Shown piece by piece: positions 1 through 64,000 of a stretch of 64,000 nt of DNA. Position 1 is the stretch's first letter. The number at the start of each line of letters is the position of its first letter. A model generated the notes under the pieces. It was not told the origin of the DNA. It made no database searches and saw nothing but the letters and a program-made list of their open reading frames with translations. A program made the translations under genes and the position numbers. This DNA comes from an uncultured Eubacteriales bacterium (GTDB lineage Bacteria; Bacillota; Clostridia; Peptostreptococcales; Anaerovoracaceae). The stretch is from contig CADAEH010000006.1 of the NCBI GenBank assembly GCA_902786855.1, positions 1 through 64,000 on the forward strand. Direction: 5' to 3'.

Positions 1-1
1 C

Positions 2-238
2 AAAGACGGTGACACTTATAAGATCGCAAGCATAGATGCCGCCGAAGACGGAGAGCGGTACGAAGAGAGCATCAAGAAGATGACCGAAGGCTTCCCGGGA
101 CTCTACGAGATGTATTTTGCAGGCGACAGTATTGACGAAAAAGTCAGAAAAGAAGCGATCAACGATTACGTACTCAGCAACGGACTCGGCATTGATTATT
201 ACAAAGACTACGGCTGGGATCCTGTGCCACTCAATTAA
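2..238 (+). CDS. C-terminal end of a protein of unknown function (5' truncated by window edge)
   Basis: The reading frame is open from the first bases of the window and ends at TAA 236-238, giving about 78 residues. It is rich in Asp, Glu, Lys and Tyr, with no Cys or His motif, and ends in WDPVPLN. The gene starts to the left of the window, so length, start and any signal peptide cannot be judged. A strong terminator 16 bases after the stop shows that this is the 3' end of a transcription unit. I do not recognise the family. An extracytoplasmic domain of a lipoprotein would fit the composition, but that is a guess. Confidence 0.6.
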   Translation, partial: KDGDTYKIASIDAAEDGERYEESIKKMTEGFPGLYEMYFAGDSIDEKVRKEAINDYVLSNGLGIDYYKDYGWDPVPLN

Positions 239-253
239 CGGAATATCATCCGA

Positions 254-294
254 AAAGGCGCCTGCCGCTCATCGATGCGGCAAGCGCCTTTTTC
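254..294 (+). terminator. Rho-independent terminator of the left-edge gene
   Basis: An AAGGCGC..TGCCGC arm at 255-268 is complementary to GCGGCA..GCGCCTT at 277-290, with a short AT-rich loop and a T-run at 289-293. It lies directly after the stop at 238. Confidence 0.85.
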
Positions 295-761
295 TTGTTA
301 CCCTTTTCTACGAATAAAGCTCATCCCACAGAGTATTTTCATATCCTGCGCATGTCAGGAAGATGCTTTTCAGATACTCTGCCATATCACGGCTTATCCC
401 CGCCGTTAAAGCCAGGGTCGAAAAACGTTTTCGGACTTGTTAAAAGCCAGGATCATGACCTGGCCTTGATAGTCCTTTTGTTAGATATTGGAATTATTGA
501 CTGTCATATACTGTTTATTAATAGGACCGACTCCCATATTACAAAAAAAGCGAGAGACAACTTCAGATCAAGTCATGAACTGAATGACATAATTACCGTC
601 TCCCGCTTATTCTTGAAATACCAGCTGTACGCATCTTAATTATCAGTTGTTGCTTTGAGGCTAATGCTGCTGTTGCTAAACGCACTTTTTAACTATACAT
701 CTCGTTCTAGCAACGAGGTCAATGCATTATATAAGATCCTCCTATCTCACACCTCACATTT
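295..761. other. Intergenic stretch without a credible gene; two minus-strand terminator-like hairpins
   Basis: No reading frame here has a ribosome binding site or protein-like composition. A hairpin GCCAGG/CCTGGC lies at 446-464 with four Ts following on the minus strand. A second, larger hairpin pairs 549-558 with 598-607 (one G-U pair on the minus strand) and is followed on that strand by seven Ts (543-549). It would terminate minus-strand transcription passing through the tRNA-like gene at 762-839. A 6-bp hairpin CTCGTT/AACGAG is at about 702-718. Confidence 0.5.
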
Positions 762-839
762 TGGTGCTCCTGACCGGATTCGAACCGGTACTTGCAGGAT
801 TTGAAATCCATTTCCTCTACCTTATTGGGATACAGGAGC
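762..839 (-). tRNA. tRNA-like gene with anticodon UCA (opal-reading), CCA encoded
   Basis: On the minus strand the acceptor arms GCTCCTG (833-839) and CAGGAGC (766-772) pair perfectly. The T arm ACCGG-TTCGAAT-CCGGT is perfect, the D loop has the GG of positions 18-19, T8, A14 and T33 are present, and an A discriminator is followed by an encoded CCA (762-764). The seven-base anticodon loop TTTCAAA puts TCA at positions 34-36 (802-804 on the plus strand). The D stem has one mismatch and the anticodon stem only three good pairs plus an extra base at about position 26. The variable loop is short, so this is not a canonical long-armed tRNA-Sec, although the anticodon arm resembles one. It may be an opal suppressor, an unusual Sec-type tRNA or a decaying tRNA. 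Confidence 0.6.
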
Positions 840-862
840 ATAGATAAAGCCATTTGAAACAC

Positions 863-903
863 AAAAAAGTGATGTGTCCGTAAAGTACTCAGTCACACCA
901 CTT
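863..903 (-). terminator. Minus-strand intrinsic terminator upstream of the tRNA-like gene
   Basis: Arms 867-876 and 894-903 pair over 10 bp; the single non-Watson-Crick pair is a G-U only when read on the minus strand, and six Ts follow on that strand (863-868). It implies a minus-strand transcript coming from beyond 903, where no gene was recognised. Confidence 0.6.
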
Positions 904-1073
904 CTAAAAAAATTTGACGACAATTGCGGTCATCGTTCCGGCAGCTGAAAGGATTTGAGTTCCTTTGCATGCATCGTTCCGTCATCCGGCCGTTTTTTGC
1001 TAATCTCTGAACCGCTTGATTTCACTGCATTTCAGCGATTTCAAGGTTCAACCGGGCGCACCAGCAACAAGGA

Positions 1074-1165
1074 GGGGCCCATGGGTCTGCGAAGCAGACT
1101 TATGGGAAGATTCCTTATTGCCCCATCAAGCACAAAGCCGGACACCTCCACGGTGTCCGGTTTTG
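1074..1165 (+). ncRNA. Candidate structured RNA 3' end with terminator (family unknown)
   Basis: A 12-bp stem (1079-1090 with 1094-1105, two G-U pairs) closed by a GAA loop is enclosed by GGGGC/GCCCC pairing (1074-1078 with 1120-1124). Next comes a perfect 9-bp terminator hairpin CCGGACACC/GGTGTCCGG (1138-1146 with 1152-1160) and four Ts. The order stem, closing helix, terminator is what a small RNA 3' end looks like. I could not match it to SRP RNA, 6S RNA, tmRNA, RNase P RNA or a known riboswitch. A 47-codon frame starting at 1081 behind a GGAGG runs through the terminator and is not believed. Confidence 0.4.
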
Positions 1166-1362
1166 CTATGCGTAAGTTCCGGCGGGGTGAGAACTCGCGA
1201 CGAGTTCGTCGAGACTTGTCCTAACGATCGGCGAGCCGCTAGGCGAAGCCGGAGTCATGGGAAGTCCGATGCGCGGACTGCCCGCGACTGGCACGCCATA
1301 AGGCGAAGTCAGAGTGATCACAGTCGGCCGCTATCCTCGTCACATCACCTGTACACTCCCTA
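1166..1362. other. Intergenic stretch with degenerate direct repeats and small palindromes
   Basis: No gene is supported. Two diverged repeats carrying the core GGCGAAG-C/T-C-GAGT lie at about 1231-1255 and 1290-1315. Short perfect palindromes are AACTCG/CGAGTT (about 1192-1206) and AGTCCG/CGGACT (about 1263-1280). This may be decayed sequence. Confidence 0.35.
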
Positions 1363-1405
1363 GCTTCCGTCCTGAAGGCCTATTTTCCGCATTTGGGACG
1401 GAAGT
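1363..1405. repeat. Palindromic repeat, copy A
   Basis: CTTCCGTCC (1364-1372) pairs perfectly with GGACGGAAG (1396-1404) around a loop that begins GAAGGCC. It is a sister of copy B 65 bases downstream. The arms differ by a matched T-A to C-G change. Confidence 0.6.
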
Positions 1406-1427
1406 TTCGGCTCGTATCTGCTTCCCG

Positions 1428-1470
1428 ACTTCCGCCCCGAAGGCCCGTTTTCCATGTTTGGGGCGGAAGT
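1428..1470. repeat. Palindromic repeat, copy B
   Basis: ACTTCCGCCCC (1428-1438) pairs perfectly with GGGGCGGAAGT (1460-1470); the loop again begins GAAGGCC. Compared with copy A the stem carries a compensatory pair change, so pairing was preserved while sequence diverged. Confidence 0.6.
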
Positions 1471-1482
1471 TCCTACGCAAAC

Positions 1483-1509
1483 GAAAAGAGCCCAGAAGGA
1501 ATGGGCTCT
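1483..1509 (-). terminator. Terminator downstream of the rubredoxin remnant
   Basis: AGAGCCCA (1487-1494) pairs with TGGGCTCT (1502-1509). Four Ts follow on the minus strand (1484-1487). Weaker T-rich sequence also follows on the plus strand. Confidence 0.6.
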
Positions 1510-1520
1510 CTTTGATTAAT

Positions 1521-1628
1521 TTATGCTCTGTTGAACTTCTCTTTAGGCTGTTTACAGCGCGGACACTTCCAGTCATCCGGCAGGTCCCGGATGAAATCCG
1601 ATGTTCTCCTGCAGGTCTCTTCCAGATA
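1521..1628 (-). pseudogene. Rubredoxin C-terminal remnant
   Basis: The minus-strand frame open from 1628 to the TAA at 1521-1523 encodes DLPDDWKCPRCKQPKEKF and ends in NRA. DLPDDWxCPxC is the hallmark of the second half of rubredoxin, including the second pair of iron-binding cysteines. The first half, with the CxxCGYxYDP knuckle, is absent: upstream the frame meets a stop at 1629-1631 and reads CRRTSDFI where the loop before DLPDDW should be. A complete rubredoxin of about 52 residues therefore does not exist here. A terminator follows at 1483-1509, as for a once normal gene. Likely a truncated pseudogene. The remnant could instead be a tail domain lost from a larger protein such as a rubrerythrin or flavoprotein. 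Confidence 0.7.
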
Positions 1629-1756
1629 TCAAGAGTATAAATATTATTCCGGAATTGTAACAATGAGAGATAGCGTGAAGTGTTATCGTGCAGATCAGAA
1701 AGAAACGCTGAAGAATATATATCAGCATGGAACCTGACTAAGATGTCTGAAAATGC

Positions 1757-1780
1757 AAAAAGGCCTGATCCAGGCCTTTT
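1757..1780 (-). terminator. Bidirectional terminator ending the 1.8-7.6 kb operon
   Basis: AAAAGGCCTG (1757-1766) pairs perfectly with CAGGCCTTTT (1771-1780) with a four-base loop. Ts are built into both ends. It lies about 55 bases after the last stop of the minus-strand operon. Confidence 0.8.
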
Positions 1781-1835
1781 GATGCAAAGCAGATGGTAAA
1801 ATTATGCAGAAAGGAATTTTGATAATCTCAAGCCA

Positions 1836-2993
1836 TTACTCGCTGCTTTCCTCCTCCGTATCGCTGTCAGGCGCCGAGCCGTCGCCCTTGTATTCCTGTA
1901 TTATTACAGTACAATGCGTAAACTCCCCGTCTATACATATCCTGTATTTTTTCCCTTTCTCGGCATTGAAGCCCACTGCAAAGTCTTTCGGGCTCCCGCC
2001 TGCAGCCTCACCTGAGTCGTCATCCTGTCTCAGCATGAATCCCTCGCTGTCATACATGACAACATCCGGATCGCCGTCTGAAGACGAGCTGATCATCAAT
2101 GTCATGTCAGCTTCCGGGGTATACTCGATCACCGTTTTGCCGCTTACATCTATGCTGCATAATCCACTTGCGGTCTCTGATGCCATCCTGCTGCAGCTGA
2201 GTTCGACTCTGGACTTTTTCTTTGTGGTTTCGTCCACCCCGACCCATACATAGTATGTTTTGCCCGCTTCCAGCGAGCATATGCCGTCTGTGACGATCAT
2301 GTCTGTATCATCTTCGGCAGTGATGTTGTATATCGAGGAGAAGCCCGAGGCGGAATCCTTTGATACTATTTCGGTATCAAAATCATAGAACCCCGTTTCT
2401 TCAGGCACAAACATGGCACATGTCTGCTGATCCTTCTTAACGGTAAGCCTGACCTTTTCGCCGGTTTTAAGTTCTGCAGGCGCCCCGTCTCCGGCTTTGG
2501 AGACCGAGAACCTGAAAGCGCTTTCTATACTGTCTATGTCTTTCACTTCCTCTGAATAGACATCAACTACAGCAAAATACAGCTGCCCTTTTGTCAGGAA
2601 TACGTTTCCCTCCATGACATCAGATGCGACCGGCGATTCACTGTCTCCCCCGTAATTATCGGCGGTAAGCAGTTCGGAAAGAGATTCGTCTATTACATAC
2701 ATATCCATAAAGAAAGTCTTCCCGCCCGATGTGTCTTTGCCTCTGAATGTATACTCAGCGCTTTCTTCAGGAGTGAACCTGAATGATGCCGTGCCTGCGG
2801 TCATTCCCACAATTTCAAGGTTGCTGTTGAACTTGGCACTGGCTTCTTCGCCTGCAGTGATTTCGACGGCATGTTTCTTCAGCTGCTTGTTCGGATCATA
2901 GATCTGCGCTGTACAGGCAAGTACCACTATAGCTGTTATGAGCGCGGCTGCAACGACGCCAAGGATGATCAGTATCGTTCTTCGCTTCTTCAT
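1836..2993 (-). CDS. Membrane-anchored extracytoplasmic protein with PPC-like beta domains
   Basis: The start is set at the ATG of MKKRRTILII (2991-2993) because GGAGG lies about 10 bases before it; the longer frame to 3065 runs into the upstream gene. The product is 385 residues. Residues about 6-28 form one hydrophobic segment, an uncleaved anchor or signal peptide. The rest shows three repeats of the pattern 'hydrophobic-F-T-P-E-x-x-x-Y-x-F' followed by Asp-rich strands (about 55-130, 190-265, 280-365), resembling bacterial pre-peptidase C-terminal (PPC) beta-sandwich domains. The C-terminus is acidic (DSDTEEESSE). It is last in a six-gene operon, five bases after the propeller gene, whose end contains its ribosome binding site. 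No catalytic residues were seen. A surface binding role is inferred. Confidence 0.7.
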   Translation of the reverse strand: MKKRRTILIILGVVAAALITAIVVLACTAQIYDPNKQLKKHAVEITAGEEASAKFNSNLEIVGMTAGTASFRFTPEESAEYTFRGKDTSGGKTFFMDMYVIDESLSELLTADNYGGDSESPVASDVMEGNVFLTKGQLYFAVVDVYSEEVKDIDSIESAFRFSVSKAGDGAPAELKTGEKVRLTVKKDQQTCAMFVPEETGFYDFDTEIVSKDSASGFSSIYNITAEDDTDMIVTDGICSLEAGKTYYVWVGVDETTKKKSRVELSCSRMASETASGLCSIDVSGKTVIEYTPEADMTLMISSSSDGDPDVVMYDSEGFMLRQDDDSGEAAGGSPKDFAVGFNAEKGKKYRICIDGEFTHCTVIIQEYKGDGSAPDSDTEEESSE

Positions 2994-2998
2994 GACCG

Positions 2999-4078
2999 TT
3001 ACCTCCATATAGAATCTCTGACCGCAAGCAGTCTGTCCGTAGCGATAACGGTTGTTAACCAGCAATCAGCCGCAGCCTCAAAATTAATGATCACGCAGCC
3101 GTCCGTAACGACCAGTTCCTCGTTCATTTTCGGCACTTCGATCCTTTTGAGTTCCTTCCCGCTGACGTTGATATCTTTGTCCCCGTTTTTTGCTTCTTTG
3201 ATGTTGTATTTTGTTACGAAAGAAGATCTGATAGAGTTGATCGCCCCGGCAAAGGAGCTGGATACATACATATAGTTGCCTTTGATATCTACTCCCTGCG
3301 CGCTGCTGTCAACGCCTGTTATTACTGAGTACATGAAGGTGTTCAGTACAGGCCCGCTTTCCTTTTTCTTTATTTTATATCCATTGATGATGCCCTTCCT
3401 GGTGCTTTCCTTTCCCACGTAAGTGCCTACCCAGAGTATGTCGTTGTCGCACTCCAGAAAAGACGGTTTATTCTTGATATACACCGGCGCCGAGATCTCG
3501 TCCTTGCGGACCTCATAGACCGGCTCACTTATCATGCGTCTGAAATCATCATACCTGATGTACTGTACAAAAGGCTCACCTTCATACTTATCGGAAGTAG
3601 CACCTGTGATCCATATGTTGCTGCCGTCGAAAGCGATGCCTCCAAGGTGATACTTGTTCGGTAAAGTGAGAGTGGATACCAGCGATCGTTTCACCTTATC
3701 TACTGCATATATCACCGATCTCTTCTGCTTTTTTGCATCATAAGCCGTAAAAAGGATGTATCGGTCCGCAATACAGACACCTTGCGGCACAAAGTCCGGG
3801 GATCCGGCTGTCTTTCCTTCTGTTTTCGTATACGTACTTATAATTCCCGGTATAGGGATCGTGTTTGTATCATCGATCGCATCGCCGATGGCCGAATAGA
3901 CTCTGTGCATCCTCAGATTGAGAGCACTTTTGTATTGTTCCTGATCCTTGAAATGTTTGTAATCAAAGGAAGACTGCGTTCCATCCGCAGCATTAGCATA
4001 TGCATCTGTAAACGGGATGAACATAACCCCCATGATGCATAAGATCATTATTACCGATAAGATCCTTTTGTTTTTCAC
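2999..4078 (-). CDS. Secreted beta-propeller-like protein
   Basis: It starts at GTG (4076-4078) with AGAGGG upstream; the product is 359 residues. Residues 1-30 (MKNKRILSVIMILCIMGVMF then an Ala-rich stretch) are a signal peptide. The mature part has repeated strand motifs such as PQGVCIADRYILFTAYD, GGIAFDGSNIWITGATSD and a later SAQGVDIKGNYMYVSSS, in the style of beta-propeller blades. There is no lipobox and no sortase signal. Its neighbours are a DUF2974 hydrolase upstream (28-base gap) and a PPC-like protein downstream (overlapping translation signals), so the three are probably made together. I do not recognise a named family. A ligand-binding or scaffold role outside the membrane is inferred. 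Confidence 0.65.
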   Translation of the reverse strand: MKNKRILSVIMILCIMGVMFIPFTDAYANAADGTQSSFDYKHFKDQEQYKSALNLRMHRVYSAIGDAIDDTNTIPIPGIISTYTKTEGKTAGSPDFVPQGVCIADRYILFTAYDAKKQKRSVIYAVDKVKRSLVSTLTLPNKYHLGGIAFDGSNIWITGATSDKYEGEPFVQYIRYDDFRRMISEPVYEVRKDEISAPVYIKNKPSFLECDNDILWVGTYVGKESTRKGIINGYKIKKKESGPVLNTFMYSVITGVDSSAQGVDIKGNYMYVSSSFAGAINSIRSSFVTKYNIKEAKNGDKDINVSGKELKRIEVPKMNEELVVTDGCVIINFEAAADCWLTTVIATDRLLAVRDSIWR

Positions 4079-4106
4079 CCTGCCTGAATCCCTCTTTCAG
4101 TGTATG

Positions 4107-5252
4107 TCATTTCTGCCGCTTGTCCATCTTCAGTCCCCTGCGGTCGCTTTCTCTTCTGTTTCTGATATATCTTCTGACCACATGCCTGCTACTCTGCAGC
4201 AGCCCGGCCATAGCTGCCGTCAGCACTACTCGTTTTTCTTTAGGAAGGTTCTTTATTGCACCCATTATCTTCTTTGCAGATGTCCGTCTGTTGACGATCA
4301 TCTCGTCGAAGGTAGCCATACCGGTCGCTTCAAAGAAAGAGAACAGCGTGTTCACGAACATTTCTCTTGATTCATCGTCTAAAGTGCTGAGCCACTCTTT
4401 CTGCGAATTGTTGATGAACGATCCGAGTGCAGACTGTTTCGTCTCCTTGAATCTGTTTCCTTCGACCATCCACAGCAAGGCATCGTGCTGCAGAAGTCCG
4501 ACTCCTTTGCTTTTTACGATCAGGTGCCCTACATTGTTGGTGAACATCATCCCGATGATCGATGTCTCGGGAACTATGCTCACCACCTTAGGGAGTATGC
4601 GCTTATACGCCTCCCGTTCCATCACCTCGCTGCGGAAACCCGGTCCGTCATTTGTATACACTGTAATGATGCGTTCCTGGATCTCCCTGTCACAGAAAGC
4701 CGAGGCATATATAGCGAAGTTGCCGCCCTTAGAGTGACCTCCTACGCGGATCGGACCACTTATCTCTGCACCGACCTCATTCAGATAGCGCACCGCGCTC
4801 CGCTGTCCTTCTGTTTCAGGCATATAGCTCATGTTGAAGTCTTCCTTCCAGCCGGCTACAGTAGTGTCGGTGCCTCTGAAAGCTACATACGCGCTGCCAT
4901 CGCTCAGCAGAAATGTCACTGCCGACATCTGCATATCCTTGTCGCTGTTGATTATGTCTACGTATTTTGTGAGTTCGGTCTCACGAAAACGATTGCCTTT
5001 CAGCATGCTGTCCATGAGCAGCGGCGCCCTCTCAAAATGAAAGATGCTTTTCTTGGCCAGTGTACGCGGATGCTTTTCAAAGTATCTCCTGTCTGCAATA
5101 TTCAGACTGATCGTTTTGAAACTGTCATCGAGTATGCCATCGAAATCCGCATATGACAACATAGCGAGGATAAGATTATCTACCTCGTTGAATGGATCTT
5201 CCGCAAAAGGAACGTGGCCTCTTCTCTTAAGATAATCGAATATGTCAGCCAT
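4107..5252 (-). CDS. DUF2974 (Mbeg1-like) alpha/beta-hydrolase
   Basis: A product of 381 residues without a signal peptide. It carries the lipase-like motifs VAFRGTD (about 124-129) and GGHSKGGN (about 171-178), the latter holding the nucleophile serine 174 in a G-H-S-K-G elbow. These identify the DUF2974/Mbeg1-like family of class-3-lipase-fold proteins, whose substrates are mostly unknown. The later acidic and histidine members of the triad are not certain from inspection. The C-terminus is very basic (RRYIRNRRESDRRGLKMDKR), which could bind membranes or nucleic acid. It sits in the six-gene minus-strand operon, 20 bases after the DUF308-like membrane protein. Cytoplasmic lipid or acyl-ester hydrolysis is inferred from fold only. 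Confidence 0.8.
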   Translation of the reverse strand: MADIFDYLKRRGHVPFAEDPFNEVDNLILAMLSYADFDGILDDSFKTISLNIADRRYFEKHPRTLAKKSIFHFERAPLLMDSMLKGNRFRETELTKYVDIINSDKDMQMSAVTFLLSDGSAYVAFRGTDTTVAGWKEDFNMSYMPETEGQRSAVRYLNEVGAEISGPIRVGGHSKGGNFAIYASAFCDREIQERIITVYTNDGPGFRSEVMEREAYKRILPKVVSIVPETSIIGMMFTNNVGHLIVKSKGVGLLQHDALLWMVEGNRFKETKQSALGSFINNSQKEWLSTLDDESREMFVNTLFSFFEATGMATFDEMIVNRRTSAKKIMGAIKNLPKEKRVVLTAAMAGLLQSSRHVVRRYIRNRRESDRRGLKMDKRQK

Positions 5253-5272
5253 GATATTTCTGATCCTTACCG

Positions 5273-5815
5273 CTACTGTATATATACTATCTCAGTATGT
5301 CTGAATGACGATATTATACTCAGGACCGACGAGTAAATGAAACCTATGCTGTATGCCCAGACTGCGATCCTGAGCCTGCCGAATGCGATGCCGCATATCA
5401 TAACGATCAACGCGAGCAATATGTTCGTTATTCCAAATGCCATTTTCAGTCTCCACGACGACCCGATCTTTCTTGATTCGTTGGCCCTCAGTACGGACAC
5501 CGTTCCGGTGAAAATGTGCAGAATTGAAATGTATATAAGGATGTATACCGCCGGGTGCGAAAAAATCATGCCCGCAAATATGCCCAGGTCAAGAAAGATC
5601 ATGCCCCTGAAAAGCACATTCTTTCCGCCTACCATATGCCTTGCCATAGATAAGTAATAGACGATAGCCCGCAGCCCTCTCAGGGTCATGCCTGCCTGTA
5701 TAACCAGCAGGACTAATCTCAGCCCGTGTATGGCATCCAGAAAGAACATGAGAACAGCTACGGCGATCATGAACAAGGCAGCTATGACGTTCAGGATCCT
5801 TCCAATTCTAGACAT
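5273..5815 (-). CDS. DUF308/HdeD-like integral membrane protein
   Basis: A product of 180 residues with about six hydrophobic segments paired by short basic loops (roughly 8-26, 28-48, 70-88, 90-108, 127-148, 152-172). This is the length and layout of the DUF308/HdeD family of small six-helix proteins. Its ATG (5813-5815) lies inside the end of the preceding gene (ATGTCTAG: the TAG is that gene's stop), an 8-base overlap that implies translational coupling. No transport or catalytic motif was seen. The family assignment is by topology, not by a diagnostic motif. Confidence 0.7.
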   Translation of the reverse strand: MSRIGRILNVIAALFMIAVAVLMFFLDAIHGLRLVLLVIQAGMTLRGLRAIVYYLSMARHMVGGKNVLFRGMIFLDLGIFAGMIFSHPAVYILIYISILHIFTGTVSVLRANESRKIGSSWRLKMAFGITNILLALIVMICGIAFGRLRIAVWAYSIGFIYSSVLSIISSFRHTEIVYIQ

Positions 5816-6977
5816 CGATCTGCCTCCTTCCGTATTCCTTCACGAGTTTCCGGAAATCCTTTATTCCGCTGAAACCGCTTTTCTCAAAATCGACGGAAAC
5901 TCCGGCGAGAGGGTTCCCCGACGTAAAGATCCTGTTGGTCACCATGCTCTTCTGTGCAAGTGCAGCAATGATGAACCTGCCGAGGAATGTGCTGTCTCTG
6001 GATTCTTCATCAGCAGTTGTGTACTCATTCTGATACTTACTCATATCAAAGTCTTCAACTTCACAGCCGGAGATCTTTTCAGCAAGAGCTTTCCAGTCTG
6101 CCGACGCATCTGTCTGACGTTTCCCGAGCAGGCTCCTGATATCTTCCTCCCACGGCCTGACCGCATCGAAGGCATATACGCCGGTCTCGAACGCCTCGCC
6201 GGTCTTAAGGCATCTGAGAGCAAAAGTCATCTGGCAGAACGCATGATAATAATCTGAAGGGTTGTCCTTCAGCATTTCTTTATAGTCGCCCCATGCCGGC
6301 AGATATTTATAACGGGCATAGCCATAGTCCGGGAAGTGTCCCGCCCGGCCATGTCCCAGATTCATTATCGAATTCTCATCGCCCTGATACAGACTGCTTG
6401 TATATACACTCTTTTCAGGATCGTCTATGCCTCGCGGATCGTGGTTGAACTTTATCTGAACTTCCCGGAAGTCGTCACCTTCTGGTACGAGTTCGTAGAA
6501 GTAGTAATTGACATTATTGATCGCAAGTGTCGGTGTGCCCGCAAAATATCGATGCGCCCATGTGTCGGAGAGTATATGCATAGCAATGCCCGCAGCCTGC
6601 GTGCTCCTGCCCCGCACAAGTTCTACCGTATCTTTGAGAAGCGCGCTGTTCGTATTACATATCAGCCTGTATTTATTCAGGTATCTTCTGCTGCAGTATT
6701 TTTCCGGCTTTGCGTCAAGATCGCCCGGAAGGAAGTGGAATGACGCCCATATCCTTGTGATATCCTGCAGACCTATCGGATCAGTAGGCGCATCCATCAG
6801 CTCAAGCTGGAGCTGAGTGGTCGCAGCGTTGAGCGGGCCATTTAACTTCTGCAACAGAGACATTGAGCAGCAGTCCGTAAACTGGTCACTATAAGCGATC
6901 TGCAGGCTCTCGTCGTGAGTGTAACCTGCGATGATCGCTGCGCAATATGTCGCATAGTAATGAAAATCCAGCTGCAT
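5808..6977 (-). CDS. DUF6765-like protein, zinc phospholipase C-type helical fold
   Basis: A product of 389 residues without a signal peptide. The N-terminus MQLDFHYYATYCAAIIAGY is typical of the family usually listed as DUF6765. Candidate metal ligands are spaced as in zinc-dependent phospholipase C/S1-P1-type proteins: H6, H134 and D138 in AMHILSDTWAH, H142, then GHGRAGHFPDYG with H209, H214 and D217. No activity is established for this family as far as I know. The gene overlaps the DUF308-like gene by 8 bases and follows a membrane protein by 3 bases, so it is embedded in a coupled operon. Together with the DUF2974 hydrolase next door it suggests a lipid-directed function. That inference rests on two folds, not on a substrate. 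Confidence 0.7.
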   Translation of the reverse strand: MQLDFHYYATYCAAIIAGYTHDESLQIAYSDQFTDCCSMSLLQKLNGPLNAATTQLQLELMDAPTDPIGLQDITRIWASFHFLPGDLDAKPEKYCSRRYLNKYRLICNTNSALLKDTVELVRGRSTQAAGIAMHILSDTWAHRYFAGTPTLAINNVNYYFYELVPEGDDFREVQIKFNHDPRGIDDPEKSVYTSSLYQGDENSIMNLGHGRAGHFPDYGYARYKYLPAWGDYKEMLKDNPSDYYHAFCQMTFALRCLKTGEAFETGVYAFDAVRPWEEDIRSLLGKRQTDASADWKALAEKISGCEVEDFDMSKYQNEYTTADEESRDSTFLGRFIIAALAQKSMVTNRIFTSGNPLAGVSVDFEKSGFSGIKDFRKLVKEYGRRQIDV

Positions 6978-6980
6978 ATG

Positions 6981-7583
6981 CTATTCCTGTTCTTTCTGTT
7001 CTGTGCTCTGGCTGATCCGGCGCCGCGCCCCTCTCAACCTTAGTGCAGCGAAAACCATTTCTGCCATCATGATCAATGATGTGACTTCAATGATCAATGC
7101 CGGTAATGAATTATTGGTACTGAACTCCCCGAGGTATTCATGCGACTCCGGCAAAAGATAGTTTGCGGCGACCGCCGCTGTGTTGATGATGATCATTATG
7201 ACCGCAAGGATGAGATATCCCTTGCGTCTCCGGACACCTCTCCCTTCCGAGATCGCCGCCCTTCCGATATATGTTCTGACCGCCAGAAACAGAAGCATGA
7301 TTATCAGCATGACCGCAAGCACGATATAGTAAAGATGCTGATCAGATATACTGATACCGATTTTGTCGGCAGCTTTTCTTGCGACAGCGATCGACTCGTC
7401 TTTGAGCATGAAAACCAGGCTCAGCGTCTTGACTACAGTCCAGATGCTGAACAGTATGATCCCCGTTCCCACTACGATGAGAGTGTTCTGAGATCTTCTC
7501 ATCAGGATATGATCCGAGTCATTATCGATGTGATTCAATACGGCATCTTTTTTAATTTTCTCAACAGCTTCTGTATCTGCCAT
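6981..7583 (-). CDS. Four-helix membrane protein of unknown function
   Basis: A product of 200 residues, first gene of the six-gene operon. After a charged N-terminus (MADTEAVEKIKKDAV) there are hydrophobic segments at about 33-58, 85-102, 120-142 and 160-182. The loops are Arg-rich (GRGVRRRKGY, RGARRRISQ). The stop is 3 bases from the start of the DUF6765-like gene, so coupling is likely. No family was recognised. A promoter with a perfect TATAAT lies about 85 bases upstream. Confidence 0.7.
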   Translation of the reverse strand: MADTEAVEKIKKDAVLNHIDNDSDHILMRRSQNTLIVVGTGIILFSIWTVVKTLSLVFMLKDESIAVARKAADKIGISISDQHLYYIVLAVMLIIMLLFLAVRTYIGRAAISEGRGVRRRKGYLILAVIMIIINTAAVAANYLLPESHEYLGEFSTNNSLPALIIEVTSLIMMAEMVFAALRLRGARRRISQSTEQKEQE

Positions 7584-7666
7584 AACCCCGTCGCACAGCG
7601 AAAAACCGGCAGCTCCCTAATATTATATCGGCAGCCGCCCTGTTCATGTATCTCATTTCAAGCTTT

Positions 7667-7694
7667 ATTATACAACTCTAAGCGCCAAGTGTAA
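7667..7694 (-). promoter_or_regulatory. Probable promoter of the 1.8-7.6 kb operon
   Basis: On the minus strand TTACAC (7689-7694) and TATAAT (7667-7672) are separated by 16 bases. The -10 is perfect, the -35 moderate. It overlaps the 3' edge of the esterase gene region and faces the six-gene operon. Confidence 0.5.
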
Positions 7695-7697
7695 TGA

Positions 7698-8570
7698 TCA
7701 ACGCATTACGACCTGGCAGATCTTGTTTACTGCCGGCATTGCTTCGGAAATCGGCATCAGCGGATAGACATGATTCATTTCCTCTGCAACGATCAGTTCA
7801 TTAGATGGATCTTTGTCCAGTTTGTCAAAGCACTTTACAGTATCCGGATACAGGATATCTGCAGTACCAATAAATGCTGTCACATTATGGATCCCCGCCA
7901 GATCACCATAGATCGGGCTGATTCTCCAGTCATGCAGATCCAGGTCACCTGCCCAGCGTTCCCCGATAACTCTCAATTCTCCCGGTGCAAGGAACGGATC
8001 ACGTTCCTGATAATCCTTGATGTCTTCGTTTTCCATCGTGACATCGACCCATGGGGAAATAAGAATGACCTCATCAGGCATCTTCAGGCCTTCTTCCCTG
8101 AAATACTCTGCCAGAGCAAGACAGAATCCGCCGCCTGCGGAGTCACCTATCAGCATGATCTTTGCACCGCGGAACTCTCTGCAGACCTTTTTATACAGCG
8201 GGACGATCAGGTCATATGCCTCTTTGTAAGTAGCATAAGGCACCAGCCTGTAAGCCGGAACGATAAACTCTGCACCTGTCCTCTTCGCAACTTTTTCAAT
8301 CAGTTGCCAGTGTGGAGGAATGATATCGTAGAAGTATGCGCCCCCGTGAATGTAAAATATCACAGACTGCGGTTTTGATTTCTCGTTATGATAGAAAATT
8401 CGTCCATTTTCAGAATCTTCATGCCTGGTCTTGATGGTCAGCGGTGCCGGAGTCTTCGTCTCTTCTCTCTGCATCGCTTTTTCAAGAACGTGCTCAGTTT
8501 CCTCAGCTGTCAGTTTAGGCCAGAATTTCAGCAGCTCAGACATGATTTTTGCACTTAAACTCTTACTCAT
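7698..8570 (-). CDS. HSL-family alpha/beta-hydrolase (esterase/acetylhydrolase)
   Basis: The start at 8568-8570 (MSKSLSAK) is preferred because GGAGGGAG lies 5 bases before it. The product is 290 residues, the normal size for hormone-sensitive-lipase-type esterases. The HGGA oxyanion motif is at 75-78 (YIHGGAYFYD) and the nucleophile elbow IGDSAGGG holds S144. An Asp in TADILYPD (about 240) and a His in MNHVYPL (about 267) complete the expected triad. No signal peptide, so cytoplasmic. Such enzymes cleave short-chain acyl or acetyl esters; the substrate is unknown. It lies about 110 bases after the flavodoxin gene and may be read from it or from its own promoter. Confidence 0.85.
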   Translation of the reverse strand: MSKSLSAKIMSELLKFWPKLTAEETEHVLEKAMQREETKTPAPLTIKTRHEDSENGRIFYHNEKSKPQSVIFYIHGGAYFYDIIPPHWQLIEKVAKRTGAEFIVPAYRLVPYATYKEAYDLIVPLYKKVCREFRGAKIMLIGDSAGGGFCLALAEYFREEGLKMPDEVILISPWVDVTMENEDIKDYQERDPFLAPGELRVIGERWAGDLDLHDWRISPIYGDLAGIHNVTAFIGTADILYPDTVKCFDKLDKDPSNELIVAEEMNHVYPLMPISEAMPAVNKICQVVMR

Positions 8571-8680
8571 ATTCTCCCTCCGTTCATCTGCTTTTTCCAT
8601 TGGAAAGATAGTACCTTTTTTCAGTCTTATTTACCCGTGCGAGACGATGTTCAGCTCTCTGCCTGCATATCTGTCTCATC

Positions 8681-9187
8681 TTAATCAAAGATCTCAACAG
8701 CTTTCTCTGCGAACCTGCGGCCGTAGATCACAAAATAGTCTTTATAATATTCGAGAGAGTTGTGTGCTTCAACATTACTGTTCACCCCGACCGGTCCCAT
8801 GTGGATGTACGGCTCGCCGCAGCCGCTTCCGCCTGAATAGCAGAGCATACCGTAATCGAGCTCATTTATCAGGATAGACTGGATCACGAGCTCTCCTCCT
8901 CCATGTGTGTACTGAGCAGTCGCAAAAGCACCTCCCAGCTTGCCCGCCAGTTCAAGGTGCGCCGCAGACGCAAGCAGCCAGGCATGCATGTCCGGAGTCA
9001 TCTGCGTGCAGTATGAAGGCGAACCGATCACGATACCTTTGGACTCATTGACGAAAGCTTCATCTGCATCTTTAATAGAAAAAGCCCTGGCGTCGACATC
9101 CTGAACAGAGCTCATGCCCTCGATGATCCACTCGGCAGCCTGCTTAGTGTTACCACTTTTCGAATCATATATCACTGAAATCTTCAT
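8681..9187 (-). CDS. Flavodoxin-like FMN protein / NAD(P)H:quinone oxidoreductase type
   Basis: A product of 168 residues. It starts MKISVIYDSKSGNTKQAAEW, the flavodoxin phosphate-binding loop (S/T-x-T/S-G-N-T), and has GSPSYCTQMTPDMHAWL and ATAQYTHGGGE, matching the second and third FMN-contact loops of WrbA/flavodoxin-like proteins. It is expected to bind FMN and act in cytoplasmic electron transfer or quinone reduction. It is 23 bases downstream of the NUDIX gene and probably cotranscribed. A single-domain flavodoxin electron carrier is the main alternative to a quinone reductase. Confidence 0.8.
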   Translation of the reverse strand: MKISVIYDSKSGNTKQAAEWIIEGMSSVQDVDARAFSIKDADEAFVNESKGIVIGSPSYCTQMTPDMHAWLLASAAHLELAGKLGGAFATAQYTHGGGELVIQSILINELDYGMLCYSGGSGCGEPYIHMGPVGVNSNVEAHNSLEYYKDYFVIYGRRFAEKAVEIFD

Positions 9188-9210
9188 GTTGAATCCCTCT
9201 CGCTTCGTAT

Positions 9211-9732
9211 TTACAGTTCCCAGGTCCCTCTTCCTTCTCTTGCGAAAAAAAGATATCCCAGCAGGTCTTTCTGATATGGGATGAAGCTGCCGTCATCGAT
9301 CATGGCTTCGACCTCCTTGCGGCTTGCCCATTTAACATCAGCGACTTCATCTGTCTGCAGGCGCAGATCATCCAATGACAGATCTGTCTCAACAGCATAG
9401 AAATCATCAAAGCCATCGGAGAAATTAACTGTGATGACAGGTCTTCTGTTGCTGAAATCGATGTCGATACCAAGCTCTTCAGCGGTTTCTCTCTCAGCAG
9501 CGGCACGGCTTGTGTCACCTGCGCCTGCGCCTCCGCCCACACTTACATCCCACAAAGAAGGCCAGCGAACTATATCATCCGCTCTCTTCTGGATCAGCAT
9601 TTCTCCTTTGCTGTTGAATATGCATACATGGACGACCATCCTGTATGTGCCTTTTTCGAGTTCTTCTCCCCGCCCTGCAGTCCTGCCTGTCAGTTCGCGA
9701 TCTACAGTATACAGGTCAATGATTTCAGCCAT
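9211..9732 (-). CDS. NUDIX hydrolase (YfcD/IPP-isomerase-like subgroup)
   Basis: A product of 173 residues. The core is SVGGGAGAGDTSRAAAERET followed by AEELG, which fits the Nudix box with the RExxEE metal-binding helix intact. The first Glu of the classical box is Gly, as often seen in the YfcD/isopentenyl-diphosphate-isomerase-like branch. The preceding stretch (IQKRADDIVRWPSLWDVS) also resembles that branch. The substrate is probably a nucleoside diphosphate derivative, but the subgroup is mostly uncharacterised. It is the first gene of a likely NUDIX-flavodoxin unit; a TATAAT box lies about 65 bases upstream on the minus strand (9794-9799). Confidence 0.85.
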   Translation of the reverse strand: MAEIIDLYTVDRELTGRTAGRGEELEKGTYRMVVHVCIFNSKGEMLIQKRADDIVRWPSLWDVSVGGGAGAGDTSRAAAERETAEELGIDIDFSNRRPVITVNFSDGFDDFYAVETDLSLDDLRLQTDEVADVKWASRKEVEAMIDDGSFIPYQKDLLGYLFFAREGRGTWEL

Positions 9733-9898
9733 TATTCCTCACCTCTTTCAGGCCACCTGCCGCCGCCACGGGGCATCTCTATTGTTTTTTTCAATTATAC
9801 AAAACTTCGGCTGGAACATAAAGATAACCAGCCTGCTGAAATGCATCTGACCGCATCGCTGATTCTGGCTTATGTACGACCGAAATAAATATTTTTGA

Positions 9899-9927
9899 TT
9901 GACAGCATCTGAAAAAAACGATAATAT
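9899..9927 (+). promoter_or_regulatory. Strong sigma-A-type promoter for the YitT leader
   Basis: TTGACA (9899-9904), a 17-base A-rich spacer, then TAATAT (9922-9927). The predicted RNA start is near 9934, leaving a leader of about 145 bases before the YitT gene. Confidence 0.75.
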
Positions 9928-9933
9928 ACGGAA

Positions 9934-10043
9934 CGTGCCCGAGGCACCATAACAACTCAATTATGATAAAGGTATTAGGCGAAAAGCTTCGATCCACGTC
10001 AGTCAGGGAAAATCATCCTGATCTACGTGGATCTCTTTATTTT
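9934..10043 (+). promoter_or_regulatory. Structured leader with internal terminator before the YitT gene
   Basis: The leader holds a small GTGCC/GGCAC hairpin (9935-9947). Further on comes a terminator-like hairpin, GATCCACGT (9991-9999) with ACGTGGATC (10025-10033) and an inner CAGG/CCTG pairing, followed by TCTTTATTTT. A terminator between a strong promoter and the start codon suggests attenuation, a riboswitch, or a short independent RNA. No known aptamer was recognised. Confidence 0.5.
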
Positions 10044-10080
10044 AAGGGGTATGCGGATCGTTGGAAAGTGAGGAAGAGAT

Positions 10081-10953
10081 ATGGGAAAAGATAACGGTAT
10101 TCTGTTAAAGCTATCTGCAAAAGCAGCAGTAATCACAGCGGGAAATCTGCTGTATGCTGCGGGTGTAGTGTTTTTCATCCTGCCTTCAAGCCTTATAACC
10201 GGAGGTACCACCGGCATCGCACTGATAGCCAACCACTATGGCAACATACCAGTATCCACATTTATCGGTATTTTCAATATCGTCATGTTTGCAGCAGGAT
10301 TGCTTGTTCTCGGCAAGGCCTTTGCCCTCTCCACTCTGATAAGCACACTTGCATATCCTGTAATGCTCGGTCTGCTCGAGCGTGCTGCGAGCGATTTTGT
10401 TATCACTGACGACAAATTGCTGTGCGCTCTGTTCGGCGGTCTTTGCATCGGAGCGAGCCTCGCTCTGATCATAAGATTCGGAGCAAGCACCGGCGGCATG
10501 GACATACCGCCACTGATCCTGAACAAAAAACTCGGCATCCCGGTCAGCGTGAGCATGTATGTATTTGACTTTGCAATACTGGCAGGCCAGATGTTCTTCT
10601 CGGAAAGACAGACCATCCTCTATGGTCTGCTGCTTGTAATGGTATATACGATGACCCTGGACAAGCTGCTGACGCTTGGAGCAGGCAGGACAAAAGTCGA
10701 GATCATCAGCCGCGAACCGGAAAAACTCCGCGTTGCCATTCTGGAAAAAATGGACCGCGGAGTCACTATGCTCCATGCCAGAACAGGATATCTCGGCATT
10801 GAGACTGATATTCTGTATTGCATAATCTCTCCGAGAGAGCTTCACAGAATGGAAAACATCATCAGAAATGAAGATCCGGATGCATTTATCGTGCTTTCAA
10901 AAGCAAGCGGCGTATACGGGAGAGGTTTCAGCAGAGAAAAGAGTTACATCTGA
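10081..10953 (+). CDS. YitT family membrane protein (DUF161 + DUF2179)
   Basis: A product of 290 residues, the usual size of YitT proteins. About five or six hydrophobic segments fill residues 10-205 (DUF161), with the family-typical SLITGGTTGIALI near 39-51 and FGASTGGMDI near 137-146. The cytoplasmic C-terminal DUF2179 domain (about 210-290) ends in GVYGRGF, its conserved terminus. A ribosome binding site GAGGAAGAG precedes ATG 10081. The molecular function of YitT proteins is not established. Expression appears controlled by the terminated leader just upstream. It is a single-gene unit closed by hairpins at 10980-11042. Confidence 0.9.
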   Translation: MGKDNGILLKLSAKAAVITAGNLLYAAGVVFFILPSSLITGGTTGIALIANHYGNIPVSTFIGIFNIVMFAAGLLVLGKAFALSTLISTLAYPVMLGLLERAASDFVITDDKLLCALFGGLCIGASLALIIRFGASTGGMDIPPLILNKKLGIPVSVSMYVFDFAILAGQMFFSERQTILYGLLLVMVYTMTLDKLLTLGAGRTKVEIISREPEKLRVAILEKMDRGVTMLHARTGYLGIETDILYCIISPRELHRMENIIRNEDPDAFIVLSKASGVYGRGFSREKSYI

Positions 10954-10979
10954 ACGCTCCTGCCGCTTAATCTGACGAT

Positions 10980-11003
10980 TTGAAGCGGGTAATCCCTGCT
11001 TCA
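10980..11003 (+). terminator. Hairpin following the YitT gene
   Basis: TGAAGC-GGG pairs with CCC-GCTTCA around TAAT, 27 bases after the stop. The T-run is weak, so it may only protect the 3' end; the stronger terminator follows at 11011-11042. Confidence 0.4.
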
Positions 11004-11010
11004 TTGATAA

Positions 11011-11042
11011 AATGCAGGGGGATAGTTTTCGTCCCCCTGCAT
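11011..11042 (-). terminator. Bidirectional terminator between convergent genes
   Basis: ATGCAGGGGGA pairs perfectly with TCCCCCTGCAT around a 9-base loop. On the minus strand it is followed by TTTTAT, directly after the stop of the 11044 gene. It can also stop plus-strand transcripts from the YitT gene. Confidence 0.8.
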
Positions 11043-11043
11043 C

Positions 11044-11688
11044 TTACACGTTTTCTCCGCCATTTATTCTATACAGCACCAGTCCGCCACGCATTTTATG
11101 ACCTGTTTCCCACAGCTGCCTGAGACTGACCCACAGGTACGAGCTGTAAGTCACCGTCCTGACCCACAGGCCATCTTCGCGCTCATCGTATCCGTTGATC
11201 AGGAACCAGTGCCAGTTGAAATCTTTCATCCTGCGGTCCTTATGGTTGAGTATGAGTGTGGGGACCGGGAATCCGCCGTCTATCTGCCGAATGATCGCAC
11301 CGGCAGCAGCTTCTGCCGGCTCTGTCCCGTCCAGAGTATCCATGGTGATCCTGTCCTCGCCGCAGTCCTTGAGATACTTGCCCAGTCCTTCAGTATAAAT
11401 ATCCAGCTTGTTGATGCCACTCATACGCGGCCACAGATATTTTTCCATCAGGTGTGCAAAATCAACATATGACGTGCGGGTGACCTCGCTCAGATCGTAC
11501 GGGTACAGCTTGTCGAATCCCATGTGAAGAGCAAAATAAAGGCAGCTGTCACAGGCAGTTTCCGCGCCGCAGCCCCCGATCCTCATCATGAAAGTACGGA
11601 ACCAGTCCTGGTTCCCTCCATAAGAATTCCCGATTCTGAAATGCTCTAGTTCTTTTCTCAACAGTCCCGGTCCTTTTTCAGTCAGCAT
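11044..11688 (-). CDS. Papain/C39-like cysteine-peptidase-fold protein
   Basis: Up to 214 residues from the ATG at 11688. That start has no ribosome binding site, and a TTG about 10 codons in, behind AAAGGA, is a possible alternative. RIGGCGAETACDSCLYFAL (about 37-55) places a cysteine at the start of a helix, and NWHWFLINGYDE (His about 160) supplies the His that papain-like and C39-like folds need. A Trp/Tyr-rich strand pair (VRTVTYSSYLWVSL) follows. There is no signal peptide, so it acts in the cytoplasm if active. Three cysteines within 10 residues leave a metal or disulfide role open. It is a monocistronic gene between YitT and a small membrane protein. The substrate is unknown. Confidence 0.6.
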   Translation of the reverse strand: MLTEKGPGLLRKELEHFRIGNSYGGNQDWFRTFMMRIGGCGAETACDSCLYFALHMGFDKLYPYDLSEVTRTSYVDFAHLMEKYLWPRMSGINKLDIYTEGLGKYLKDCGEDRITMDTLDGTEPAEAAAGAIIRQIDGGFPVPTLILNHKDRRMKDFNWHWFLINGYDEREDGLWVRTVTYSSYLWVSLRQLWETGHKMRGGLVLYRINGGENV

Positions 11689-11733
11689 GTATGTATGACT
11701 TCGCTTGCTGTGAAGCCATAACGACCAGTGGTC

Positions 11734-12012
11734 TCACAATCCGAAGACCATTATCGCAATCACATATATACCTATTATGATTACCGTTGCCAGTATGTCA
11801 AGTATGCTTAATATCCGCACCGCTTTATCTTCCCTGAAATGCTTTCGTCCTATGAAGAAGAATGCAAAACCGAGGAAGCCAAGCAGAGTTGCTATTGCTG
11901 TGATGTTCCCGGCAGCATCTGAGCTTGTATGGGATGTCATCAGTATATATGCCAGCGGCGCCGAGACCACCGGTATCAATTTAAGCAGTATCACTGCTGT
12001 TCTGTTTTTCAT
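11734..12012 (-). CDS. Small three-helix membrane protein
   Basis: The start at MKNRTAVILL (12010-12012) has a GGACAGGAA ribosome binding site; a longer frame to 12093 lacks one. The product is 92 residues with hydrophobic segments at about 6-24, 36-55 and 65-90, and a short basic loop (GRKHFREDKAVR) between the last two. No family was recognised. A GC-rich hairpin (12042-12067) sits in its leader. Confidence 0.6.
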   Translation of the reverse strand: MKNRTAVILLKLIPVVSAPLAYILMTSHTSSDAAGNITAIATLLGFLGFAFFFIGRKHFREDKAVRILSILDILATVIIIGIYVIAIMVFGL

Positions 12013-12041
12013 TTCCTGTCCTCTTCTGATATAAGTGCAAC

Positions 12042-12070
12042 AGCCGGGGACTGGTATGCCCCCGGCTTTT
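12042..12070. other. GC-rich hairpin in the leader of the small membrane protein gene
   Basis: AGCCGGGG (12042-12049) pairs with CCCCGGCT (12060-12067). The T-run follows on the plus strand, where no upstream gene exists. On the minus strand it lies 30-58 bases before the start codon. Role unclear. Confidence 0.4.
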
Positions 12071-12165
12071 ATAGGCCTCTTACAGGCTTTCAATTTGAAA
12101 TTATACCATAGTAAAGTGCAAGATTAAAAACGATCATTACGTAAGGGCCGCATTAGCATTTTTCA

Positions 12166-12206
12166 CGAAAAAAGAGCCTTGAAACCGTTTTGGTCTCAAA
12201 GCCCTG
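12166..12206 (-). terminator. Terminator of the ACT-domain/membrane protein unit
   Basis: On the minus strand GGCTTTGAGACC pairs with GGTTTCAAGGCTC around AAAAC and is followed by six Ts, just downstream of the stop at 12228. Confidence 0.85.
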
Positions 12207-12227
12207 ATGTGATGAAAGCAAAGGTGT

Positions 12228-12872
12228 TCAGGAAAACAGGAGTACAGTAGCCGCAGCGACAAGGCCCTGACATACTACATTGGATATTTCGATGACCCAG
12301 TGCACTTCAGGATTTTTCAGATCTGCCCTGATCCCTATCCCGCAGAGCATGACGAAGAGCAATATAGCCACAGCATACATGGTGATCGGGGCCATGACAC
12401 CGTCGCGAACGGACAGTGCTATCAGTGAAGTGTACAACATCAGATACCCTGCAGCACCGGTCAGAACGGCGATCGAGTTGATTTTTCTGCTTTTTGCATA
12501 AATCATTGCCAGCAGCAGGACAATAACTGCGATCAGAACGCAGATCGCAGCTGTGCTCATGTCCATGACGTATCTGAGCAGCATGAGCCCGGATATCAGT
12601 ATACCTGTGTTGACGCAGAATACGAGACTCACAGGCATCCTGAACTGTATGAGCCCAAGACCCACTATTACTTTGCCGGTCGGGATGATGAAGCCGAAAA
12701 ATACAGAAATGATCGCACCAATAAGCAGCATGACATTGAATGGCATGTCCATGCTGCTATAGGTGTTTCTTATGACTGTGATTATCGTAATGCTGTAGAA
12801 GATCGGATTTACATAGTCCAGAAGTCCCAGCGGTACCGAAAAACTGTTAAACCTGTTATTCTTTTGATCCAT
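12228..12872 (-). CDS. Multi-pass membrane protein of unknown function
   Basis: From the ATG at 12870-12872 the product is 214 residues; a TTG nine bases further upstream is possible. About six or seven hydrophobic segments span the whole protein with very few charged residues, for example FNVMLLIGAIISVFFGF and AAICVLIAVIVLLLAMIY. The start lies 16 bases after the stop of the ACT-domain gene and lacks a clear ribosome binding site, so translation is probably coupled. No transporter signature was seen. The pairing with a ligand-binding ACT protein hints at a small-molecule-controlled membrane function, which is inference only. Confidence 0.65.
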   Translation of the reverse strand: MDQKNNRFNSFSVPLGLLDYVNPIFYSITIITVIRNTYSSMDMPFNVMLLIGAIISVFFGFIIPTGKVIVGLGLIQFRMPVSLVFCVNTGILISGLMLLRYVMDMSTAAICVLIAVIVLLLAMIYAKSRKINSIAVLTGAAGYLMLYTSLIALSVRDGVMAPITMYAVAILLFVMLCGIGIRADLKNPEVHWVIEISNVVCQGLVAAATVLLFS

Positions 12873-12888
12873 TATCAGCAACTGTTTA

Positions 12889-13254
12889 TCAGACTATCGA
12901 ATATCCTGCTGACGCCAGGACATTCATAGCCCGTTCAAAGTTCTCTTTTTTTACAAGGATATAATCTGTGTTAAATGTGGAAACGGCAAAGATCCCGATC
13001 TTATTGTCTGCAAGGATCCCGGACAGCTTAGAGAGGATCCCTATAAGTGAAAAGTCCAGGATCCCCTGTATGCGAAAACCTTTCCAGCCGTCATCCCTGT
13101 CTGTAGTCCCTGCAGGGGTGTCTTCCGTTCTGCATACGAGGGAAAGCTCCTCGTCAGTCTTTCCGATAAAATAGAATTCCTTACCAAGGTCCAGATCTTC
13201 CATTGATCCGACCTTGCAGACCGTAAGATCATAAGGCATCACCTTTAGTTCCAT
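12889..13254 (-). CDS. ACT-domain protein (ACT_7/COG3603-like)
   Basis: A product of 121 residues with GGAGGCGC before ATG 13254. The C-terminal half (IQGILDFSLIGILSKLSGIL then DNKIGIFAVSTFNTDYILVK) is the beta-alpha-beta pattern of an ACT domain, and the N-terminal half (LTVCKVGSMEDLDLGKEFYF) matches stand-alone ACT proteins of the COG3603 type. ACT domains bind amino acids and regulate partners. The ligand is unknown. It is the first gene of a two-gene unit with a membrane protein. Confidence 0.8.
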   Translation of the reverse strand: MELKVMPYDLTVCKVGSMEDLDLGKEFYFIGKTDEELSLVCRTEDTPAGTTDRDDGWKGFRIQGILDFSLIGILSKLSGILADNKIGIFAVSTFNTDYILVKKENFERAMNVLASAGYSIV

Positions 13255-13307
13255 TTACTGCGCCTCCGAATTTATTGATTACCCTTATTATAAAAATCCG
13301 AATTGAT

Positions 13308-14660
13308 CTATCCCAGATATCTCATGAGTTCGACATTTGCGTCTGCTACCGTTCTCTCCTCGTCAATGCCGGTGAGCTTTCCGTTTTCCACGGTGACTTT
13401 TCCGTTTATGACTGTATAGTCGACCGAACCTCTGAGACCAACAGTGCCGAGCACTGATTTTGGATCGAAGCATGCACCCGTAAGCTCCAGGCGTCCGGAG
13501 TCGACGAGGAAGAAGTCTGCGCACTTGCCGACCTCAACCGATCCGATCTCCTTATCTCTGCCAAGCAGTCTGGCGGAACCCATCGTTGCGACCTTCAGCA
13601 TATCGTATCCTGTCGGCGCCAGCTTGCTGGAATTCAGGCGGTGCAGCAGGAATCCTACACGCAGCTCTTCGAGCATATCCGAACCGTCGTTGGAAGCGGA
13701 TCCGTCAACGCCGAGGCCGACCGGGATGCCCATTTCGAGCATTTCAGGTATTCTTGCAATGCCGGATGAAAGCTTCATGTTGGAGATCGGGCAGTGGCAT
13801 ACGCCTGTGCCTGTCTCGGCCAGAAGCTTCAGTTCTTCATCATTGAAGTGGATGCCGTGAGCATACCATACATCGTCTCCTACCCAGCCGAGTTTCTCCA
13901 TGTAGGCGAGTGGGCGGACCCCTTCACGCTCAAGCATGTAGTTCTCTTCATCCTTGGTCTCGCACAGATGCGTATGGAGCCTCACGCCCTTCTCACGTGC
14001 AAGGATCGCACTCTCGCGGAGCAGGTCTTCAGAAACTGAGAACGGCGAGCAAGGTGCCAGGGCTAAGCGGCGCATCGATGTAAAGGATGTGTCGTGGTAC
14101 TTGTCAATGAGATCTACACTGTCTTTCATGATCTCGTCGACTGTCTGGACCACACTGTCAGGCGGGAGTCCTCCGTCCTTGACAGACAGGTCCATTGATC
14201 CGCGTGAGAAGTGCATCCTTACACCCAGATCGTCAGCAGCTGCAGCCTGAGCTCCGATCAGGTCCCCGGTGCCTGCAGGGAAAACGTAGTGATGGTCAAA
14301 GACTGTTGTACAGCCGTTCTTGACCAGTTCGCCCATGCCGATCAATGAGGACAGATATACAGTGTCGGAATTCAGATTTTTCCATATCTCATAAAGTGTC
14401 TTGAGCCAGTCGAAGAGTTCCATGTTCTGGACCTTTTCGAGATTACGCGAGAAGACCTGATACAGGTGATGATGGGCATTGACCAGGCCCGGATAGCAGA
14501 TCATTCCGCTGCCATCGATGACGGTGTCAGCCTTATGCTTTTCCGGTCCGATATACTTGATCAGCCCGTCTTCGCAGAACAGATTCACATTTTCATACAC
14601 GGTATCCTTAGCATCGCATGATACAAGGCAACGTATATTGTTTACAGACAGAGTACTCAT
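13308..14660 (-). CDS. Amidohydrolase: 8-oxoguanine deaminase or MTA/SAH deaminase type
   Basis: A product of 450 residues, GGAGGT before ATG 14660. Metal-binding motifs of the cytosine-deaminase-like amidohydrolase superfamily are intact: GLVNAHHHLYQVFSRNL (about 60-76), HTHLCETKDEE, WYAHGIHFND and GLGVDGSASND. The phrase AHGIHFNDEE and the Asn-Asp after GVDGSAS fit 8-oxoguanine deaminase best; 5-methylthioadenosine/S-adenosylhomocysteine deaminase is the close alternative. It hydrolyses an amino group from a purine or related ring in the cytoplasm. It is 33 bases after the CAP-domain gene and may be the last gene of a long minus-strand run from 17378. Confidence 0.85.
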   Translation of the reverse strand: MSTLSVNNIRCLVSCDAKDTVYENVNLFCEDGLIKYIGPEKHKADTVIDGSGMICYPGLVNAHHHLYQVFSRNLEKVQNMELFDWLKTLYEIWKNLNSDTVYLSSLIGMGELVKNGCTTVFDHHYVFPAGTGDLIGAQAAAADDLGVRMHFSRGSMDLSVKDGGLPPDSVVQTVDEIMKDSVDLIDKYHDTSFTSMRRLALAPCSPFSVSEDLLRESAILAREKGVRLHTHLCETKDEENYMLEREGVRPLAYMEKLGWVGDDVWYAHGIHFNDEELKLLAETGTGVCHCPISNMKLSSGIARIPEMLEMGIPVGLGVDGSASNDGSDMLEELRVGFLLHRLNSSKLAPTGYDMLKVATMGSARLLGRDKEIGSVEVGKCADFFLVDSGRLELTGACFDPKSVLGTVGLRGSVDYTVINGKVTVENGKLTGIDEERTVADANVELMRYLG

Positions 14661-14693
14661 TTTTCTTTACCTCCCTGATCTCACTCCGATATC

Positions 14694-15974
14694 CTATTTC
14701 ACTTTGACGGTCTTTACTTTAGACCATGGGCCGTAGACTTTTTCTCCGTAAACGGTGTTGTAGGCGCGTACCATGATCTTATACGTCCCTTTCGGAACTC
14801 CGTAGAATGTTTTCGATTTAGTTTTCTTTTTGTAGTTTGCGTACCCGCAGTCTTCTCCATTCCCATCCACGACATGCAGCTGGTAACCTTTTGTATTTTT
14901 AGAGACTTTCTTCCATTTTACTGTAAACTTGCCCTTGCCGCCTTTTGCACTTTTTATTTTCACCCTTTTCGGTGTCGATTTTTTGCGATCAATGACCTTG
15001 ACGTTCACAGAGTAGTCGTGGCCTCTGTATTTAGCTGTCAGAGTGCCTTTGCCCTGTCTGAGACCTGTAACATTGCCTGCTGCATCCGTGGCTACAATGG
15101 TCTTATTATTGCTCTTCCAATTTCCTGCACTCATCAGACTGACTTCAAGCTTCTGATCAGAGTCCTCATCATCCATCAAAACACTTGAATACTTGGATAT
15201 CGCTTTGAGATAGACCTTTGTTTGCACACCTTTGTCAACAACGACTGACCGGCCGTTCAGTGCGGATACCATCGACGACTTGACCTCGATCACCTGCATA
15301 TATCTGCCTTTGACTCCGATCTGGGATTCGTCCAGGCCACTTCTTGTGGTGAGCAGTCCGCAGCCTGCGCCAAAATTGTAACCGGCAGGAACAAACGCAG
15401 CGATCGCGCAGTATTTATTAGCCGGATTGATCAGTGCGGCATAGTGCCCACCCCAGCCATAGTCACCTTTGAGCCAATAAGAATGTTCGATCATCCATAC
15501 GCCAATGCAATTGAATATATAGTTGTCTGCTGAATCAGTATTACTCCACGCCAGGATCTCTGTCCCCCCAAGTCCGTTGCGCATGAGGTCTCTTCCATTC
15601 GGACGGTCATGATCATCAAAAAGCGCTGCCTCTGCCGCTCTCGACTGAGCCATCCACTCAAGGTCGGACGACCATTTAACAGGTACATAATCGTTTACTG
15701 TAAGCTTTCTGCTGTGATTTCTCGGGTCTGTCTCACCTTTAGCGCATGCGTTATAGCGGATCTGATTGATCTTTTTCAGGATATCAGCCTTAGGCGAATA
15801 GCTGAAATCACCCTCAAGAAGCACGAATTCATTTCCTGCAGCAGGCGCTGACACTTCTGCGCCCCTCACACCTGTATATGCATAGCTTTCGCCGGTGAAA
15901 ACCAGCATGCCTGCCAGGATCACAAGTGCCAGACACGCTGCGAACAGCAATCCGTTAGTTTTCGCTTTACTCAT
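14694..15974 (-). CDS. Secreted CAP-domain protein with Ig-like and Fn3-like C-terminal domains
   Basis: A product of 426 residues. A signal peptide (about 1-33, ending near SYAYTG) is followed by a CAP/SCP-like domain at about 55-225: ILKKINQIRYNACAKG, WSSDLEWMAQSRAAEAALF, TEILAWSN and GHYAALINPANKYCAIAAF. A BIg2-like segment lies at about 240-330, and an Fn3-like segment (KRVKIKSAKGGKGKFTVKW, YQLHVV, YKIMVRAYN) at about 335-426. The tail is Lys-rich, which could stick to the cell wall; there is no LPxTG. The gene is spaced 29 bases from the racemase gene and 33 from the amidohydrolase. CAP functions in Clostridia are mostly unknown. Confidence 0.85.
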   Translation of the reverse strand: MSKAKTNGLLFAACLALVILAGMLVFTGESYAYTGVRGAEVSAPAAGNEFVLLEGDFSYSPKADILKKINQIRYNACAKGETDPRNHSRKLTVNDYVPVKWSSDLEWMAQSRAAEAALFDDHDRPNGRDLMRNGLGGTEILAWSNTDSADNYIFNCIGVWMIEHSYWLKGDYGWGGHYAALINPANKYCAIAAFVPAGYNFGAGCGLLTTRSGLDESQIGVKGRYMQVIEVKSSMVSALNGRSVVVDKGVQTKVYLKAISKYSSVLMDDEDSDQKLEVSLMSAGNWKSNNKTIVATDAAGNVTGLRQGKGTLTAKYRGHDYSVNVKVIDRKKSTPKRVKIKSAKGGKGKFTVKWKKVSKNTKGYQLHVVDGNGEDCGYANYKKKTKSKTFYGVPKGTYKIMVRAYNTVYGEKVYGPWSKVKTVKVK

Positions 15975-16003
15975 GACTTCTCTCCTTTTTTCCGGTTTTT
16001 ATA

Positions 16004-16675
16004 TTATCTGAGTCCTGTCATAGCGCTGAACATCTCGTCTGCAGGGTCAATAACAGGGATGCTGCAGAGCTTATCGACTTCTTCTCTGAGATACGGAAAG
16101 TGCGTACATCCGAAAATCAGCGCTTCACATCCGCATGCTTCCACATATTTTATAAAGTGAGCAATTCCGCACTTCTCTACTATTTCTTCAGGCGGCAATC
16201 CTGTTTCTATGGCACTTACTATGGCCATATTGCCTGATCCTATGACATATATGTCAGGGTTGGTCTCCATCAGGGCCTTCTCAATATTATGAGAAGAAAG
16301 GTTGTTAGCAGCGATTACGCCGACCCTGCTGTATTTCTGCCCAAGACTCTTGTATATCTGAAGCGGGGTGTATACTTTCACGCCCTTTTCAGCAGCATAA
16401 GGTTCAAAGTCGAATGCCCCCGAAAGCGAGTTGCAGTAGATGAAGAAGTCTTCTATCCCGTCTTCAATGGCAGGGTCGAATATCTCATCCATCCTGCGCC
16501 TCTTGTTCTCATAATCTGAGTACTGGAATCTTACCTGCGCGTCGCAGTCCTCTGCCGCAGGCCTGTATATGGGCTTGCAGACAGGAGTACAGTATTCTGC
16601 GCTCCTCTTCTCGAGATAGTCTACGCCCATTTTCGTATCCACCGGCGTCCCGGCTATTACTACAGTTTTGATCAT
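16004..16675 (-). CDS. Aspartate/glutamate racemase family protein
   Basis: The start MIKTVVIAGTPVD at 16673-16675 is chosen for its AGAGGA site; the longer frame is unlikely. The product is 223 residues. The two catalytic cysteine motifs of the Asp/Glu racemase superfamily are present: FIYCNSLSGA (C81) and IFGCTHFPYL (C about 194). The N-terminus TVVIAGTPVDTKMGVDYL differs from the MurI pattern DSGxGG, so this is more likely a broad-specificity amino-acid or aspartate racemase than the essential glutamate racemase. Cytoplasmic. It lies between a cyclophilin lipoprotein and a CAP protein in one orientation with gaps under 50 bases. Confidence 0.75.
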   Translation of the reverse strand: MIKTVVIAGTPVDTKMGVDYLEKRSAEYCTPVCKPIYRPAAEDCDAQVRFQYSDYENKRRRMDEIFDPAIEDGIEDFFIYCNSLSGAFDFEPYAAEKGVKVYTPLQIYKSLGQKYSRVGVIAANNLSSHNIEKALMETNPDIYVIGSGNMAIVSAIETGLPPEEIVEKCGIAHFIKYVEACGCEALIFGCTHFPYLREEVDKLCSIPVIDPADEMFSAMTGLR

Positions 16676-16724
16676 CCCGGTCCTCTCTTCCCGTCCATTT
16701 ATCGAAAAGCATTGTGTAACTGTA

Positions 16725-17378
16725 CTAATCAATGATCTTAACAGTTACGATAACAGGCTGGTCTTCCGGTGCAATGGTGCCGTTGTCATCGAGAGGCTTT
16801 GCGTCTGCAGCTATTTTGTCTGCTACATCCTGACCCTCTGTCACATGTCCGAAAGCGGCATACTGTCCGTCGAGGAAATCTGAATCCGCAACAGTAATGA
16901 AGAACTGTGAGCTCGCACTGTCAGGATCCTGCGCTCTTGCCATGGAAATGACTCCCTTTACATGAGAGATATTGTTTTCCACACCGTTCATGGCAAATTC
17001 TCCCTTGATATTCTTGTCTGATCCGCCCATTCCGGTGCCGAGCGGGTCTCCGCCCTGGATCATGAACCCGTCCATGATCCTGTGGAATGTCAGTCCGTCA
17101 TAGAAACCGTTATTCGCCAGATCCATGAAGTTCTGCACAGTGATAGGTGCCGTGTCTCCGTCGAGCTCCAGTTTGATGGTACCGTAGTCTTTGATCTCGA
17201 TCTCGGCATGATGGATCCCAATCGGTTCAGCTGCCGGCTCTGCTGCAGGCTCTTCAGTCTGCACTTCAGGTTCCGGTGCCGGCTCTTCTTCAGCGCTTCC
17301 GCCTCCGCATCCGGCAAAAGTCAAGACCATAGCTGCGATCAGCATCAGTATTCCCGTGATTCTTACTAATTTCTTCAT
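16725..17378 (-). CDS. Cyclophilin-type peptidyl-prolyl isomerase lipoprotein
   Basis: A product of 217 residues. A lipoprotein signal with lipobox LTFAGC (C about 24) is followed by a Pro/Glu-rich linker to about 53, then a cyclophilin domain: ITVQNFMDLANNGFYDGLTF, HRIMDGFMIQGGDPLGTG, GVISMARAQDPDSASSQFFI and YAAFGHVTEGQDV. The catalytic Arg (FHRI) and the QGGD and SSQFFI motifs are intact. It is expected to catalyse proline isomerisation in secreted proteins outside the membrane. It is first in a run of genes for surface proteins (CAP protein downstream). The 129-base gap to the nucleotidase gene is AT-rich and may hold its promoter. Confidence 0.9.
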   Translation of the reverse strand: MKKLVRITGILMLIAAMVLTFAGCGGGSAEEEPAPEPEVQTEEPAAEPAAEPIGIHHAEIEIKDYGTIKLELDGDTAPITVQNFMDLANNGFYDGLTFHRIMDGFMIQGGDPLGTGMGGSDKNIKGEFAMNGVENNISHVKGVISMARAQDPDSASSQFFITVADSDFLDGQYAAFGHVTEGQDVADKIAADAKPLDDNGTIAPEDQPVIVTVKIID

Positions 17379-17507
17379 TTCTTCTCTCCTGATTTATTTT
17401 TTTGATATTAAATTCTTTCTTATTTATATGCCTATTATATATGTCAGTATTTATTACTTCATTATTATTATAACTATGATCATTCCTTCAATATCAGGAA
17501 CATTTCG

Positions 17508-19541
17508 CTATGCAGCTTCGTTGCACCATTCCTGCCATGCCTTTACGGTTTCCGGTCCGAGCTTTCCGTCCTCAGTGATCCCAAGGAACTTCTGCATCGC
17601 TCTTGTCGTCTCAGGGCCCCAGATCCCGTCTTCTTCTGCTCCGACTTTCTTCTGGATCGCCCTGACCGTATCCGGTCCGAGCAGGCCATCTTCCTCTTCA
17701 GACAAAGCTTTCTGTGTTGCCTGTGTTGTCAATGGACCCCACTTACCGTCTGCGGCAAGGTCAGTGCTTGCAGCTGCAGGCTCTGACACCTGTGCTTTAC
17801 TGCCGTCAGCTTCTGTCTGCTCAGCATTATCCGCCGCGTTGGCATCTGCTGCGATAATGTGGATCCTTCCGGCTGCATCTGCATACTCTTCGCCAATGAC
17901 ACCTTTGAGCTTCTTTTCCAGATATTCACTCACAGCATCGTCCATAAGCATTCCGGTATCGATATTCGATGACGCACTTTTGAATCCATAGTACGTATCC
18001 CCTCCGTTAGCAAGGAAATCAATCGTGAGCACCTTGTATTTTGCATCTTTATCGAAAGGTTTGCCGTTGATATTGTTGATCGTGACTCTCTGTATGCTTG
18101 CAGGCCCGAAAAATGTCGATCCCGGAAAAGTTTCAGGCTGGGCATCATACGCCTTGGTCGTATCTATGGTGTAATCTATGCCTTCTACCTGCGGGAATCC
18201 CCCTATAGGTTCCGGGGTCGCGAATGTCGATGCTTCAAGAACATTAAGCAGTTCCTCTCCCGTTACTTCTATGATCGCGATAGAGTTGCCAAACGGCCAC
18301 ACTGTATTAAGATCTTTTTTCGATATGTCGCCCTTGTGGATCCATTCTCTGTTTCCCCCGCCGTTGAGCACTACCACAACGCTGTCAGGGTCTTCTTTCA
18401 GCTCATCGATATTCTCAAAAGCATACCATTTTAATGCATCTGTGGCAAAGTCTCCGAGATTGGTCTCACCGTCGCGGTTGCCGTTGGTAAAAGGAGCTAC
18501 TGTAGACGCAGCATCAACGGCTCCGTTGAGCTCGACTTTTGATTCACCCAGCTTGTATGCGTAGGCACCGTCAACCTCAGCCATGATCACATGAGCTTCT
18601 TTGAGGACGTCTTCATTGACATAGGAATCTTCAGTCACAGGATAAAGCCCTCTGGTCTCGAATTTCTTAGTCGCTTCATCTATCACCGCAACACCGATAT
18701 ACTTGAATTTTGTTCCGGTCTGCATGATCGGCTCGCCGTTTTCGCCTTCATCCATTACAGTATGCGAGTGACCGTCAAGAATAAGATCTATACCTTCAGT
18801 ATTTTTATAGAGGTCGTATGACATATACGGCTCGCTTTCAGGATCAACGCCGAGATGAGTAAGACTGACTATGACATCCGCTCCGTCAGCCTTAAGTTCA
18901 TCGATGCACTGCTGCGCCTTCTGATAAAATGTTACCTTCGTCTTATCATCGTTGAATTCATACCCCTGCATGGACTTCGGGTTGCTTTTCGTCATGGTCT
19001 CAGGAGTGTCCATCCCGAAAAAGCCTACCCTGACGCCGCCGGATTCGATGATCGCAGTATCATCAAAGATGTCCTTACCGTCCGACTTAGCAAAAACATC
19101 AGCACATATGACCTTGAAACTGGCATCCTTCAAAATATTCAGCATATTTTCTGCAGTGTAGTCAAATTCATGATTACCGATCGTGGCGACATCATATCCC
19201 GCCTTGTTCATCATCCTGACTGCCGACTTGCCCTTGTAGAAATTCACATAAGGACCGCCCTGCATATAATCGCCGCTGTCAGCCATGATCACATGAGCTC
19301 CGCGTTTTTCGAGCTCATCTCTGAGCCCTGCAATATTTGCATAGCCCACTATGTTTCCATGAACATCGTTGGATTGCAGTATGACCGTTTTGCCCGTGTA
19401 ATCATCAGCCAGCTCATACGGCTCCACCGTCTCTTCAGCAATTGCATATGCCGGAGTACTCATCATCACAGTTGAAATAAGCGCGAGCAGAAGTGCCATG
19501 AGCAAAGCCAGCCAATGTTTTATCCTGATCTCTGTTTTCAT
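17508..19541 (-). CDS. Secreted 5'-nucleotidase/cyclic phosphodiesterase with peptidoglycan-binding repeats
   Basis: A product of 677 residues. A signal peptide (about 1-35) is followed by a metallophosphatase domain: ILQSNDVHGNI, MADSGDYMQGG, TIGNHEFDY and LDGHSHTVM supply the D-x-H, GD, GNHE and GHxH metal ligands. The C-terminal 5'-nucleotidase substrate domain follows (GGGNREWIHKGDIS, WPFGNSIAIIEV). After an Ala-rich linker come four peptidoglycan-binding type-1 repeats of the form DGxxGPxTxxAxQ (about 597-673). UshA/YfkN-type enzymes hydrolyse nucleotides outside the cell to recover nucleosides and phosphate. Wall attachment here seems non-covalent through the repeats. It has its own promoter at 19597-19624. 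Confidence 0.9.
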   Translation of the reverse strand: MKTEIRIKHWLALLMALLLALISTVMMSTPAYAIAEETVEPYELADDYTGKTVILQSNDVHGNIVGYANIAGLRDELEKRGAHVIMADSGDYMQGGPYVNFYKGKSAVRMMNKAGYDVATIGNHEFDYTAENMLNILKDASFKVICADVFAKSDGKDIFDDTAIIESGGVRVGFFGMDTPETMTKSNPKSMQGYEFNDDKTKVTFYQKAQQCIDELKADGADVIVSLTHLGVDPESEPYMSYDLYKNTEGIDLILDGHSHTVMDEGENGEPIMQTGTKFKYIGVAVIDEATKKFETRGLYPVTEDSYVNEDVLKEAHVIMAEVDGAYAYKLGESKVELNGAVDAASTVAPFTNGNRDGETNLGDFATDALKWYAFENIDELKEDPDSVVVVLNGGGNREWIHKGDISKKDLNTVWPFGNSIAIIEVTGEELLNVLEASTFATPEPIGGFPQVEGIDYTIDTTKAYDAQPETFPGSTFFGPASIQRVTINNINGKPFDKDAKYKVLTIDFLANGGDTYYGFKSASSNIDTGMLMDDAVSEYLEKKLKGVIGEEYADAAGRIHIIAADANAADNAEQTEADGSKAQVSEPAAASTDLAADGKWGPLTTQATQKALSEEEDGLLGPDTVRAIQKKVGAEEDGIWGPETTRAMQKFLGITEDGKLGPETVKAWQEWCNEAA

Positions 19542-19596
19542 CTGACAATCCTCTTATTGATAGCATTCCCTTCAGAAATAACTTTTCCTTTCATTA

Positions 19597-19624
19597 ATTA
19601 TACGCTAAGACTCACAATTAACAA
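19597..19624 (-). promoter_or_regulatory. Promoter of the secreted 5'-nucleotidase gene
   Basis: On the minus strand TTGTTA (19619-19624), 16 bases, TATAAT (19597-19602), about 55 bases before the start codon. Confidence 0.6.
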
Positions 19625-20013
19625 GCCAGACAAACAACAAGAATGCAAATGCGTAACAACAGGTCTGAGCGTGGAAATAGTATAGTTTTATATTAATTCC
19701 AACTAATACAGGAAATATCTCTACTATATGCTTGAAGTGAAACCTTAGGTGGATTATTATTCTAAAAGTTGAAGAGAGTTTCTTTCAGGCAAGGACTCAA
19801 AGTACAGATAAATTTTGGTGCGAGCTTGCTGGAGCTTTGCTCGTGATTGAATCATAGAATCAATAGCGCTAAAGCATTAATAAAAAGATGTAAAGAGTGC
19901 TTATAAGTATAGAAGCTCAAAAGTGGTTTTCTGTTAGCCATAGCATATTTATATTAGAGTTTATCTGTATTATCAGAACCAAATTTGTAAAACCGGAAAG
20001 GAAAATAAAATAC
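19625..20013. other. AT-rich intergenic region between divergent genes
   Basis: No gene or RNA is supported. A hairpin of GAGC and GCTC arms lies near 19823-19843. The region should hold the promoter of the CPBP gene, but no convincing -35/-10 pair was found. Confidence 0.3.
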
Positions 20014-21099
20014 ATGAATGAGATACAATTTAAGGAACGTAAATTTAAGGGCAATAATATAATCTGGATCCTGTTCCTGATCATTGCTCTGTATGTGGTC
20101 GCCGCCTCTATTTTTCAGGAGAAATTCACGACTTTTCTTTTGACTCTCCGCGACTGGTCGTCGTCGATGTATTTCATTCTGGAATATTATACTGCAGTAC
20201 TTGCGTCCATCATATTTCTGGCGGTCGTACTGCTTGTCATCAGGAAGAATCACTTCATCCTGAGATCATTCCTGCCTGCAGGCAGAAAGAAAGAAATACA
20301 GGTAAAAGTAATTGAAGACACTTATATCGCCCCGAATAACAATACAGTCAAGATGCTGCTGATCGGTCTCCTTCTCGGATTCCTGACCAATTTCACATGC
20401 ATCCTGTGCGCACTGGCTCACGGAGACATCAAGCTTTATTTTGATTTCAGCGCCAACCAGATACCTGTACTGCTGTTCGCTCTCCTGTCGGTGTTCTTCC
20501 AGAGCACTTCAGAAGAGCTGTGGTGCAGAGGCTATTTATATGAGAGGCTCAATATCCACTATCCTCTCTGGGTAGCTGTTGTTGTCAACGGTGTGTTCTT
20601 CGGACTGCTGCACATATTCAATGACGGTGTAAGCCCGATGGCGATCATAGGCATCATCATCTGCGGTTTTTCTTATTCACTTGTCCGCTGGTACACAGGC
20701 AGCATCTGGATCTGCATGGGAATCCACACCATGTGGAATTTCACCCAGAATTTCCTGTTCGGTCTGCCTAACAGCGGTCTTGTTTCGGAAATGTCTGTAT
20801 TCCACCTGGATGCGGCAACCGGTACAAGCAGCCTTATCTATGACTATGGCTTCGGAGTGGAAGCCGCTATCCCGGCTCTGCTTGTTGATGCCGCACTCGG
20901 GATCGGTGCACTGCTTCTCGCAAAAAGAGATGGTAGACTTGGTGAGCTTACCATGAGCTATGAGAAAAGAGCTGCAGCTCAGAAAACTGCTGCCATTGAA
21001 GATAACGCAGATGCAGGTCAGCCGGCTGCCGGCACTGAAGAGAATCAAGCCGCAGCTCAGCAGGCTGCTATAGCAGAAGATAATACGACCGCAGAATAA
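20014..21099 (+). CDS. CPBP family intramembrane metalloprotease (CAAX/Abi type)
   Basis: The start MNEIQFKERK (20014-20016) has AAAGGAAAA upstream; a longer frame from 19897 lacks a site. The product is 361 residues with about eight hydrophobic segments. The CPBP motifs are present: TSEELWCRGYLYERL (EExxxR), FFGLLHIFND (FxxxH) and MGIHTMWNFTQN (the H-x3-N/B-type motif). The last 40 residues are a soluble Ala/Gln/Glu-rich tail (AAQQAAIAEDNTTAE). Bacterial members are implicated in bacteriocin self-immunity or processing of membrane proteins; the substrate here is unknown. It lies 38 bases before an EamA transporter gene and is probably cotranscribed with it. Confidence 0.85.
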   Translation: MNEIQFKERKFKGNNIIWILFLIIALYVVAASIFQEKFTTFLLTLRDWSSSMYFILEYYTAVLASIIFLAVVLLVIRKNHFILRSFLPAGRKKEIQVKVIEDTYIAPNNNTVKMLLIGLLLGFLTNFTCILCALAHGDIKLYFDFSANQIPVLLFALLSVFFQSTSEELWCRGYLYERLNIHYPLWVAVVVNGVFFGLLHIFNDGVSPMAIIGIIICGFSYSLVRWYTGSIWICMGIHTMWNFTQNFLFGLPNSGLVSEMSVFHLDAATGTSSLIYDYGFGVEAAIPALLVDAALGIGALLLAKRDGRLGELTMSYEKRAAAQKTAAIEDNADAGQPAAGTEENQAAAQQAAIAEDNTTAE

Positions 21100-21137
21100 A
21101 ATACTGCAGTCAATCAATAAGGAGCATTCAAAAGAGA

Positions 21138-22031
21138 ATGAGCGATCGCGCAAAGGGCAATACCGCCCTGCTTCTGACAGCAATAGTATGGGGCTCGGGA
21201 TTCGTTGCACAGCGTCTGGGCAATGAGATCCTGCCCCCGATGTCATTCAACTCGATCCGCCAGATAATGGCGGGTTTTGTTCTGTTGCCTGTATTGGCTG
21301 TGAGCCTGCGCTCCAGCGGATACCTCTCGCGTGAAAAGTCCTCAGCATCTCAGATCAGCTACAGGCGGCGCAAAGCTCTGATCGGCGGTCTCATCTGTGG
21401 TCTTTTCATGCTTACGGGCAGCATGCTCCAGCAGATAGGCCTCGTGACGCTTTCGGCAGGCAAGTCCGGATTTATTTCTTCTATATATATAGTATTCGTG
21501 CCGATCTTCAGCGTGATACTCGGCAACCATATTAAGCGCCGCTCGGTATTCTGTGTCGTTATGGCTATGGTAGGTTTTGGTGTGATGAGTCTGCAGGGAG
21601 GCCTCGGCTCAGTCACTGCCGGCGACTGGCTTACCCTTCTCTCCGCGGCATCATTTGCAGCCCAGATAGTAGCTGTGAACAACTTCCTTGACCGTAACAA
21701 CGATATCCTGCTTTCCGTCATCCAGATGTTCTTCTGCGGGATAGTGGGCTTTGTTATTGCTTTTTTCGTCGAACATCCTCAGCTCGGTGCGGTCATAGAA
21801 GGTCTGCCGCTGCTGCTCTATATGACATTTTTCCCGACAGCAGCAGGATTCACGCTGCAGATCATTGGGCAGAAGTATACGGATTCATCTTCGGCGGCGC
21901 TTATCATGAGCCTTGAATCAGTTTTCGCTCTTATTTTCGGAATGCTTTTCCTGCACGAGATGATGAGCCTCAGGGAAGCTATAGGCGCTATGATCATATT
22001 CGCCGCCACCCTTATAGGACAGAGGGAATGA
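21138..22031 (+). CDS. EamA/DMT family transporter
   Basis: A product of 297 residues with ten hydrophobic segments in two repeats of five. It begins GNTALLLTAIVWGSGFVAQR, typical of the first EamA domain, and its second repeat ends with SLESVFALIFGMLFLHE, typical of the ninth and tenth helices. EamA proteins export amino acids or other metabolites by proton exchange; the substrate is unknown. It follows the CPBP gene by 38 bases and ends at a strong hairpin (22048-22091). A paralogue is at 52468-53382. Confidence 0.9.
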   Translation: MSDRAKGNTALLLTAIVWGSGFVAQRLGNEILPPMSFNSIRQIMAGFVLLPVLAVSLRSSGYLSREKSSASQISYRRRKALIGGLICGLFMLTGSMLQQIGLVTLSAGKSGFISSIYIVFVPIFSVILGNHIKRRSVFCVVMAMVGFGVMSLQGGLGSVTAGDWLTLLSAASFAAQIVAVNNFLDRNNDILLSVIQMFFCGIVGFVIAFFVEHPQLGAVIEGLPLLLYMTFFPTAAGFTLQIIGQKYTDSSSAALIMSLESVFALIFGMLFLHEMMSLREAIGAMIIFAATLIGQRE

Positions 22032-22047
22032 ATCGCGGTATGCGTGA

Positions 22048-22091
22048 AGGCAAAAATGCGATCCCGCAGACGAGGACCAGCATTTTTGCCT
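22048..22091 (+). terminator. Terminator-like hairpin after the EamA gene
   Basis: AGGCAAAAATGC (22048-22059) pairs perfectly over 12 bp with GCATTTTTGCCT (22080-22091). The T-run is inside the 3' arm, so it may be partly a protective stem. Confidence 0.65.
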
Positions 22092-22122
22092 ATACGCACC
22101 CCGTGATTTTTCAATATTTTCC

Positions 22123-22151
22123 TTGACTTCCGGGCGCTTCGCGAATATACT
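22123..22151 (+). promoter_or_regulatory. Promoter of the rplM-rpsI operon
   Basis: TTGACT (22123-22128), a spacer of exactly 17, TATACT (22146-22151): a near-consensus sigma-A promoter as expected for ribosomal protein genes. Confidence 0.85.
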
Positions 22152-22157
22152 GATTGG

Positions 22158-22436
22158 GCGTGTGCAAATGCGCATTTTTCGCCGTTTAGCCTCAATCGGC
22201 AAGCGGACGTGAGGCAGGCAGTTTTGCCGGCAGCTTCACAGCTAATAATTTATTACTAGTTATGCCGAAAGCGCTTTCTGAGGGCGGTCATGAGACCGAC
22301 AGCAGAGATCTTAGTAGGCGGACCGAAAAAGTTTCAGGCTCACGATCAGCACGGACGCGGAGCAAGTGTTTTACGCAGCAGAGTACCTCGCTGTAATGAG
22401 CTGATATGAAATCAAGTAGGTAGAAAGGAAAACGAA
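22158..22436 (+). promoter_or_regulatory. Long leader of the rplM-rpsI operon
   Basis: About 280 bases of untranslated RNA separate the promoter from ATG 22437. It contains GC-rich segments able to pair (for instance GTGAG near 22210 with CTTCAC near 22236) and no start codon with a ribosome binding site before GAAAGGAAAACGAA. Autogenous control of L13 operons through leader RNA is known in Bacillota, but I could not match the established L13 leader consensus. Confidence 0.45.
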
Positions 22437-22865
22437 ATGAAGTCTTACATCGCTAAGCCATCAGATATCGACCGCAAGTGGTACGTTATCGATGCAGAAG
22501 GCAAGACTCTCGGAAAGCTCGCAGTTGAAGCAGCTATGATCCTGAGAGGAAAGAAGAAGCCGATCTACACTCCTCACATCGATACAGGTGACTACGTCAT
22601 CGTTATCAACGCTGAGAAGGTAGCAGTAACAGGCAAGAAGGAAACTGACAAGGTCTATAAGAGACATTCCGGTTATCCGGGCGGACTCAAAGAGACTACT
22701 CTCGGTGAGATGAGAGCTAAGAAGCCTGAAGAGATCATCATCCACGCAGTAAGAGGAATGATGCCAAAGGGCAAGCTCGGACGTCAGATGTTCAAGAAGC
22801 TTAAGGTTTATGCAGGCCCTGAGCACCCACATGCAGCTCAGAAGCCGGAAGTATGGAATTTCTAG
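22437..22865 (+). CDS. rplM: 50S ribosomal protein L13
   Basis: A product of 142 residues, standard length. Recognised by [46 protein letters not shown] and the signature [20 protein letters not shown], ending [12 protein letters not shown]. It binds 23S rRNA early in large-subunit assembly. It forms the conserved rplM-rpsI pair with S9, 17 bases downstream, and is driven by the strong promoter at 22123-22151. Codon use is biased as expected for a highly expressed gene. Confidence 0.98.
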
Positions 22866-22882
22866 GAAAGGAGGATTAAGAA

Positions 22883-23281
22883 ATGGCAAAGACTATGTAT
22901 CAGGCAACAGGCAGAAGAAAGTCATCAGTAGCCAGAGTAAGACTTCTCCCTGGTGCTGGAAATATCATCATCAACAAGAGAGACATCGACACATACTTTG
23001 GCGAGAAGGATATCGTCAAGAATGAAGTCAAGAGACCTCTCGAGCTGACAGGAACCATGGGAAGCTTCGATGTTATCGCTTCCGTAAAGGGCGGCGGCTT
23101 CACAGGTCAGGCAGGCGCACTCAGACACGGTATCGCAAGAGCACTGTGCGAAGTTGACGCTGAGGCTTACAGACCAATGCTCAAGGCAGCAGGCTTCCTG
23201 ACAAGAGACCCAAGAATGAAAGAGCGTAAAAAGCCAGGTCTCAAGAAGGCAAGAAGAGCAAGCCAGTTCTCCAAGAGATAA
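22883..23281 (+). CDS. rpsI: 30S ribosomal protein S9
   Basis: A product of 132 residues with AAAGGAGG before the ATG. Diagnostic features are [17 protein letters not shown] at the start, the central [20 protein letters not shown], and the basic C-terminus [17 protein letters not shown] whose last residues reach the P-site tRNA. It is the second gene of the rplM-rpsI operon and is followed by a strong terminator. Confidence 0.98.
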
Positions 23282-23332
23282 TTGCAGAGCTGCAATTGCT
23301 TGCAGGCTTTCAACGACTCTCGATACAGAGAC

Positions 23333-23387
23333 AGAAATACAGGGATGTTTTTCGGAAAACCGGGAAACATCTCTGTTTCTTTTTTTG
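23333..23387 (+). terminator. Terminator of the rplM-rpsI operon
   Basis: GAAA-ACAGGGATGTTT pairs with AAACATCTCTGTTTC around a 14-base loop and is followed by a run of seven Ts. Confidence 0.9.
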
Positions 23388-23467
23388 GCGAATCATACCA
23401 GCTGCCCCATTCGACCGGGATGTACTAAAAACAGCAGCAGAGAATACATAATATTTTTATCCTGTGA

Positions 23468-23496
23468 TTTACTTCACATTAATGAAATGGTATCTT
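23468..23496 (+). promoter_or_regulatory. Probable promoter of the C11 peptidase gene
   Basis: TTTACT (23468-23473), 17 bases, TATCTT (23491-23496). A hairpin GTGAC/GTCAC (about 23508-23535) lies in the leader before the GGGAG ribosome binding site. Confidence 0.45.
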
Positions 23497-23597
23497 GAAT
23501 GTGTAGGTGACTGCGGAAAAATATCCCCGTCACATTTGGAACATATCTCAGCACGATCAGATGACATTTACCACCACTTAAGGGAGCGGGATAGATT

Positions 23598-25766
23598 ATG
23601 AAGAGAAAATTGCTGATCCACGTCTTGATCATCGCATTATTGATCACCCTCTGCGGATGCGGTGAGGAAGTCGTTGAAGAAACGAATAAGGACGGTCTGC
23701 GCAAGACCACTGCAGGCCTGAATATAGAGGTAGATGAGTCTTCCGGCTCTATGAGCATAGAGCGGCCTAAGATCGGGAACACGCCTATGGGCGATAAAGA
23801 TACATGGACTGTTTTCGTGTATCTGTGCGGCTCCGATCTTGAATCACGCATATTCTTCGGAGGAGGAATGGCTACCGATGACATAGAAGAGATGTGCAAG
23901 GCATCTGCCAGCGACAATGTGCGATTTGTGATCGAGACCGGCGGCTGCTCATTTTGGCATGATGACAATATAGACAGCGATGTTCTCGGCAGATTTGTTG
24001 TTGAAAACGGAAAGCTGAAATCCGCCGGCGAGGCCAAACAGGCTTCCATGGGAAAGACCTCCACATTGACCAAGTTTCTGAAGTGGGGCATCAAAAACTA
24101 TCCTGCAGAAAAAATGGGCGTAGTATTCTGGGATCACGGCGGCGGCAGTCTGTCCGGTGTATGTTTTGACGAGCTTGAGGACGAAGATTCTCTCGGCCTT
24201 CGCGAGATCGATGCGGCATTTCTCAGCCTCATAGAAAGCGGAGAGCTGACAGACAAATTCGAGTTCATCGGTTTTGACGCATGCCTGATGGGCACAGTAG
24301 AAGCCGCGAATATCCTCGCTTCTTATTCTGACTATATGTACGGATCAGAAGAAAGTGAACCGGGCTCCGGATGGGATTACAAGGCGATAGGCAATTATCT
24401 GGCAAAGCATCCTGAAGCGGATGGCGCGGCTCTCGGCAAGGAGGTCTGTGACAGTTTCCAGAAACAGTGCGAAAAATCCGGCGACGGAAAGATCGTAACG
24501 ATGTCGGTCATCGATCTGTCGAAAATGGATCCACTGCTCAAAAAATTCAATAGTTTCTCACAGCAGATATACCAGAAAAGCGAAGACAAAGACGTGCTCT
24601 CCGCTATGGTGCGCAATATCAATTCCGTTGACAATTTCGGCGGCAACAACAAGGCAGACGGTTATACCAACATGGTCGACCTCGGCGGAATCATTTCCTC
24701 ATGCAAAAAATGGTCGGATAAAGCGGAGGCTGCAGGCAGCGCTCTGGATGAGACTGTTATATATAAAGTCTCCGGGGCGGATCATAAGAAAGCTACCGGA
24801 CTGTCGACATACTACCCTCTGAGGATAGAGGGTTCAAAAGAGCTGAGCATATTCGAAAGCGTCTGCATCAGTCCTTACTACATGTCATTCGTCGGACGTC
24901 AGGGCTACGGCAGTGTCCACGGCGGCAACACAGAAGATTATGACGACGAGGAATTTTACGACGGCGGGATCTGGGAATGGCTGAACAGCTTCCTGTTCGA
25001 TGATGAGACCGGCGAATACGAATATGATGATGAGTACGAGGACGAAGGCGGTTTCTGGGATTTCTTCGATGACCATGAAGACGGGGCCGAAAGCGAGCTG
25101 ATCACTTTCGAAGAGGAGCCCGGAATGAACTCTGCAGGAGAGTATTGCTTCACTCTTGATGATGAAGGCTACTGCAACACCTGCGATGTGATGGCACTTG
25201 TATATAACGAGCTGGAGGACGGCTCGTATATCGAACTGGGCGAGACTTATGATGTCAACGTTGACTGGGATACCGGATATGTCAGTGACAATTTTGACGG
25301 TTACTGGCTGTCGCTTCCTGACGGACAGAATCTGGCTACATATATAGTCGATGTGACGGACGACTATGTCATCTATACATCACCGATACTGCTCAACGGA
25401 GAAGAGATCAATCTGAGGATGCGGCAGTATTTCGATGACGGAAGCGTCAAAGTCGAAGGCGCGTGGGAAGGTATCGATGAATACGGAGCATCCGGCAGGG
25501 ATATCGTAAAACTCAGGAAGGGCGATAAAATAACCCCGGTCTATTACTGTATCGATGAGGACGGTGAGGATCTCGATGAGTATGAGGGTGAAGCATACAC
25601 AATCACATCAGAGAAGGGAAAGCCTAAGATCGACTACGATTATCTGTATGCAGGAGATTACTCATATGCATTCTGCATAACCGACATCTACGGCGATGAG
25701 TATGTCACAGATCTTGTAGGCTTCCACCTCTCGAAAAACGGAGAAGTCAGTTTCTATGAGGATTAA
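23598..25766 (+). CDS. Clostripain-family (C11) cysteine peptidase lipoprotein
   Basis: A product of 722 residues. The N-terminus has a lipoprotein signal with a CGCG lipobox region near residues 19-22. The C11 domain follows: TVFVYLCGSDLESR (about 71-84), VVFWDHGGGSLSG with catalytic H180, and FIGFDACLMGTVEAA with catalytic C229. A very acidic, aromatic insert (DYDDEEFYDGGIWEW, YEYDDEYEDEGGFWDFF) lies at about 444-495, and a beta-rich C-terminal region follows to 722. C11 enzymes such as clostripain cleave after Arg or Lys and often self-activate. Here the protein is membrane-tethered. It is monocistronic, with a promoter at 23468 and a terminator at 25835. Confidence 0.88.
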   Translation: MKRKLLIHVLIIALLITLCGCGEEVVEETNKDGLRKTTAGLNIEVDESSGSMSIERPKIGNTPMGDKDTWTVFVYLCGSDLESRIFFGGGMATDDIEEMCKASASDNVRFVIETGGCSFWHDDNIDSDVLGRFVVENGKLKSAGEAKQASMGKTSTLTKFLKWGIKNYPAEKMGVVFWDHGGGSLSGVCFDELEDEDSLGLREIDAAFLSLIESGELTDKFEFIGFDACLMGTVEAANILASYSDYMYGSEESEPGSGWDYKAIGNYLAKHPEADGAALGKEVCDSFQKQCEKSGDGKIVTMSVIDLSKMDPLLKKFNSFSQQIYQKSEDKDVLSAMVRNINSVDNFGGNNKADGYTNMVDLGGIISSCKKWSDKAEAAGSALDETVIYKVSGADHKKATGLSTYYPLRIEGSKELSIFESVCISPYYMSFVGRQGYGSVHGGNTEDYDDEEFYDGGIWEWLNSFLFDDETGEYEYDDEYEDEGGFWDFFDDHEDGAESELITFEEEPGMNSAGEYCFTLDDEGYCNTCDVMALVYNELEDGSYIELGETYDVNVDWDTGYVSDNFDGYWLSLPDGQNLATYIVDVTDDYVIYTSPILLNGEEINLRMRQYFDDGSVKVEGAWEGIDEYGASGRDIVKLRKGDKITPVYYCIDEDGEDLDEYEGEAYTITSEKGKPKIDYDYLYAGDYSYAFCITDIYGDEYVTDLVGFHLSKNGEVSFYED

Positions 25767-25834
25767 GTATTGACCGGTCTTCCGTGATCAAAGGCGATCC
25801 ATCGCAGCATCTGATTCCGGCAAAAAAATGCATC

Positions 25835-25868
25835 AAAAAAGGAGTTCACATCGCGAACTCCTTTTTTT
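25835..25868. terminator. Bidirectional terminator between the C11 gene and ilvE
   Basis: AAAAAAGGAGTTC pairs with GAACTCCTTTTTT around a 7-base loop, so a T-run is present in both directions between these convergent genes. Confidence 0.9.
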
Positions 25869-25909
25869 GTCAAAACGTTTTATTGAATCCAAGTGGGAAT
25901 GAACGTATG

Positions 25910-28619
<2,710 letters not shown>

Positions 28620-30200
28620 CTATACTCCGCTGGCACCATAGTTGGAAAGGACCCTTGCAGACGGATCGTTTACATCGCATCCTTCCCATTCTTTATTAGG
28701 CATCCAGAAATCCACTATCATCCTGGCCTGCCTTGGATAGTATTTCTCGAAGATGTCGCGGTACAGGAGTGATTCCTTGGTAAATGGTACCGCATAGTCA
28801 TAGCGTCTGCACCCTGCCTCGAACTCTTCGTCAGTATAGACGGTCTCCGCATATTCCTTCAGATCATCTACCATCGAATGTCCCACAGCATCAGAAAAAG
28901 CTGCCTTTTCTCTCCAGAGGATCTCGTCAGGCAGGTAGTCTCCCTCGAATGCTTTTCTCAGCAGGTATTTCCCTTTACCATACCTGTTCATCTTCAGTTC
29001 AGGGTCGATCGACATGACATACTGTACAAAATCCAGATCTCCGAACGGCACCCTGCCCTCAAGGCTGTTTCCTGAAATGCATCTGTCTGCTCTCAGCACA
29101 TCATACATGTGCAGCTCCCTCATGCGCTTACAGGATTCCTTCTGGAACTCCTCTGCAGACGGAGCAAAATCAGTGTACTTGTATCCGAAAAGTTCATCGG
29201 ATATCTCTCCTGTCAGTATCACTCTCAGGTCTGTATTCTCATGGATCGCTTTGCACATCAGGTACATGCCCATCGATGCTCTGATCGTCGTAATATCATA
29301 TGTGCCGAGCAGGTAGATCACTTCTTCGAGAGCATCAAGGACATCCTGCCTGGTCATGATCACCTCAGTATGATCACTGCCTATGTAGTCGGCAACGATC
29401 CTTGCATATTTCAGATCGATCGGGTCTATATCCATGCCAACTGAGAAAGTCTTTATCGGCTCACTGCTCTCTTTCGCGGCTATCGCACATACCAGTGAGG
29501 AGTCGAGTCCTCCTGACAGCAGGAATCCTACCCGGGCATCGGCTACCAGTCTCTTGCTCACACCTTTTATGAGCTTTTCCCTGATATTTCTGAAGATCTC
29601 ATCCACATCGTCCGATATGTACCCATCGACTTCCGTGACATCACGGTAACGGATGAAGCCCCCGTTCTTCCAGTAGTGCCCGGGCGGAAACGGCATTATC
29701 CTGCCGGTGATACCAATAAGGCTCTTAGGCTCGCTGGCAAAAGCGATATTGCCCTCCTTATCGTAGCCATAATAAAGCGGTCTTATCCCGATCGGGTCCC
29801 TGGCTGCAATGTACTCTCCTGTGTTTTCGTTGTACAGAACACATACGAATTCCGCATCCAGCATTCTGAACATATCTGTACCGTATTCGAAGAACATCGG
29901 CAGCAGGATCTCGCAGTCGGAACCTGACCTGAAAGTATATCCCATAGACTCCAGCTCAGATTTGATCTTTTCAAAACCATAGATCTCTCCGTTACAGATC
30001 ACCTTCCATCCGGCCATCTCAAACGGCTGCATGCCTTCCGGCGTAAGACCCATGATAGACAATCTGTGGAATCCCATTATTCCGTGTGTGTTTTGTATTA
30101 TCCTTGTATCATCAGGACCTCTGTATTTTGTCTTCGCAAAAGCTTTCCCGAACTCTTCCGGAGTGACACAGTTTCCTGTAACAGCCATTATCGTGCACAT
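28620..30200 (-). CDS. asnB: Asparagine synthetase, glutamine-hydrolysing
   Basis: A product of 526 residues. The N-terminal nucleophile Cys2 follows Met (MCTIMAVTGN), with KYRGPDDTRI and GFHRLSIMGL of the class II glutaminase domain. The synthetase domain has the ATP pyrophosphatase loop FLLSGGLDSSLVCAIAA (about 230) and later DELFGYKYTDFAPSAEEF. It makes asparagine from aspartate, ATP and glutamine. It lies 15 bases after glnN, which supplies its glutamine, and 9 bases before pyrG. Confidence 0.95.
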   Translation of the reverse strand: MCTIMAVTGNCVTPEEFGKAFAKTKYRGPDDTRIIQNTHGIMGFHRLSIMGLTPEGMQPFEMAGWKVICNGEIYGFEKIKSELESMGYTFRSGSDCEILLPMFFEYGTDMFRMLDAEFVCVLYNENTGEYIAARDPIGIRPLYYGYDKEGNIAFASEPKSLIGITGRIMPFPPGHYWKNGGFIRYRDVTEVDGYISDDVDEIFRNIREKLIKGVSKRLVADARVGFLLSGGLDSSLVCAIAAKESSEPIKTFSVGMDIDPIDLKYARIVADYIGSDHTEVIMTRQDVLDALEEVIYLLGTYDITTIRASMGMYLMCKAIHENTDLRVILTGEISDELFGYKYTDFAPSAEEFQKESCKRMRELHMYDVLRADRCISGNSLEGRVPFGDLDFVQYVMSIDPELKMNRYGKGKYLLRKAFEGDYLPDEILWREKAAFSDAVGHSMVDDLKEYAETVYTDEEFEAGCRRYDYAVPFTKESLLYRDIFEKYYPRQARMIVDFWMPNKEWEGCDVNDPSARVLSNYGASGV

Positions 30201-30215
30201 TTTGTCCCTCCTTCT

Positions 30216-32306
30216 CTACTTTTCCCCGAACAGCAGCAATCCATAGTTCGGAAGCGGCCAATACTTTTTGGATGTCAGCTTTTCCGCGGCATCGCTGTCT
30301 TCTCTGAGTCTGCACATTTCCGGAAGCAGCTGATCACGAATGATCTCAGCATCACGGAAATAGTCCTCGCCGCTGAGGGAATCCAGAACACTTACCATTT
30401 TCTGAACATCAAAGTATATCCTGTCTGTTCTCGATGACAGTTCCCTGATTATTTCTTTTTCAAAGCTACACTCCAGATCAGGGATCGCACGCTTCTTCTC
30501 ATTCATATTCGCTGACAGCTCTGCTGCATAGCCCTCAACAGCAGGGGCGATCCTCTTGATCGCCATGGATCGCATCGTCCTGGCTTCTATGCATATGGTC
30601 TTACAGTAGTTCTCAAGCATGATCTCACATCTTGACTCAAGCTCTGACCTGCTGAATACGCCCAGTCTTGTAAGCATCGCCACATTTTTATCGTCAAGAA
30701 GATGCGGCACACAGTCCGGAGTCGTCCTGTAGTTGGATAGTTTCCTCTTTTCCGCTTCTATAAGCCACTCATCTTCGTATCCGTTCCCGTTGAAGATGAT
30801 CCTCTTATGGTCACGCACGGTCTCTCTTATCAGCCGGTATGCTGTCTCATTTGAGTCCTCTGCTCCTTCCAGTTTCTCTGCAAATGATTCCAGAGCATCC
30901 GCGACCGCACTGTTGAGTATCACATTAGGGAAGGCCAGACTGCTCATCGAGCCCGGCATCCTGAATTCGAACTTATTGCCCGTAAAGGCAAACGGAGATG
31001 TCCTGTTTCTGTCAGTGTTGTCTCTTCTGAATCCCGGCAGCACTCTGGTACCGAGCTCCATAAGCACCTTTCTGCTGTCTTCATAAGGTATGTCTTCCTC
31101 TATTGAGTGCAGGACGGCCGTCAGCTCATCACCGAGAAATATCGAAATGACTGCAGGCGGCGCCTCATGCGCACCGAGCCTGTGGTCATTACCCGCCGAT
31201 GCGACCGATATCCTCAGGAGGTCCTGGAAATTGTCGACTGCTTTGATGACAGCGCACAGGAACAGCAGGAACTGCACATTGTCATGAGGTGTCTCTCCCG
31301 GCGCCAGGAGATTGTCTCCCCTGTCAGTCGAAAGAGACCAGTTATTATGCTTGCCGCTGCCGTTGACTCCGTCATAAGGTTTCTCATGCAGCAGCGCTGC
31401 GAATCCGTGCCTTTCAGCGACCTTTCTGATCATCTCCATCACGAGCTGGTTCTGATCTACCGTCACGTTTACCTTGGTATATATGCATGCAAGCTCATGC
31501 TGGGACGGCGCTACCTCATTGTGTTCCGTCTTGGCAAACACACCGAGCTTCCACAGCTCTTCATTCAGCTCTTCCATGAACTTCGCTATCTCAGGCTTGA
31601 TGGCCCCGAAATAATGATCGTCGAGTTCCTGCCCCTTAGGCGGCATCACTCCGAACAGAGTCCTTCCTGTGAATCTAAGGTCAGGCCTTTTCTCATAGAG
31701 GTCGATCGGAACAAGGAAATATTCCTGTTCTGCTCCGGCTACCGCATGTACTCTCTTTACTGTTGTATTGCCCAGCAGTTTCAGCACTCTCAGTGCCTGA
31801 TAGTTCAGCGCATCCATGGACCTCAGCAGCGATGTCTTCTCATCCATTGCTTCGCCGCTGTAGGAACAGAACGCGGTCGGTATGCACAGTGTCTTGTCTC
31901 TTATAAATGCAAAAGACGTAGGATCCCATGCCGTATATCCTCTGGCTTCAAAGGTCGCCCTCAGGCCGCCCGAAGGAAACGACGATGCATCAGGCTCACC
32001 CTTTATGAGCTCCTTCCCGGAGAAGTCCATGATGACTCCTCCGTCAGGAGACAGCTGTATGAAGCTGTCATGCTTTTCTGCCGTAACTCCGTTGAGCGGC
32101 TGGAACCAGTGTGTATAATGTGTAGCCCCGTTGGAAACGGCCCAGTCTTTCATGGCCTGCGCAACTGCATTGGCTATATTCTGATTCAGAGGTTCTCCCC
32201 GGTTGATCGTATTCCTCATTGAGCGATAGACGTCAGCCGACAGCATTGATCTCATCACTTTGTCATCAAATACCATCGATCCGAAATAATCAGATACTTT
32301 ACTCAT
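30216..32306 (-). CDS. glnN: Glutamine synthetase type III (GSIII/GlnN)
   Basis: The start MSKVSDYFGSMVFDD (32304-32306) has AGGAGGT 7 bases upstream. The product is 696 residues, matching the large GSIII family of Bacteroides, Clostridia and some cyanobacteria. Diagnostic stretches are HYTHWFQPLNGVTAEKHDSF, AGAEQEYFLV, EHNEVAPSQHELACIY, YDGVNGSGKHNNWSL and GNDHRLGAHEAPPAVISIF. It condenses glutamate, ammonia and ATP to glutamine. As first gene of glnN-asnB-pyrG-ilvE it sets the glutamine supply for the operon. The upstream 140 bases are AT-rich with a TTGAAA/TTTCAA palindrome that could be an operator. Confidence 0.95.
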   Translation of the reverse strand: MSKVSDYFGSMVFDDKVMRSMLSADVYRSMRNTINRGEPLNQNIANAVAQAMKDWAVSNGATHYTHWFQPLNGVTAEKHDSFIQLSPDGGVIMDFSGKELIKGEPDASSFPSGGLRATFEARGYTAWDPTSFAFIRDKTLCIPTAFCSYSGEAMDEKTSLLRSMDALNYQALRVLKLLGNTTVKRVHAVAGAEQEYFLVPIDLYEKRPDLRFTGRTLFGVMPPKGQELDDHYFGAIKPEIAKFMEELNEELWKLGVFAKTEHNEVAPSQHELACIYTKVNVTVDQNQLVMEMIRKVAERHGFAALLHEKPYDGVNGSGKHNNWSLSTDRGDNLLAPGETPHDNVQFLLFLCAVIKAVDNFQDLLRISVASAGNDHRLGAHEAPPAVISIFLGDELTAVLHSIEEDIPYEDSRKVLMELGTRVLPGFRRDNTDRNRTSPFAFTGNKFEFRMPGSMSSLAFPNVILNSAVADALESFAEKLEGAEDSNETAYRLIRETVRDHKRIIFNGNGYEDEWLIEAEKRKLSNYRTTPDCVPHLLDDKNVAMLTRLGVFSRSELESRCEIMLENYCKTICIEARTMRSMAIKRIAPAVEGYAAELSANMNEKKRAIPDLECSFEKEIIRELSSRTDRIYFDVQKMVSVLDSLSGEDYFRDAEIIRDQLLPEMCRLREDSDAAEKLTSKKYWPLPNYGLLLFGEK

Positions 32307-32448
32307 ATCATGAACCTCCTTTCTTCTCATACCCTGCACATTGCTCTGATCGTGCAGCCTGAATTGAAAAACTTATTTCAACAATATCCCTGCCGGATTT
32401 ATAAATGAAATACATATATCTTTTGTATTATCATATTTTCCGCATATC

Positions 32449-32476
32449 AAAAGAGAGCGCTGTCCGGCGCTCTCTG
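32449..32476 (-). terminator. Terminator of the LysR-fusion protein operon
   Basis: On the minus strand AGAGAGCGC pairs with GCGCTCTCT around CGGACA, followed by Ts. It lies 20 bases after the stop of the flavoprotein gene and separates this operon from glnN. Confidence 0.85.
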
Positions 32477-32495
32477 TCATTCATGATCTCCACGT

Positions 32496-33599
32496 TCACC
32501 TGATATTATCTGCAAAGACTTCTGCCTGCCTGTCGATATCCGATATCTCAAGTATGCTCATCGGATCATTCGCAGTTTCATTCATCACGAATCTCCCGGG
32601 CAGTATGAATCCCTTGTTGAAATTCAGCGCTCCGATGATCTGTTCCGATACGATGTCTCCTCCGCTGTAGCCGGATACAACAAGTGCATACATACGCTTT
32701 CTGCTGAAGTCATGTACCCGGAAAATCGATGTAAGTCTGTTGATGAACGCTGTGAGATTGGCATTCAGAGCATCGTTATAGTTCGGACATATCATAACGA
32801 GCACGTCACAGTTTATTATTGCCGGGTATACCTGCTCAGTCATGATCCCGCCGTAAAAGCATTTGCCGTTTTCCCCGAAATGGAAGCATTGCTCGTATCC
32901 ACAGCCTCTGCATTCCTGCAGATTACCCTCTCTGAGCGAGATCTCGGTTATCTCTGCCCTGTCTTCGAGATTTTTCCTGACCTTATCCCACAGAAGAAGG
33001 GTGTTCGATGTCTTTCTTGAGCTGGCATGGACCGCAAGTATCTTAAGCTTGTCTCCCGCTGCAGCCGTATCAGAGAAGTCAAAGTCCATGACCCGGCGGA
33101 CAAGGCTCTCCATCTGCATGGCATAGACAGTCTCGGGAGATTCTCCGGTGACGCCCGATAATACATGAAAGTTCCCGAGCGAACCGGTAGCCTCTACAAG
33201 CGGTCTTCCCGGAAGCGTGCAGCCTGCGGCATTGATGGTGAACGCCAGTCTCCTGGCGAGAGCTTTCGTGAAAAACTCCCCTTGCCCATCCACTACAATG
33301 CCGCCGGCAGCTCCCTCAAGGAAGTCCGGCCTTGCCCGGAAAAACTCTAGCAGCCTGTAATACTCCATGTTTACACCTGCTTCCGAAAGGCTGATCGCGA
33401 ATATTATGCGCTTTCCTTTCAGCGCAATATGATCGAGCTCCGACGCCTTTTCAACAAGCGTGATCTCTACCCCTTCGCCGGCGAGAGTTTCAAGGATGCC
33501 CTCCAGGATGTTTTCCATCCTGCGGTTCCATTCCTGAAGCTCGCAGATCGGCCGTATTACAGTAATACTCCTTTTTTCTTTCTCAGTCCCGATCGTCAT
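32496..33599 (-). CDS. Cys-rich flavoprotein, NADPH-dependent FMN reductase family with an extra N-terminal domain
   Basis: A product of 367 residues, about twice the usual length. Residues 185-367 look like the NADPH-dependent FMN reductase/iron-sulfur flavoprotein fold: LAVHASSRKTSNTLLLWDKV (FMN phosphate loop) and ICPNYNDALNANLTAFINRL. A Cys cluster C230-x2-C233-x4-C238-x8-C247 sits where Isf-type proteins hold an iron-sulfur cluster. Residues 1-180 form an additional flavodoxin-like or dehydrogenase-like domain (RIIFAISLSEAGVNMEYYRL). It is the last gene of the LysR-fusion operon. A role as electron donor to a neighbour product is possible but inferred. Confidence 0.7.
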   Translation of the reverse strand: MTIGTEKEKRSITVIRPICELQEWNRRMENILEGILETLAGEGVEITLVEKASELDHIALKGKRIIFAISLSEAGVNMEYYRLLEFFRARPDFLEGAAGGIVVDGQGEFFTKALARRLAFTINAAGCTLPGRPLVEATGSLGNFHVLSGVTGESPETVYAMQMESLVRRVMDFDFSDTAAAGDKLKILAVHASSRKTSNTLLLWDKVRKNLEDRAEITEISLREGNLQECRGCGYEQCFHFGENGKCFYGGIMTEQVYPAIINCDVLVMICPNYNDALNANLTAFINRLTSIFRVHDFSRKRMYALVVSGYSGGDIVSEQIIGALNFNKGFILPGRFVMNETANDPMSILEISDIDRQAEVFADNIR

Positions 33600-33663
33600 C
33601 TTTTTAAAAGATCTTCCTTATCAAAAGATCCGTCCGCCCTGCATACAGACCTTTTGTCCCCGT

Positions 33664-34656
33664 CTATCTTATCCTGCACAGATTCCTGTAAGACTCGAGT
33701 ATTCTCTCATACAGACTGTCCGGGAGAGGTACGTCCTCATATTCAAACCCTTCTGCAGTCAGTCTGTTCTTTACGCCCATAAAGGCTCCTTCTGTCCGGC
33801 TGCCCATGTATACCGATCCGTAGTGCCACTCTCCCCTTAAAGTAAGCAGTATCGATACAGCAGCTGAAGATATCGCAGGCGCGATGTACGGCTTGAAGCC
33901 CAGTTCACGCACCTTCAGGTTGGCATTTTTCGCAAGTTCGGTCAGATGCAGTGAAGCATTCTCGTCATAGTGCTCTATGCTGTTGGCTATGACAAGGTCC
34001 TGACCGTGCGGACCGAATGCTCTTCCCTCTGAGGCATACAATGTTTCGGCAGCATCAGATGATCTTTCGGCATAATACAGAGCTCTCATGTTCATCACTC
34101 CGAGTCCGTACCCCTGGATCTGCCATGGTTCCAGTCCTGCCTCATCGAGGAATGCTGCAGCCAGATTATCCACAGGATCACTGACCACCGCTACCATCCC
34201 CTTGTATGCGGCTTTCTTCGCAAGGTCAGCATAATGTTTTATTATTTCCCTGTTCGCCTCAAGCTGTACCATCCGGACATCGATCTTTTCGCCGCCGTCA
34301 TCTGCTGAAACAGGAGGCACGCCTCTGCTGGCGCAGAATATGAGCAGATCACAGTCAAAAAGAGTGTCCTCATCAAGAATGCGTACCGGAGGCAGATCAT
34401 GTGTGCCGAATGGATAACCGATCTGATTGATCTCCATCTCAAGACGCTCAAGGTTCTCAGGGCGTATATCCAGGATCCCGATCTCAGAAACAACGTCACT
34501 GCCCAGCAGCCTGAGACCTATGAGCATCGTTGTCCCTACATCTCCGAGCGCAAGTATGTTCACTCTGTTTTTTCCATTCAGGATAACCGGGCATCCTCCC
34601 GCTCCTGTCACTTCCTCTATTCCATTATCCCGAGGCAGCTCGTGCAGATATCTCAT
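33664..34656 (-). CDS. Lactate/malate dehydrogenase-like NAD-binding protein (atypical)
   Basis: A product of 330 residues with AGGAG before ATG 34656. The pattern VNILALGDVGTTMLIGLRLL, SEIGILDI, CDLLIFCASRG, VVSDPVDNLAAA and FGPHGQDLVIANS follows the LDH/MDH order: Rossmann loop, acidic ribose-binding residue, the V-T-N-P-x-D motif and the catalytic-His G-x-H-G. Several positions depart from the family: GDVG replaces GxGxxG, and SDPVDN replaces TNPVD. The catalytic His remains. The substrate specificity may therefore differ from lactate or malate. It lies 17 bases after the 1573-residue fusion gene and 64 bases before the flavoprotein gene. Confidence 0.7.
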   Translation of the reverse strand: MRYLHELPRDNGIEEVTGAGGCPVILNGKNRVNILALGDVGTTMLIGLRLLGSDVVSEIGILDIRPENLERLEMEINQIGYPFGTHDLPPVRILDEDTLFDCDLLIFCASRGVPPVSADDGGEKIDVRMVQLEANREIIKHYADLAKKAAYKGMVAVVSDPVDNLAAAFLDEAGLEPWQIQGYGLGVMNMRALYYAERSSDAAETLYASEGRAFGPHGQDLVIANSIEHYDENASLHLTELAKNANLKVRELGFKPYIAPAISSAAVSILLTLRGEWHYGSVYMGSRTEGAFMGVKNRLTAEGFEYEDVPLPDSLYERILESYRNLCRIR

Positions 34657-34672
34657 GTGTTACTTTCTCCTG

Positions 34673-37600
34673 TCAATTCTCATGATACTTGCCGAAAAGG
34701 AACATCCTCTTCAGCCTGCGTATCTCATTATCTATATACACTGACGGCGCGATCCGGTCATTGTAATCGATCCCTTCTCCGAGAAGCGGCCTTCTGGGAT
34801 TGGTGAGCACAGCCGGAAGTCTTTTCATCGTGAGTTTCTTTCCAAAAGTTATCTGGTATTCCTGCTCAAGCACCCTCATGATATCCGCCGTGTTTTCAAG
34901 GCATGTCAGCGAATATCTGTAAATGTTTTCCGGCTTTCCTTCTCCGATGAAGCTCAGTCCCGTGTATGGCAGGATCAGATTTACGGATTCCTGCCTGCGC
35001 GTCTGACCGTTCTGCCATTTCCCTTCTGCATCCTTCGGTGGATCGATGCTGTCGCCTCCTATGAAGGGATAACAGTCTCTCTCGTTGAGCCACATGCTGA
35101 TGGAAGGCAGGAAGTACGCGCATTGTGTATCTATGCCTGCCAGACTCATCCTGTCTCTGGCATTTCCCGTCAGCAGTCCTACTATCACTCTTTTGATCTC
35201 GACACCATGTTTCTGGAGGACAGACGCGACTTTTTCCATCCTCTGCCCGGAATGCAGCAGGTCGTCTATCAGCATGACAGGCCTGCAGAATGAATGGATA
35301 GTCTCTGCCTGCTCGTCGAGAGACAGGTAGTTTACGATCTCTCTTACATCAAAACTCTTAAGGTCATTCGACAGATACTTTTCCGTCCTGAGAGCTTTCG
35401 TTACAGTGTTTGGCACTACAATATCCGAAAGAGCTTTGCTGAACGGGACTGCAAGGTAAGGACCTCTCCGCCTGAGCGGATCCGCCGCAGTCGTGACCCC
35501 ATTGGTCTGTGTGGCAAGGTCTATGATTCTGCTGTAAACAGCACTGGTGTTATACGACAGCAACAGTCTGCCGGGATATATCTCACGCAGGACCTTGAGC
35601 AACTGATAATGTGCACTGTCGAAAGCTTTCTGGACACGCTCGTTCTTGCTCAGCGGCGCCTTGATGACTGTATCAGCATCGCGGAAGAGAACTATAGGGT
35701 TTCTCATATCCACAGCGTAGACCGGGCGCTCCGGATCATCAGATATATTGATAAAGCCCTGACGCTCCAGTATTCTCTCAGCAAGAGGATCCGCTGCCTT
35801 TCCGCAAACAGGATGGAACACTGCGTACGAATAATCTCTTGCCGCAAGCAGCGACAGCAGTTCCGTAAGCAGTATCTGCCTGATATACGACACGTTTTCA
35901 CCGCCGCTGACATACAGAGCTCCTATGACTGCGATCTCACCTCCGCAGTGGCTCCTTATGTATGATGCTATCCGGATATCTCCGAACTCTTCAATGAGGT
36001 CGCTGGTCCTTATCCTTTTTGCTCCTGCAGCAGCAGACAGCCTGAGTTCAGGCGTCTTGATGATCACCTTCCTGATGTCTTTTCTGGAAAGGTACTCAGT
36101 CAGTGTATCGTTTATCCCCTCTGTTTCACCGAGTTCTCTGATGAAATACTCTTCATCTGTTCCGCTGGTATCGTCTCCCGGCTCATACGTATAGATATTG
36201 AGTTCCCTTGCCTGCAGCTCATGCTTGTAGGCCGGCTGCCTCAGATACAGGTCATTGTCATAGATGTAATTCTGTGCTGCAGCATCGATAAGGTCTGATA
36301 TATCCCTGCCAAGGTCGACGTTCTCACGGATCCTGGTGGAACTTATATCCTCATAGAACTTATCAAGGTTCAGCCTGATGACTTTGCCGCTGATCGGGAA
36401 TATCTCGCCGTCGGCATCGAGTTTCCTGGCTTCGCGGGCGAAAACTATGTGATTGAATGTGTGTATGGAATCCGGCTCAGGTTTTTTTCTGTATGCAGAA
36501 GCATTGAGCACTACATCAGAACCGACTGCTATATACAGTTCCTGTCCTGTGAAAAGGTCTTTCAGTTTTCTCAGGTCAGCTGTATTCGCTATGTTGACCG
36601 GAATATCGTCAGGGAACAGATACAGTCCCTCTTCATCAGCGACCGACATCTGCAGGATCTTCTTCCTCAGCATATGCGGCAGTGTCTTTTTGGACCATGA
36701 GAACTCATCTATCGCAAGATAGACATCGAAGCCCATATCTCTGATCGTTGTCGCGATAGCTTTGTGCCCAAGGCTGAACGGGTCGAATGTGCCTGGGAAG
36801 AAAACTGCAGGCTTCTCTGGTGCGAAATCCGGCATTCCTATCTCTGTCCTGAATGCCGTGATATATCTGTACACATGATTGAGTGCAGCCGCATTATTAT
36901 AGAAGTCGATCTCATCTGAATCCGCGGCTTCCGGCATCAGCGTAAGCAAGCGCTTGAAACAATGTGAAGCTATCGTCCTTTTCTCTTCGACAGAAAGGAT
37001 CTTGCTTGCGAAGATATGCTCCCCGATCGCCCTGACAGCCTCTCTCGATATTTCTGCCCTGTAATACGCGGCACCCTTGATGAGCAGACCCAGCATGTGG
37101 TTCATCCGCTCTGTATCCCCGGTCCCGAAATGTTCAAGCGTGACCGCGATCGTGTTGATCGCAGCTTCAGCTGAACGGTCATTGCCCGAATCTATCATCT
37201 TTCCGAGCTCATATATGACCTCATCAAACTCATTCAGATCGAGATGAAGGAGAACAAGCCCAAGGTAGTCCGGTATAAGGCCGGAAAACTGGTAGTCGCT
37301 GAGTTCGAGGCCGTTATGCAGCTCTATCATCAGCTCATTGACCTGATCCTTTGCCATTCCGCCTATGATGTCCAGAAGGCAATTCCCCGCGGCCCTTCTC
37401 ACCGTTACGGTTTCACTGACCTTGATCAGATTGGAAAAGTGAGTGGCTATCTGCATCAGCATGTTTTTGTCATGGCTTCTTTCTGCTTCCTGTTTCAGTA
37501 TAGCGATGTTTGCCATTTTCATATTCCATGTTACATGCAGTTTGAGGTCATCAAGAAACATCGATGATCTCTGCTCATCGGTAAGCTGACCGTCTCCAAG

Positions 37601-39394
37601 GCCCAGCAGCTCTCTTCTGCGCTTATCTCTTTCATCAGACGTGATGAAGCCATAATGCTCAAGGACTTCAAGAGTTATCAGGTCGACACTGACGCTGTGT
37701 TTTCCCATCACCGCATCTGTAAAGGCTGCCAGAACAGATCTGAAACTTTCAGTACAGAAGGCAGCATCCATCCTGAGAGCCGTTATCATCAGAACAATGA
37801 TCTTTTCCTCGACCTCAGCATGAGAGCCCCCGGGAACATGTGTCTCATTCAGGTAGTAGTCCGGCTCATAGTATTCCTGCAGGATATCGTAGTATCTGTG
37901 GCGGCATGACGGTCTGCAGTTCTCTGTTACAGAGCGTACGAAGAAATCCGTACTTGCCGTGATCCACTTTCTGTGGATATCCGTGTATTTCCGGTCAGGC
38001 TCAAGGAACAATGCGATATACTCTCTGAACATCGACAGATTGCTCACGTTATCATCAGGTGCAGGAACATCCTGCGGGAGTTCCTTCTTATATTCCTCGC
38101 GGTATTTTGCAACAATATATCCCATGACCAGGGCAGTCTGCTCCCTGATATCGCTCTCGTGATGTCCGAGCATGTCATACAGGAATTTCAGAACGGCCGA
38201 TTTCTGACTGTCGGTCATATATGCCGAATACTCTTTGAAAATACTTATATAAGTCCGTATGTTTTTCCAGTTGGTCTCGCTCCTTGCCGACTCGATCAGG
38301 CTCGCGAACTGCCTTTCGTTTCCGAACCTGTTCATGACACGGATATTGTGATCTATCGCCCGGAACTTGATCTGTTCCGTCACGTTCCTGCGGTCGAGCA
38401 GGACCAGTTCCCGGTGCAATGGTTTTACCGGCAGTGGGCAGTCCTCAGGATAGCTGTCCCCAAGGTCATCGATCTCAGTGTGTACCCCATGCTCGATCAT
38501 ATAGTCTTCGAAGTCTTTCAGTTTTTTGTATACCCTGATGTATCTGAGCCTTTTCGCTTCATCAACATTGTCGAGCTTGCTGAGGATAACGTCGAAAGCC
38601 TGAGCAAGGCTGTAGAAGTGGATGATCTCCTCTCCGTTCTCTCTGGTGCTCTTTGTCCTGAAATCCGCGTAGATCAATATAAGGGATTCTGCTGACAGAT
38701 CTTCAAGCTCAAGATCCCATGTAGAGTGATTGGCGGCCGTGTGCGCGATCTGCCCGAGGCCCAGCCGTCTCAGGCAGTAGTCTGTGTAATAATAATGAAG
38801 ATAAGGGACCCGCCTCTCTTCATGCTCTCTGCAGCCGTATTTCCCTATATCGTGAGAAGCTGCAGCTGCTGATACAAGACCGAGGTCGACCGGAACACCT
38901 GACGCATAGAGCTGCTTTGCAACATACATCGCAACATAATGGACTCCGCCTATGTGTCCCACTGTATTGAACGGAGTTATATCAGCGCCGATGCGCATGA
39001 ACTCATACACATGCATTTCGCGTATCAGTTCCTTCATTCTCAGATATTCCGGGATGAACCCGTTTTCAGTTATCTCCTGTCCGGAAAGCAGGCAAAAGTC
39101 CCTCTTCGGATCAAAACTGCAGTGCATCCTCTCGTATTCATATGCATGACGCATGAAATCCAGGAGACTGTTCCTTCCGGTCCTGAAAGTTTCTTCGTCT
39201 GAAGGTCCCGGGATATGAGGAAACAGCTGATTTCTCAGATACATATATGTATGCATCAGCCAGCCGTCCTGCGGTGCTGCTGATCCGCTCAGAGTTTTTC
39301 CTCCCGCTTTTTCCAGCCACAAATCAAGGATCTGATCCGCGCGCAGCCTTACTCCTCTTTCCGCTTCTTCCTGAAGTATCTCTATATCAGTCAT
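34673..39394 (-). CDS. Giant fusion: HD phosphohydrolase - helical repeats - NadD-like nucleotidyltransferase - phosphoribosyltransferase
   Basis: A 1573-residue protein with a GAGGATAG site before ATG 39394 and no signal peptide. An HD domain spans about 140-290 (H147, H152, ASHDIGKYG with H181-D182, H218, H223). Residues about 340-850 are helical and HEAT-like. A nucleotidyltransferase of the NadD/cytidylyltransferase superfamily follows at about 862-1050, with FFPGTFDPFSLGHKAI (T/H-x-G-H variant SLGH, H877) and DISSTRIREN (1016-1025). Residues about 1090-1235 are an unclear alpha/beta region, perhaps acetyltransferase-like (LLAARDYSYAVFHPVCG). A phosphoribosyltransferase-like domain spans about 1240-1500, with PRPP loop PVMLIDDLLHSGQRM (1372-1386). 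HD (YqeK) and NadD genes are neighbours in many Bacillota, so a role in NAD or nucleotide metabolism or repair is inferred. I know no characterised protein of this layout. Confidence 0.8.
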   Translation of the reverse strand: MTDIEILQEEAERGVRLRADQILDLWLEKAGGKTLSGSAAPQDGWLMHTYMYLRNQLFPHIPGPSDEETFRTGRNSLLDFMRHAYEYERMHCSFDPKRDFCLLSGQEITENGFIPEYLRMKELIREMHVYEFMRIGADITPFNTVGHIGGVHYVAMYVAKQLYASGVPVDLGLVSAAAASHDIGKYGCREHEERRVPYLHYYYTDYCLRRLGLGQIAHTAANHSTWDLELEDLSAESLILIYADFRTKSTRENGEEIIHFYSLAQAFDVILSKLDNVDEAKRLRYIRVYKKLKDFEDYMIEHGVHTEIDDLGDSYPEDCPLPVKPLHRELVLLDRRNVTEQIKFRAIDHNIRVMNRFGNERQFASLIESARSETNWKNIRTYISIFKEYSAYMTDSQKSAVLKFLYDMLGHHESDIREQTALVMGYIVAKYREEYKKELPQDVPAPDDNVSNLSMFREYIALFLEPDRKYTDIHRKWITASTDFFVRSVTENCRPSCRHRYYDILQEYYEPDYYLNETHVPGGSHAEVEEKIIVLMITALRMDAAFCTESFRSVLAAFTDAVMGKHSVSVDLITLEVLEHYGFITSDERDKRRRELLGLGDGQLTDEQRSSMFLDDLKLHVTWNMKMANIAILKQEAERSHDKNMLMQIATHFSNLIKVSETVTVRRAAGNCLLDIIGGMAKDQVNELMIELHNGLELSDYQFSGLIPDYLGLVLLHLDLNEFDEVIYELGKMIDSGNDRSAEAAINTIAVTLEHFGTGDTERMNHMLGLLIKGAAYYRAEISREAVRAIGEHIFASKILSVEEKRTIASHCFKRLLTLMPEAADSDEIDFYNNAAALNHVYRYITAFRTEIGMPDFAPEKPAVFFPGTFDPFSLGHKAIATTIRDMGFDVYLAIDEFSWSKKTLPHMLRKKILQMSVADEEGLYLFPDDIPVNIANTADLRKLKDLFTGQELYIAVGSDVVLNASAYRKKPEPDSIHTFNHIVFAREARKLDADGEIFPISGKVIRLNLDKFYEDISSTRIRENVDLGRDISDLIDAAAQNYIYDNDLYLRQPAYKHELQARELNIYTYEPGDDTSGTDEEYFIRELGETEGINDTLTEYLSRKDIRKVIIKTPELRLSAAAGAKRIRTSDLIEEFGDIRIASYIRSHCGGEIAVIGALYVSGGENVSYIRQILLTELLSLLAARDYSYAVFHPVCGKAADPLAERILERQGFINISDDPERPVYAVDMRNPIVLFRDADTVIKAPLSKNERVQKAFDSAHYQLLKVLREIYPGRLLLSYNTSAVYSRIIDLATQTNGVTTAADPLRRRGPYLAVPFSKALSDIVVPNTVTKALRTEKYLSNDLKSFDVREIVNYLSLDEQAETIHSFCRPVMLIDDLLHSGQRMEKVASVLQKHGVEIKRVIVGLLTGNARDRMSLAGIDTQCAYFLPSISMWLNERDCYPFIGGDSIDPPKDAEGKWQNGQTRRQESVNLILPYTGLSFIGEGKPENIYRYSLTCLENTADIMRVLEQEYQITFGKKLTMKRLPAVLTNPRRPLLGEGIDYNDRIAPSVYIDNEIRRLKRMFLFGKYHEN

Positions 39395-39424
39395 CTACCC
39401 TATCCTCATACTGTTCACGCTGCA

Positions 39425-40318
39425 CTATTCCTGCACCTGTCCGGACACCATGTCCCTGACATAATCTATGAATTTTTCCTCTATCGTCGGCAACGGATGT
39501 CCTTTCAGCCAGACGAACAGGTACTCCATTTTCTTGTCTTCTCCTGCTATTTCCTTGAATACCAGAGAGTCATTAGGGATGTACGCTGTTCTCGGATATA
39601 TGCTTATCCCTACCATTCTGCCTGCGAGCGCAGCAGCATCAAGGTAGCTGTCCATCTCGCATACTATCCGCGGCTCCGCATCAGCATTTCGGAACCATTT
39701 ATAGATAGTATCGATCAGTGCTCTTCTGCTTGGCACGATGAGTTTTTCACCTGCCAGTTCAGAAATATCTATGCTGTCTCCCTCCCTGGCCGCCAGAGGA
39801 TGCGCGCTGTTCATCAGCGCGGCTATCTTCTCTTCACCGACATGAAAACTATGGAGCAGTGAGTTGTCACACGGGGATGTTATAACTGCAAGACTTATGA
39901 GTCCGCTTCTCAATTTTTCAAGCAGATCATCGGTGCTGCCGTCCAGGATCCTGAACCGTATATTCGGGTACAGGTCAAGAAAACCGGCAAACCACTCTGC
40001 TGCTATATCCGGAGCCATTCCTTCGACAAGACCAATGGAAATAGTCCCCCGCATGCCTTCTCCCATAGAGTGGATCTCTGACTGAGTCTTTTCCGCAAGG
40101 CTCAATATCTCCTTGGCCCTCCTGTAAAGCATCTGCCCGGATTCTGTCAGCTTGAGTCTCCTCTTTCCCCTGATGAAAAGCTCAGTATCGAGCTCCTCTT
40201 CAAGCCCCTTGATCTGTGCGCTGAGCGGAGGCTGACTCATGTGGAGTTTTTCCGCAGCTCTTGTTATATTCAGCTCTTCGGCCACTGTTATAAAATATCT
40301 CAAAGTTCTCAGGTCCAT
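39425..40318 (-). CDS. LysR-type transcriptional regulator
   Basis: The start MDLRTLRYFITVAEELN (40316-40318) fits the family; a longer frame to 40360 is unlikely. The product is 297 residues, standard. Residues 1-60 are the winged helix-turn-helix (ITRAAEKLHMSQPPLSAQIK), and residues about 90-295 form the effector-binding domain (GTISIGLVEGMAPDIAAEWF at its start). The gene lies 30 bases before the giant fusion gene in the same direction with no terminator between, so it is probably the first gene of that operon. LysR proteins usually act on a divergent or their own promoter; the nearest candidate region is 40319-40453. The effector is unknown. Confidence 0.9.
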   Translation of the reverse strand: MDLRTLRYFITVAEELNITRAAEKLHMSQPPLSAQIKGLEEELDTELFIRGKRRLKLTESGQMLYRRAKEILSLAEKTQSEIHSMGEGMRGTISIGLVEGMAPDIAAEWFAGFLDLYPNIRFRILDGSTDDLLEKLRSGLISLAVITSPCDNSLLHSFHVGEEKIAALMNSAHPLAAREGDSIDISELAGEKLIVPSRRALIDTIYKWFRNADAEPRIVCEMDSYLDAAALAGRMVGISIYPRTAYIPNDSLVFKEIAGEDKKMEYLFVWLKGHPLPTIEEKFIDYVRDMVSGQVQE

Positions 40319-40453
40319 CTCCCGACCCCCCGTTTCAGATGTATTCCGGATCAAAATCATATAGGAATTGTATAAAAAGAAGCAGCCTTACAACAAGACT
40401 GCCCGTAATACATATAACATTAGCGTTATCATACGTAAAAAATATGATAAGTG

Positions 40454-40867
40454 CTACCGCATTTCTTTTACCTTATTTTCTATCTCCTGCAGCTCTTCCG
40501 GCGTAAGCTCGGTGAGATGCTCCATCTTGTCGAGGAAGAGTTTCAGAGTCTCCTCTTCTCTTCTGTGTACGACTTCAAGATAGTAGCTGACGACTGTACC
40601 TGAGAACATCGCAACTATAACGATCTCATATATAGTTGTTATTACCGTGAGAAGTCTGCCGATAAAGGTGACTGCAACGATGTCCCCGAAACCGATCGAG
40701 GTCGAAGCCACGAACATATACCAGAGTGCATCGCCCAGTCTCGTGATGCCCGGTTCTGTGATCAGCACGAGAAATGACGCCAGCGCATACCAGGCAACGA
40801 ATCCATACAGCACCTTATCGAAGTTTATCCTTTTTATCACTTTCCAGAGAAGTCTCAGTTTCTTCAC
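40454..40867 (-). CDS. Two-helix potassium channel protein
   Basis: A product of 137 residues. Hydrophobic segment 1 (about 20-38), a pore helix with selectivity filter TSIGFGD (about 55-61, the TVGYGD equivalent), and hydrophobic segment 2 (about 68-95) make the KcsA/Ion_trans_2 layout. The C-terminus is a charged helix (RREEETLKLFLDKMEH then TPEELQEIENKVKEM), likely a tetramerising coiled coil. There is no RCK domain, so gating is not by NAD or Ca2+ through this chain. It sits 38 bases after the YolD-like gene. Confidence 0.85.
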   Translation of the reverse strand: MKKLRLLWKVIKRINFDKVLYGFVAWYALASFLVLITEPGITRLGDALWYMFVASTSIGFGDIVAVTFIGRLLTVITTIYEIVIVAMFSGTVVSYYLEVVHRREEETLKLFLDKMEHLTELTPEELQEIENKVKEMR

Positions 40868-40905
40868 CTCGTCACCCGCTTTCCTGTGCGTTTATTTTCG
40901 TACCA

Positions 40906-41079
40906 CTATTCGCTTTCTGTTTCCACAGGCACATTCACTTCGCTCTTAGCTTCGAGCATCCTGCGGTGCTCCTCTTCCGCGCGCTTCAGCGCCTCCTCCA
41001 GACCGCTCAGAGCCTGAAACGGTGCAAACTGTTTTGCGCGCTGCTCTCTGGGCATCTTAGTCTTAGGTTTCTTTCCCAT
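40906..41079 (-). CDS. YolD-like small protein next to the Y-family polymerase
   Basis: The start MGKKPKTKMPREQRAKQFAP (41077-41079) has GGGGAG nine bases upstream; an ATG at 41100 is also in frame. The product is 57 residues. The R-A-K-Q-F-A-P-F-x-A-L core is typical of the small YolD-related proteins found beside UmuC/DinB-type polymerases in Bacillota. A charged helix follows (LKRAEEEHRRMLEAKSE). It probably assists or controls the polymerase. The gap to the polymerase gene is about 115 bases. Confidence 0.7.
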   Translation of the reverse strand: MGKKPKTKMPREQRAKQFAPFQALSGLEEALKRAEEEHRRMLEAKSEVNVPVETESE

Positions 41080-41194
41080 CTTTATTTCTCCCCGGATCAT
41101 TCAACCGCCTGTGATGCAAAAGGACTCCATGGCATCCTGATCGATATTATTGTTCACCGCCTGAGCCTCAAGTCACCGGCATCGTGTCCTGTCA

Positions 41195-42565
41195 CTATTC
41201 TCTATGACCGCCTATCTGGTGGTTTCGTTCGAGTGTGGTCGCGGCTTCTTCGAGATCCATGCCCCTGAACATGGCATTTTTACCGTATTTCTTCCTGATC
41301 GAGTTCACTGTTTCCTGCAGGGCGGCATCTCGCTTAAGCCTTGCCTGCGTCTCGGCTATCGGATCTTCAAAGCCTTCTTTTCTCTGCTGTCCTGCTGTTT
41401 TGCCTTCCTCTTCTGCTTCCATATCGGCGAGGTCAAACAGGGTCATCTGCCTTTCTTCACTTTTCGGCTTGATGTCGTTGAAGTTTACAAAGATCCGCCT
41501 CACCGGGTAGTCCGGGATCGCTATCTTCCTGTAGAGATCCGCAACAGCGGGTATGATGACCGAAGAAGCGTCTGTAAGGATACTGAATGAGACTGAACCG
41601 TGCGTCATCGGTACTTTCATCGCATTGGAGTAGCCGACACCTATGGACACGTTCCTGGTGAGCATGCCTTCATCGGTCATCTCGTGGCAGAGAAGCTCGG
41701 TCATCTCTTTGACTATGAGCTCACCCTCTTCATTACTGTAATCGCGCATCAGCACCTGTCCGCGGCTGAGGGAATGGCTCTTGTTCTTATAGCCTTTAAT
41801 ATCCGATATCTTCGTCGGCTCGATGCCGTAAGCGTGGTCGATCAGAAGCTCGGCATCGATACCGAATATCCGGTACATGAGGTCTTCGTCTGCCTCTGCG
41901 ATGCCACGCATCGTGGTGATCCCGATCTTCGACAGCCTTTTTGCGGTGCCTGATCCGATCCTCCAGAAGTCGGTCAGCGGCTTGTGATCCCACAGAAGTT
42001 CCCTGTATGTCTCTTCATCAAGCACGCCTATGAAGTCCGGCGCGTGTTTTGCCAGTATGTCGAGCGCTATCTTGCACAGATACATGTTGGAGCCAACACC
42101 GGCTGTCGCCCTGACACCGATCCTGCGGTATACTTCGCCCATCAGAAGTTCCGCCATCTGTTTTGGACTCAGCGAGTATCTCTTCAGATAGCGGGTGACA
42201 TCGATGAAGACTTCGTCTATCGAATAGACATGCATATCCTCAGGAGCTATATAGTCGAGGTAGACCTTGTAGATCTCTGCAGCGTAATCTATGTACAGCT
42301 GCATCCTCGGCGTCGCCATAATGTATTCAAAGCTCTTCGGTATCTCGAAGACTCTCGCCCTGCTGCTGACCCCGCGCGCGCGAAGAGACGGCGAGACCGC
42401 AAGACAGATGGTCTTGTCGCTCCTCGTCGGATCAGCCACAACGAGATCAGTCGTCATCGGATCGAGTCCGCGCTCGACGCATTCGACAGAAGCATAGAAT
42501 GACTTGAGATCTATGCAGAGAAAAACGTCGCCGTATTCACCATTGATGCATTTGAGATCTTCCAT
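41195..42565 (-). CDS. Y-family DNA polymerase (UmuC/DinB type)
   Basis: A product of 456 residues. Catalytic motifs are CIDLKSFYASVECVERGLDP (metal-binding Asp and steric gate Tyr) and YSIDEVFIDVTRYL (Asp-Glu pair); the helix-hairpin-helix of the thumb is SKIGITTMRGIAEADEDLMY. The little-finger domain runs from about 235, followed by a Glu-rich linker and a C-terminal segment about 390-456. It copies damaged DNA with low fidelity in the SOS response of many bacteria. No standard GAAC-N4-GTTC LexA box was seen. Two phased direct repeats lie just upstream instead. The downstream YolD-like gene supports the assignment. Confidence 0.93.
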   Translation of the reverse strand: MEDLKCINGEYGDVFLCIDLKSFYASVECVERGLDPMTTDLVVADPTRSDKTICLAVSPSLRARGVSSRARVFEIPKSFEYIMATPRMQLYIDYAAEIYKVYLDYIAPEDMHVYSIDEVFIDVTRYLKRYSLSPKQMAELLMGEVYRRIGVRATAGVGSNMYLCKIALDILAKHAPDFIGVLDEETYRELLWDHKPLTDFWRIGSGTAKRLSKIGITTMRGIAEADEDLMYRIFGIDAELLIDHAYGIEPTKISDIKGYKNKSHSLSRGQVLMRDYSNEEGELIVKEMTELLCHEMTDEGMLTRNVSIGVGYSNAMKVPMTHGSVSFSILTDASSVIIPAVADLYRKIAIPDYPVRRIFVNFNDIKPKSEERQMTLFDLADMEAEEEGKTAGQQRKEGFEDPIAETQARLKRDAALQETVNSIRKKYGKNAMFRGMDLEEAATTLERNHQIGGHRE

Positions 42566-42578
42566 TATCGATCCGCAG

Positions 42579-42598
42579 TGTTTATCAAATGTTTATCA
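42579..42598 (-). promoter_or_regulatory. Two perfect phased direct repeats before the polymerase gene
   Basis: TGTTTATCA occurs at 42579-42587 and again at 42590-42598, an 11-base period, 14-33 bases upstream of the start codon. One helical turn between copies suggests a regulator bound to one face of the DNA. Read on the minus strand the site overlaps a TTGACT-N17-ATAAAC candidate promoter. Confidence 0.5.
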
Positions 42599-42644
42599 GT
42601 ATAGTCAAATAACCACCGGATGAGGCGTTGTCTGTATCTGTACT

Positions 42645-43376
42645 TTACAGAAAGCTTTTCCTGTATTCACCCGGGGTCATGCCCTGTGTCTCTGTAAAAT
42701 TCTTGGTAAAGTAGCTCTGCGAGCAGAATGCGAGGCGGTCTGCGATCGCGGCTGATGTCATGTCTGTCTCCCGGAGGAGGCGCTTTGCCTCAAGCATTCT
42801 TTCTTTCAGTATAAACTCGCTTATCGTGATGCCCAGCTCTTCCTTGAAAATAGCGGAAGCGTATGTCCTGCTGACATTGACATGATCTGCTATATCAGCG
42901 AGTTCTATCTTTTCATGCAGGTGGTCTTCGATATATGATACCATCCGCGCAAGTCTCGGGGACTTCTTCTTTTCCTTGAGTACGTACTTCATCTTGACTG
43001 CATAGTTATAGGCCATGCCGTGGACAAGGTCATACAGATCAGGCAGAGCAGCAGCATTGTCGAATTCCTTGATGAACTCATCTCTTATATCATATGCGAC
43101 CATATCGAGCAGGCCCGCCTGGATCGCGACCAGGCACATTTCCGATGCAGCGCATACGGACTCATAGTACATCTTGTTCATCGCTTCACTGTATGAATTG
43201 CACCTGTTGTAAAGCGCGGTAGGATACTCGTAGTTTTCCTGTGAAAGAGTCGTGATGCGGTCTGCATCGCCTGCAGCGATAGCATCAAAGTATTTCTTCT
43301 TGCGGAGGAACGGCAGATAGATCTGATTTCTCCTGGTCCTGCTCAGGATCATGTTGGCACTCTTTTTATTACTCAT
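42645..43376 (-). CDS. AraC family transcriptional regulator
   Basis: A product of 243 residues. The C-terminal 100 residues hold the two helix-turn-helix units: IELADIADHVNVSRTYASAI and TSAAIADRLAFCSQSYFTKN, ending in the family signature GMTPGEYRKSF. The N-terminal 140 residues are mostly helical (DAIAAGDADRITTLSQENYE onwards) rather than a cupin, as in a subgroup common in Clostridia. The target and effector are unknown. The gene stands alone, with an AT-rich promoter region containing two TATAAT boxes on the minus strand (43436-43441 and 43456-43461). Confidence 0.9.
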   Translation of the reverse strand: MSNKKSANMILSRTRRNQIYLPFLRKKKYFDAIAAGDADRITTLSQENYEYPTALYNRCNSYSEAMNKMYYESVCAASEMCLVAIQAGLLDMVAYDIRDEFIKEFDNAAALPDLYDLVHGMAYNYAVKMKYVLKEKKKSPRLARMVSYIEDHLHEKIELADIADHVNVSRTYASAIFKEELGITISEFILKERMLEAKRLLRETDMTSAAIADRLAFCSQSYFTKNFTETQGMTPGEYRKSFL

Positions 43377-43674
43377 TATCGTAAACCTCGTGTTAATAGC
43401 GGTTTTTTATGTTTTGTAAGCATTTTCGTAATTTTATTATAATATTTATAACAAAATTATAACATATTGCGATTCTTTTTTATACAATAACTTTACAAAT
43501 GTGTTAACTATGCAGGCTGTCAGTTCACTCGAAAGAGTAGTTGTGCGGTTACACATGAAGAGCTCTCCAGTCTACGGGGAGAGTTCAAAAACTCGATATG
43601 AGATAGTGCTTTGAAGAAACGGCGGTGCACAGGTCGATTGGGGTCGGCGTGTTCAGGGTCGTTTTTTCATTGCG
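43377..43674. other. Intergenic region: AraC promoter area and a hairpin
   Basis: Bases 43380-43510 are very AT-rich and carry two minus-strand TATAAT boxes for the AraC gene. A 9-bp hairpin GAGCTCTCC/GGAGAGTTC lies at about 43561-43587 without a T-run. No reading frame is supported. Confidence 0.45.
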
Positions 43675-43706
43675 AAAAACGGCGGCTGAGCATCGCCCTG
43701 CCGCCG
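43675..43706 (-). terminator. Terminator of the CobW-GH25 operon
   Basis: On the minus strand CGGCGGC pairs with GCCGCCG (43680-43706) and is followed by TTTTT (43675-43679), right after the stop at 43711. Confidence 0.85.
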
Positions 43707-43710
43707 GTAT

Positions 43711-44016
43711 TCAGTGCTTTCCTTTATATCTCGGTTCGCGCTTCATGATCAGAAATTTAGTGAGTTTTATGAGGACTATCACAAGGATAATAACCGCAGC
43801 GCCTGCCTCCAGATATTTTATGTTATCTATGATAGCTTTCTTGATCATTTCCGGATAGCTGAGTTCGCCTTCGTAATCATCTTCTTCCACTATGCCCATG
43901 GATTCTGAATGAGCATCGGCACCATAATCATCATCGTCTGCGAAAACTGCTGCCTGAGCGAACATCGTTAATATAAGCGCGAATATGAATGTGATGACAA
44001 AGACTCTTTTTTTCAT
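43711..44016 (-). CDS. Small secreted/membrane protein with C-terminal anchor
   Basis: A product of 101 residues. A signal peptide (MKKRVFVITFIFALILTMFA, cleavage near AVFADDD) is followed by an acidic stretch (DDDDYGADAHSESMGIVEED). A second hydrophobic helix (about 70-88) and a basic tail (MKREPRYKGKH) place the C-terminus inside the cell. No family was recognised. It is 12 bases after the GH25 lysozyme gene and last in that operon, so it may help localise or regulate that enzyme. Confidence 0.65.
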   Translation of the reverse strand: MKKRVFVITFIFALILTMFAQAAVFADDDDYGADAHSESMGIVEEDDYEGELSYPEMIKKAIIDNIKYLEAGAAVIILVIVLIKLTKFLIMKREPRYKGKH

Positions 44017-44028
44017 GATCTGCTGTCC

Positions 44029-45807
44029 TTATTGTACACTGTTGAGATATTTCTGAAGTGCCTTCATTGAGGACTTACCGAATTTTCCGTTAGCTTTTAC
44101 GCCAAGCCTCTTCTGGAGCGCCTTGGAAGTACCTTTGCCCCAGACTCCGTCAGCCTTTATTCCCAGCCATTTCTGAAGTGCCATAACAGTCGGATCCTTC
44201 CTGGCCTTTTTCACTTTCTTTACTGACTTGAAAGACTTGCAGTATTTATACTGGCTCTTTTTGACCGTGATCTTGCCTGTCTGCTTTACTCCGAGATATG
44301 CCTGCAGAGCTTTTACAGTACCCTTTCCGCCGATCCCGTCAACTTTCATGGCATTTGCCTTAGCAGCAGTGCCTGCGGTACTGACGTAAGCGCCTCTGTT
44401 TGCTTTGCAGATGTAATTGGCACCGGTGTTATTGATCGCGCTGCCGTTCACCGTGATATCCGCTGTTCCCTTAAGTGTGGAACCGCTGTATACTCCGACC
44501 ATCATGCCGGTAGCCACCACTGTTTTCTTGTCGACCTTCTTCCCGTAAGCATCTATGATCGCAAGAGAATGGGAATCCTTTTTTGCCTTGAGTTTTCCGA
44601 GCATGTCTCCGGCCTTGGTCCCGGCAGGAACATTCCTGACAAAAGAGCCGTATGAATTGCTGCCGATGCTGTACTTACCGCCGTTGGTATTGGCTATACC
44701 GGCTGAAGACAGTCCTATGTGACCGATAAAACCGCTTCCTATCGTGACAGGTACAAGTGCATATCCGCCGTACTTCCCTATGCCCTTGACATAAGCGTAT
44801 GCAGCAGCGCCCTTGTTGATATTGTTGATGCCGCCGACTACGTAGTCTGTTCCCTCCTTGAGGAGCGTGCTTCCGGCATAGATCTCAAGTGTCGGCCTTA
44901 CCGGGTTGCCTGTGTAGTTGAGATTGGTATTGCCGTAGATAGTTGTGATCGGCGAGCCATTGGCCTTCCTGTTCAGATACCAGAAATCCGCGTCTGTAGA
45001 ACCTATCTTATTGGTGGAGTAATACAGGATGCCATTGACATGAGCCGTACTTGTGTACTGCCACTTGGTGTAATTGCACGGTGACTGGTTCATGTTGTAG
45101 TACTGCGCACACCAGAGATCGATGTCCGGTGCAAGACCAACTCCGTTGTTAAGATAGCTCTTGAAGAAATTAGTGTTAGCATAAACTCCAGGATCATATC
45201 CGTTTGCTCTGACAACATTGGCGAATGCATTGACGGCCTCGATGGCTTTTGCTTTTGTCAGGCCGTAAAGTCTGCCCTTGTTCTTGCCGCTTGACCTGCC
45301 TGCGAACTCATAGTCCATGTAGAGTGGGAGCTCGAGATCCTTAGGTCCGATGCCGAGAGCTTTGAGACGGTTTATCGCATACTGCGCTTCCTTCTCAGCT
45401 TCTGCTGCGTTCTTGGCCTGTGAGAAAACATAGACGCCTCTCATGACTCCGGCAGCACGGGCTTTCGTGAAGTGTGTAGCGAACTTGCTGTCAACGTTAA
45501 GGGATCCGTTTCCGTATGTTGTGTATGTGACTCTCATGATGGCGTAGTCACACTGATTCCTCTTGGCTTTATTCCAGTCACTCGACATGGACTGGAAGTA
45601 TGAAACGTCGACACCGTGGACTATCAGATTGCCGTCAAATCTTCCGTTGTGCTGATATGAAGATTTTGTATTGGCAAATGGAGATTTAGAGCTGGATACA
45701 GCAAACGCCGGATCTGCAGCTCCTGCAAGACCTGTTACAAGACAGACTGTCAGAACCAGCACTATCATATGTACGGATAATTTTGAAACTTTCTTCGATA
45801 TGCTCAT
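44029..45807 (-). CDS. Secreted GH25 lysozyme with peptidoglycan-binding repeats
   Basis: The start MSISKKVSKLSVHMIVLVLT (45805-45807) has AGAGGA upstream. The product is 592 residues. A signal peptide (about 1-37) is followed by a GH25 muramidase domain at about 62-265: IVHGVDVSYFQ with D67, and LPLYMDYEFAG with D165 and E167 as catalytic carboxylates. Next come a repeat domain of about 60 residues resembling an MBG/Ig-like unit (NPVRPTLEIYAGSTLLKEGT), an SH3-like stretch (about 375-465), and peptidoglycan-binding type-1 repeats to the end (ADGVWGKGTSKALQKRLG, ANGKFGKSSMKALQKYL). It cuts the glycan strands of peptidoglycan. It lies between a CobW-type GTPase gene and a small membrane protein gene in one operon. 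Confidence 0.9.
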   Translation of the reverse strand: MSISKKVSKLSVHMIVLVLTVCLVTGLAGAADPAFAVSSSKSPFANTKSSYQHNGRFDGNLIVHGVDVSYFQSMSSDWNKAKRNQCDYAIMRVTYTTYGNGSLNVDSKFATHFTKARAAGVMRGVYVFSQAKNAAEAEKEAQYAINRLKALGIGPKDLELPLYMDYEFAGRSSGKNKGRLYGLTKAKAIEAVNAFANVVRANGYDPGVYANTNFFKSYLNNGVGLAPDIDLWCAQYYNMNQSPCNYTKWQYTSTAHVNGILYYSTNKIGSTDADFWYLNRKANGSPITTIYGNTNLNYTGNPVRPTLEIYAGSTLLKEGTDYVVGGINNINKGAAAYAYVKGIGKYGGYALVPVTIGSGFIGHIGLSSAGIANTNGGKYSIGSNSYGSFVRNVPAGTKAGDMLGKLKAKKDSHSLAIIDAYGKKVDKKTVVATGMMVGVYSGSTLKGTADITVNGSAINNTGANYICKANRGAYVSTAGTAAKANAMKVDGIGGKGTVKALQAYLGVKQTGKITVKKSQYKYCKSFKSVKKVKKARKDPTVMALQKWLGIKADGVWGKGTSKALQKRLGVKANGKFGKSSMKALQKYLNSVQ

Positions 45808-45830
45808 TGCGTATCCTCTCTTTTCCACTA

Positions 45831-46772
45831 TCAGAATGTTGCGACCTCAGGATTGCAGGATTCGCATCTTTCCAGTTTCCTGATATACAGGACCGGTCCC
45901 TTTTCCTGATACGCTTCTGCGTACTCCACTCTGACCTTTGCAGTGATCTCCACCCAATCGCCTACTCTCAGTTTTTCATGGCCTGAGTAGTAGGCCAGAA
46001 GTCCTGCGAACTGTATGTCTGCTTCGCAGCATGTCATTACGTGTCTTCCGAATGCGAACTGCCCTTCAGGGAGCTCCTCGGAGAGCGCTACGCGGCCTTT
46101 TATCACAAAAGTCTTGCCGTCGTAGTCATCTTCGTTCTCATTTATATCTCTGTACCACTCAGCATACCATTCGTCTTCGATCTTGATCCTGGACTGGCTC
46201 ATATCGTATGGCAGAGGATCCTGGATGTCGTCAGGCTCGATGTCATCAGGTCCGTATTCGTATACGATGAGATTGCGCCTGTTGGCTATCCTTACCTCTT
46301 TGTGGAACGGCATTTTGTCGAAGCCCTTCTCGCACCGGTTGAATACGACCATATCTGCAGTCTGCATCTTGTTGAAACAGAGCTGTCGCATATTGCGGTT
46401 ATACATCATGAAGGTCCCGGCATCGAAGAGTGCCATTTCCTGCTGGATGAGCCAGTTCCTTGGCATCGCCATGAAGAGTTTCTGGTTCTCCCACATGCCG
46501 TTGTATTCCACGACTACCCTGTCATAACCACCTTTTGCCGCGATCGCCCGGAGGTTGGCCTCATTCAGTTCCTCCTCAGATCTGATATGCTCGACTCTGA
46601 CTCCCGGGCCGACAAACTTCTCCGGCTCGTAAGCGATCTCGCCTCTCTCACATATAAGGAGAAGTGTCCTTCCGTCATCACCGAACTCGTGGTTTTCGAG
46701 AGTTTCTTTTATGAAAGTCGTTTTACCGGATCCGAGGAAGCCGGTAAAAAGATATACGGGTTTATCGTTCAT
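45831..46772 (-). CDS. CobW-type G3E GTPase fused to a DUF1980/TIGR03943-like C-terminal domain
   Basis: A product of 313 residues. VYLFTGFLGSGKTTFI (Walker A, 11-19) and ADMVVFNRCEKGFDKM (the guanine-specificity loop, N-K replaced by N-R) give a CobW-like GTPase of about 190 residues. The CxCC metal motif found in typical CobW/ZNG1 proteins is missing (LLLICERGEIAY at that place). Residues about 215-313 (FVIKGRVALSEELPEGQFAF, MTCCEADIQFAGLLAYY, GPVLYIRKLERCESC) match the OB-like C-terminal domain of TIGR03943/DUF1980 proteins, which are often linked to CobW genes. A metal insertion or sensing role at the envelope is likely. It lies between a second CobW gene and the GH25 gene. Confidence 0.8.
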   Translation of the reverse strand: MNDKPVYLFTGFLGSGKTTFIKETLENHEFGDDGRTLLLICERGEIAYEPEKFVGPGVRVEHIRSEEELNEANLRAIAAKGGYDRVVVEYNGMWENQKLFMAMPRNWLIQQEMALFDAGTFMMYNRNMRQLCFNKMQTADMVVFNRCEKGFDKMPFHKEVRIANRRNLIVYEYGPDDIEPDDIQDPLPYDMSQSRIKIEDEWYAEWYRDINENEDDYDGKTFVIKGRVALSEELPEGQFAFGRHVMTCCEADIQFAGLLAYYSGHEKLRVGDWVEITAKVRVEYAEAYQEKGPVLYIRKLERCESCNPEVATF

Positions 46773-46802
46773 TAGTAATTACACTTTCTGATTGCCTGAT
46801 CA

Positions 46803-47999
46803 CTATGCTAATTTAAACAGCTTGTTGATCTTATCTTTCTTGAGGCTGGTGCCGATAACTACTATCATCCCTGTAGCCTCTGCCGCAGTCTCTCTGATCT
46901 CGCCCTCACCAGGCACGTAGTCGAATTCGAGCCATCCGCCATCGGCATTCTCTACGATGCCCTTTGCTCTGAGTACTTCGCCGCACTCATCAAGGCTGTC
47001 GATGATCTCTTCGAGCTCTGCCTTTGAATACTTGTTGCTTGTATGTGTTCCGACCTCATCAAATACTTCATCAGCATCATGTCCATGGTGGTGATGATGA
47101 TGGTGGTGGTGATGGTGTTCATGCTCGTCGTCATCGTGATCGTGATCATGGTGGTGATGATGCTCATGCTCGTCATCATCGTCGTCGTGATCGTGATCAT
47201 GGTGGTGATGATGCTCGTGCTCTTCGTCATCGTCATCATGATGATGGTGGTGGTGATGATGCTCGTGCTCGTCATCATCATCGTGATCATGGTGATGGTG
47301 ATGACCGCATCCGCAGCTGTCATCGTCACACTCATGCTCATGCCCATGTGCGGCAAGCTCTTCGTAAGCCTCTTCTCTGAGCTTATCGAGCTCTGCATTC
47401 AGCGTCTTCTTCGACTCCATCACCTCGAGGATCTTCGCTCCGCTGAGCTGATCCCAGTCGGTAGTAACTATCGTCGCTTCAGGATTGAGCTCTCTTATGG
47501 ACTTAGCTATCCTGTCGAGCTCCTCCCCGCTCATACCCTGCTGGTGTGAAAGGAAGATGGAGCTTGCGTGCTCGACCTGGTTGCGGTAGAACTCACCGAA
47601 GTTCTCCATATACATATCGTATCTCTTAGCGTCAACGACTGTTGTGAATCCATTGAGTTGTATTTTGTCATTCTTAAGATCCTGGACGGCGATGATGACA
47701 TCTGACAGTTTTCCGACTCCGGAAGGCTCGATCAGTATCCTGTCAGGATCGTACTTCTCTATTACCTCATTCAGTGCCTTGCCGAAATCCCCTACCAGTG
47801 TGCAGCATATGCAGCCGGCCACCATCTCATTGATCTTGATGCCTGATTCCCTCAGGAATCCTGTATCGACTCCGATCTCGCCGAACTCATTCTCGATGAG
47901 GACGATGTTCTTGTTCTCATAGCCCTCTGAGATCAGCTTCTTGATGAGAGTTGTTTTGCCTGCTCCGAGAAATCCGGAGAAAATATCGACTTTTGTCAT
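46803..47999 (-). CDS. CobW/ZNG1-type metallochaperone GTPase with an extreme His/Asp/Glu insert
   Basis: The start MTKVDIFSGFLGAGKTTLIK (47997-47999) is chosen because it begins the fold and AAAGAGG lies upstream; the frame to 48173 is excessive. The product is 398 residues. Walker A is at 9-17, EN-E-F-G at about 36-40 and the metal site GCICCTL (C63, C65, C66). Residues about 217-330 are a low-complexity insert made almost only of His, Asp and Glu, including CDDDSCGCGHHHH and long H-runs. The CobW C-terminal domain follows to 398 (ALRAKGIV-type strand ECGEVLRAKGIVENADGGWL). COG0523 proteins deliver Zn, Co or Ni; the insert is expected to bind or store many metal ions. Confidence 0.9.
   Translation of the reverse strand: MTKVDIFSGFLGAGKTTLIKKLISEGYENKNIVLIENEFGEIGVDTGFLRESGIKINEMVAGCICCTLVGDFGKALNEVIEKYDPDRILIEPSGVGKLSDVIIAVQDLKNDKIQLNGFTTVVDAKRYDMYMENFGEFYRNQVEHASSIFLSHQQGMSGEELDRIAKSIRELNPEATIVTTDWDQLSGAKILEVMESKKTLNAELDKLREEAYEELAAHGHEHECDDDSCGCGHHHHHDHDDDDEHEHHHHHHHHDDDDEEHEHHHHHDHDHDDDDDEHEHHHHHDHDHDDDEHEHHHHHHHHHHHGHDADEVFDEVGTHTSNKYSKAELEEIIDSLDECGEVLRAKGIVENADGGWLEFDYVPGEGEIRETAAEATGMIVVIGTSLKKDKINKLFKLA
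47086..47343 (-). repeat. Imperfect tandem repeat encoding His/Asp/Glu tract
   Basis: Runs of CAT/CAC and GAT/GAC/GAG codons (seen as ATGATGGTGGTG-like and TCGTCATCATC-like blocks on the plus strand) recur as roughly 50-75-base units E-H-E-H5-D-H-D-H-D4. The repeat lies wholly inside the CobW gene and stays in frame. Confidence 0.8.
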
Positions 48000-48229
48000 G
48001 TCGCTTTGCCTCTTTTCTGTAGATATAGATATATTAGTGTATGGTACATGTTGCACTATAACACCACAGCGGTTTTGAGTAAAGCATCCTTTACAATTAT
48101 TCAGCAATAAACCAGATAACCGGCAATCAATCGTATATGCAAGACATACGGCAGTTATCATCAGCTCAATCATATTCGCTGCGGTAACAGCAGTGTTTCA
48201 TCTTCTCCTTCGATATGACCACAAACAGA

Positions 48230-48258
48230 TTGCGATAGTTTACTTGGCAAATTATAAT
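48230..48258 (+). promoter_or_regulatory. Promoter of the large surface protein gene
   Basis: TTGCGA (48230-48235), 17 bases, TATAAT (48253-48258). Start of transcription near 48265, about 85 bases before the start codon, which has AGGAGG. Confidence 0.7.
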
Positions 48259-48351
48259 ATTCATATAGTTTTTTATATTAAGCTTTTGCTGATATAAATT
48301 AAAAAAAGTCGTTTTCTAATAAAGTAAAGCTTTTGCTATCAGGAGGAAATC

Positions 48352-51300
48352 ATGGAGAAAGGAAACCCCTTCAAATCCAGACTGACTACTTTGTTTGTAG
48401 CGTTCGCTTTTGTCATCATCGGGACTCTTGCGTTGACATTAATGTACACGGAAGCAGCTTTCGCAGCCGGGGATGACGCAACGAACTATGATTATGATGC
48501 CGTTGCCTCAGCGGCTGAACTGGAGACCATGCCCGGTGTTTACAGGGTCCGGGTTGACATGAACAGCGGAGCTGATCCGCAAACCATCGGCATCCCAACC
48601 GTTGCTAAACAGAATCTGGTCAATGCGGCGACCAAAGAAATGCCTGCGATCATCATGGGTGCAGCGGTGAACTATGAAGTAAGGACCGGCGCGATCGACT
48701 TCACACCGATCGACGGTGCCGAGCTTGTTGCTCCTTACAGTTATTTCCGTTATAAATATATGGAAAAAGAAGAAAAGGATCCTGACGGCACTACAAGAAC
48801 GATCAGAACGCTCACAGGATTTGACGGATCCTATTACATCGTTCGTGTAGATATCAGCCAGATCATAGCTGATGCGCAGGCGAAGGCCGAGGCTGCAGGC
48901 ACCACCCTTGACGGTAAATATCTTCATGTAAGACAGGAAAATAACAAGGCACTGCTGGTGGCTACGGGTATGGAAAACAATGCATATGTATGGGCAGATA
49001 CCAGTCAGACCAACAACAAGGGTGGCTGCAAAGCGGCGGCTTACCCTCTTGCAAACAATGCTGAAGCAATGCTGGATACAACCGGCAGTGATAATCAGAC
49101 GCCTTATCTGGATGTGATCCTCATGTCCTCCGCAAAGAACGTTGCAGGCGCTGACGCCGGCGGAGAAGCTGCACCAGTCTCCAACGTGGATCTTACTTTC
49201 TACGTGGACGACACTTTTGACTATAAGCCTTGGCTGCATGCACTTGATCCTAACAACATGCCGACCTTCCCTTATACAATACAGGATGATGAAGGTAACG
49301 ATGTTTCTTTCGAGACTGAAGCAGATTACAATCAGGCTCTGACGACTAAGTTCTTCAACGAAGAAAATGCAATATCCGAGAACAGCGCTTCCAAGTATCG
49401 TCTCATGGGCGAAGATCTGGAGATCGATGTAGGTATTGATCTCAATGATTCCTCATCCGGAGATGGCGCAGAATCCGGTATCAAATGGATAGAAGAAAAC
49501 ATGGACTTCTGGTCCATGGAAAAGGCAATTGCCAATGATAATTACGACAACCACACTATTATCATGATCTGTGAGGTCCCTGTGCTGAATGCATTATCCA
49601 TTACGGGGACAAATGAACGCTCAGTCATTCTGGATGTTAACAGTTTTGATATTCAGATCGCCAACAACGTGGAAGAGGGGAAAGCAGGACTGACGATCGG
49701 AAATAATGCGTCTCTGCGAATCAAAGACAGGTCCAATACCGCCGGCGCTGAACTGGCTATCGGAAACAACGCCACCATGATCATCGAAAGCGGCGGTACC
49801 ATGATCATCGACAAGACCTGCACAACAGAAGCAGAGTTTGACGCCGCATCCACAGTGGATCCTTCCACAGACCCTGCGACCTATATGAGCGGCGAGATCA
49901 CGATCAAGGACGGCGGAAAGCTTGTCAATTACGGCGTGATCAACATCGAAGGTACAGAAGGTAAGCCTCTCGATCCGAGCCAGGTGGATCCAATCATCAG
50001 AGACAAGCAATGTGCGGATATTCTGGTAGAATACGGTGGATTGCTGGATAACTATGGCTGTCTCTCACTGAAAGGTACTCTTCATCTTCTCGGACAACTG
50101 AATAACTATGGCAGATTTGATGACATTCTGAGAGCCTACGACCCGGACAAGAATCTCATCGATTATCACCGTGGGATCCAGGTGACATGGAAGGATGATG
50201 TCACACAGGAAGGCGTAGTGCCTGGTATCCTGAATGTGGGTATCGATTCAGAAGGCAAAATAGAAAACAGAGCTGTTCTTAACAACTATGGTGATATCGT
50301 TCTGGTACCGGGAACCTTCAACCTGTACGGAACATTAAACAATGAAAAGCATCCTGATGAAACAGTTGATTATGCGGGACATCTGTACTTATGCATTGTA
50401 GATGAGGCTATAATCCCGATTGTCGACCCTAACGATCCGACTGTAGTAGAGAAGCGTATAAAAGTTGATCCTCCTAAAGAGAGCGTATTCAATCAGGCTA
50501 ACGGCATCGTCAACAATAACGGTGTGATAGACAGTGCCAGAGTCGAGCTTCTCCACAATGGAATCCTCGGAAATCTGATCCCGTCCGAGCAGGAAATAAC
50601 CAACGCAACACAGGCGATCGCCGATGCACAGACTGCAGTAACCGAAGCGCAGGCTGCAATGGATGCATTGCTCGCACAGGACAATCCTTCCAAAGAAGAG
50701 ATCCAGGCAGCTTACGATAAAGTCGTAAAAGCGCAGAATGCTCTGGTAGAGGCAAAGCAGCGGCTTTCAACAGCAGAAAAGGCGAAAGCACAGGCACAGC
50801 TCGCAGAGCTTGAAGGAAAGGTCTCTGAACTGACAAGCGAACTTGCCGAAGTATCGGTAGTCGACATCTCCAACTACGCAGCAACATTGGAAAAGACATC
50901 CTATGCGTATACCGGAAGCGAGATCAGACCTGCTGTGACAGTTTCCGGTCTGACAGCAGAGGATTATACAGTAACGTATTCAAACAATAAAGAGGTCGGC
51001 ACAGGAACAGTTACCATTGAAGGAAAAGAGGACAGGAACTTCAAGGGCAAGATCGTGGTAACTTTCCAGATTACCAAGAAATCTAATCCTTCAAAAGCTG
51101 CTGACCCTGCAGCACCGGGTACTGTTCACGTAGTTGCAGGAAATTCTGTACAGATCATCACCCCTGCATCCGGCAGCGCTTCAGGCACAGTAGCTTTCGT
51201 AAAAGGCAACAACAAAAAGACTGTCTCAGTTCCTGCTACTGTAACCATTAATGGCAAAAATTACGATGTCGTCAAGATCAATGCCGGTGCTTTCAAAGGA

Positions 51301-51495
51301 TCTAAGACAACGAAGCTGATCGTCAGATCCAAGAAGCTTACTAAAGCCAGCGTCAAAGGATCCCTCAAGGGTTCAAAGATCAAGACCGTTCAGGTCAAGG
51401 TCGGAAAGAAAAAGGAGAATAAAAAATACGTCAAGAAGTATAAGAAGATCTTCACCAAAAAGAACGCCGGTAAAAAGGTAAAAGTAAAGCGTTGA
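48352..51495 (+). CDS. Large secreted surface protein with beta-repeat body, coiled coil and basic C-terminus
   Basis: A product of 1047 residues with AGGAGGAAATC before the ATG. A signal peptide (about 1-38, ending AAFAAGDD) is followed by an N-terminal region about 40-400 without a recognised family. Residues about 420-760 are repeats of Asn/Gly-rich strands (GKLVNYGVINIEG, GLLDNYGCLSLKG, GQLNNYGRFDD, AVLNNYGDIVLVPG), as in a beta-solenoid. An Ala/Gln/Glu-rich coiled coil spans about 765-845, then an Ig-like segment (SYAYTGSEIRPAVTVSGL) and a Lys-rich beta-helical tail from about 920 (GAFKGSKTTKLIVRSKKLTK). There is no LPxTG, so attachment is probably by charge to the wall. An adhesin or S-layer-like role is inferred. 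Confidence 0.75.
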   Translation: MEKGNPFKSRLTTLFVAFAFVIIGTLALTLMYTEAAFAAGDDATNYDYDAVASAAELETMPGVYRVRVDMNSGADPQTIGIPTVAKQNLVNAATKEMPAIIMGAAVNYEVRTGAIDFTPIDGAELVAPYSYFRYKYMEKEEKDPDGTTRTIRTLTGFDGSYYIVRVDISQIIADAQAKAEAAGTTLDGKYLHVRQENNKALLVATGMENNAYVWADTSQTNNKGGCKAAAYPLANNAEAMLDTTGSDNQTPYLDVILMSSAKNVAGADAGGEAAPVSNVDLTFYVDDTFDYKPWLHALDPNNMPTFPYTIQDDEGNDVSFETEADYNQALTTKFFNEENAISENSASKYRLMGEDLEIDVGIDLNDSSSGDGAESGIKWIEENMDFWSMEKAIANDNYDNHTIIMICEVPVLNALSITGTNERSVILDVNSFDIQIANNVEEGKAGLTIGNNASLRIKDRSNTAGAELAIGNNATMIIESGGTMIIDKTCTTEAEFDAASTVDPSTDPATYMSGEITIKDGGKLVNYGVINIEGTEGKPLDPSQVDPIIRDKQCADILVEYGGLLDNYGCLSLKGTLHLLGQLNNYGRFDDILRAYDPDKNLIDYHRGIQVTWKDDVTQEGVVPGILNVGIDSEGKIENRAVLNNYGDIVLVPGTFNLYGTLNNEKHPDETVDYAGHLYLCIVDEAIIPIVDPNDPTVVEKRIKVDPPKESVFNQANGIVNNNGVIDSARVELLHNGILGNLIPSEQEITNATQAIADAQTAVTEAQAAMDALLAQDNPSKEEIQAAYDKVVKAQNALVEAKQRLSTAEKAKAQAQLAELEGKVSELTSELAEVSVVDISNYAATLEKTSYAYTGSEIRPAVTVSGLTAEDYTVTYSNNKEVGTGTVTIEGKEDRNFKGKIVVTFQITKKSNPSKAADPAAPGTVHVVAGNSVQIITPASGSASGTVAFVKGNNKKTVSVPATVTINGKNYDVVKINAGAFKGSKTTKLIVRSKKLTKASVKGSLKGSKIKTVQVKVGKKKENKKYVKKYKKIFTKKNAGKKVKVKR

Positions 51496-51546
51496 TCCGA
51501 TCGTTGATCAAGAGAACATCAAAGGCATACAAGTTAAAAGATGAGG

Positions 51547-51577
51547 TGACCCCCAAAAGTCTAACTTTTGGGGGTCA
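51547..51577 (+). terminator. Terminator of the large surface protein gene
   Basis: TGACCCCCAAAAGT pairs perfectly with ACTTTTGGGGGTCA over 14 bp with a three-base loop, then TTT. Because of symmetry it may also serve the convergent gene at 51632-52315. Confidence 0.85.
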
Positions 51578-51631
51578 TTTCAGTCCCGGTCCTTACATAT
51601 TTCCACTTTCAGCGGTTAAATGCAGGTACTG

Positions 51632-52315
51632 TTATTTATTCACACGCATGAAGTGGGCATATGATTTGTTCTTAGCGCTGTAGAGGCCCTTGGCCTGGGA
51701 GTATGGAATCTCACCATCCCAGAAAGCATCCATGATCTTAAGGCTGGAATGTCCTCCAACACCGATCGCCAGATTCGTATAGGTCGCCGGATAAGTAATT
51801 TTGACAGTTGCCTTATTCTTCTTCGTATACCAGATATAACCTGCCTTACTCTTCTTCGTAGTTTTTTTCAGAAATTTCCATTGTGACTCCACTGTTACAT
51901 TCTTATCATTCGCTACTTCCAGATTTTGTCCGGTCTGATAGTCGACAACAGCGTAATAAAAATCTCCTCCGAAAGAGCCGTATGTGTCGAGTCTCGTGAG
52001 CATTTTCTTCATCTGTTTTTTATTCGGATTGATTTTTCTATTGAATGTCAGTGTGAAAGTACATTCTTTAAAACCCGGCTGGGCAGAATTTTTGACCTTG
52101 AAATTAGTCATTTTGACTGTGTGCTGCTTCACTCCCAGACCAGCCCACTTTGTCTTGAATTTCAGGGTTTTATTGTTCTTCAGATCCCACTTCACATTGG
52201 CCTTCTTGAGATCCGGCTGAGTATCCGCATTTACAGGCAGAGCAAATGCGAAGCTCGTCAGAAGCATCACCATTGCGAGTACCACAGCAAGTCTTTTAGT
52301 AATCTTTTGAATCAT
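51632..52315 (-). CDS. Small secreted basic protein of unknown function
   Basis: A product of 227 residues with AGGAGGAAAG before the ATG. A signal peptide (about 1-31, ending LPVNADTQ) is followed by a Lys-rich mature protein with alternating strands (NKTLKFKTKWAGLGVKQHTV, CTFTLTFNRKINPNKKQM, ATVKITYPATYTNLAIGVGG). Only one cysteine and no catalytic motif were seen. It is convergent with the 1047-residue surface protein, whose C-terminus has similar Lys-rich strands, so both may bind the same wall polymer. No family was recognised. Confidence 0.65.
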   Translation of the reverse strand: MIQKITKRLAVVLAMVMLLTSFAFALPVNADTQPDLKKANVKWDLKNNKTLKFKTKWAGLGVKQHTVKMTNFKVKNSAQPGFKECTFTLTFNRKINPNKKQMKKMLTRLDTYGSFGGDFYYAVVDYQTGQNLEVANDKNVTVESQWKFLKKTTKKSKAGYIWYTKKNKATVKITYPATYTNLAIGVGGHSSLKIMDAFWDGEIPYSQAKGLYSAKNKSYAHFMRVNK

Positions 52316-52467
52316 AACATCTTTCCTCCTAAATCATTAATGCAAAAGCATCGTCTTAAGTTAATCTTATCATACTTTTTTGCTGCTAATACCCACTGCG
52401 TCAAAAAATGCAGACGCAGACATAATTCCCGGTCGAGCAAACTCAGCGACAGGCCCTTGATTCTTTG

Positions 52468-53382
52468 TCATATTTCGGATTCATCCGCGATCTTTTTCCG
52501 GCTCCTTCTGTCCTCTATCCATGCCGGTGCAAGGATCGAAATAAGTATGAGCAATGCTCCGAAGATCATGCTCCCCGTCATTCTCTCATGAAGGAATATC
52601 ACGCCAAGCGCTGCTGCGGTAAGGGGGTTGAACACTGCCAAGATCCCCGCCCTTTCCGGCGTCGTGTATTTCTGGCCAAAAGGCTGTATCGTGAATCCTA
52701 CGCAGCTGCATATGATCGCGAGCGCCAGGATCGCTCCCCACTCCTGATTGCTTTGCGGCAGCCTGATCTCTTCAAAGATGAATGCTCCGATGTATGCAAA
52801 GATCGCTATGAAGAGTAACTGATAGATCGCTACAGCCATCAGGTCGTCATTCTTCGCCGCCTTGTCAGTAACGATCACTGACAGGGAGTACCACACCGTG
52901 CCTCCGAGGACCAGCAACTCACCTGTGGTAAATCCGAGACGGTCCCCTTTGAGCGTCAGGAAACCTACCCCTACGAGAGTTGCTATAGCTGAGACCGCAG
53001 TCACCTTATCGGGCAGCTTTCTCTTGAGGATACAGGAGATCGCAGGGACTATCACTACGACAGAGCCTTCGAGAAATGCCGTTACGGACGAAGGCGTCGT
53101 CTGAAGGCCGTATAGCTCGAATACCATGGCAAGAAAGAAGAATACACCTATAAGCGCACAATGCCAGAGAGTCTTAATGTCTGCCTTGCCCAGGCTCTTT
53201 CTGAAGAGAAACGCTATAATAACAAAAGCGATGGTGAACCTGAGACCGATCGTAAGGAAAGGCCCCATGCTCCTCATCGCGATTTTACCGAACAGAAGGG
53301 AGCTTGCCCTCAGTGCAAGAGCAAGCCCTACGAGGAATTCTCCCTTCCTTTCGTTCATTTTGAATCTTTCGTCAAAATCCAT
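52468..53382 (-). CDS. EamA/DMT family transporter (second copy)
   Basis: A product of 304 residues from ATG 53382; an in-frame ATG eight codons later (53358) is also possible. Ten hydrophobic segments form two EamA repeats (LVGLALALRASSLLFGKIAM start; FNPLTAAALGVIFLHERMTG near the end). Such proteins export small metabolites; the substrate is unknown. It is 55 bases after the aconitase X small subunit gene, suggesting that it moves a substrate or product of that enzyme, which is inference. It is distantly related to the EamA protein at 21138-22031. Confidence 0.88.
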   Translation of the reverse strand: MDFDERFKMNERKGEFLVGLALALRASSLLFGKIAMRSMGPFLTIGLRFTIAFVIIAFLFRKSLGKADIKTLWHCALIGVFFFLAMVFELYGLQTTPSSVTAFLEGSVVVIVPAISCILKRKLPDKVTAVSAIATLVGVGFLTLKGDRLGFTTGELLVLGGTVWYSLSVIVTDKAAKNDDLMAVAIYQLLFIAIFAYIGAFIFEEIRLPQSNQEWGAILALAIICSCVGFTIQPFGQKYTTPERAGILAVFNPLTAAALGVIFLHERMTGSMIFGALLILISILAPAWIEDRRSRKKIADESEI

Positions 53383-53437
53383 CCAATACCCCGAAATGAT
53401 CCTAAGTTATCAGGTCGGTCCATCGCCGTTCCTTCGG

Positions 53438-53881
53438 TTATCCAACGAGAACTGTGCCGTCTTCCTGTATGATGATATCCATGCCGTCCTTTACGTAATC
53501 AAGGAACTCATCTCCGAGCGAGTCCACTACAGGCATCCTGACATCATCGAGCCACACATCTGCGAGGATCGCGCCTGCTGCAGCGAGTGAATCGATAGGC
53601 TTTGAAAACAGCATGCATGCCGGCTGTCTTCCCATCGAGCAGGCGCAGTACAGCACGAGGCCGCCTGTCGTCGAACCTATCGTCTGAGGCAGGCAAAGCG
53701 CTTTGCCGACCATCTTCTTGCCATAGAGATCAGGATTGTTCTGGTCACCGCAGGTCGCTTCCTTGTCACCAAACTGCAGTGCCTTCTGGAATGAGGCAAG
53801 TGTATTGAGCCCCTGATGGGATACAAGCGCCTCAGCAGCTATCCTGCCCGGTACTACTGTTCTTCCCTTAAAAGACTTCAT
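53438..53881 (-). CDS. Aconitase X swivel-domain (small) subunit, DUF126
   Basis: The start MKSFKGRTVVPGRIAAEALV (53879-53881) has GGAGG 11 bases upstream inside the end of the large subunit gene; the frame to 53932 overlaps that gene and is rejected. The product is 147 residues. FKGRxVVPG, NPDLYGKKMVGKALCLPQTI, GSTTGGLVLYCACSMGRQPA and VVDSLGDEFLDYVKDG are typical of the small AcnX domain. It forms the mobile lid of the two-subunit enzyme. The start is one base from the large subunit stop, so the subunits are co-translated. Confidence 0.88.
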   Translation of the reverse strand: MKSFKGRTVVPGRIAAEALVSHQGLNTLASFQKALQFGDKEATCGDQNNPDLYGKKMVGKALCLPQTIGSTTGGLVLYCACSMGRQPACMLFSKPIDSLAAAGAILADVWLDDVRMPVVDSLGDEFLDYVKDGMDIIIQEDGTVLVG

Positions 53882-53882
53882 T

Positions 53883-55343
53883 TTACCAGCCTCCTTTCTT
53901 CCTGAACACCGGATCGCTTTTGGATCTCGCATCTTTCATCTTTTCCTTGATGCCGCGGGCAGTACCCTCGATGATCTTTTTAGCCGGTTCTGATGCGAGG
54001 ATCTTTTTGACCGGCTCAGCTGCGGCTTTCTTCACGCTTTTTCCTCCGCCGTTTCCCGGAGCTGTGATCTGCTCGAGGATCTCGTCATCTGTGTAGTAAC
54101 GCGCCGAAGTGTATGTTCTCAGCTTGTTGCTCGATGTGATGACCGGCATCTTTTCGCTGAGAGGATTGTTCATGTACATCAGAGGGCAGATATATGAAGT
54201 GATGACTCCGGTAGCCCTGAGCCTGTCGGCATACGGTGTACGCTCAAAAGCTTCGAGTACATCAGGCGCTGCAGTGAAGACAGTCGGGATCGATACTTTC
54301 TCAGCGCCGCTTTTCTTAAGGCCCTCTTCGACTTTATCTGTCCAGTCTTTGAGCTGCTGCAGGCTCATGTGCGGGCAGCCCATGAAGCACAGTTTTGGCT
54401 GTGCATCTTTATCTTTCCAGATGATCGGATATTCTCTGTATACTCTCTCGAGCTCAGCATCATCTATCACATATGTCTTAGCATCTGGCTTTATCAGAGC
54501 TTCGCCTTCCTTTACAGCCTCCGGGGTCAGTCCGTCGATATGATACAGTCCTACCGCACCGTTCGATGCTGTTGCAGCACCGAAATCTTTGAGATATGTG
54601 CATGCCTCGTCATCGAGCTCATTACCGAGCCACTTGTCCAGGCCTTTGACATAAGGGACATCTTCCATGACCTTCATGCCGATCGCAGAGCCGAGGAGCT
54701 GAGCCTCAGGCTTTTTGGTCGTATTCACTTCGATGATCCAGTCTGCCTTGCGGCCCTCATCAGTGAGGAGACCGAATTTTGGCACATAGCCGATGACCGA
54801 ACCCATCAGGTCAATGATGCCCGAGTTGCGGTTGCATCTTGCTCCGAGTACCGAGTTGGCGTAAACGACAGCCGATGACTCTGACCAGCTCAACACCTCG
54901 CCGAATCCCGGCTTGTTGCCTACTTCGTCCATGTAGCAAGTGCAGGTGAATGCGTTGTCTGACAGCAGGCCGAGGTCGCGAAGCTGCGCTTCGTAATCCT
55001 TCTGGCGGCTGTACATGAATACTTTGAATACCACGTCCTGCGCAAAACTGCTCGGAACATTCTTGTCGAGCGGTTTAGGGTCGACCGAGAATTTCTGCCC
55101 GGACGGAGCGCCCGCTTCGAGCAGCTTGTCCATCAGCTCATACACAGGACCGAGTGCCTTGAGTCCGAATGATGTCACGAGGTGATTATACTTGCTGCTG
55201 ATCGGCACCATCTCGGTAGCACCGAAAAGCTCGCCGTATCTAACCAGTGACTCCATGACCTTGGCAAGGGTCTCACCCTTAGAGCCGTCCAGGATCGCGC
55301 GCTGTTCATCAGTAAGTTTCATTTTGTATTCCAATGATTCCAT
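53883..55343 (-). CDS. Aconitase X catalytic (large) subunit, DUF521
   Basis: A product of 486 residues; the ATG at 55322 (MKLTDEQRAILDG) is an alternative start and fits the family better. Family motifs are MKLTDEQRAILDGSKGETLA, ISSKYNHLVTSFGLKAL, SWSESSAVVYANSVLGARCN and CFMGCPHMSLQQL, with conserved cysteines for the Fe-S site. Residues about 430-486 are a Lys/Ala-rich tail (KSVKKAAAEPVKKIL) not needed for the core. AcnX enzymes are dehydratases: cis-3-hydroxy-L-proline dehydratase in bacteria and phosphomevalonate dehydratase in archaea. Nothing here decides the substrate. The small subunit follows directly, and a transporter gene lies beyond it. Confidence 0.88.
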   Translation of the reverse strand: MESLEYKMKLTDEQRAILDGSKGETLAKVMESLVRYGELFGATEMVPISSKYNHLVTSFGLKALGPVYELMDKLLEAGAPSGQKFSVDPKPLDKNVPSSFAQDVVFKVFMYSRQKDYEAQLRDLGLLSDNAFTCTCYMDEVGNKPGFGEVLSWSESSAVVYANSVLGARCNRNSGIIDLMGSVIGYVPKFGLLTDEGRKADWIIEVNTTKKPEAQLLGSAIGMKVMEDVPYVKGLDKWLGNELDDEACTYLKDFGAATASNGAVGLYHIDGLTPEAVKEGEALIKPDAKTYVIDDAELERVYREYPIIWKDKDAQPKLCFMGCPHMSLQQLKDWTDKVEEGLKKSGAEKVSIPTVFTAAPDVLEAFERTPYADRLRATGVITSYICPLMYMNNPLSEKMPVITSSNKLRTYTSARYYTDDEILEQITAPGNGGGKSVKKAAAEPVKKILASEPAKKIIEGTARGIKEKMKDARSKSDPVFRKKGGW

Positions 55344-55573
55344 CCCCCTTTCTCAAGTAATGATGTATCTGTTCTGTTCTCTGCTTTATCCGCCAGGCAG
55401 ACCCGCCGGAGGCAAAACAGTTTACCTATGACATCCGTTTGTTGATAACAGTATATCATAATACGTGTCTGTGATTAATGTGCTCCGTCCACTAAGACGG
55501 AAAAAATACCGCAATATCAGAGCAGGATGCAGTCCTGATTTACGGGAGCAGAACTGCGCTTGAAATGGCGTAA
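55344..55573 (-). promoter_or_regulatory. Promoter region of the aconitase X operon
   Basis: On the minus strand TATACT with a TTAATC 17 bases upstream lies near 55448-55480. A small CCGTC/GACGG hairpin is at about 55487-55502. No gene is supported in this gap. Confidence 0.35.
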
Positions 55574-55623
55574 GAAAAAAGCACTTCCAGGATGCATTGT
55601 CATGCATTTCTGATCAGTGCTTT
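55574..55623 (-). terminator. Terminator of the acyl-CoA synthetase/MtnA-like operon
   Basis: On the minus strand AAGCACT pairs with AGTGCTT (55579-55585 with 55616-55622), enclosing CAG/CTG and ATGCAT/ATGCAT helices, and is followed by six Ts. Confidence 0.85.
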
Positions 55624-55657
55624 CTTTGTTTCTGTTCAGTTCAGATAAAATGTCTTC

Positions 55658-56713
55658 CTATACTACTATGTTGCCCGGTACGGTTTTGTAATCTCCCAGA
55701 CTGTACGGAGAGAAGACGCCCTGGTCTGTAACGACTCCGGCTACCAGTTCAGGCGGGGTGATATCGAATGCAGGATAGTAGCCTTTCACCTCGCGGTTGG
55801 CTGTTTCGGTGCCCATGGCCTGCAGGACCTCAGAAGGATCTCTCATCTCGATCCTGACCGTATCGACGGTCGGATGGCCCTGGTCAGGCGCGCCTGAAAC
55901 ATAATACGGAATACCATGATACTTTGCTGCAATAGCGATCTGATATGTCCCGACTTTGTTTACGACATGCCCGTCGCAGCAGATCACATCCGCAGCTGAG
56001 GTAAACATATCTATCCCTTCATTCTTCATGACAAAAGCAGGCATATTGTCAGTTATGACTGTAACATCAAACCCCATGTCGTGTATCACTGTGGCAGTGA
56101 GCCTCGAGCCCTGGAAAAACGGTCTCGTCTCAGGGCAGAAGAACTTCACATCCTTGCCCATCGCTCTCGCCTCTCTCAGCATCATACCGACGATCGTTTC
56201 TGCAAAGCACTGTGTCATGACAGCTCCGTGCTGCGGGAAAAGCTCCGCAAGGTACTTTCCGGTCTGTCCGATGCGGGCATAGCGTTCGCTGTTCTGCTGG
56301 ATCGCATGCTCTTTTACCGCCCCGGAAACATCGCGCATCCCTCCTGCGAGCGCAGCAGCGGCGACGTCTACACACGATGCTGTGATCAGCTCCATGCGCT
56401 TTACTGTTGTAGGTCTGGCATGTGAAATGGTATAGGCTGCCTGCTTCAGATAATCTATCTGCTCTTCTTCTGACCTGCCTCTGCATTCATATGCCGCCTG
56501 AGCCATGCCCATAGCAGCAGCCACATACGGACCCGCGCTCTGTGTCACCATGCCCTTTATCGCCTTAGCCACCTCGCGGTGATCTGAGCATGTGACGAAC
56601 CTGACCTCAACCGGGTATATGCGGCGGTCGAGTATCCTGACCTTGCCGTCTTCATACCAGGCTATGTTCTCAAGCTGCAGCATCCATGCGAGATCTCTGT
56701 CCTGTCTTTCCAT
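55658..56713 (-). CDS. MtnA/eIF2B-alpha family sugar-phosphate isomerase
   Basis: A product of 351 residues with AAAGGA before the ATG. The family motifs FQGSRLTATVIHDMGFDVTV, the catalytic Cys in VMTQCFAET (C169) and the catalytic Asp in VICCDGHVVNKVGTY (D247) are present, aligned with Cys160 and Asp240 of B. subtilis MtnA. MtnA converts methylthioribose-1-phosphate to methylthioribulose-1-phosphate; related enzymes act on ribose-1,5-bisphosphate or 5-deoxyribose-1-phosphate. The remaining mtn salvage genes are not in the window, so the substrate is open. It is 15 bases after the acyl-CoA synthetase gene and shares its terminator. Confidence 0.8.
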   Translation of the reverse strand: MERQDRDLAWMLQLENIAWYEDGKVRILDRRIYPVEVRFVTCSDHREVAKAIKGMVTQSAGPYVAAAMGMAQAAYECRGRSEEEQIDYLKQAAYTISHARPTTVKRMELITASCVDVAAAALAGGMRDVSGAVKEHAIQQNSERYARIGQTGKYLAELFPQHGAVMTQCFAETIVGMMLREARAMGKDVKFFCPETRPFFQGSRLTATVIHDMGFDVTVITDNMPAFVMKNEGIDMFTSAADVICCDGHVVNKVGTYQIAIAAKYHGIPYYVSGAPDQGHPTVDTVRIEMRDPSEVLQAMGTETANREVKGYYPAFDITPPELVAGVVTDQGVFSPYSLGDYKTVPGNIVV

Positions 56714-56728
56714 CTCAGGTCCTTTCTT

Positions 56729-58522
56729 TTATTCTGCGGTATTGTTCGCAGCGGCTTCTTCAGCTGCCTTTCGCTTTGCTTCTTCTTCCTCCTCGAGGAC
56801 GCGGTATGCGACCTTACCGACGAGGGTCTTAGGCAGCTCAGCGCGGAATTCTATATCGTAAGGCATCGCATACTTGGCGATGTGCTTCCTTGCGTATGCC
56901 ATCAGCTCTTCCTTGAGGGACTCATCAGCCGTGACTCCGTTCTTAGGCATCACGAACATCTTGACCTTTTCCATCTTATAGTCGTCAGGCACTCCGATCG
57001 CGCAGCTCATCTGGACCTTTTCATGAGCGTCAAAGACGTTCTCAAGCTGTGCCGGATAAATATTGTAGCCTGACGAGATGATCATTCTCTTGGCTCTGCC
57101 CTTGAAGTAGATGAAGCCCTCTTCATCCATGGTACCAAGGTCGCCTGTATATACCCACTTGAGTCCGTCCGCATGCTCACGGATGGTCTCGGCAGTCTCG
57201 ACCGGCATGTCGAGGTAGCCCTGCATCACCGAAGGCCCTGCGAGCAGGATCTCACCTTCCTCGCCATACGGGAGTTCTTCAGCCGTGCCCGGTTTTACTA
57301 TCTTATAGTATGTGTCAGGGAACGGGATCCCTATGCTGCCTTCCTTGTGCATCTGAGGAGGCGTGAGGCATGATGCTGTAACACACTCCGTTGTCCCGTA
57401 GCCCTCACGGACCTGGATTATGGCCTTGTGATCATAGAGGAAAGCGTCGAACTTCTTTTTGAGCTCCACCGAGAGGGAGTCTCCGCCTGAGAACACGCCC
57501 TTGAGCGATGAGAGATCCGCTCCGTTCATTGAAGGAAGTCTCAGAAGTGCCTCGAAGAGAGTCGGTACTCCTGCGATGAAGTTGCATCTGTATTTTGTGA
57601 TAAGCTTCGCGTAGCTCTTAGGAGTGAACCTAGGTACGAGGACGCAGCGCCCTCCGCCGGCAAGCATCGTGTGGATGCATACACCCAGTCCGAATCCGTG
57701 GAAGATCGGCATAGCTGCCAGCATCTTGTCGCCTACCCTATAGATAGGATTGGCAGTTATGACCTGCTTGGCCAGAGCATTGAAGTTTAAGTTGGTAAGG
57801 ACGATTCCCTTGGTGACGCCTGTAGTGCCGCCTGAATAAAGGATCGCAGCCGGGTCATCAGGTTTTCTCTTCACTCTGTACTCATATCCGCAGTGTCTGC
57901 CGAGACTCATGAAGTCAGGCCACTGGAAGACAGGCGCGTCTTTTGGGATCTTCTGTATCTTGCGGCCTTCTGTCAGCATGTAACCCATTCTGATCGGTCT
58001 CGTCAGCTCATCCCTGATGCGGGCGATGATGACGTTCTGGATCCTGGTGTTCTTACGAATCGCTTCGATCTTGTGATAGAACTGGTCGAGAGTCACTACC
58101 ATGACAGAGTTCGACATGTTGAGATAGTTCTCTATCTCTTTCTCTGCGCTGAGCGGATGCACCATATTTGCGACTGCTCCGACCAGGTTGATCGCATAGA
58201 GCATATAGATCGCCTGCGGGCAGTTAGGCATCGCGATCGTGACCCTGTCATTCTCGCGTATTCCAAGTATCCTCAGAGACTTGGCGCACAGATTGATCTG
58301 ATCGATCATATATTTATATGTGATATGTTTGCCCATGAAATCCATGGCGATCATCAGAGGGTGCTTCTTCGCAGTCTCCTCGACCTTTTCATACATGGTG
58401 CCGTTGAAGTATTCAGTGGTCAGCGGCAGATCGCCTCTGCTTTTGTCCCATGGGATCTTAACGTTCTCAGGTACAGGGAAAACTATGTTTCCTTCGTCAT
58501 TGAGTGTCCATTTATAAGCCAT
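56729..58522 (-). CDS. Acyl-CoA synthetase (AMP-forming, class I adenylate enzyme)
   Basis: A product of 597 residues. Core motifs in order: AAILYSGGTTGVTKGIVLTN (P-loop), GYGTTECVTAS, YTGDLGTMDEEGFIYFKGRA, RMIISSGYNIYPAQLE (hinge) and LPKTLVGKVAYRVL (catalytic Lys region). It has no signal peptide; a Glu/Lys/Ala tail ends the protein. It activates a carboxylic acid, probably a medium- or long-chain fatty acid, to its CoA ester through an acyl-AMP. Pairing with an MtnA-like isomerase is unusual. A TATAAT box lies about 75 bases upstream on the minus strand. Confidence 0.92.
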   Translation of the reverse strand: MAYKWTLNDEGNIVFPVPENVKIPWDKSRGDLPLTTEYFNGTMYEKVEETAKKHPLMIAMDFMGKHITYKYMIDQINLCAKSLRILGIRENDRVTIAMPNCPQAIYMLYAINLVGAVANMVHPLSAEKEIENYLNMSNSVMVVTLDQFYHKIEAIRKNTRIQNVIIARIRDELTRPIRMGYMLTEGRKIQKIPKDAPVFQWPDFMSLGRHCGYEYRVKRKPDDPAAILYSGGTTGVTKGIVLTNLNFNALAKQVITANPIYRVGDKMLAAMPIFHGFGLGVCIHTMLAGGGRCVLVPRFTPKSYAKLITKYRCNFIAGVPTLFEALLRLPSMNGADLSSLKGVFSGGDSLSVELKKKFDAFLYDHKAIIQVREGYGTTECVTASCLTPPQMHKEGSIGIPFPDTYYKIVKPGTAEELPYGEEGEILLAGPSVMQGYLDMPVETAETIREHADGLKWVYTGDLGTMDEEGFIYFKGRAKRMIISSGYNIYPAQLENVFDAHEKVQMSCAIGVPDDYKMEKVKMFVMPKNGVTADESLKEELMAYARKHIAKYAMPYDIEFRAELPKTLVGKVAYRVLEEEEEAKRKAAEEAAANNTAE

Positions 58523-58751
58523 TTGTTTTATTCCTTTATTACTATTTTTTTCAATCTTTCAGCTCGTGAATTATCCGGAGCCGCATCTTATTGATTGTAT
58601 CATTATACTTCTTTCAATTCCAGCAAATTGGGCCAAAACAGCATCGTTATCTGGCTGAAGATGCTTAATTGCGGGTATGTCAATGTCCTCCACCCTATTC
58701 TGTCGGCAGCGGCTTATGTGTTATCATACAGAAGATGGAGGTGGGACACAG

Positions 58752-59198
58752 ATGACAGACTGTAAACTGCTTGCAAGACAGCTGGAAGCCCTTATTGAAG
58801 ATACTGAATGGGACATCAGTATTATGGCAAACGCTTCTGCCCTCATATGGGATGCACTTGAAGATATAAACTGGGCAGGTTTTTATATCATGAGAAACGG
58901 ACACCTGGAGCTCGGACCATTTCAGGGAAAGGTCGCCTGTGTCAGGATCGGGATCGGAAAAGGCGTGTGCGGTACCGCTGTTCTGGAGGACAAAACTCAG
59001 CTCGTTCCTGATGTGCATGAGTTTCCCGGTCACATAGCCTGCGACTCTGCCAGCAATTCAGAGATCGTGATCCCTATTCATTCAGGTGAAAGCATTTACG
59101 GGGTGCTGGACATAGACAGTCCGCTCAAAGGCAGATTCACAGAAGATGACAGCGATGGACTGGATGCACTTGTAAAAGTCATAGAAAATCGGCTGTAA
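58752..59198 (+). CDS. msrC: Free methionine-(R)-sulfoxide reductase (GAF-domain fRMsr)
   Basis: The start MTDCKLLARQLEALIEDTEW (58752-58754) has GGAGGTGGG upstream; the frame from 58677 is too long. The product is 148 residues, a single GAF domain. The three catalytic cysteines C63, C73 and C97 have the spacing 10 and 24 of the E. coli enzyme, in KVACVRIGIGKGVCGTA and GHIACDSASNSEIVIPI. The end GVLDIDSPLKGRFTEDD is also characteristic. It reduces free Met-(R)-sulfoxide using thioredoxin in the cytoplasm. It is a single gene. Confidence 0.95.
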   Translation: MTDCKLLARQLEALIEDTEWDISIMANASALIWDALEDINWAGFYIMRNGHLELGPFQGKVACVRIGIGKGVCGTAVLEDKTQLVPDVHEFPGHIACDSASNSEIVIPIHSGESIYGVLDIDSPLKGRFTEDDSDGLDALVKVIENRL

Positions 59199-59214
59199 TT
59201 TGTTTTTCTTCACC

Positions 59215-59273
59215 AAATGTTCAGAATCGAATGCTGCTAATCCGGCTAATTATCTGAACATTTAGTGTATAAT
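59215..59273 (+). promoter_or_regulatory. Inverted repeat operator overlapping the ABC transporter promoter
   Basis: AAATGTTCAGA (59215-59225) and TCTGAACATTT (59253-59263) are perfect 11-bp inverted copies 27 bases apart. The second copy abuts the -10 box TATAAT (59268-59273) of the ABC gene. No T-run follows, so a protein-binding operator is more likely than a terminator of msrC. Confidence 0.5.
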
Positions 59274-59331
59274 TTTATGTTGTACACTTTTAAATGCAGC
59301 TAGCTGAGGAATACTATCACGATCAGATTCC

Positions 59332-62300
59332 ATGCTTGAATTAAAAAACATCTCAAAGGAATACAAGACCGGCGCTGAAGTGGTGCACGCTCTGAGGAAC
59401 GTGGACCTTGCTTTCCGTGAGAGCGAATTCGTTTCTATCCTCGGTCCTTCCGGCTGCGGAAAGACCACCATGTTAAATATTCTCGGCGGTCTCGATCAGT
59501 ACACAGACGGAGATCTGATCATCAACGGCGTCAGTACCAAGCAATATAAAGACTCTGACTGGGATGCCTACAGAAATAACACGATCGGATTCGTATTCCA
59601 GAGCTACAATCTGATCTCTCACCAGACTGTTCTTTCCAATGTCGAGCTTGCCCTGACACTGTCGGGCATTTCCGCGGCAGAGAGAAAGCAGCGCGCAATC
59701 ACAGCTCTGGAACAGGTCGGGCTGGGCGATCAGATCAACAAAAAACCGGCTCAGATGTCAGGCGGCCAGGTGCAGCGTGTAGCCATCGCCAGAGCGCTGA
59801 TCAACGACCCGGATATAATCCTTGCAGATGAACCTACCGGTGCCCTTGACTCTGAGACCAGTGTCCAGATCATGGCTATCCTCAAGGACATCTCCCGGAA
59901 AAAGCTGGTCATAATGGTCACTCACAATCCTGAACTTGCTGAGGAGTATTCGACAAGGATAGTAAAGCTTTCAGACGGTCGTGTCATCAGTGATTCAGAC
60001 CCTTATGTTCCCGGGGCTGCAGAGCCTGTTTCGGGAGAGAACGGCGTAGTCCCTTTACCGGCCATGGTATCAGAGCCTGTGGGGAGGGATGTGTCTCCAT
60101 CTGCGGGTACAAAGGGGCGCGTACAGCGACGCCGCAACCGCTCGATGTCCATGCTCACAGCCAACCGGCTTTCACTCAACAACCTGATGACCAAAAAAGC
60201 CAGGACACTGCTGACCGCTTTTGCCGGCAGCATAGGCATCATCGGCATCGCACTGATACTTTCGGTGTCCAACGGTTTCCAGAAATATATCGATAAACTC
60301 GAAGAGGACACCCTCTCGTCATATCCTCTCCAGATACAGTCGGAGACGGCGGATATGACTTCGATGATCACCGCGTTTGCAGCCAATGCACAGGATACCG
60401 AGGGCGAGGATTCCGGCGGCCGTGTGCATGAGCAGCAGGTCATGACAGATATGCTCGCAAGCATCGGATCCAACGACCTGGCTTCTTTCAAAGAACATCT
60501 GGATTCCCACATGGATGAAATCAGTGGCTGGTTCAATGATTATTCATACAATTACGGCATCTCACCGAGCATATACTCCACCAATATGAAGTACGGTGTT
60601 CTTAGGGTAAGTCCGGGTTCTATCATGCAGTCATATATGAACAGCTTCCAGACTGCCTACATACAATATGCCAACACTGACGTATTCTTCCAGATGATGA
60701 ATAATGAAAAGCTGCTCAAGTCCCAGTTCAAAGTGCTGGCAGGAAAATGGCCTGAAAAGTACGATGAGCTGCTTCTGGTGCTCGACAGCGAAGATCAGCT
60801 CAATGACTATATAGTATATACACTGGGACTGAGAGATCCTCAGGAACTCAAGGACATGATCAGCGAGGTCATGAAGGGCAATCAGGTCGAAAACAACAAT
60901 GAGCAGCTCGAGTGGACATATGATGATTTTATCGGTATGGAATTCGCTCTCGTCAACAGGTGTGATACTTACCGGCGCAATTCTTCATACAATGTATGGG
61001 AAGATATGTCCGATGACGATGACTTTATGAAAGGTCTCATCAGAGATGCCGAGAGGCTGCATATATCGGGCATCGTCTGCGCAAAGGACAGATCCGGTGC
61101 TTCAGCTATGAGCAGCGGTATCGGCTATCTGCCTTCACTCACGCAGCATATGATAGACTATGCGGCGGAGTCGGATATTGTACGTATCCAGAAAGCCAAC
61201 AAGGGTGCCGATGTTTTCTCCGGCAAGAGTTTCGAGTCTATCCGCAACAAAACCGATGAAGGTCTCGGTTTTGAAGACATGATCAGCATCGACAAGGACA
61301 AGCTCAAAAAGGCTCTCGGCGGAAATATTGATCCAAAGGCAATTGAAAAGGCCATCAAAAAGACCGGCAACGAAGAGATGGAGGCCCTTGCGGACGCCGA
61401 TTCTGCAGAAAAGATAGAGTCCGATGTAAATATCGCTCTCACCAAGGGATGCAACGGCATGATCAATTACTTAGTAGATCAGTTCAAAAAGGATCCTGCC
61501 AATTTCAAGATCGACGATGACATGGTCACGAAAGCTCTTGCAGCCAATGTGGACACAGGAAACCATGCTCAGCTGGTCAATAAGCTGCTTGGCGGATATG
61601 GTGAAGTGCTCAAAGCTTCGGGCGATCAGATAACCGGTGCGATAGCAGCGGCGACAGATCCGGCCGCGATAGCAGCGGCACAGGAAGCTGCACAAAAGGC
61701 CGCTGAAGAGCAGGCAGCTCAGGAACTGGTCAAACGCTTCAAGGATGCCGGGATGGAGATCTCTGACGAAGATGCCCTCAGGTTCATTCGCGAAGGTGTA
61801 AGCGCATCTGACCTGATCGAACTGTCAGGCGGGAGTCTCAGCGAAGAACAGGCGGCTGAATTTGCAAAATCCATCAATGATGCCATCAGTTCCGCAAAGG
61901 AGGAAGCTGCAAAGCAAGCGGCTGAGCAGGCTGGGCAGCAGCCTGAACCTGCAGATATGCTGAAGGACGCCCTCGGAAAGACTGTGGATCCTTATGTCAA
62001 TGCAAAAGCTCTGCAAGATGGTGTAAAACAATACGGTGAAGGTATTGAGAAGATGCAGATCGCCAAGGAGGTCTACCCTGCTCTGGGAGAAGTCGCCAAA
62101 AAGATCGGTGAGCAATTCCACATCGATCCGTCGGGCATTGCAGATGCGTTCAAGATGAAGATGGATGAAGACGAGCTGACAAGACTTATCACTGCCTACA
62201 TGTCCGGCGGTGCAGAGACAAGCTATGAATCCAACATGAGAAAGCTCGGATATGCAGATCTGGACAATCCTGCTTCAATGGCTTTCTATTTCAGGGATTT

Positions 62301-62844
62301 TGATTCAAAGCAGAAATTCCTTGATTTCCTCGATGACTATAACGAGGATATGAAAGATAAGGACAAAGAAGACCAGGTGATCAGCTATACGGATATCACG
62401 GGCATTATGATGAAGTCGGTCAAGACCATCACCAATGCAGTGAGCTATGTCCTGATCGCTTTCGTCGCGATATCACTGATAGTATCGTCCATCATGATAG
62501 GCGTCATCACCTATATCTCCGTGCTCGAGCGTACCAAAGAGATCGGTATCCTCAGAGCGATCGGTGCATCGAAGCGGGATATCTCAAGGATATTCAACGC
62601 CGAGACCATCATTGTCGGACTCTGTGCCGGGGTGATAGGAATAGGGGCAAGCCTGCTCCTGCTGATACCTATCAACAAGATACTGATCAACCTCACAGGC
62701 ATCGCTGCACTCAAGGCGATATTGCCTCCGGCGGGAGGAGTGATCCTTATACTTATAAGTATATTCCTCACCTATATCGCCGGACTCATCCCATCAGGCA
62801 TGGCTGCCCGTAAGGACCCGGTAGTGGCACTGAGGACAGAATGA
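59332..62844 (+). CDS. MacB-like ABC transporter: fused ATPase and FtsX-type permease with very large extracytoplasmic domain
   Basis: A product of 1170 residues. The ATPase occupies about 1-225: Walker [10 protein letters not shown] (38-46), Q-loop FVFQ, signature MSGGQVQR (142-149) and Walker [14 protein letters not shown]. The first membrane helix is at about 285-310 ([20 protein letters not shown]). Residues about 325-1030 are extracytoplasmic, far larger than the usual MacB domain, and include Ala/Gln/Glu-rich helices (about 780-880). Three C-terminal helices (about 1035-1065, 1092-1115, 1130-1155) surround [20 protein letters not shown], the FtsX/MacB cytoplasmic loop. Such transporters transmit force across the membrane to move or expel peptides, lipids or proteins. 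An inverted repeat covers the promoter; a terminator follows. Confidence 0.9.
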
Positions 62845-62882
62845 TCACATTTCGCTCCTTTGCAAACAACGACAAAAGTACC

Positions 62883-62916
62883 AGCCCCGTTCACAGACGG
62901 GGCTGATTTGTTTTTT
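62883..62916 (+). terminator. Terminator of the ABC transporter gene
   Basis: AGCCCCGT (62883-62890) pairs with ACGGGGCT (62897-62904), followed by a T-rich run to 62916. Confidence 0.9.
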
Positions 62917-62927
62917 GTGTAAAGCAA

Positions 62928-62963
62928 TACAAAACAAGAGCGGTGACCTGCATCACCGCTCTT
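62928..62963 (-). terminator. Terminator of the GH20 gene
   Basis: AAGAGCGGTGA pairs perfectly with TCACCGCTCTT around CCTGCA; on the minus strand TTGTTTTGT follows. It serves the minus-strand gene ending at 63102. Confidence 0.75.
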
Positions 62964-63101
62964 GCCGTTGTCTAAGGTATTATATGGAAATTTATATGGA
63001 GGTTTCAGAGGTTTCTCTCTGTTACATGTACATAATACAGTACAATTATGTAGAAACGGTGATACTTATGAGAACAGAGTTTGTCATTTTTACGGACGGT
63101 T

Positions 63102-64000
63102 TCAGTATATGAGTTTCTGGATCCAGGTCGCGCCTTCTTCAGCCTCTGAAGCTGCCGGCAGGACTGTTGCAGATCCAGAGTCTCCGGTCCAGCCCGGGAA
63201 TCCATTCATGCTCTCTGCAAAAGCCTTCATCATTTCATAATCCTCTGCTGCTTTGATGCCTGATGCCGAGGAGTTCACTTCACAGTTCCACATCCTTGAA
63301 GCATTGGCCCAGGTCCTCATTTTCGTATCTTTCCATACAGCAGCTGCATCTTTATAGTCCGGGAAGTCGCACCATATTGCAAAGTATCCGCCTCCGAGCA
63401 TCTCGTCAGGTACCGTCATCTTTACCCCCGCTTTTCTTGCAAAAGATCTTGGGTCCCAATTTGCGAAAATATTGCGTCCGTCCACAGTCTTGTACTTGCC
63501 CTTCATTATATCCTCGCCGTTTTTCTCACGAAGGACATAGAAGCACCATGATTCCATGAAGTTGTATACGACATGGCCTTTTTCCGCAAAATGTCCGGCT
63601 GTATTGTCGCCGTCAAACCAGTACGTGATCTCAACTGTTTCGCTGAGCTGGACATGCTGATCAGGGTTGATGTCGATCTCGTCGTTGAAAACTCTGCAGG
63701 TATAGCCCTTGGTCTCAAGCCTGTCTGCAAGGTCATTGATATAACTGATGAACACATCGCTCGCACTGCCGCCGTCTATGCCGAGAGTCTTTCTGGCGTA
63801 TTTTTCCCAGTGCTCGAGAGCATCCCAACGGTTGTCATAATCTATAACATCGCCGCCCAGCTCGAATGTATACCAGCCAAGCAGCTCGTCACTTCCGATA
63901 TCCATCTTGCTGCATCCCAGCTCTCTGAAGAGATCAGCATAGCTGTCTATCAGGGCGTTGGTAAAGGCTACAGCATGCTCTTTTGTAAGATCTATTCCTA
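63102..64000 (-). CDS. GH20-type beta-N-acetylhexosaminidase, C-terminal part (5' end beyond window)
   Basis: The frame is open to the right edge of the window and ends at TGA 63102-63104; about 299 residues are visible. CSKMDIGSDELLGW (around 63895-63930) matches the catalytic Asp-Glu pair of GH20 enzymes (H-x-G-G-D-E in classical members, here D-I-G-S-D-E). Further family features are RLETKGYTCRVFNDEIDI with an Asp after the barrel strand, EITYWFDGD with the substrate-stacking Trp, and GGGYFAIWCDFPDY near the end. It removes terminal GlcNAc or GalNAc residues from glycans. The signal peptide, if any, lies outside the window. GSDE instead of GGDE is a small departure from the common motif. 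Confidence 0.75.
   Translation of the reverse strand, partial: GIDLTKEHAVAFTNALIDSYADLFRELGCSKMDIGSDELLGWYTFELGGDVIDYDNRWDALEHWEKYARKTLGIDGGSASDVFISYINDLADRLETKGYTCRVFNDEIDINPDQHVQLSETVEITYWFDGDNTAGHFAEKGHVVYNFMESWCFYVLREKNGEDIMKGKYKTVDGRNIFANWDPRSFARKAGVKMTVPDEMLGGGYFAIWCDFPDYKDAAAVWKDTKMRTWANASRMWNCEVNSSASGIKAAEDYEMMKAFAESMNGFPGWTGDSGSATVLPAASEAEEGATWIQKLIY

Follow-up and report, generated by a model that had tools for sequence, protein, structure and literature searches.

Architecture of the locus

The window, by which we mean the whole 64,000-nucleotide stretch analysed, contains a minus-strand cassette in which a gene for a very large multidomain protein, here called BIG, is followed by two others, one for a protein of LDH/MDH fold and one for a flavoprotein rich in Cys. 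The three proteins have a combined size of ~2270 residues. The features of the locus are as follows.

34673..39394, minus strand: BIG, 1573-residue multidomain protein with 49 relatives at 34-70% identity
38663..38959, minus strand: predicted HD domain of BIG (Pfam HD), residues 146-244, with H147, H181, D182, K185, N222, H223 and D244
36842..38392, minus strand: helical repeats of BIG, HEAT-type, residues about 335-851
36242..36808, minus strand: NadD-fold adenylyltransferase domain of BIG, residues 863-1051, with GTFDPFSLGH, DEFSWSK and SSTRIR
35702..36205, minus strand: GNAT-fold domain of BIG, residues 1064-1231, acetyl-CoA loop motif absent
35015..35677, minus strand: type I phosphoribosyltransferase (PRTase)-like domain of BIG, residues about 1240-1460, with PNTVTK and VMLIDDLLHSG
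33664..34656, minus strand: LDH/MDH-fold protein with altered active site; Ldh_1_N above cut-off and profile match to LDH structures
32496..33599, minus strand: Cys-rich FMN_red-like flavoprotein with an unassigned N-terminal domain; FMN_red above cut-off, C230-x2-C233-x4-C238-x8-C247
39425..40360, minus strand: LysR-type regulator adjoining the cassette, outside the conserved unit

An earlier note on this DNA had described a giant fusion gene at this site and interpreted it as part of an operon for NAD-like cofactor synthesis, repair or signalling. We confirmed the observation, and the interpretation holds in part. Profiles, fold and motifs uphold the calls of an HD domain, helical repeats, a NadD-like domain and a phosphoribosyltransferase; the GNAT-fold domain had been overlooked. 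No NCBIfam model scored above its cut-off for the cassette proteins, and literature searches found no published description of the cassette. The three genes have the look of a system, so far undescribed, for making and using a NAD-like molecule.

Conservation of the gene set

With the LDH-like and flavoprotein profiles at E <= 1e-20 and the C-terminal half of BIG at E <= 1e-30, we found all three families in 16 of 196 genomes of the class, none of them in 180, and a partial set in 0/196. The complete trio is present in 53 of 65 related loci, and 9 of the remaining 12 loci end too soon. In locus L033 the gene after the LDH-like gene is an RlmN-like gene, which elsewhere follows the flavoprotein gene, and no flavoprotein match lies within its 17.4 kb, so that the rule of always three genes is not quite true and linkage is near-obligate. 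This conservation shows that the BIG, LDH-like and flavoprotein genes form one functional unit. Divergence is also correlated among the three proteins (Mantel r 0.89-0.92, with 0/1000 permutations as high); such correlation is expected from common descent alone as well.

Conservation of the neighbourhood in related genomes had been named beforehand as the point on which the earlier proposal could fail, and it was found for the three enzyme genes. The LysR gene, which had been counted with the set, does not belong to it: LysR matches occurred in only four compared loci, several loci having little upstream DNA, and only in L063 does the homologue (81% identity) adjoin the cassette. Carriers are scattered anaerobes of Clostridia-like lineages and Atribacterota, and a good part of them are amino-acid fermenters. 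Anaerovorax odorimutans and Peptoclostridium litorale are among the carriers that can be grown in culture.

Predicted active sites of BIG

Residues of the HD domain, the adenylyltransferase and the PRPP loop are conserved across the aligned copies, as the earlier reading would lead one to expect. At the N-terminal end, the HD domain is assigned from sequence: the score of the window protein is below the Pfam cut-off, and a structure search with the N-terminal half gave helical-repeat proteins among the matches listed. Of 67 aligned copies, 66 share all seven HD residues; the exception, L069, lacks the domain.

The adenylyltransferase domain has the NadD fold, and NadD enzymes were its best fold matches in the structure search. 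The pattern S/T-x-G/S-H together with SS-x-x-I/L-R was observed in 64/64 rows once three solitary copies were excluded. Here the first His of the (H/T)xGH motif is replaced by Ser or Thr, Gly is replaced by Ser in many rows, and Tyr stands where canonical NadD has its conserved Trp. Scores below the cut-off were obtained with TIGR00482: BIG reaches 42 bits against a cut-off of 112.45, and the family copies in 36 carriers reach 31.3-59.4 bits against 164.5-204.2 for canonical NadD. A canonical NadD above the cut-off is also encoded in 35 of these 36 carriers, G508 being the sole exception, and in the genome of the window it adjoins genes for an HD protein and an RsfS-like protein. Because of this separate enzyme, BIG probably does not serve housekeeping NAD synthesis and was rejected as a NadD replacement; the proposal of NAD synthesis as its function was thus not borne out, given also the Tyr at the Trp position.

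In the PRTase-like domain, both Asp residues of the PRPP loop are present in 65 of 67 rows, the second being Asn in L023 and Thr in L079. The Pribosyltran profile matches 17 of 36 members at E <= 0.1 (best E 3.8e-4), the window protein scoring 18.7-20.1 bits, below the Pfam cut-off of 26.3. No PRTase structures appeared among the structure matches listed, where NadD and GNAT fill the lists. This domain could be a PRPP sensor instead of an enzyme. The neighbouring domain has a GNAT fold, and a Q/R-x-x-G-x-G/A loop was found in only 6 of 67 rows at offsets of 8 to 122; the domain is probably inactive. Altogether, the pattern of residue conservation would fit the making of a nucleotide, its adenylylation and the hydrolysis of something.

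Some copies of BIG keep only part of these activities. Genome G456 has a cassette copy (L069) that lacks the HD domain and keeps the adenylyltransferase, and a solitary copy (L068) in which the HD residues persist and the adenylyltransferase is ruined. The HD and PRTase parts of L068 are called from motifs because Pfam gave no match to this copy at E <= 1e-5. The adenylyltransferase of solitary L076 is degraded too, so that two of three solitary copies are without the site and retain HD; adenylylation therefore tends to accompany the genes of the LDH-like and flavin proteins. This association has an exception in solitary L070, which has an intact adenylyltransferase site and lacks the two redox genes.

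Redox partners

Numbering the LDH-like protein by standard LDH positions (Arg109, Asn140, Asp168, Arg171, His195), we find that the equivalent of Asp168 is Met188 and that of Asn140 is Asp160 in 34/34 aligned members. The catalytic His-Asp pair is thus incomplete, with the His kept (H217). Additionally, an invariant D39 is located in the dinucleotide-binding glycine loop. The four Cys residues of the flavoprotein (C230, C233, C238 and C247) are invariant in 33 sequences, and no structure was matched by its profile at E <= 0.01.

Neighbouring genes and origin

Genes near the cassette point to amino-acid and nitrogen metabolism rather than to cofactor synthesis. Glutamate dehydrogenase lies beside it in 6 of 37 locus clusters against 0.25 expected for an assumed 1.3 copies in a genome of 2.6 Mb. 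As the gene was tested after being seen, the Poisson values should be read as exploratory. In L055 the match is a 102-residue piece only, and this locus seems to be syntenic with L077. In L035 a weaker match occurs in addition to the first. Among 46 whole genomes chosen for carrying BIG, no more than 3, which belong to a single family, have the gene next to the cassette, and despite the locus clusters we rejected it as a fixed partner. In L074 and L075, glutamate synthase and an ammonium transporter separate BIG from the LDH-like gene. Other genes near the cassette are serine dehydratase (L041, L047, L080) and glutamine synthetase III (the window, L012, L013). By eye we recognised no NAD-pathway genes among the neighbours listed, of which a minority had been searched against families.

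Among the 196 class genomes, 15 of 16 carriers have the glycine reductase subunit GrdB, versus 11 of 180 non-carriers (Fisher p 1e-14, uncorrected for kinship). It is present in only 12 of 31 genomes behind the other loci, many of these being metagenome bins, and glycine reductase is therefore common but not obligate, which excludes a strict link.

A phage or plasmid origin was rejected, as the cassette had no phage match and the one "plasmid" record, of 2.63 Mb, looks like a chromosome. A defence role was also rejected, PADLOC having matched none of the three proteins. Riboswitch control was set aside too: no RNA reached Rfam gathering scores in window positions 26000-47000; in six of the 49 relative loci only T-box, SAM and 6S RNA were found, none directly upstream of the cassette.

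A proposed function and its alternatives

The best explanation, held with slightly less than even confidence, is that BIG works as an assembly line which produces a NAD-like dinucleotide and is coupled to its two redox partners. The PRTase domain would use PRPP and a ring compound to make a mononucleotide, or would bind one, the NadD-fold domain would adenylylate it with ATP, and the HD domain would clear wrong or surplus product, by analogy with YqeK beside NadD. HEAT repeats and the GNAT-fold domain would act as scaffold, and the LDH-like and Cys-rich flavin proteins would reduce, oxidise or use the product, which is probably not NAD itself. We infer every reaction, the order of the steps and each substrate. 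A bolder form of the idea, which we consider doubtful, has the cassette make and use a new NAD-like cofactor from ATP, PRPP and a ring compound that is not nicotinate, with the LDH-like protein (Asp loop) and an iron-sulphur flavoprotein as dedicated users in fermenting anaerobes. A repair or signalling role is possible.

The main rival, rather unlikely in our estimation, is regulatory nucleotidylation resembling that of GlnD, in which the adenylyltransferase would add and the HD domain remove a nucleotide on a partner according to nitrogen status. The partner could be the LDH-like protein or glutamate dehydrogenase, gripped by the HEAT repeats, with PRPP or NADH as signal. Helical repeats suit protein binding, and the nitrogen genes listed above (glutamate dehydrogenase, glutamate synthase, ammonium transporter, serine dehydratase, glutamine synthetase III) fit this reading. 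However, NadD-class nucleotidyltransferases are known to act on small phosphorylated molecules, not proteins, the GlnD transferase belongs to another superfamily with a different fold, and glutamate dehydrogenase adjoins the cassette in those three related genomes only. Passages of a 2015 review describe opposing nucleotidyltransferase and HD activities on the one GlnD protein, and state that PII modification has not been reported in Firmicutes, both in keeping with this rival (PMC4285133).

BIG might instead supply or repair ordinary NAD as an additional, regulated adenylyltransferase of NaMN/NMN, its HD domain proofreading as YqeK does and the redox pair mending damaged NADH. The NadD enzymes among the best fold matches favour this, and HD beside NadD is a repair pairing described in parts of PMC9426524; the canonical NadD of 35/36 carriers, the low NadD score, the Trp-to-Tyr change and the neighbours surveyed by eye make it improbable. 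We give still less weight to a mainly non-catalytic sensor complex for PRPP, NADH and redox state in which only HD, or HD and the adenylyltransferase, acts on an alarmone level. Such a complex would account for the altered LDH-like site in 34/34 members and for a GNAT-fold domain without its cofactor loop, but a pure sensor would have no need of the HD, adenylyltransferase and PRPP-loop motifs that almost every copy retains.

If the assembly line makes a new nucleotide cofactor, or if nitrogen flow is governed through nucleotidylation, the view of fermentation in gut and sediment anaerobes would change. The all-or-none co-occurrence among the class genomes and the natural HD/adenylyltransferase split in G456 make direct tests possible.

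Comparison with known systems

The adenylyltransferase domain of BIG shares its fold with NadD, from which it differs by its score (42 bits against the 112-bit cut-off), by Ser or Thr at the first His of HxGH, and by an alignment gap into which the SYT segment of solved NadD falls. NF005519 (361 positions), the model of the NadD-YqeK fusion, matched BIG only at 864-1058, and no YqeK model was among the matches listed for BIG at E <= 1. In mycoplasmas, as passages of PMC9426524 describe, this fusion joins a NadD-fold adenylyltransferase and an HD hydrolase on one chain, as in BIG, and sets an example of wrong products being cleared by an HD domain attached to NadD. In BIG, however, the HD domain lies at the opposite end, about 600 residues off, and the chain also has PRTase-like, HEAT and GNAT-fold parts. 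GlnD likewise carries transferase and HD on one chain, and some neighbours of the cassette belong to nitrogen metabolism, but its transferase fold differs; Pfam (E <= 1) found no GlnD-type transferase or ACT domain in BIG, which adds a PRTase-like part and HEAT repeats. The LDH-like protein shares the fold of lactate and malate dehydrogenases and has invariant equivalents of Arg109, Arg171 and His195, yet the window protein scores far below the LDH/MDH cut-offs. The nickel-pincer nucleotide (Lar) pathway is an earlier case of a modified pyridine nucleotide that serves in reactions of hydroxy acids; no Lar family was among the matches listed for the cassette proteins.

Organization and conservation of the cassette

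The window covers the opening 64 kb of contig 6 in a 2.9 Mb draft genome and carries the three-gene cassette and the adjoining LysR gene as ORFs on one strand:

39425-40360, minus strand: LysR regulator
34673-39394, minus strand: BIG, the multidomain protein of 1573 aa
33664-34656, minus strand: LDH-like protein
32496-33599, minus strand: flavoprotein

A small ion-channel gene (Ion_trans_2, 40454-40867) is immediately upstream of the LysR gene. On the 3′ side of the cassette, 25910-32339 of the same strand holds genes for glutamine synthetase III and for what we take to be asparagine synthase-like, CTP synthase-like and branched-chain aminotransferase-like proteins. The first three of these are found again upstream of the cassette at L012 and L013, the first gene of the run being truncated by the locus end at L013.

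Profiles of the BIG C-terminal half, the LDH-like protein and the flavoprotein each recovered the same 16 of 196 class genomes. All three genes were seen in 53 of 65 loci, which are not independent, since some of L059-L066 appear to come from genomes already represented among L008-L013. Nine of the 12 incomplete loci (L017, L034, L039, L044, L046, L053, L063, L067, L072) have less than 1.5 kb after BIG. At L033 (14978-17328) an RlmN-like gene comes right after the LDH-like gene and the flavoprotein is absent; as far as the contig goes this is a real exception, either a two-gene cassette or a loss in progress. L068 and L070 (the latter the same gene as L067) are solitary second copies, outside the cassette, in genomes that also carry it (L069, L071). 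Among seven further loci the cassette is present in six, with other genes intervening between BIG and the LDH-like gene at L074 and L075; the seventh, L076, is solitary and its genome has the cassette at L077. Between the three families, pairwise distances are correlated (0.89-0.92, 39 loci), a result also expected from common descent alone. Any other neighbour cluster is limited to at most 9 of 49 loci. A radical-SAM gene, presumably RlmN from its sequence, lies 3′ of the cassette in six loci (L028, L030, L031, L032, L033, L048), five of them Atribacterota.

Distribution of BIG

Of the 49 BIG relatives found in one search, the closest share 70% identity and come from sheep- and goat-gut bins that carry the name Mogibacterium; a search of the same genus found 71% identity in another genome. 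Full-length BIG was found in 8 of 398 phylum genomes, and strong matches (E < 1e-50) in 16 of 24 same-order and 10 of 37 same-genus genomes. This patchy presence within one genus, some of whose genomes are incomplete, suggests repeated loss or transfer. Named records include Anaerovorax, Fervidicella, Alkalithermobacter, Peptoclostridium, Anoxynatronum, Tindallia and Atribacterota, among others. One cassette (L058) is on a 2.63 Mb Acetoanaerobium noterae record (NZ_CP154629.1) labelled plasmid pTPELB2, probably a mislabelled chromosome.

Active sites and natural splits of BIG

We aligned 67 BIG copies, leaving out L046, L053, L065, L066, L067 and L072 (fragments, repeats or not added). All seven HD residues (H147, H181, D182, K185, N222, H223, D244) are present in 66, the remaining copy, L069, having no HD domain, and both Asp of the PRPP loop are present in 65. 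NadD-type motifs are preserved in all 64 non-solitary copies, with the first His replaced by Ser or Thr and minor variants in a few (DGFSWSK in L025; SSIQLR in L036 and L049). The GNAT-fold domain is probably structural, since the acetyl-CoA loop pattern occurs in only 6 of 67 copies, at offsets of 8 to 122.

One carrier genome, G456, divides these activities between two proteins. Its cassette copy (L069:8163-11393, 1076 aa) retains the adenylyltransferase and PRPP loop, and its solitary copy (L068:6437-10090, 1217 aa), for which a Pfam search gave no family at E 1e-5, has the HD residues and PRPP loop with a ruined adenylyltransferase. The adenylyltransferase is also degraded in solitary L076. 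Together these copies suggest that adenylylation is the activity coupled to the LDH-like and flavin proteins and that the HD function can be provided in trans. Solitary L070, with an intact site, is the exception. An APH-family kinase gene adjoins two of the three solitary copies (L070:5539-6474, L076:10905-11843), in different genomes; these kinases are 41% identical to each other and could be a partner particular to the solitary form.

The LDH-like protein and the flavoprotein

The LDH-like family profile aligns to solved LDH structures. The two Arg and the His of LDH are retained (R128, R191, H217), and three other positions are invariantly altered in 34 sequences: Met188 at the catalytic Asp, Asp160 at the Asn of SNPVD, and Asp39 in the glycine loop, where solved LDHs have Ala, Gly or Phe. 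Many members are extended at the N-terminus, which brings them to about 415 residues against 330 (in L029:14427-15683, for instance, the extension is the first ~110 residues). An SRxSFxxS-type motif is common to the extended copies inspected; the window copy has no such extension. The flavoprotein has an FMN_red domain (Pfam) and four invariant Cys (C-x2-C-x4-C-x8-C, 33 sequences), from which we infer an iron-sulphur cluster; its N-terminal part gave no good match.

Possible roles of the cassette

Neighbours from nitrogen and amino-acid metabolism recur. Besides the genes that the window shares with L012 and L013 (glutamine synthetase III, asparagine synthase-like, CTP synthase-like), an opposite-strand ammonium transporter and a glutamate synthase of three genes separate BIG from the LDH-like gene at L074:7918-13236 (Pfam-confirmed) and L075:7243-12446, and serine dehydratase alpha genes are directly 5′ of BIG at L041, L047 and L080 (Pfam-confirmed in L080). 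GDH is near the cassette in 6 of 37 locus clusters (Pfam-confirmed in L024 and L045). Against this, only 3 of 46 whole genomes have GDH next to the cassette. GrdB was enriched in one sample of carriers (15 of 16) and more weakly in a second (12 of 31). Another glutamate link is seen at L054, where the ~4.1 kb upstream of 9869, preceding the cassette, holds apparent 5-oxoprolinase subunit genes and a dicarboxylate symporter-like gene.

Canonical NadD scored above the TIGR00482 cut-off in 35 of 36 carriers tested, which argues against housekeeping NAD synthesis as the role of the cassette. In the genome of the window NadD is at L003:1414-2028, adjoining what we take to be a small HD protein and an RsfS-like gene. 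Its GFDSVVQIDTW corresponds to GSDVVLNASAY in BIG, in a by-eye alignment that agrees with the alignment to a solved NadD. With the base pocket altered in this way and a NadD encoded elsewhere in the genome, NAD itself is an unlikely product.

Judged from domain content, a phosphoribosyltransferase, adenylyltransferase and hydrolase on one chain, beside a dehydrogenase fold and a flavoprotein, would fit both the synthesis and the handling of a dinucleotide. That BIG builds an NAD-like dinucleotide for the two redox proteins is our tentative reading, held at somewhat below an even chance; its strongest form, a new cofactor, we regard as improbable. A GlnD-like role, in which the BIG transferase would nucleotidylate and the HD hydrolase would reverse the modification, is kept alive by the nitrogen-rich gene context and by the pairing of transferase and hydrolase on one chain, as in GlnD (PMC4285133). 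For dinucleotide synthesis by BIG, a precedent for an HD domain beside an adenylyltransferase is the mycoplasma NadD-YqeK fusion, whose HD domain was tested and destroys wrong dinucleotides (PMC9426524).
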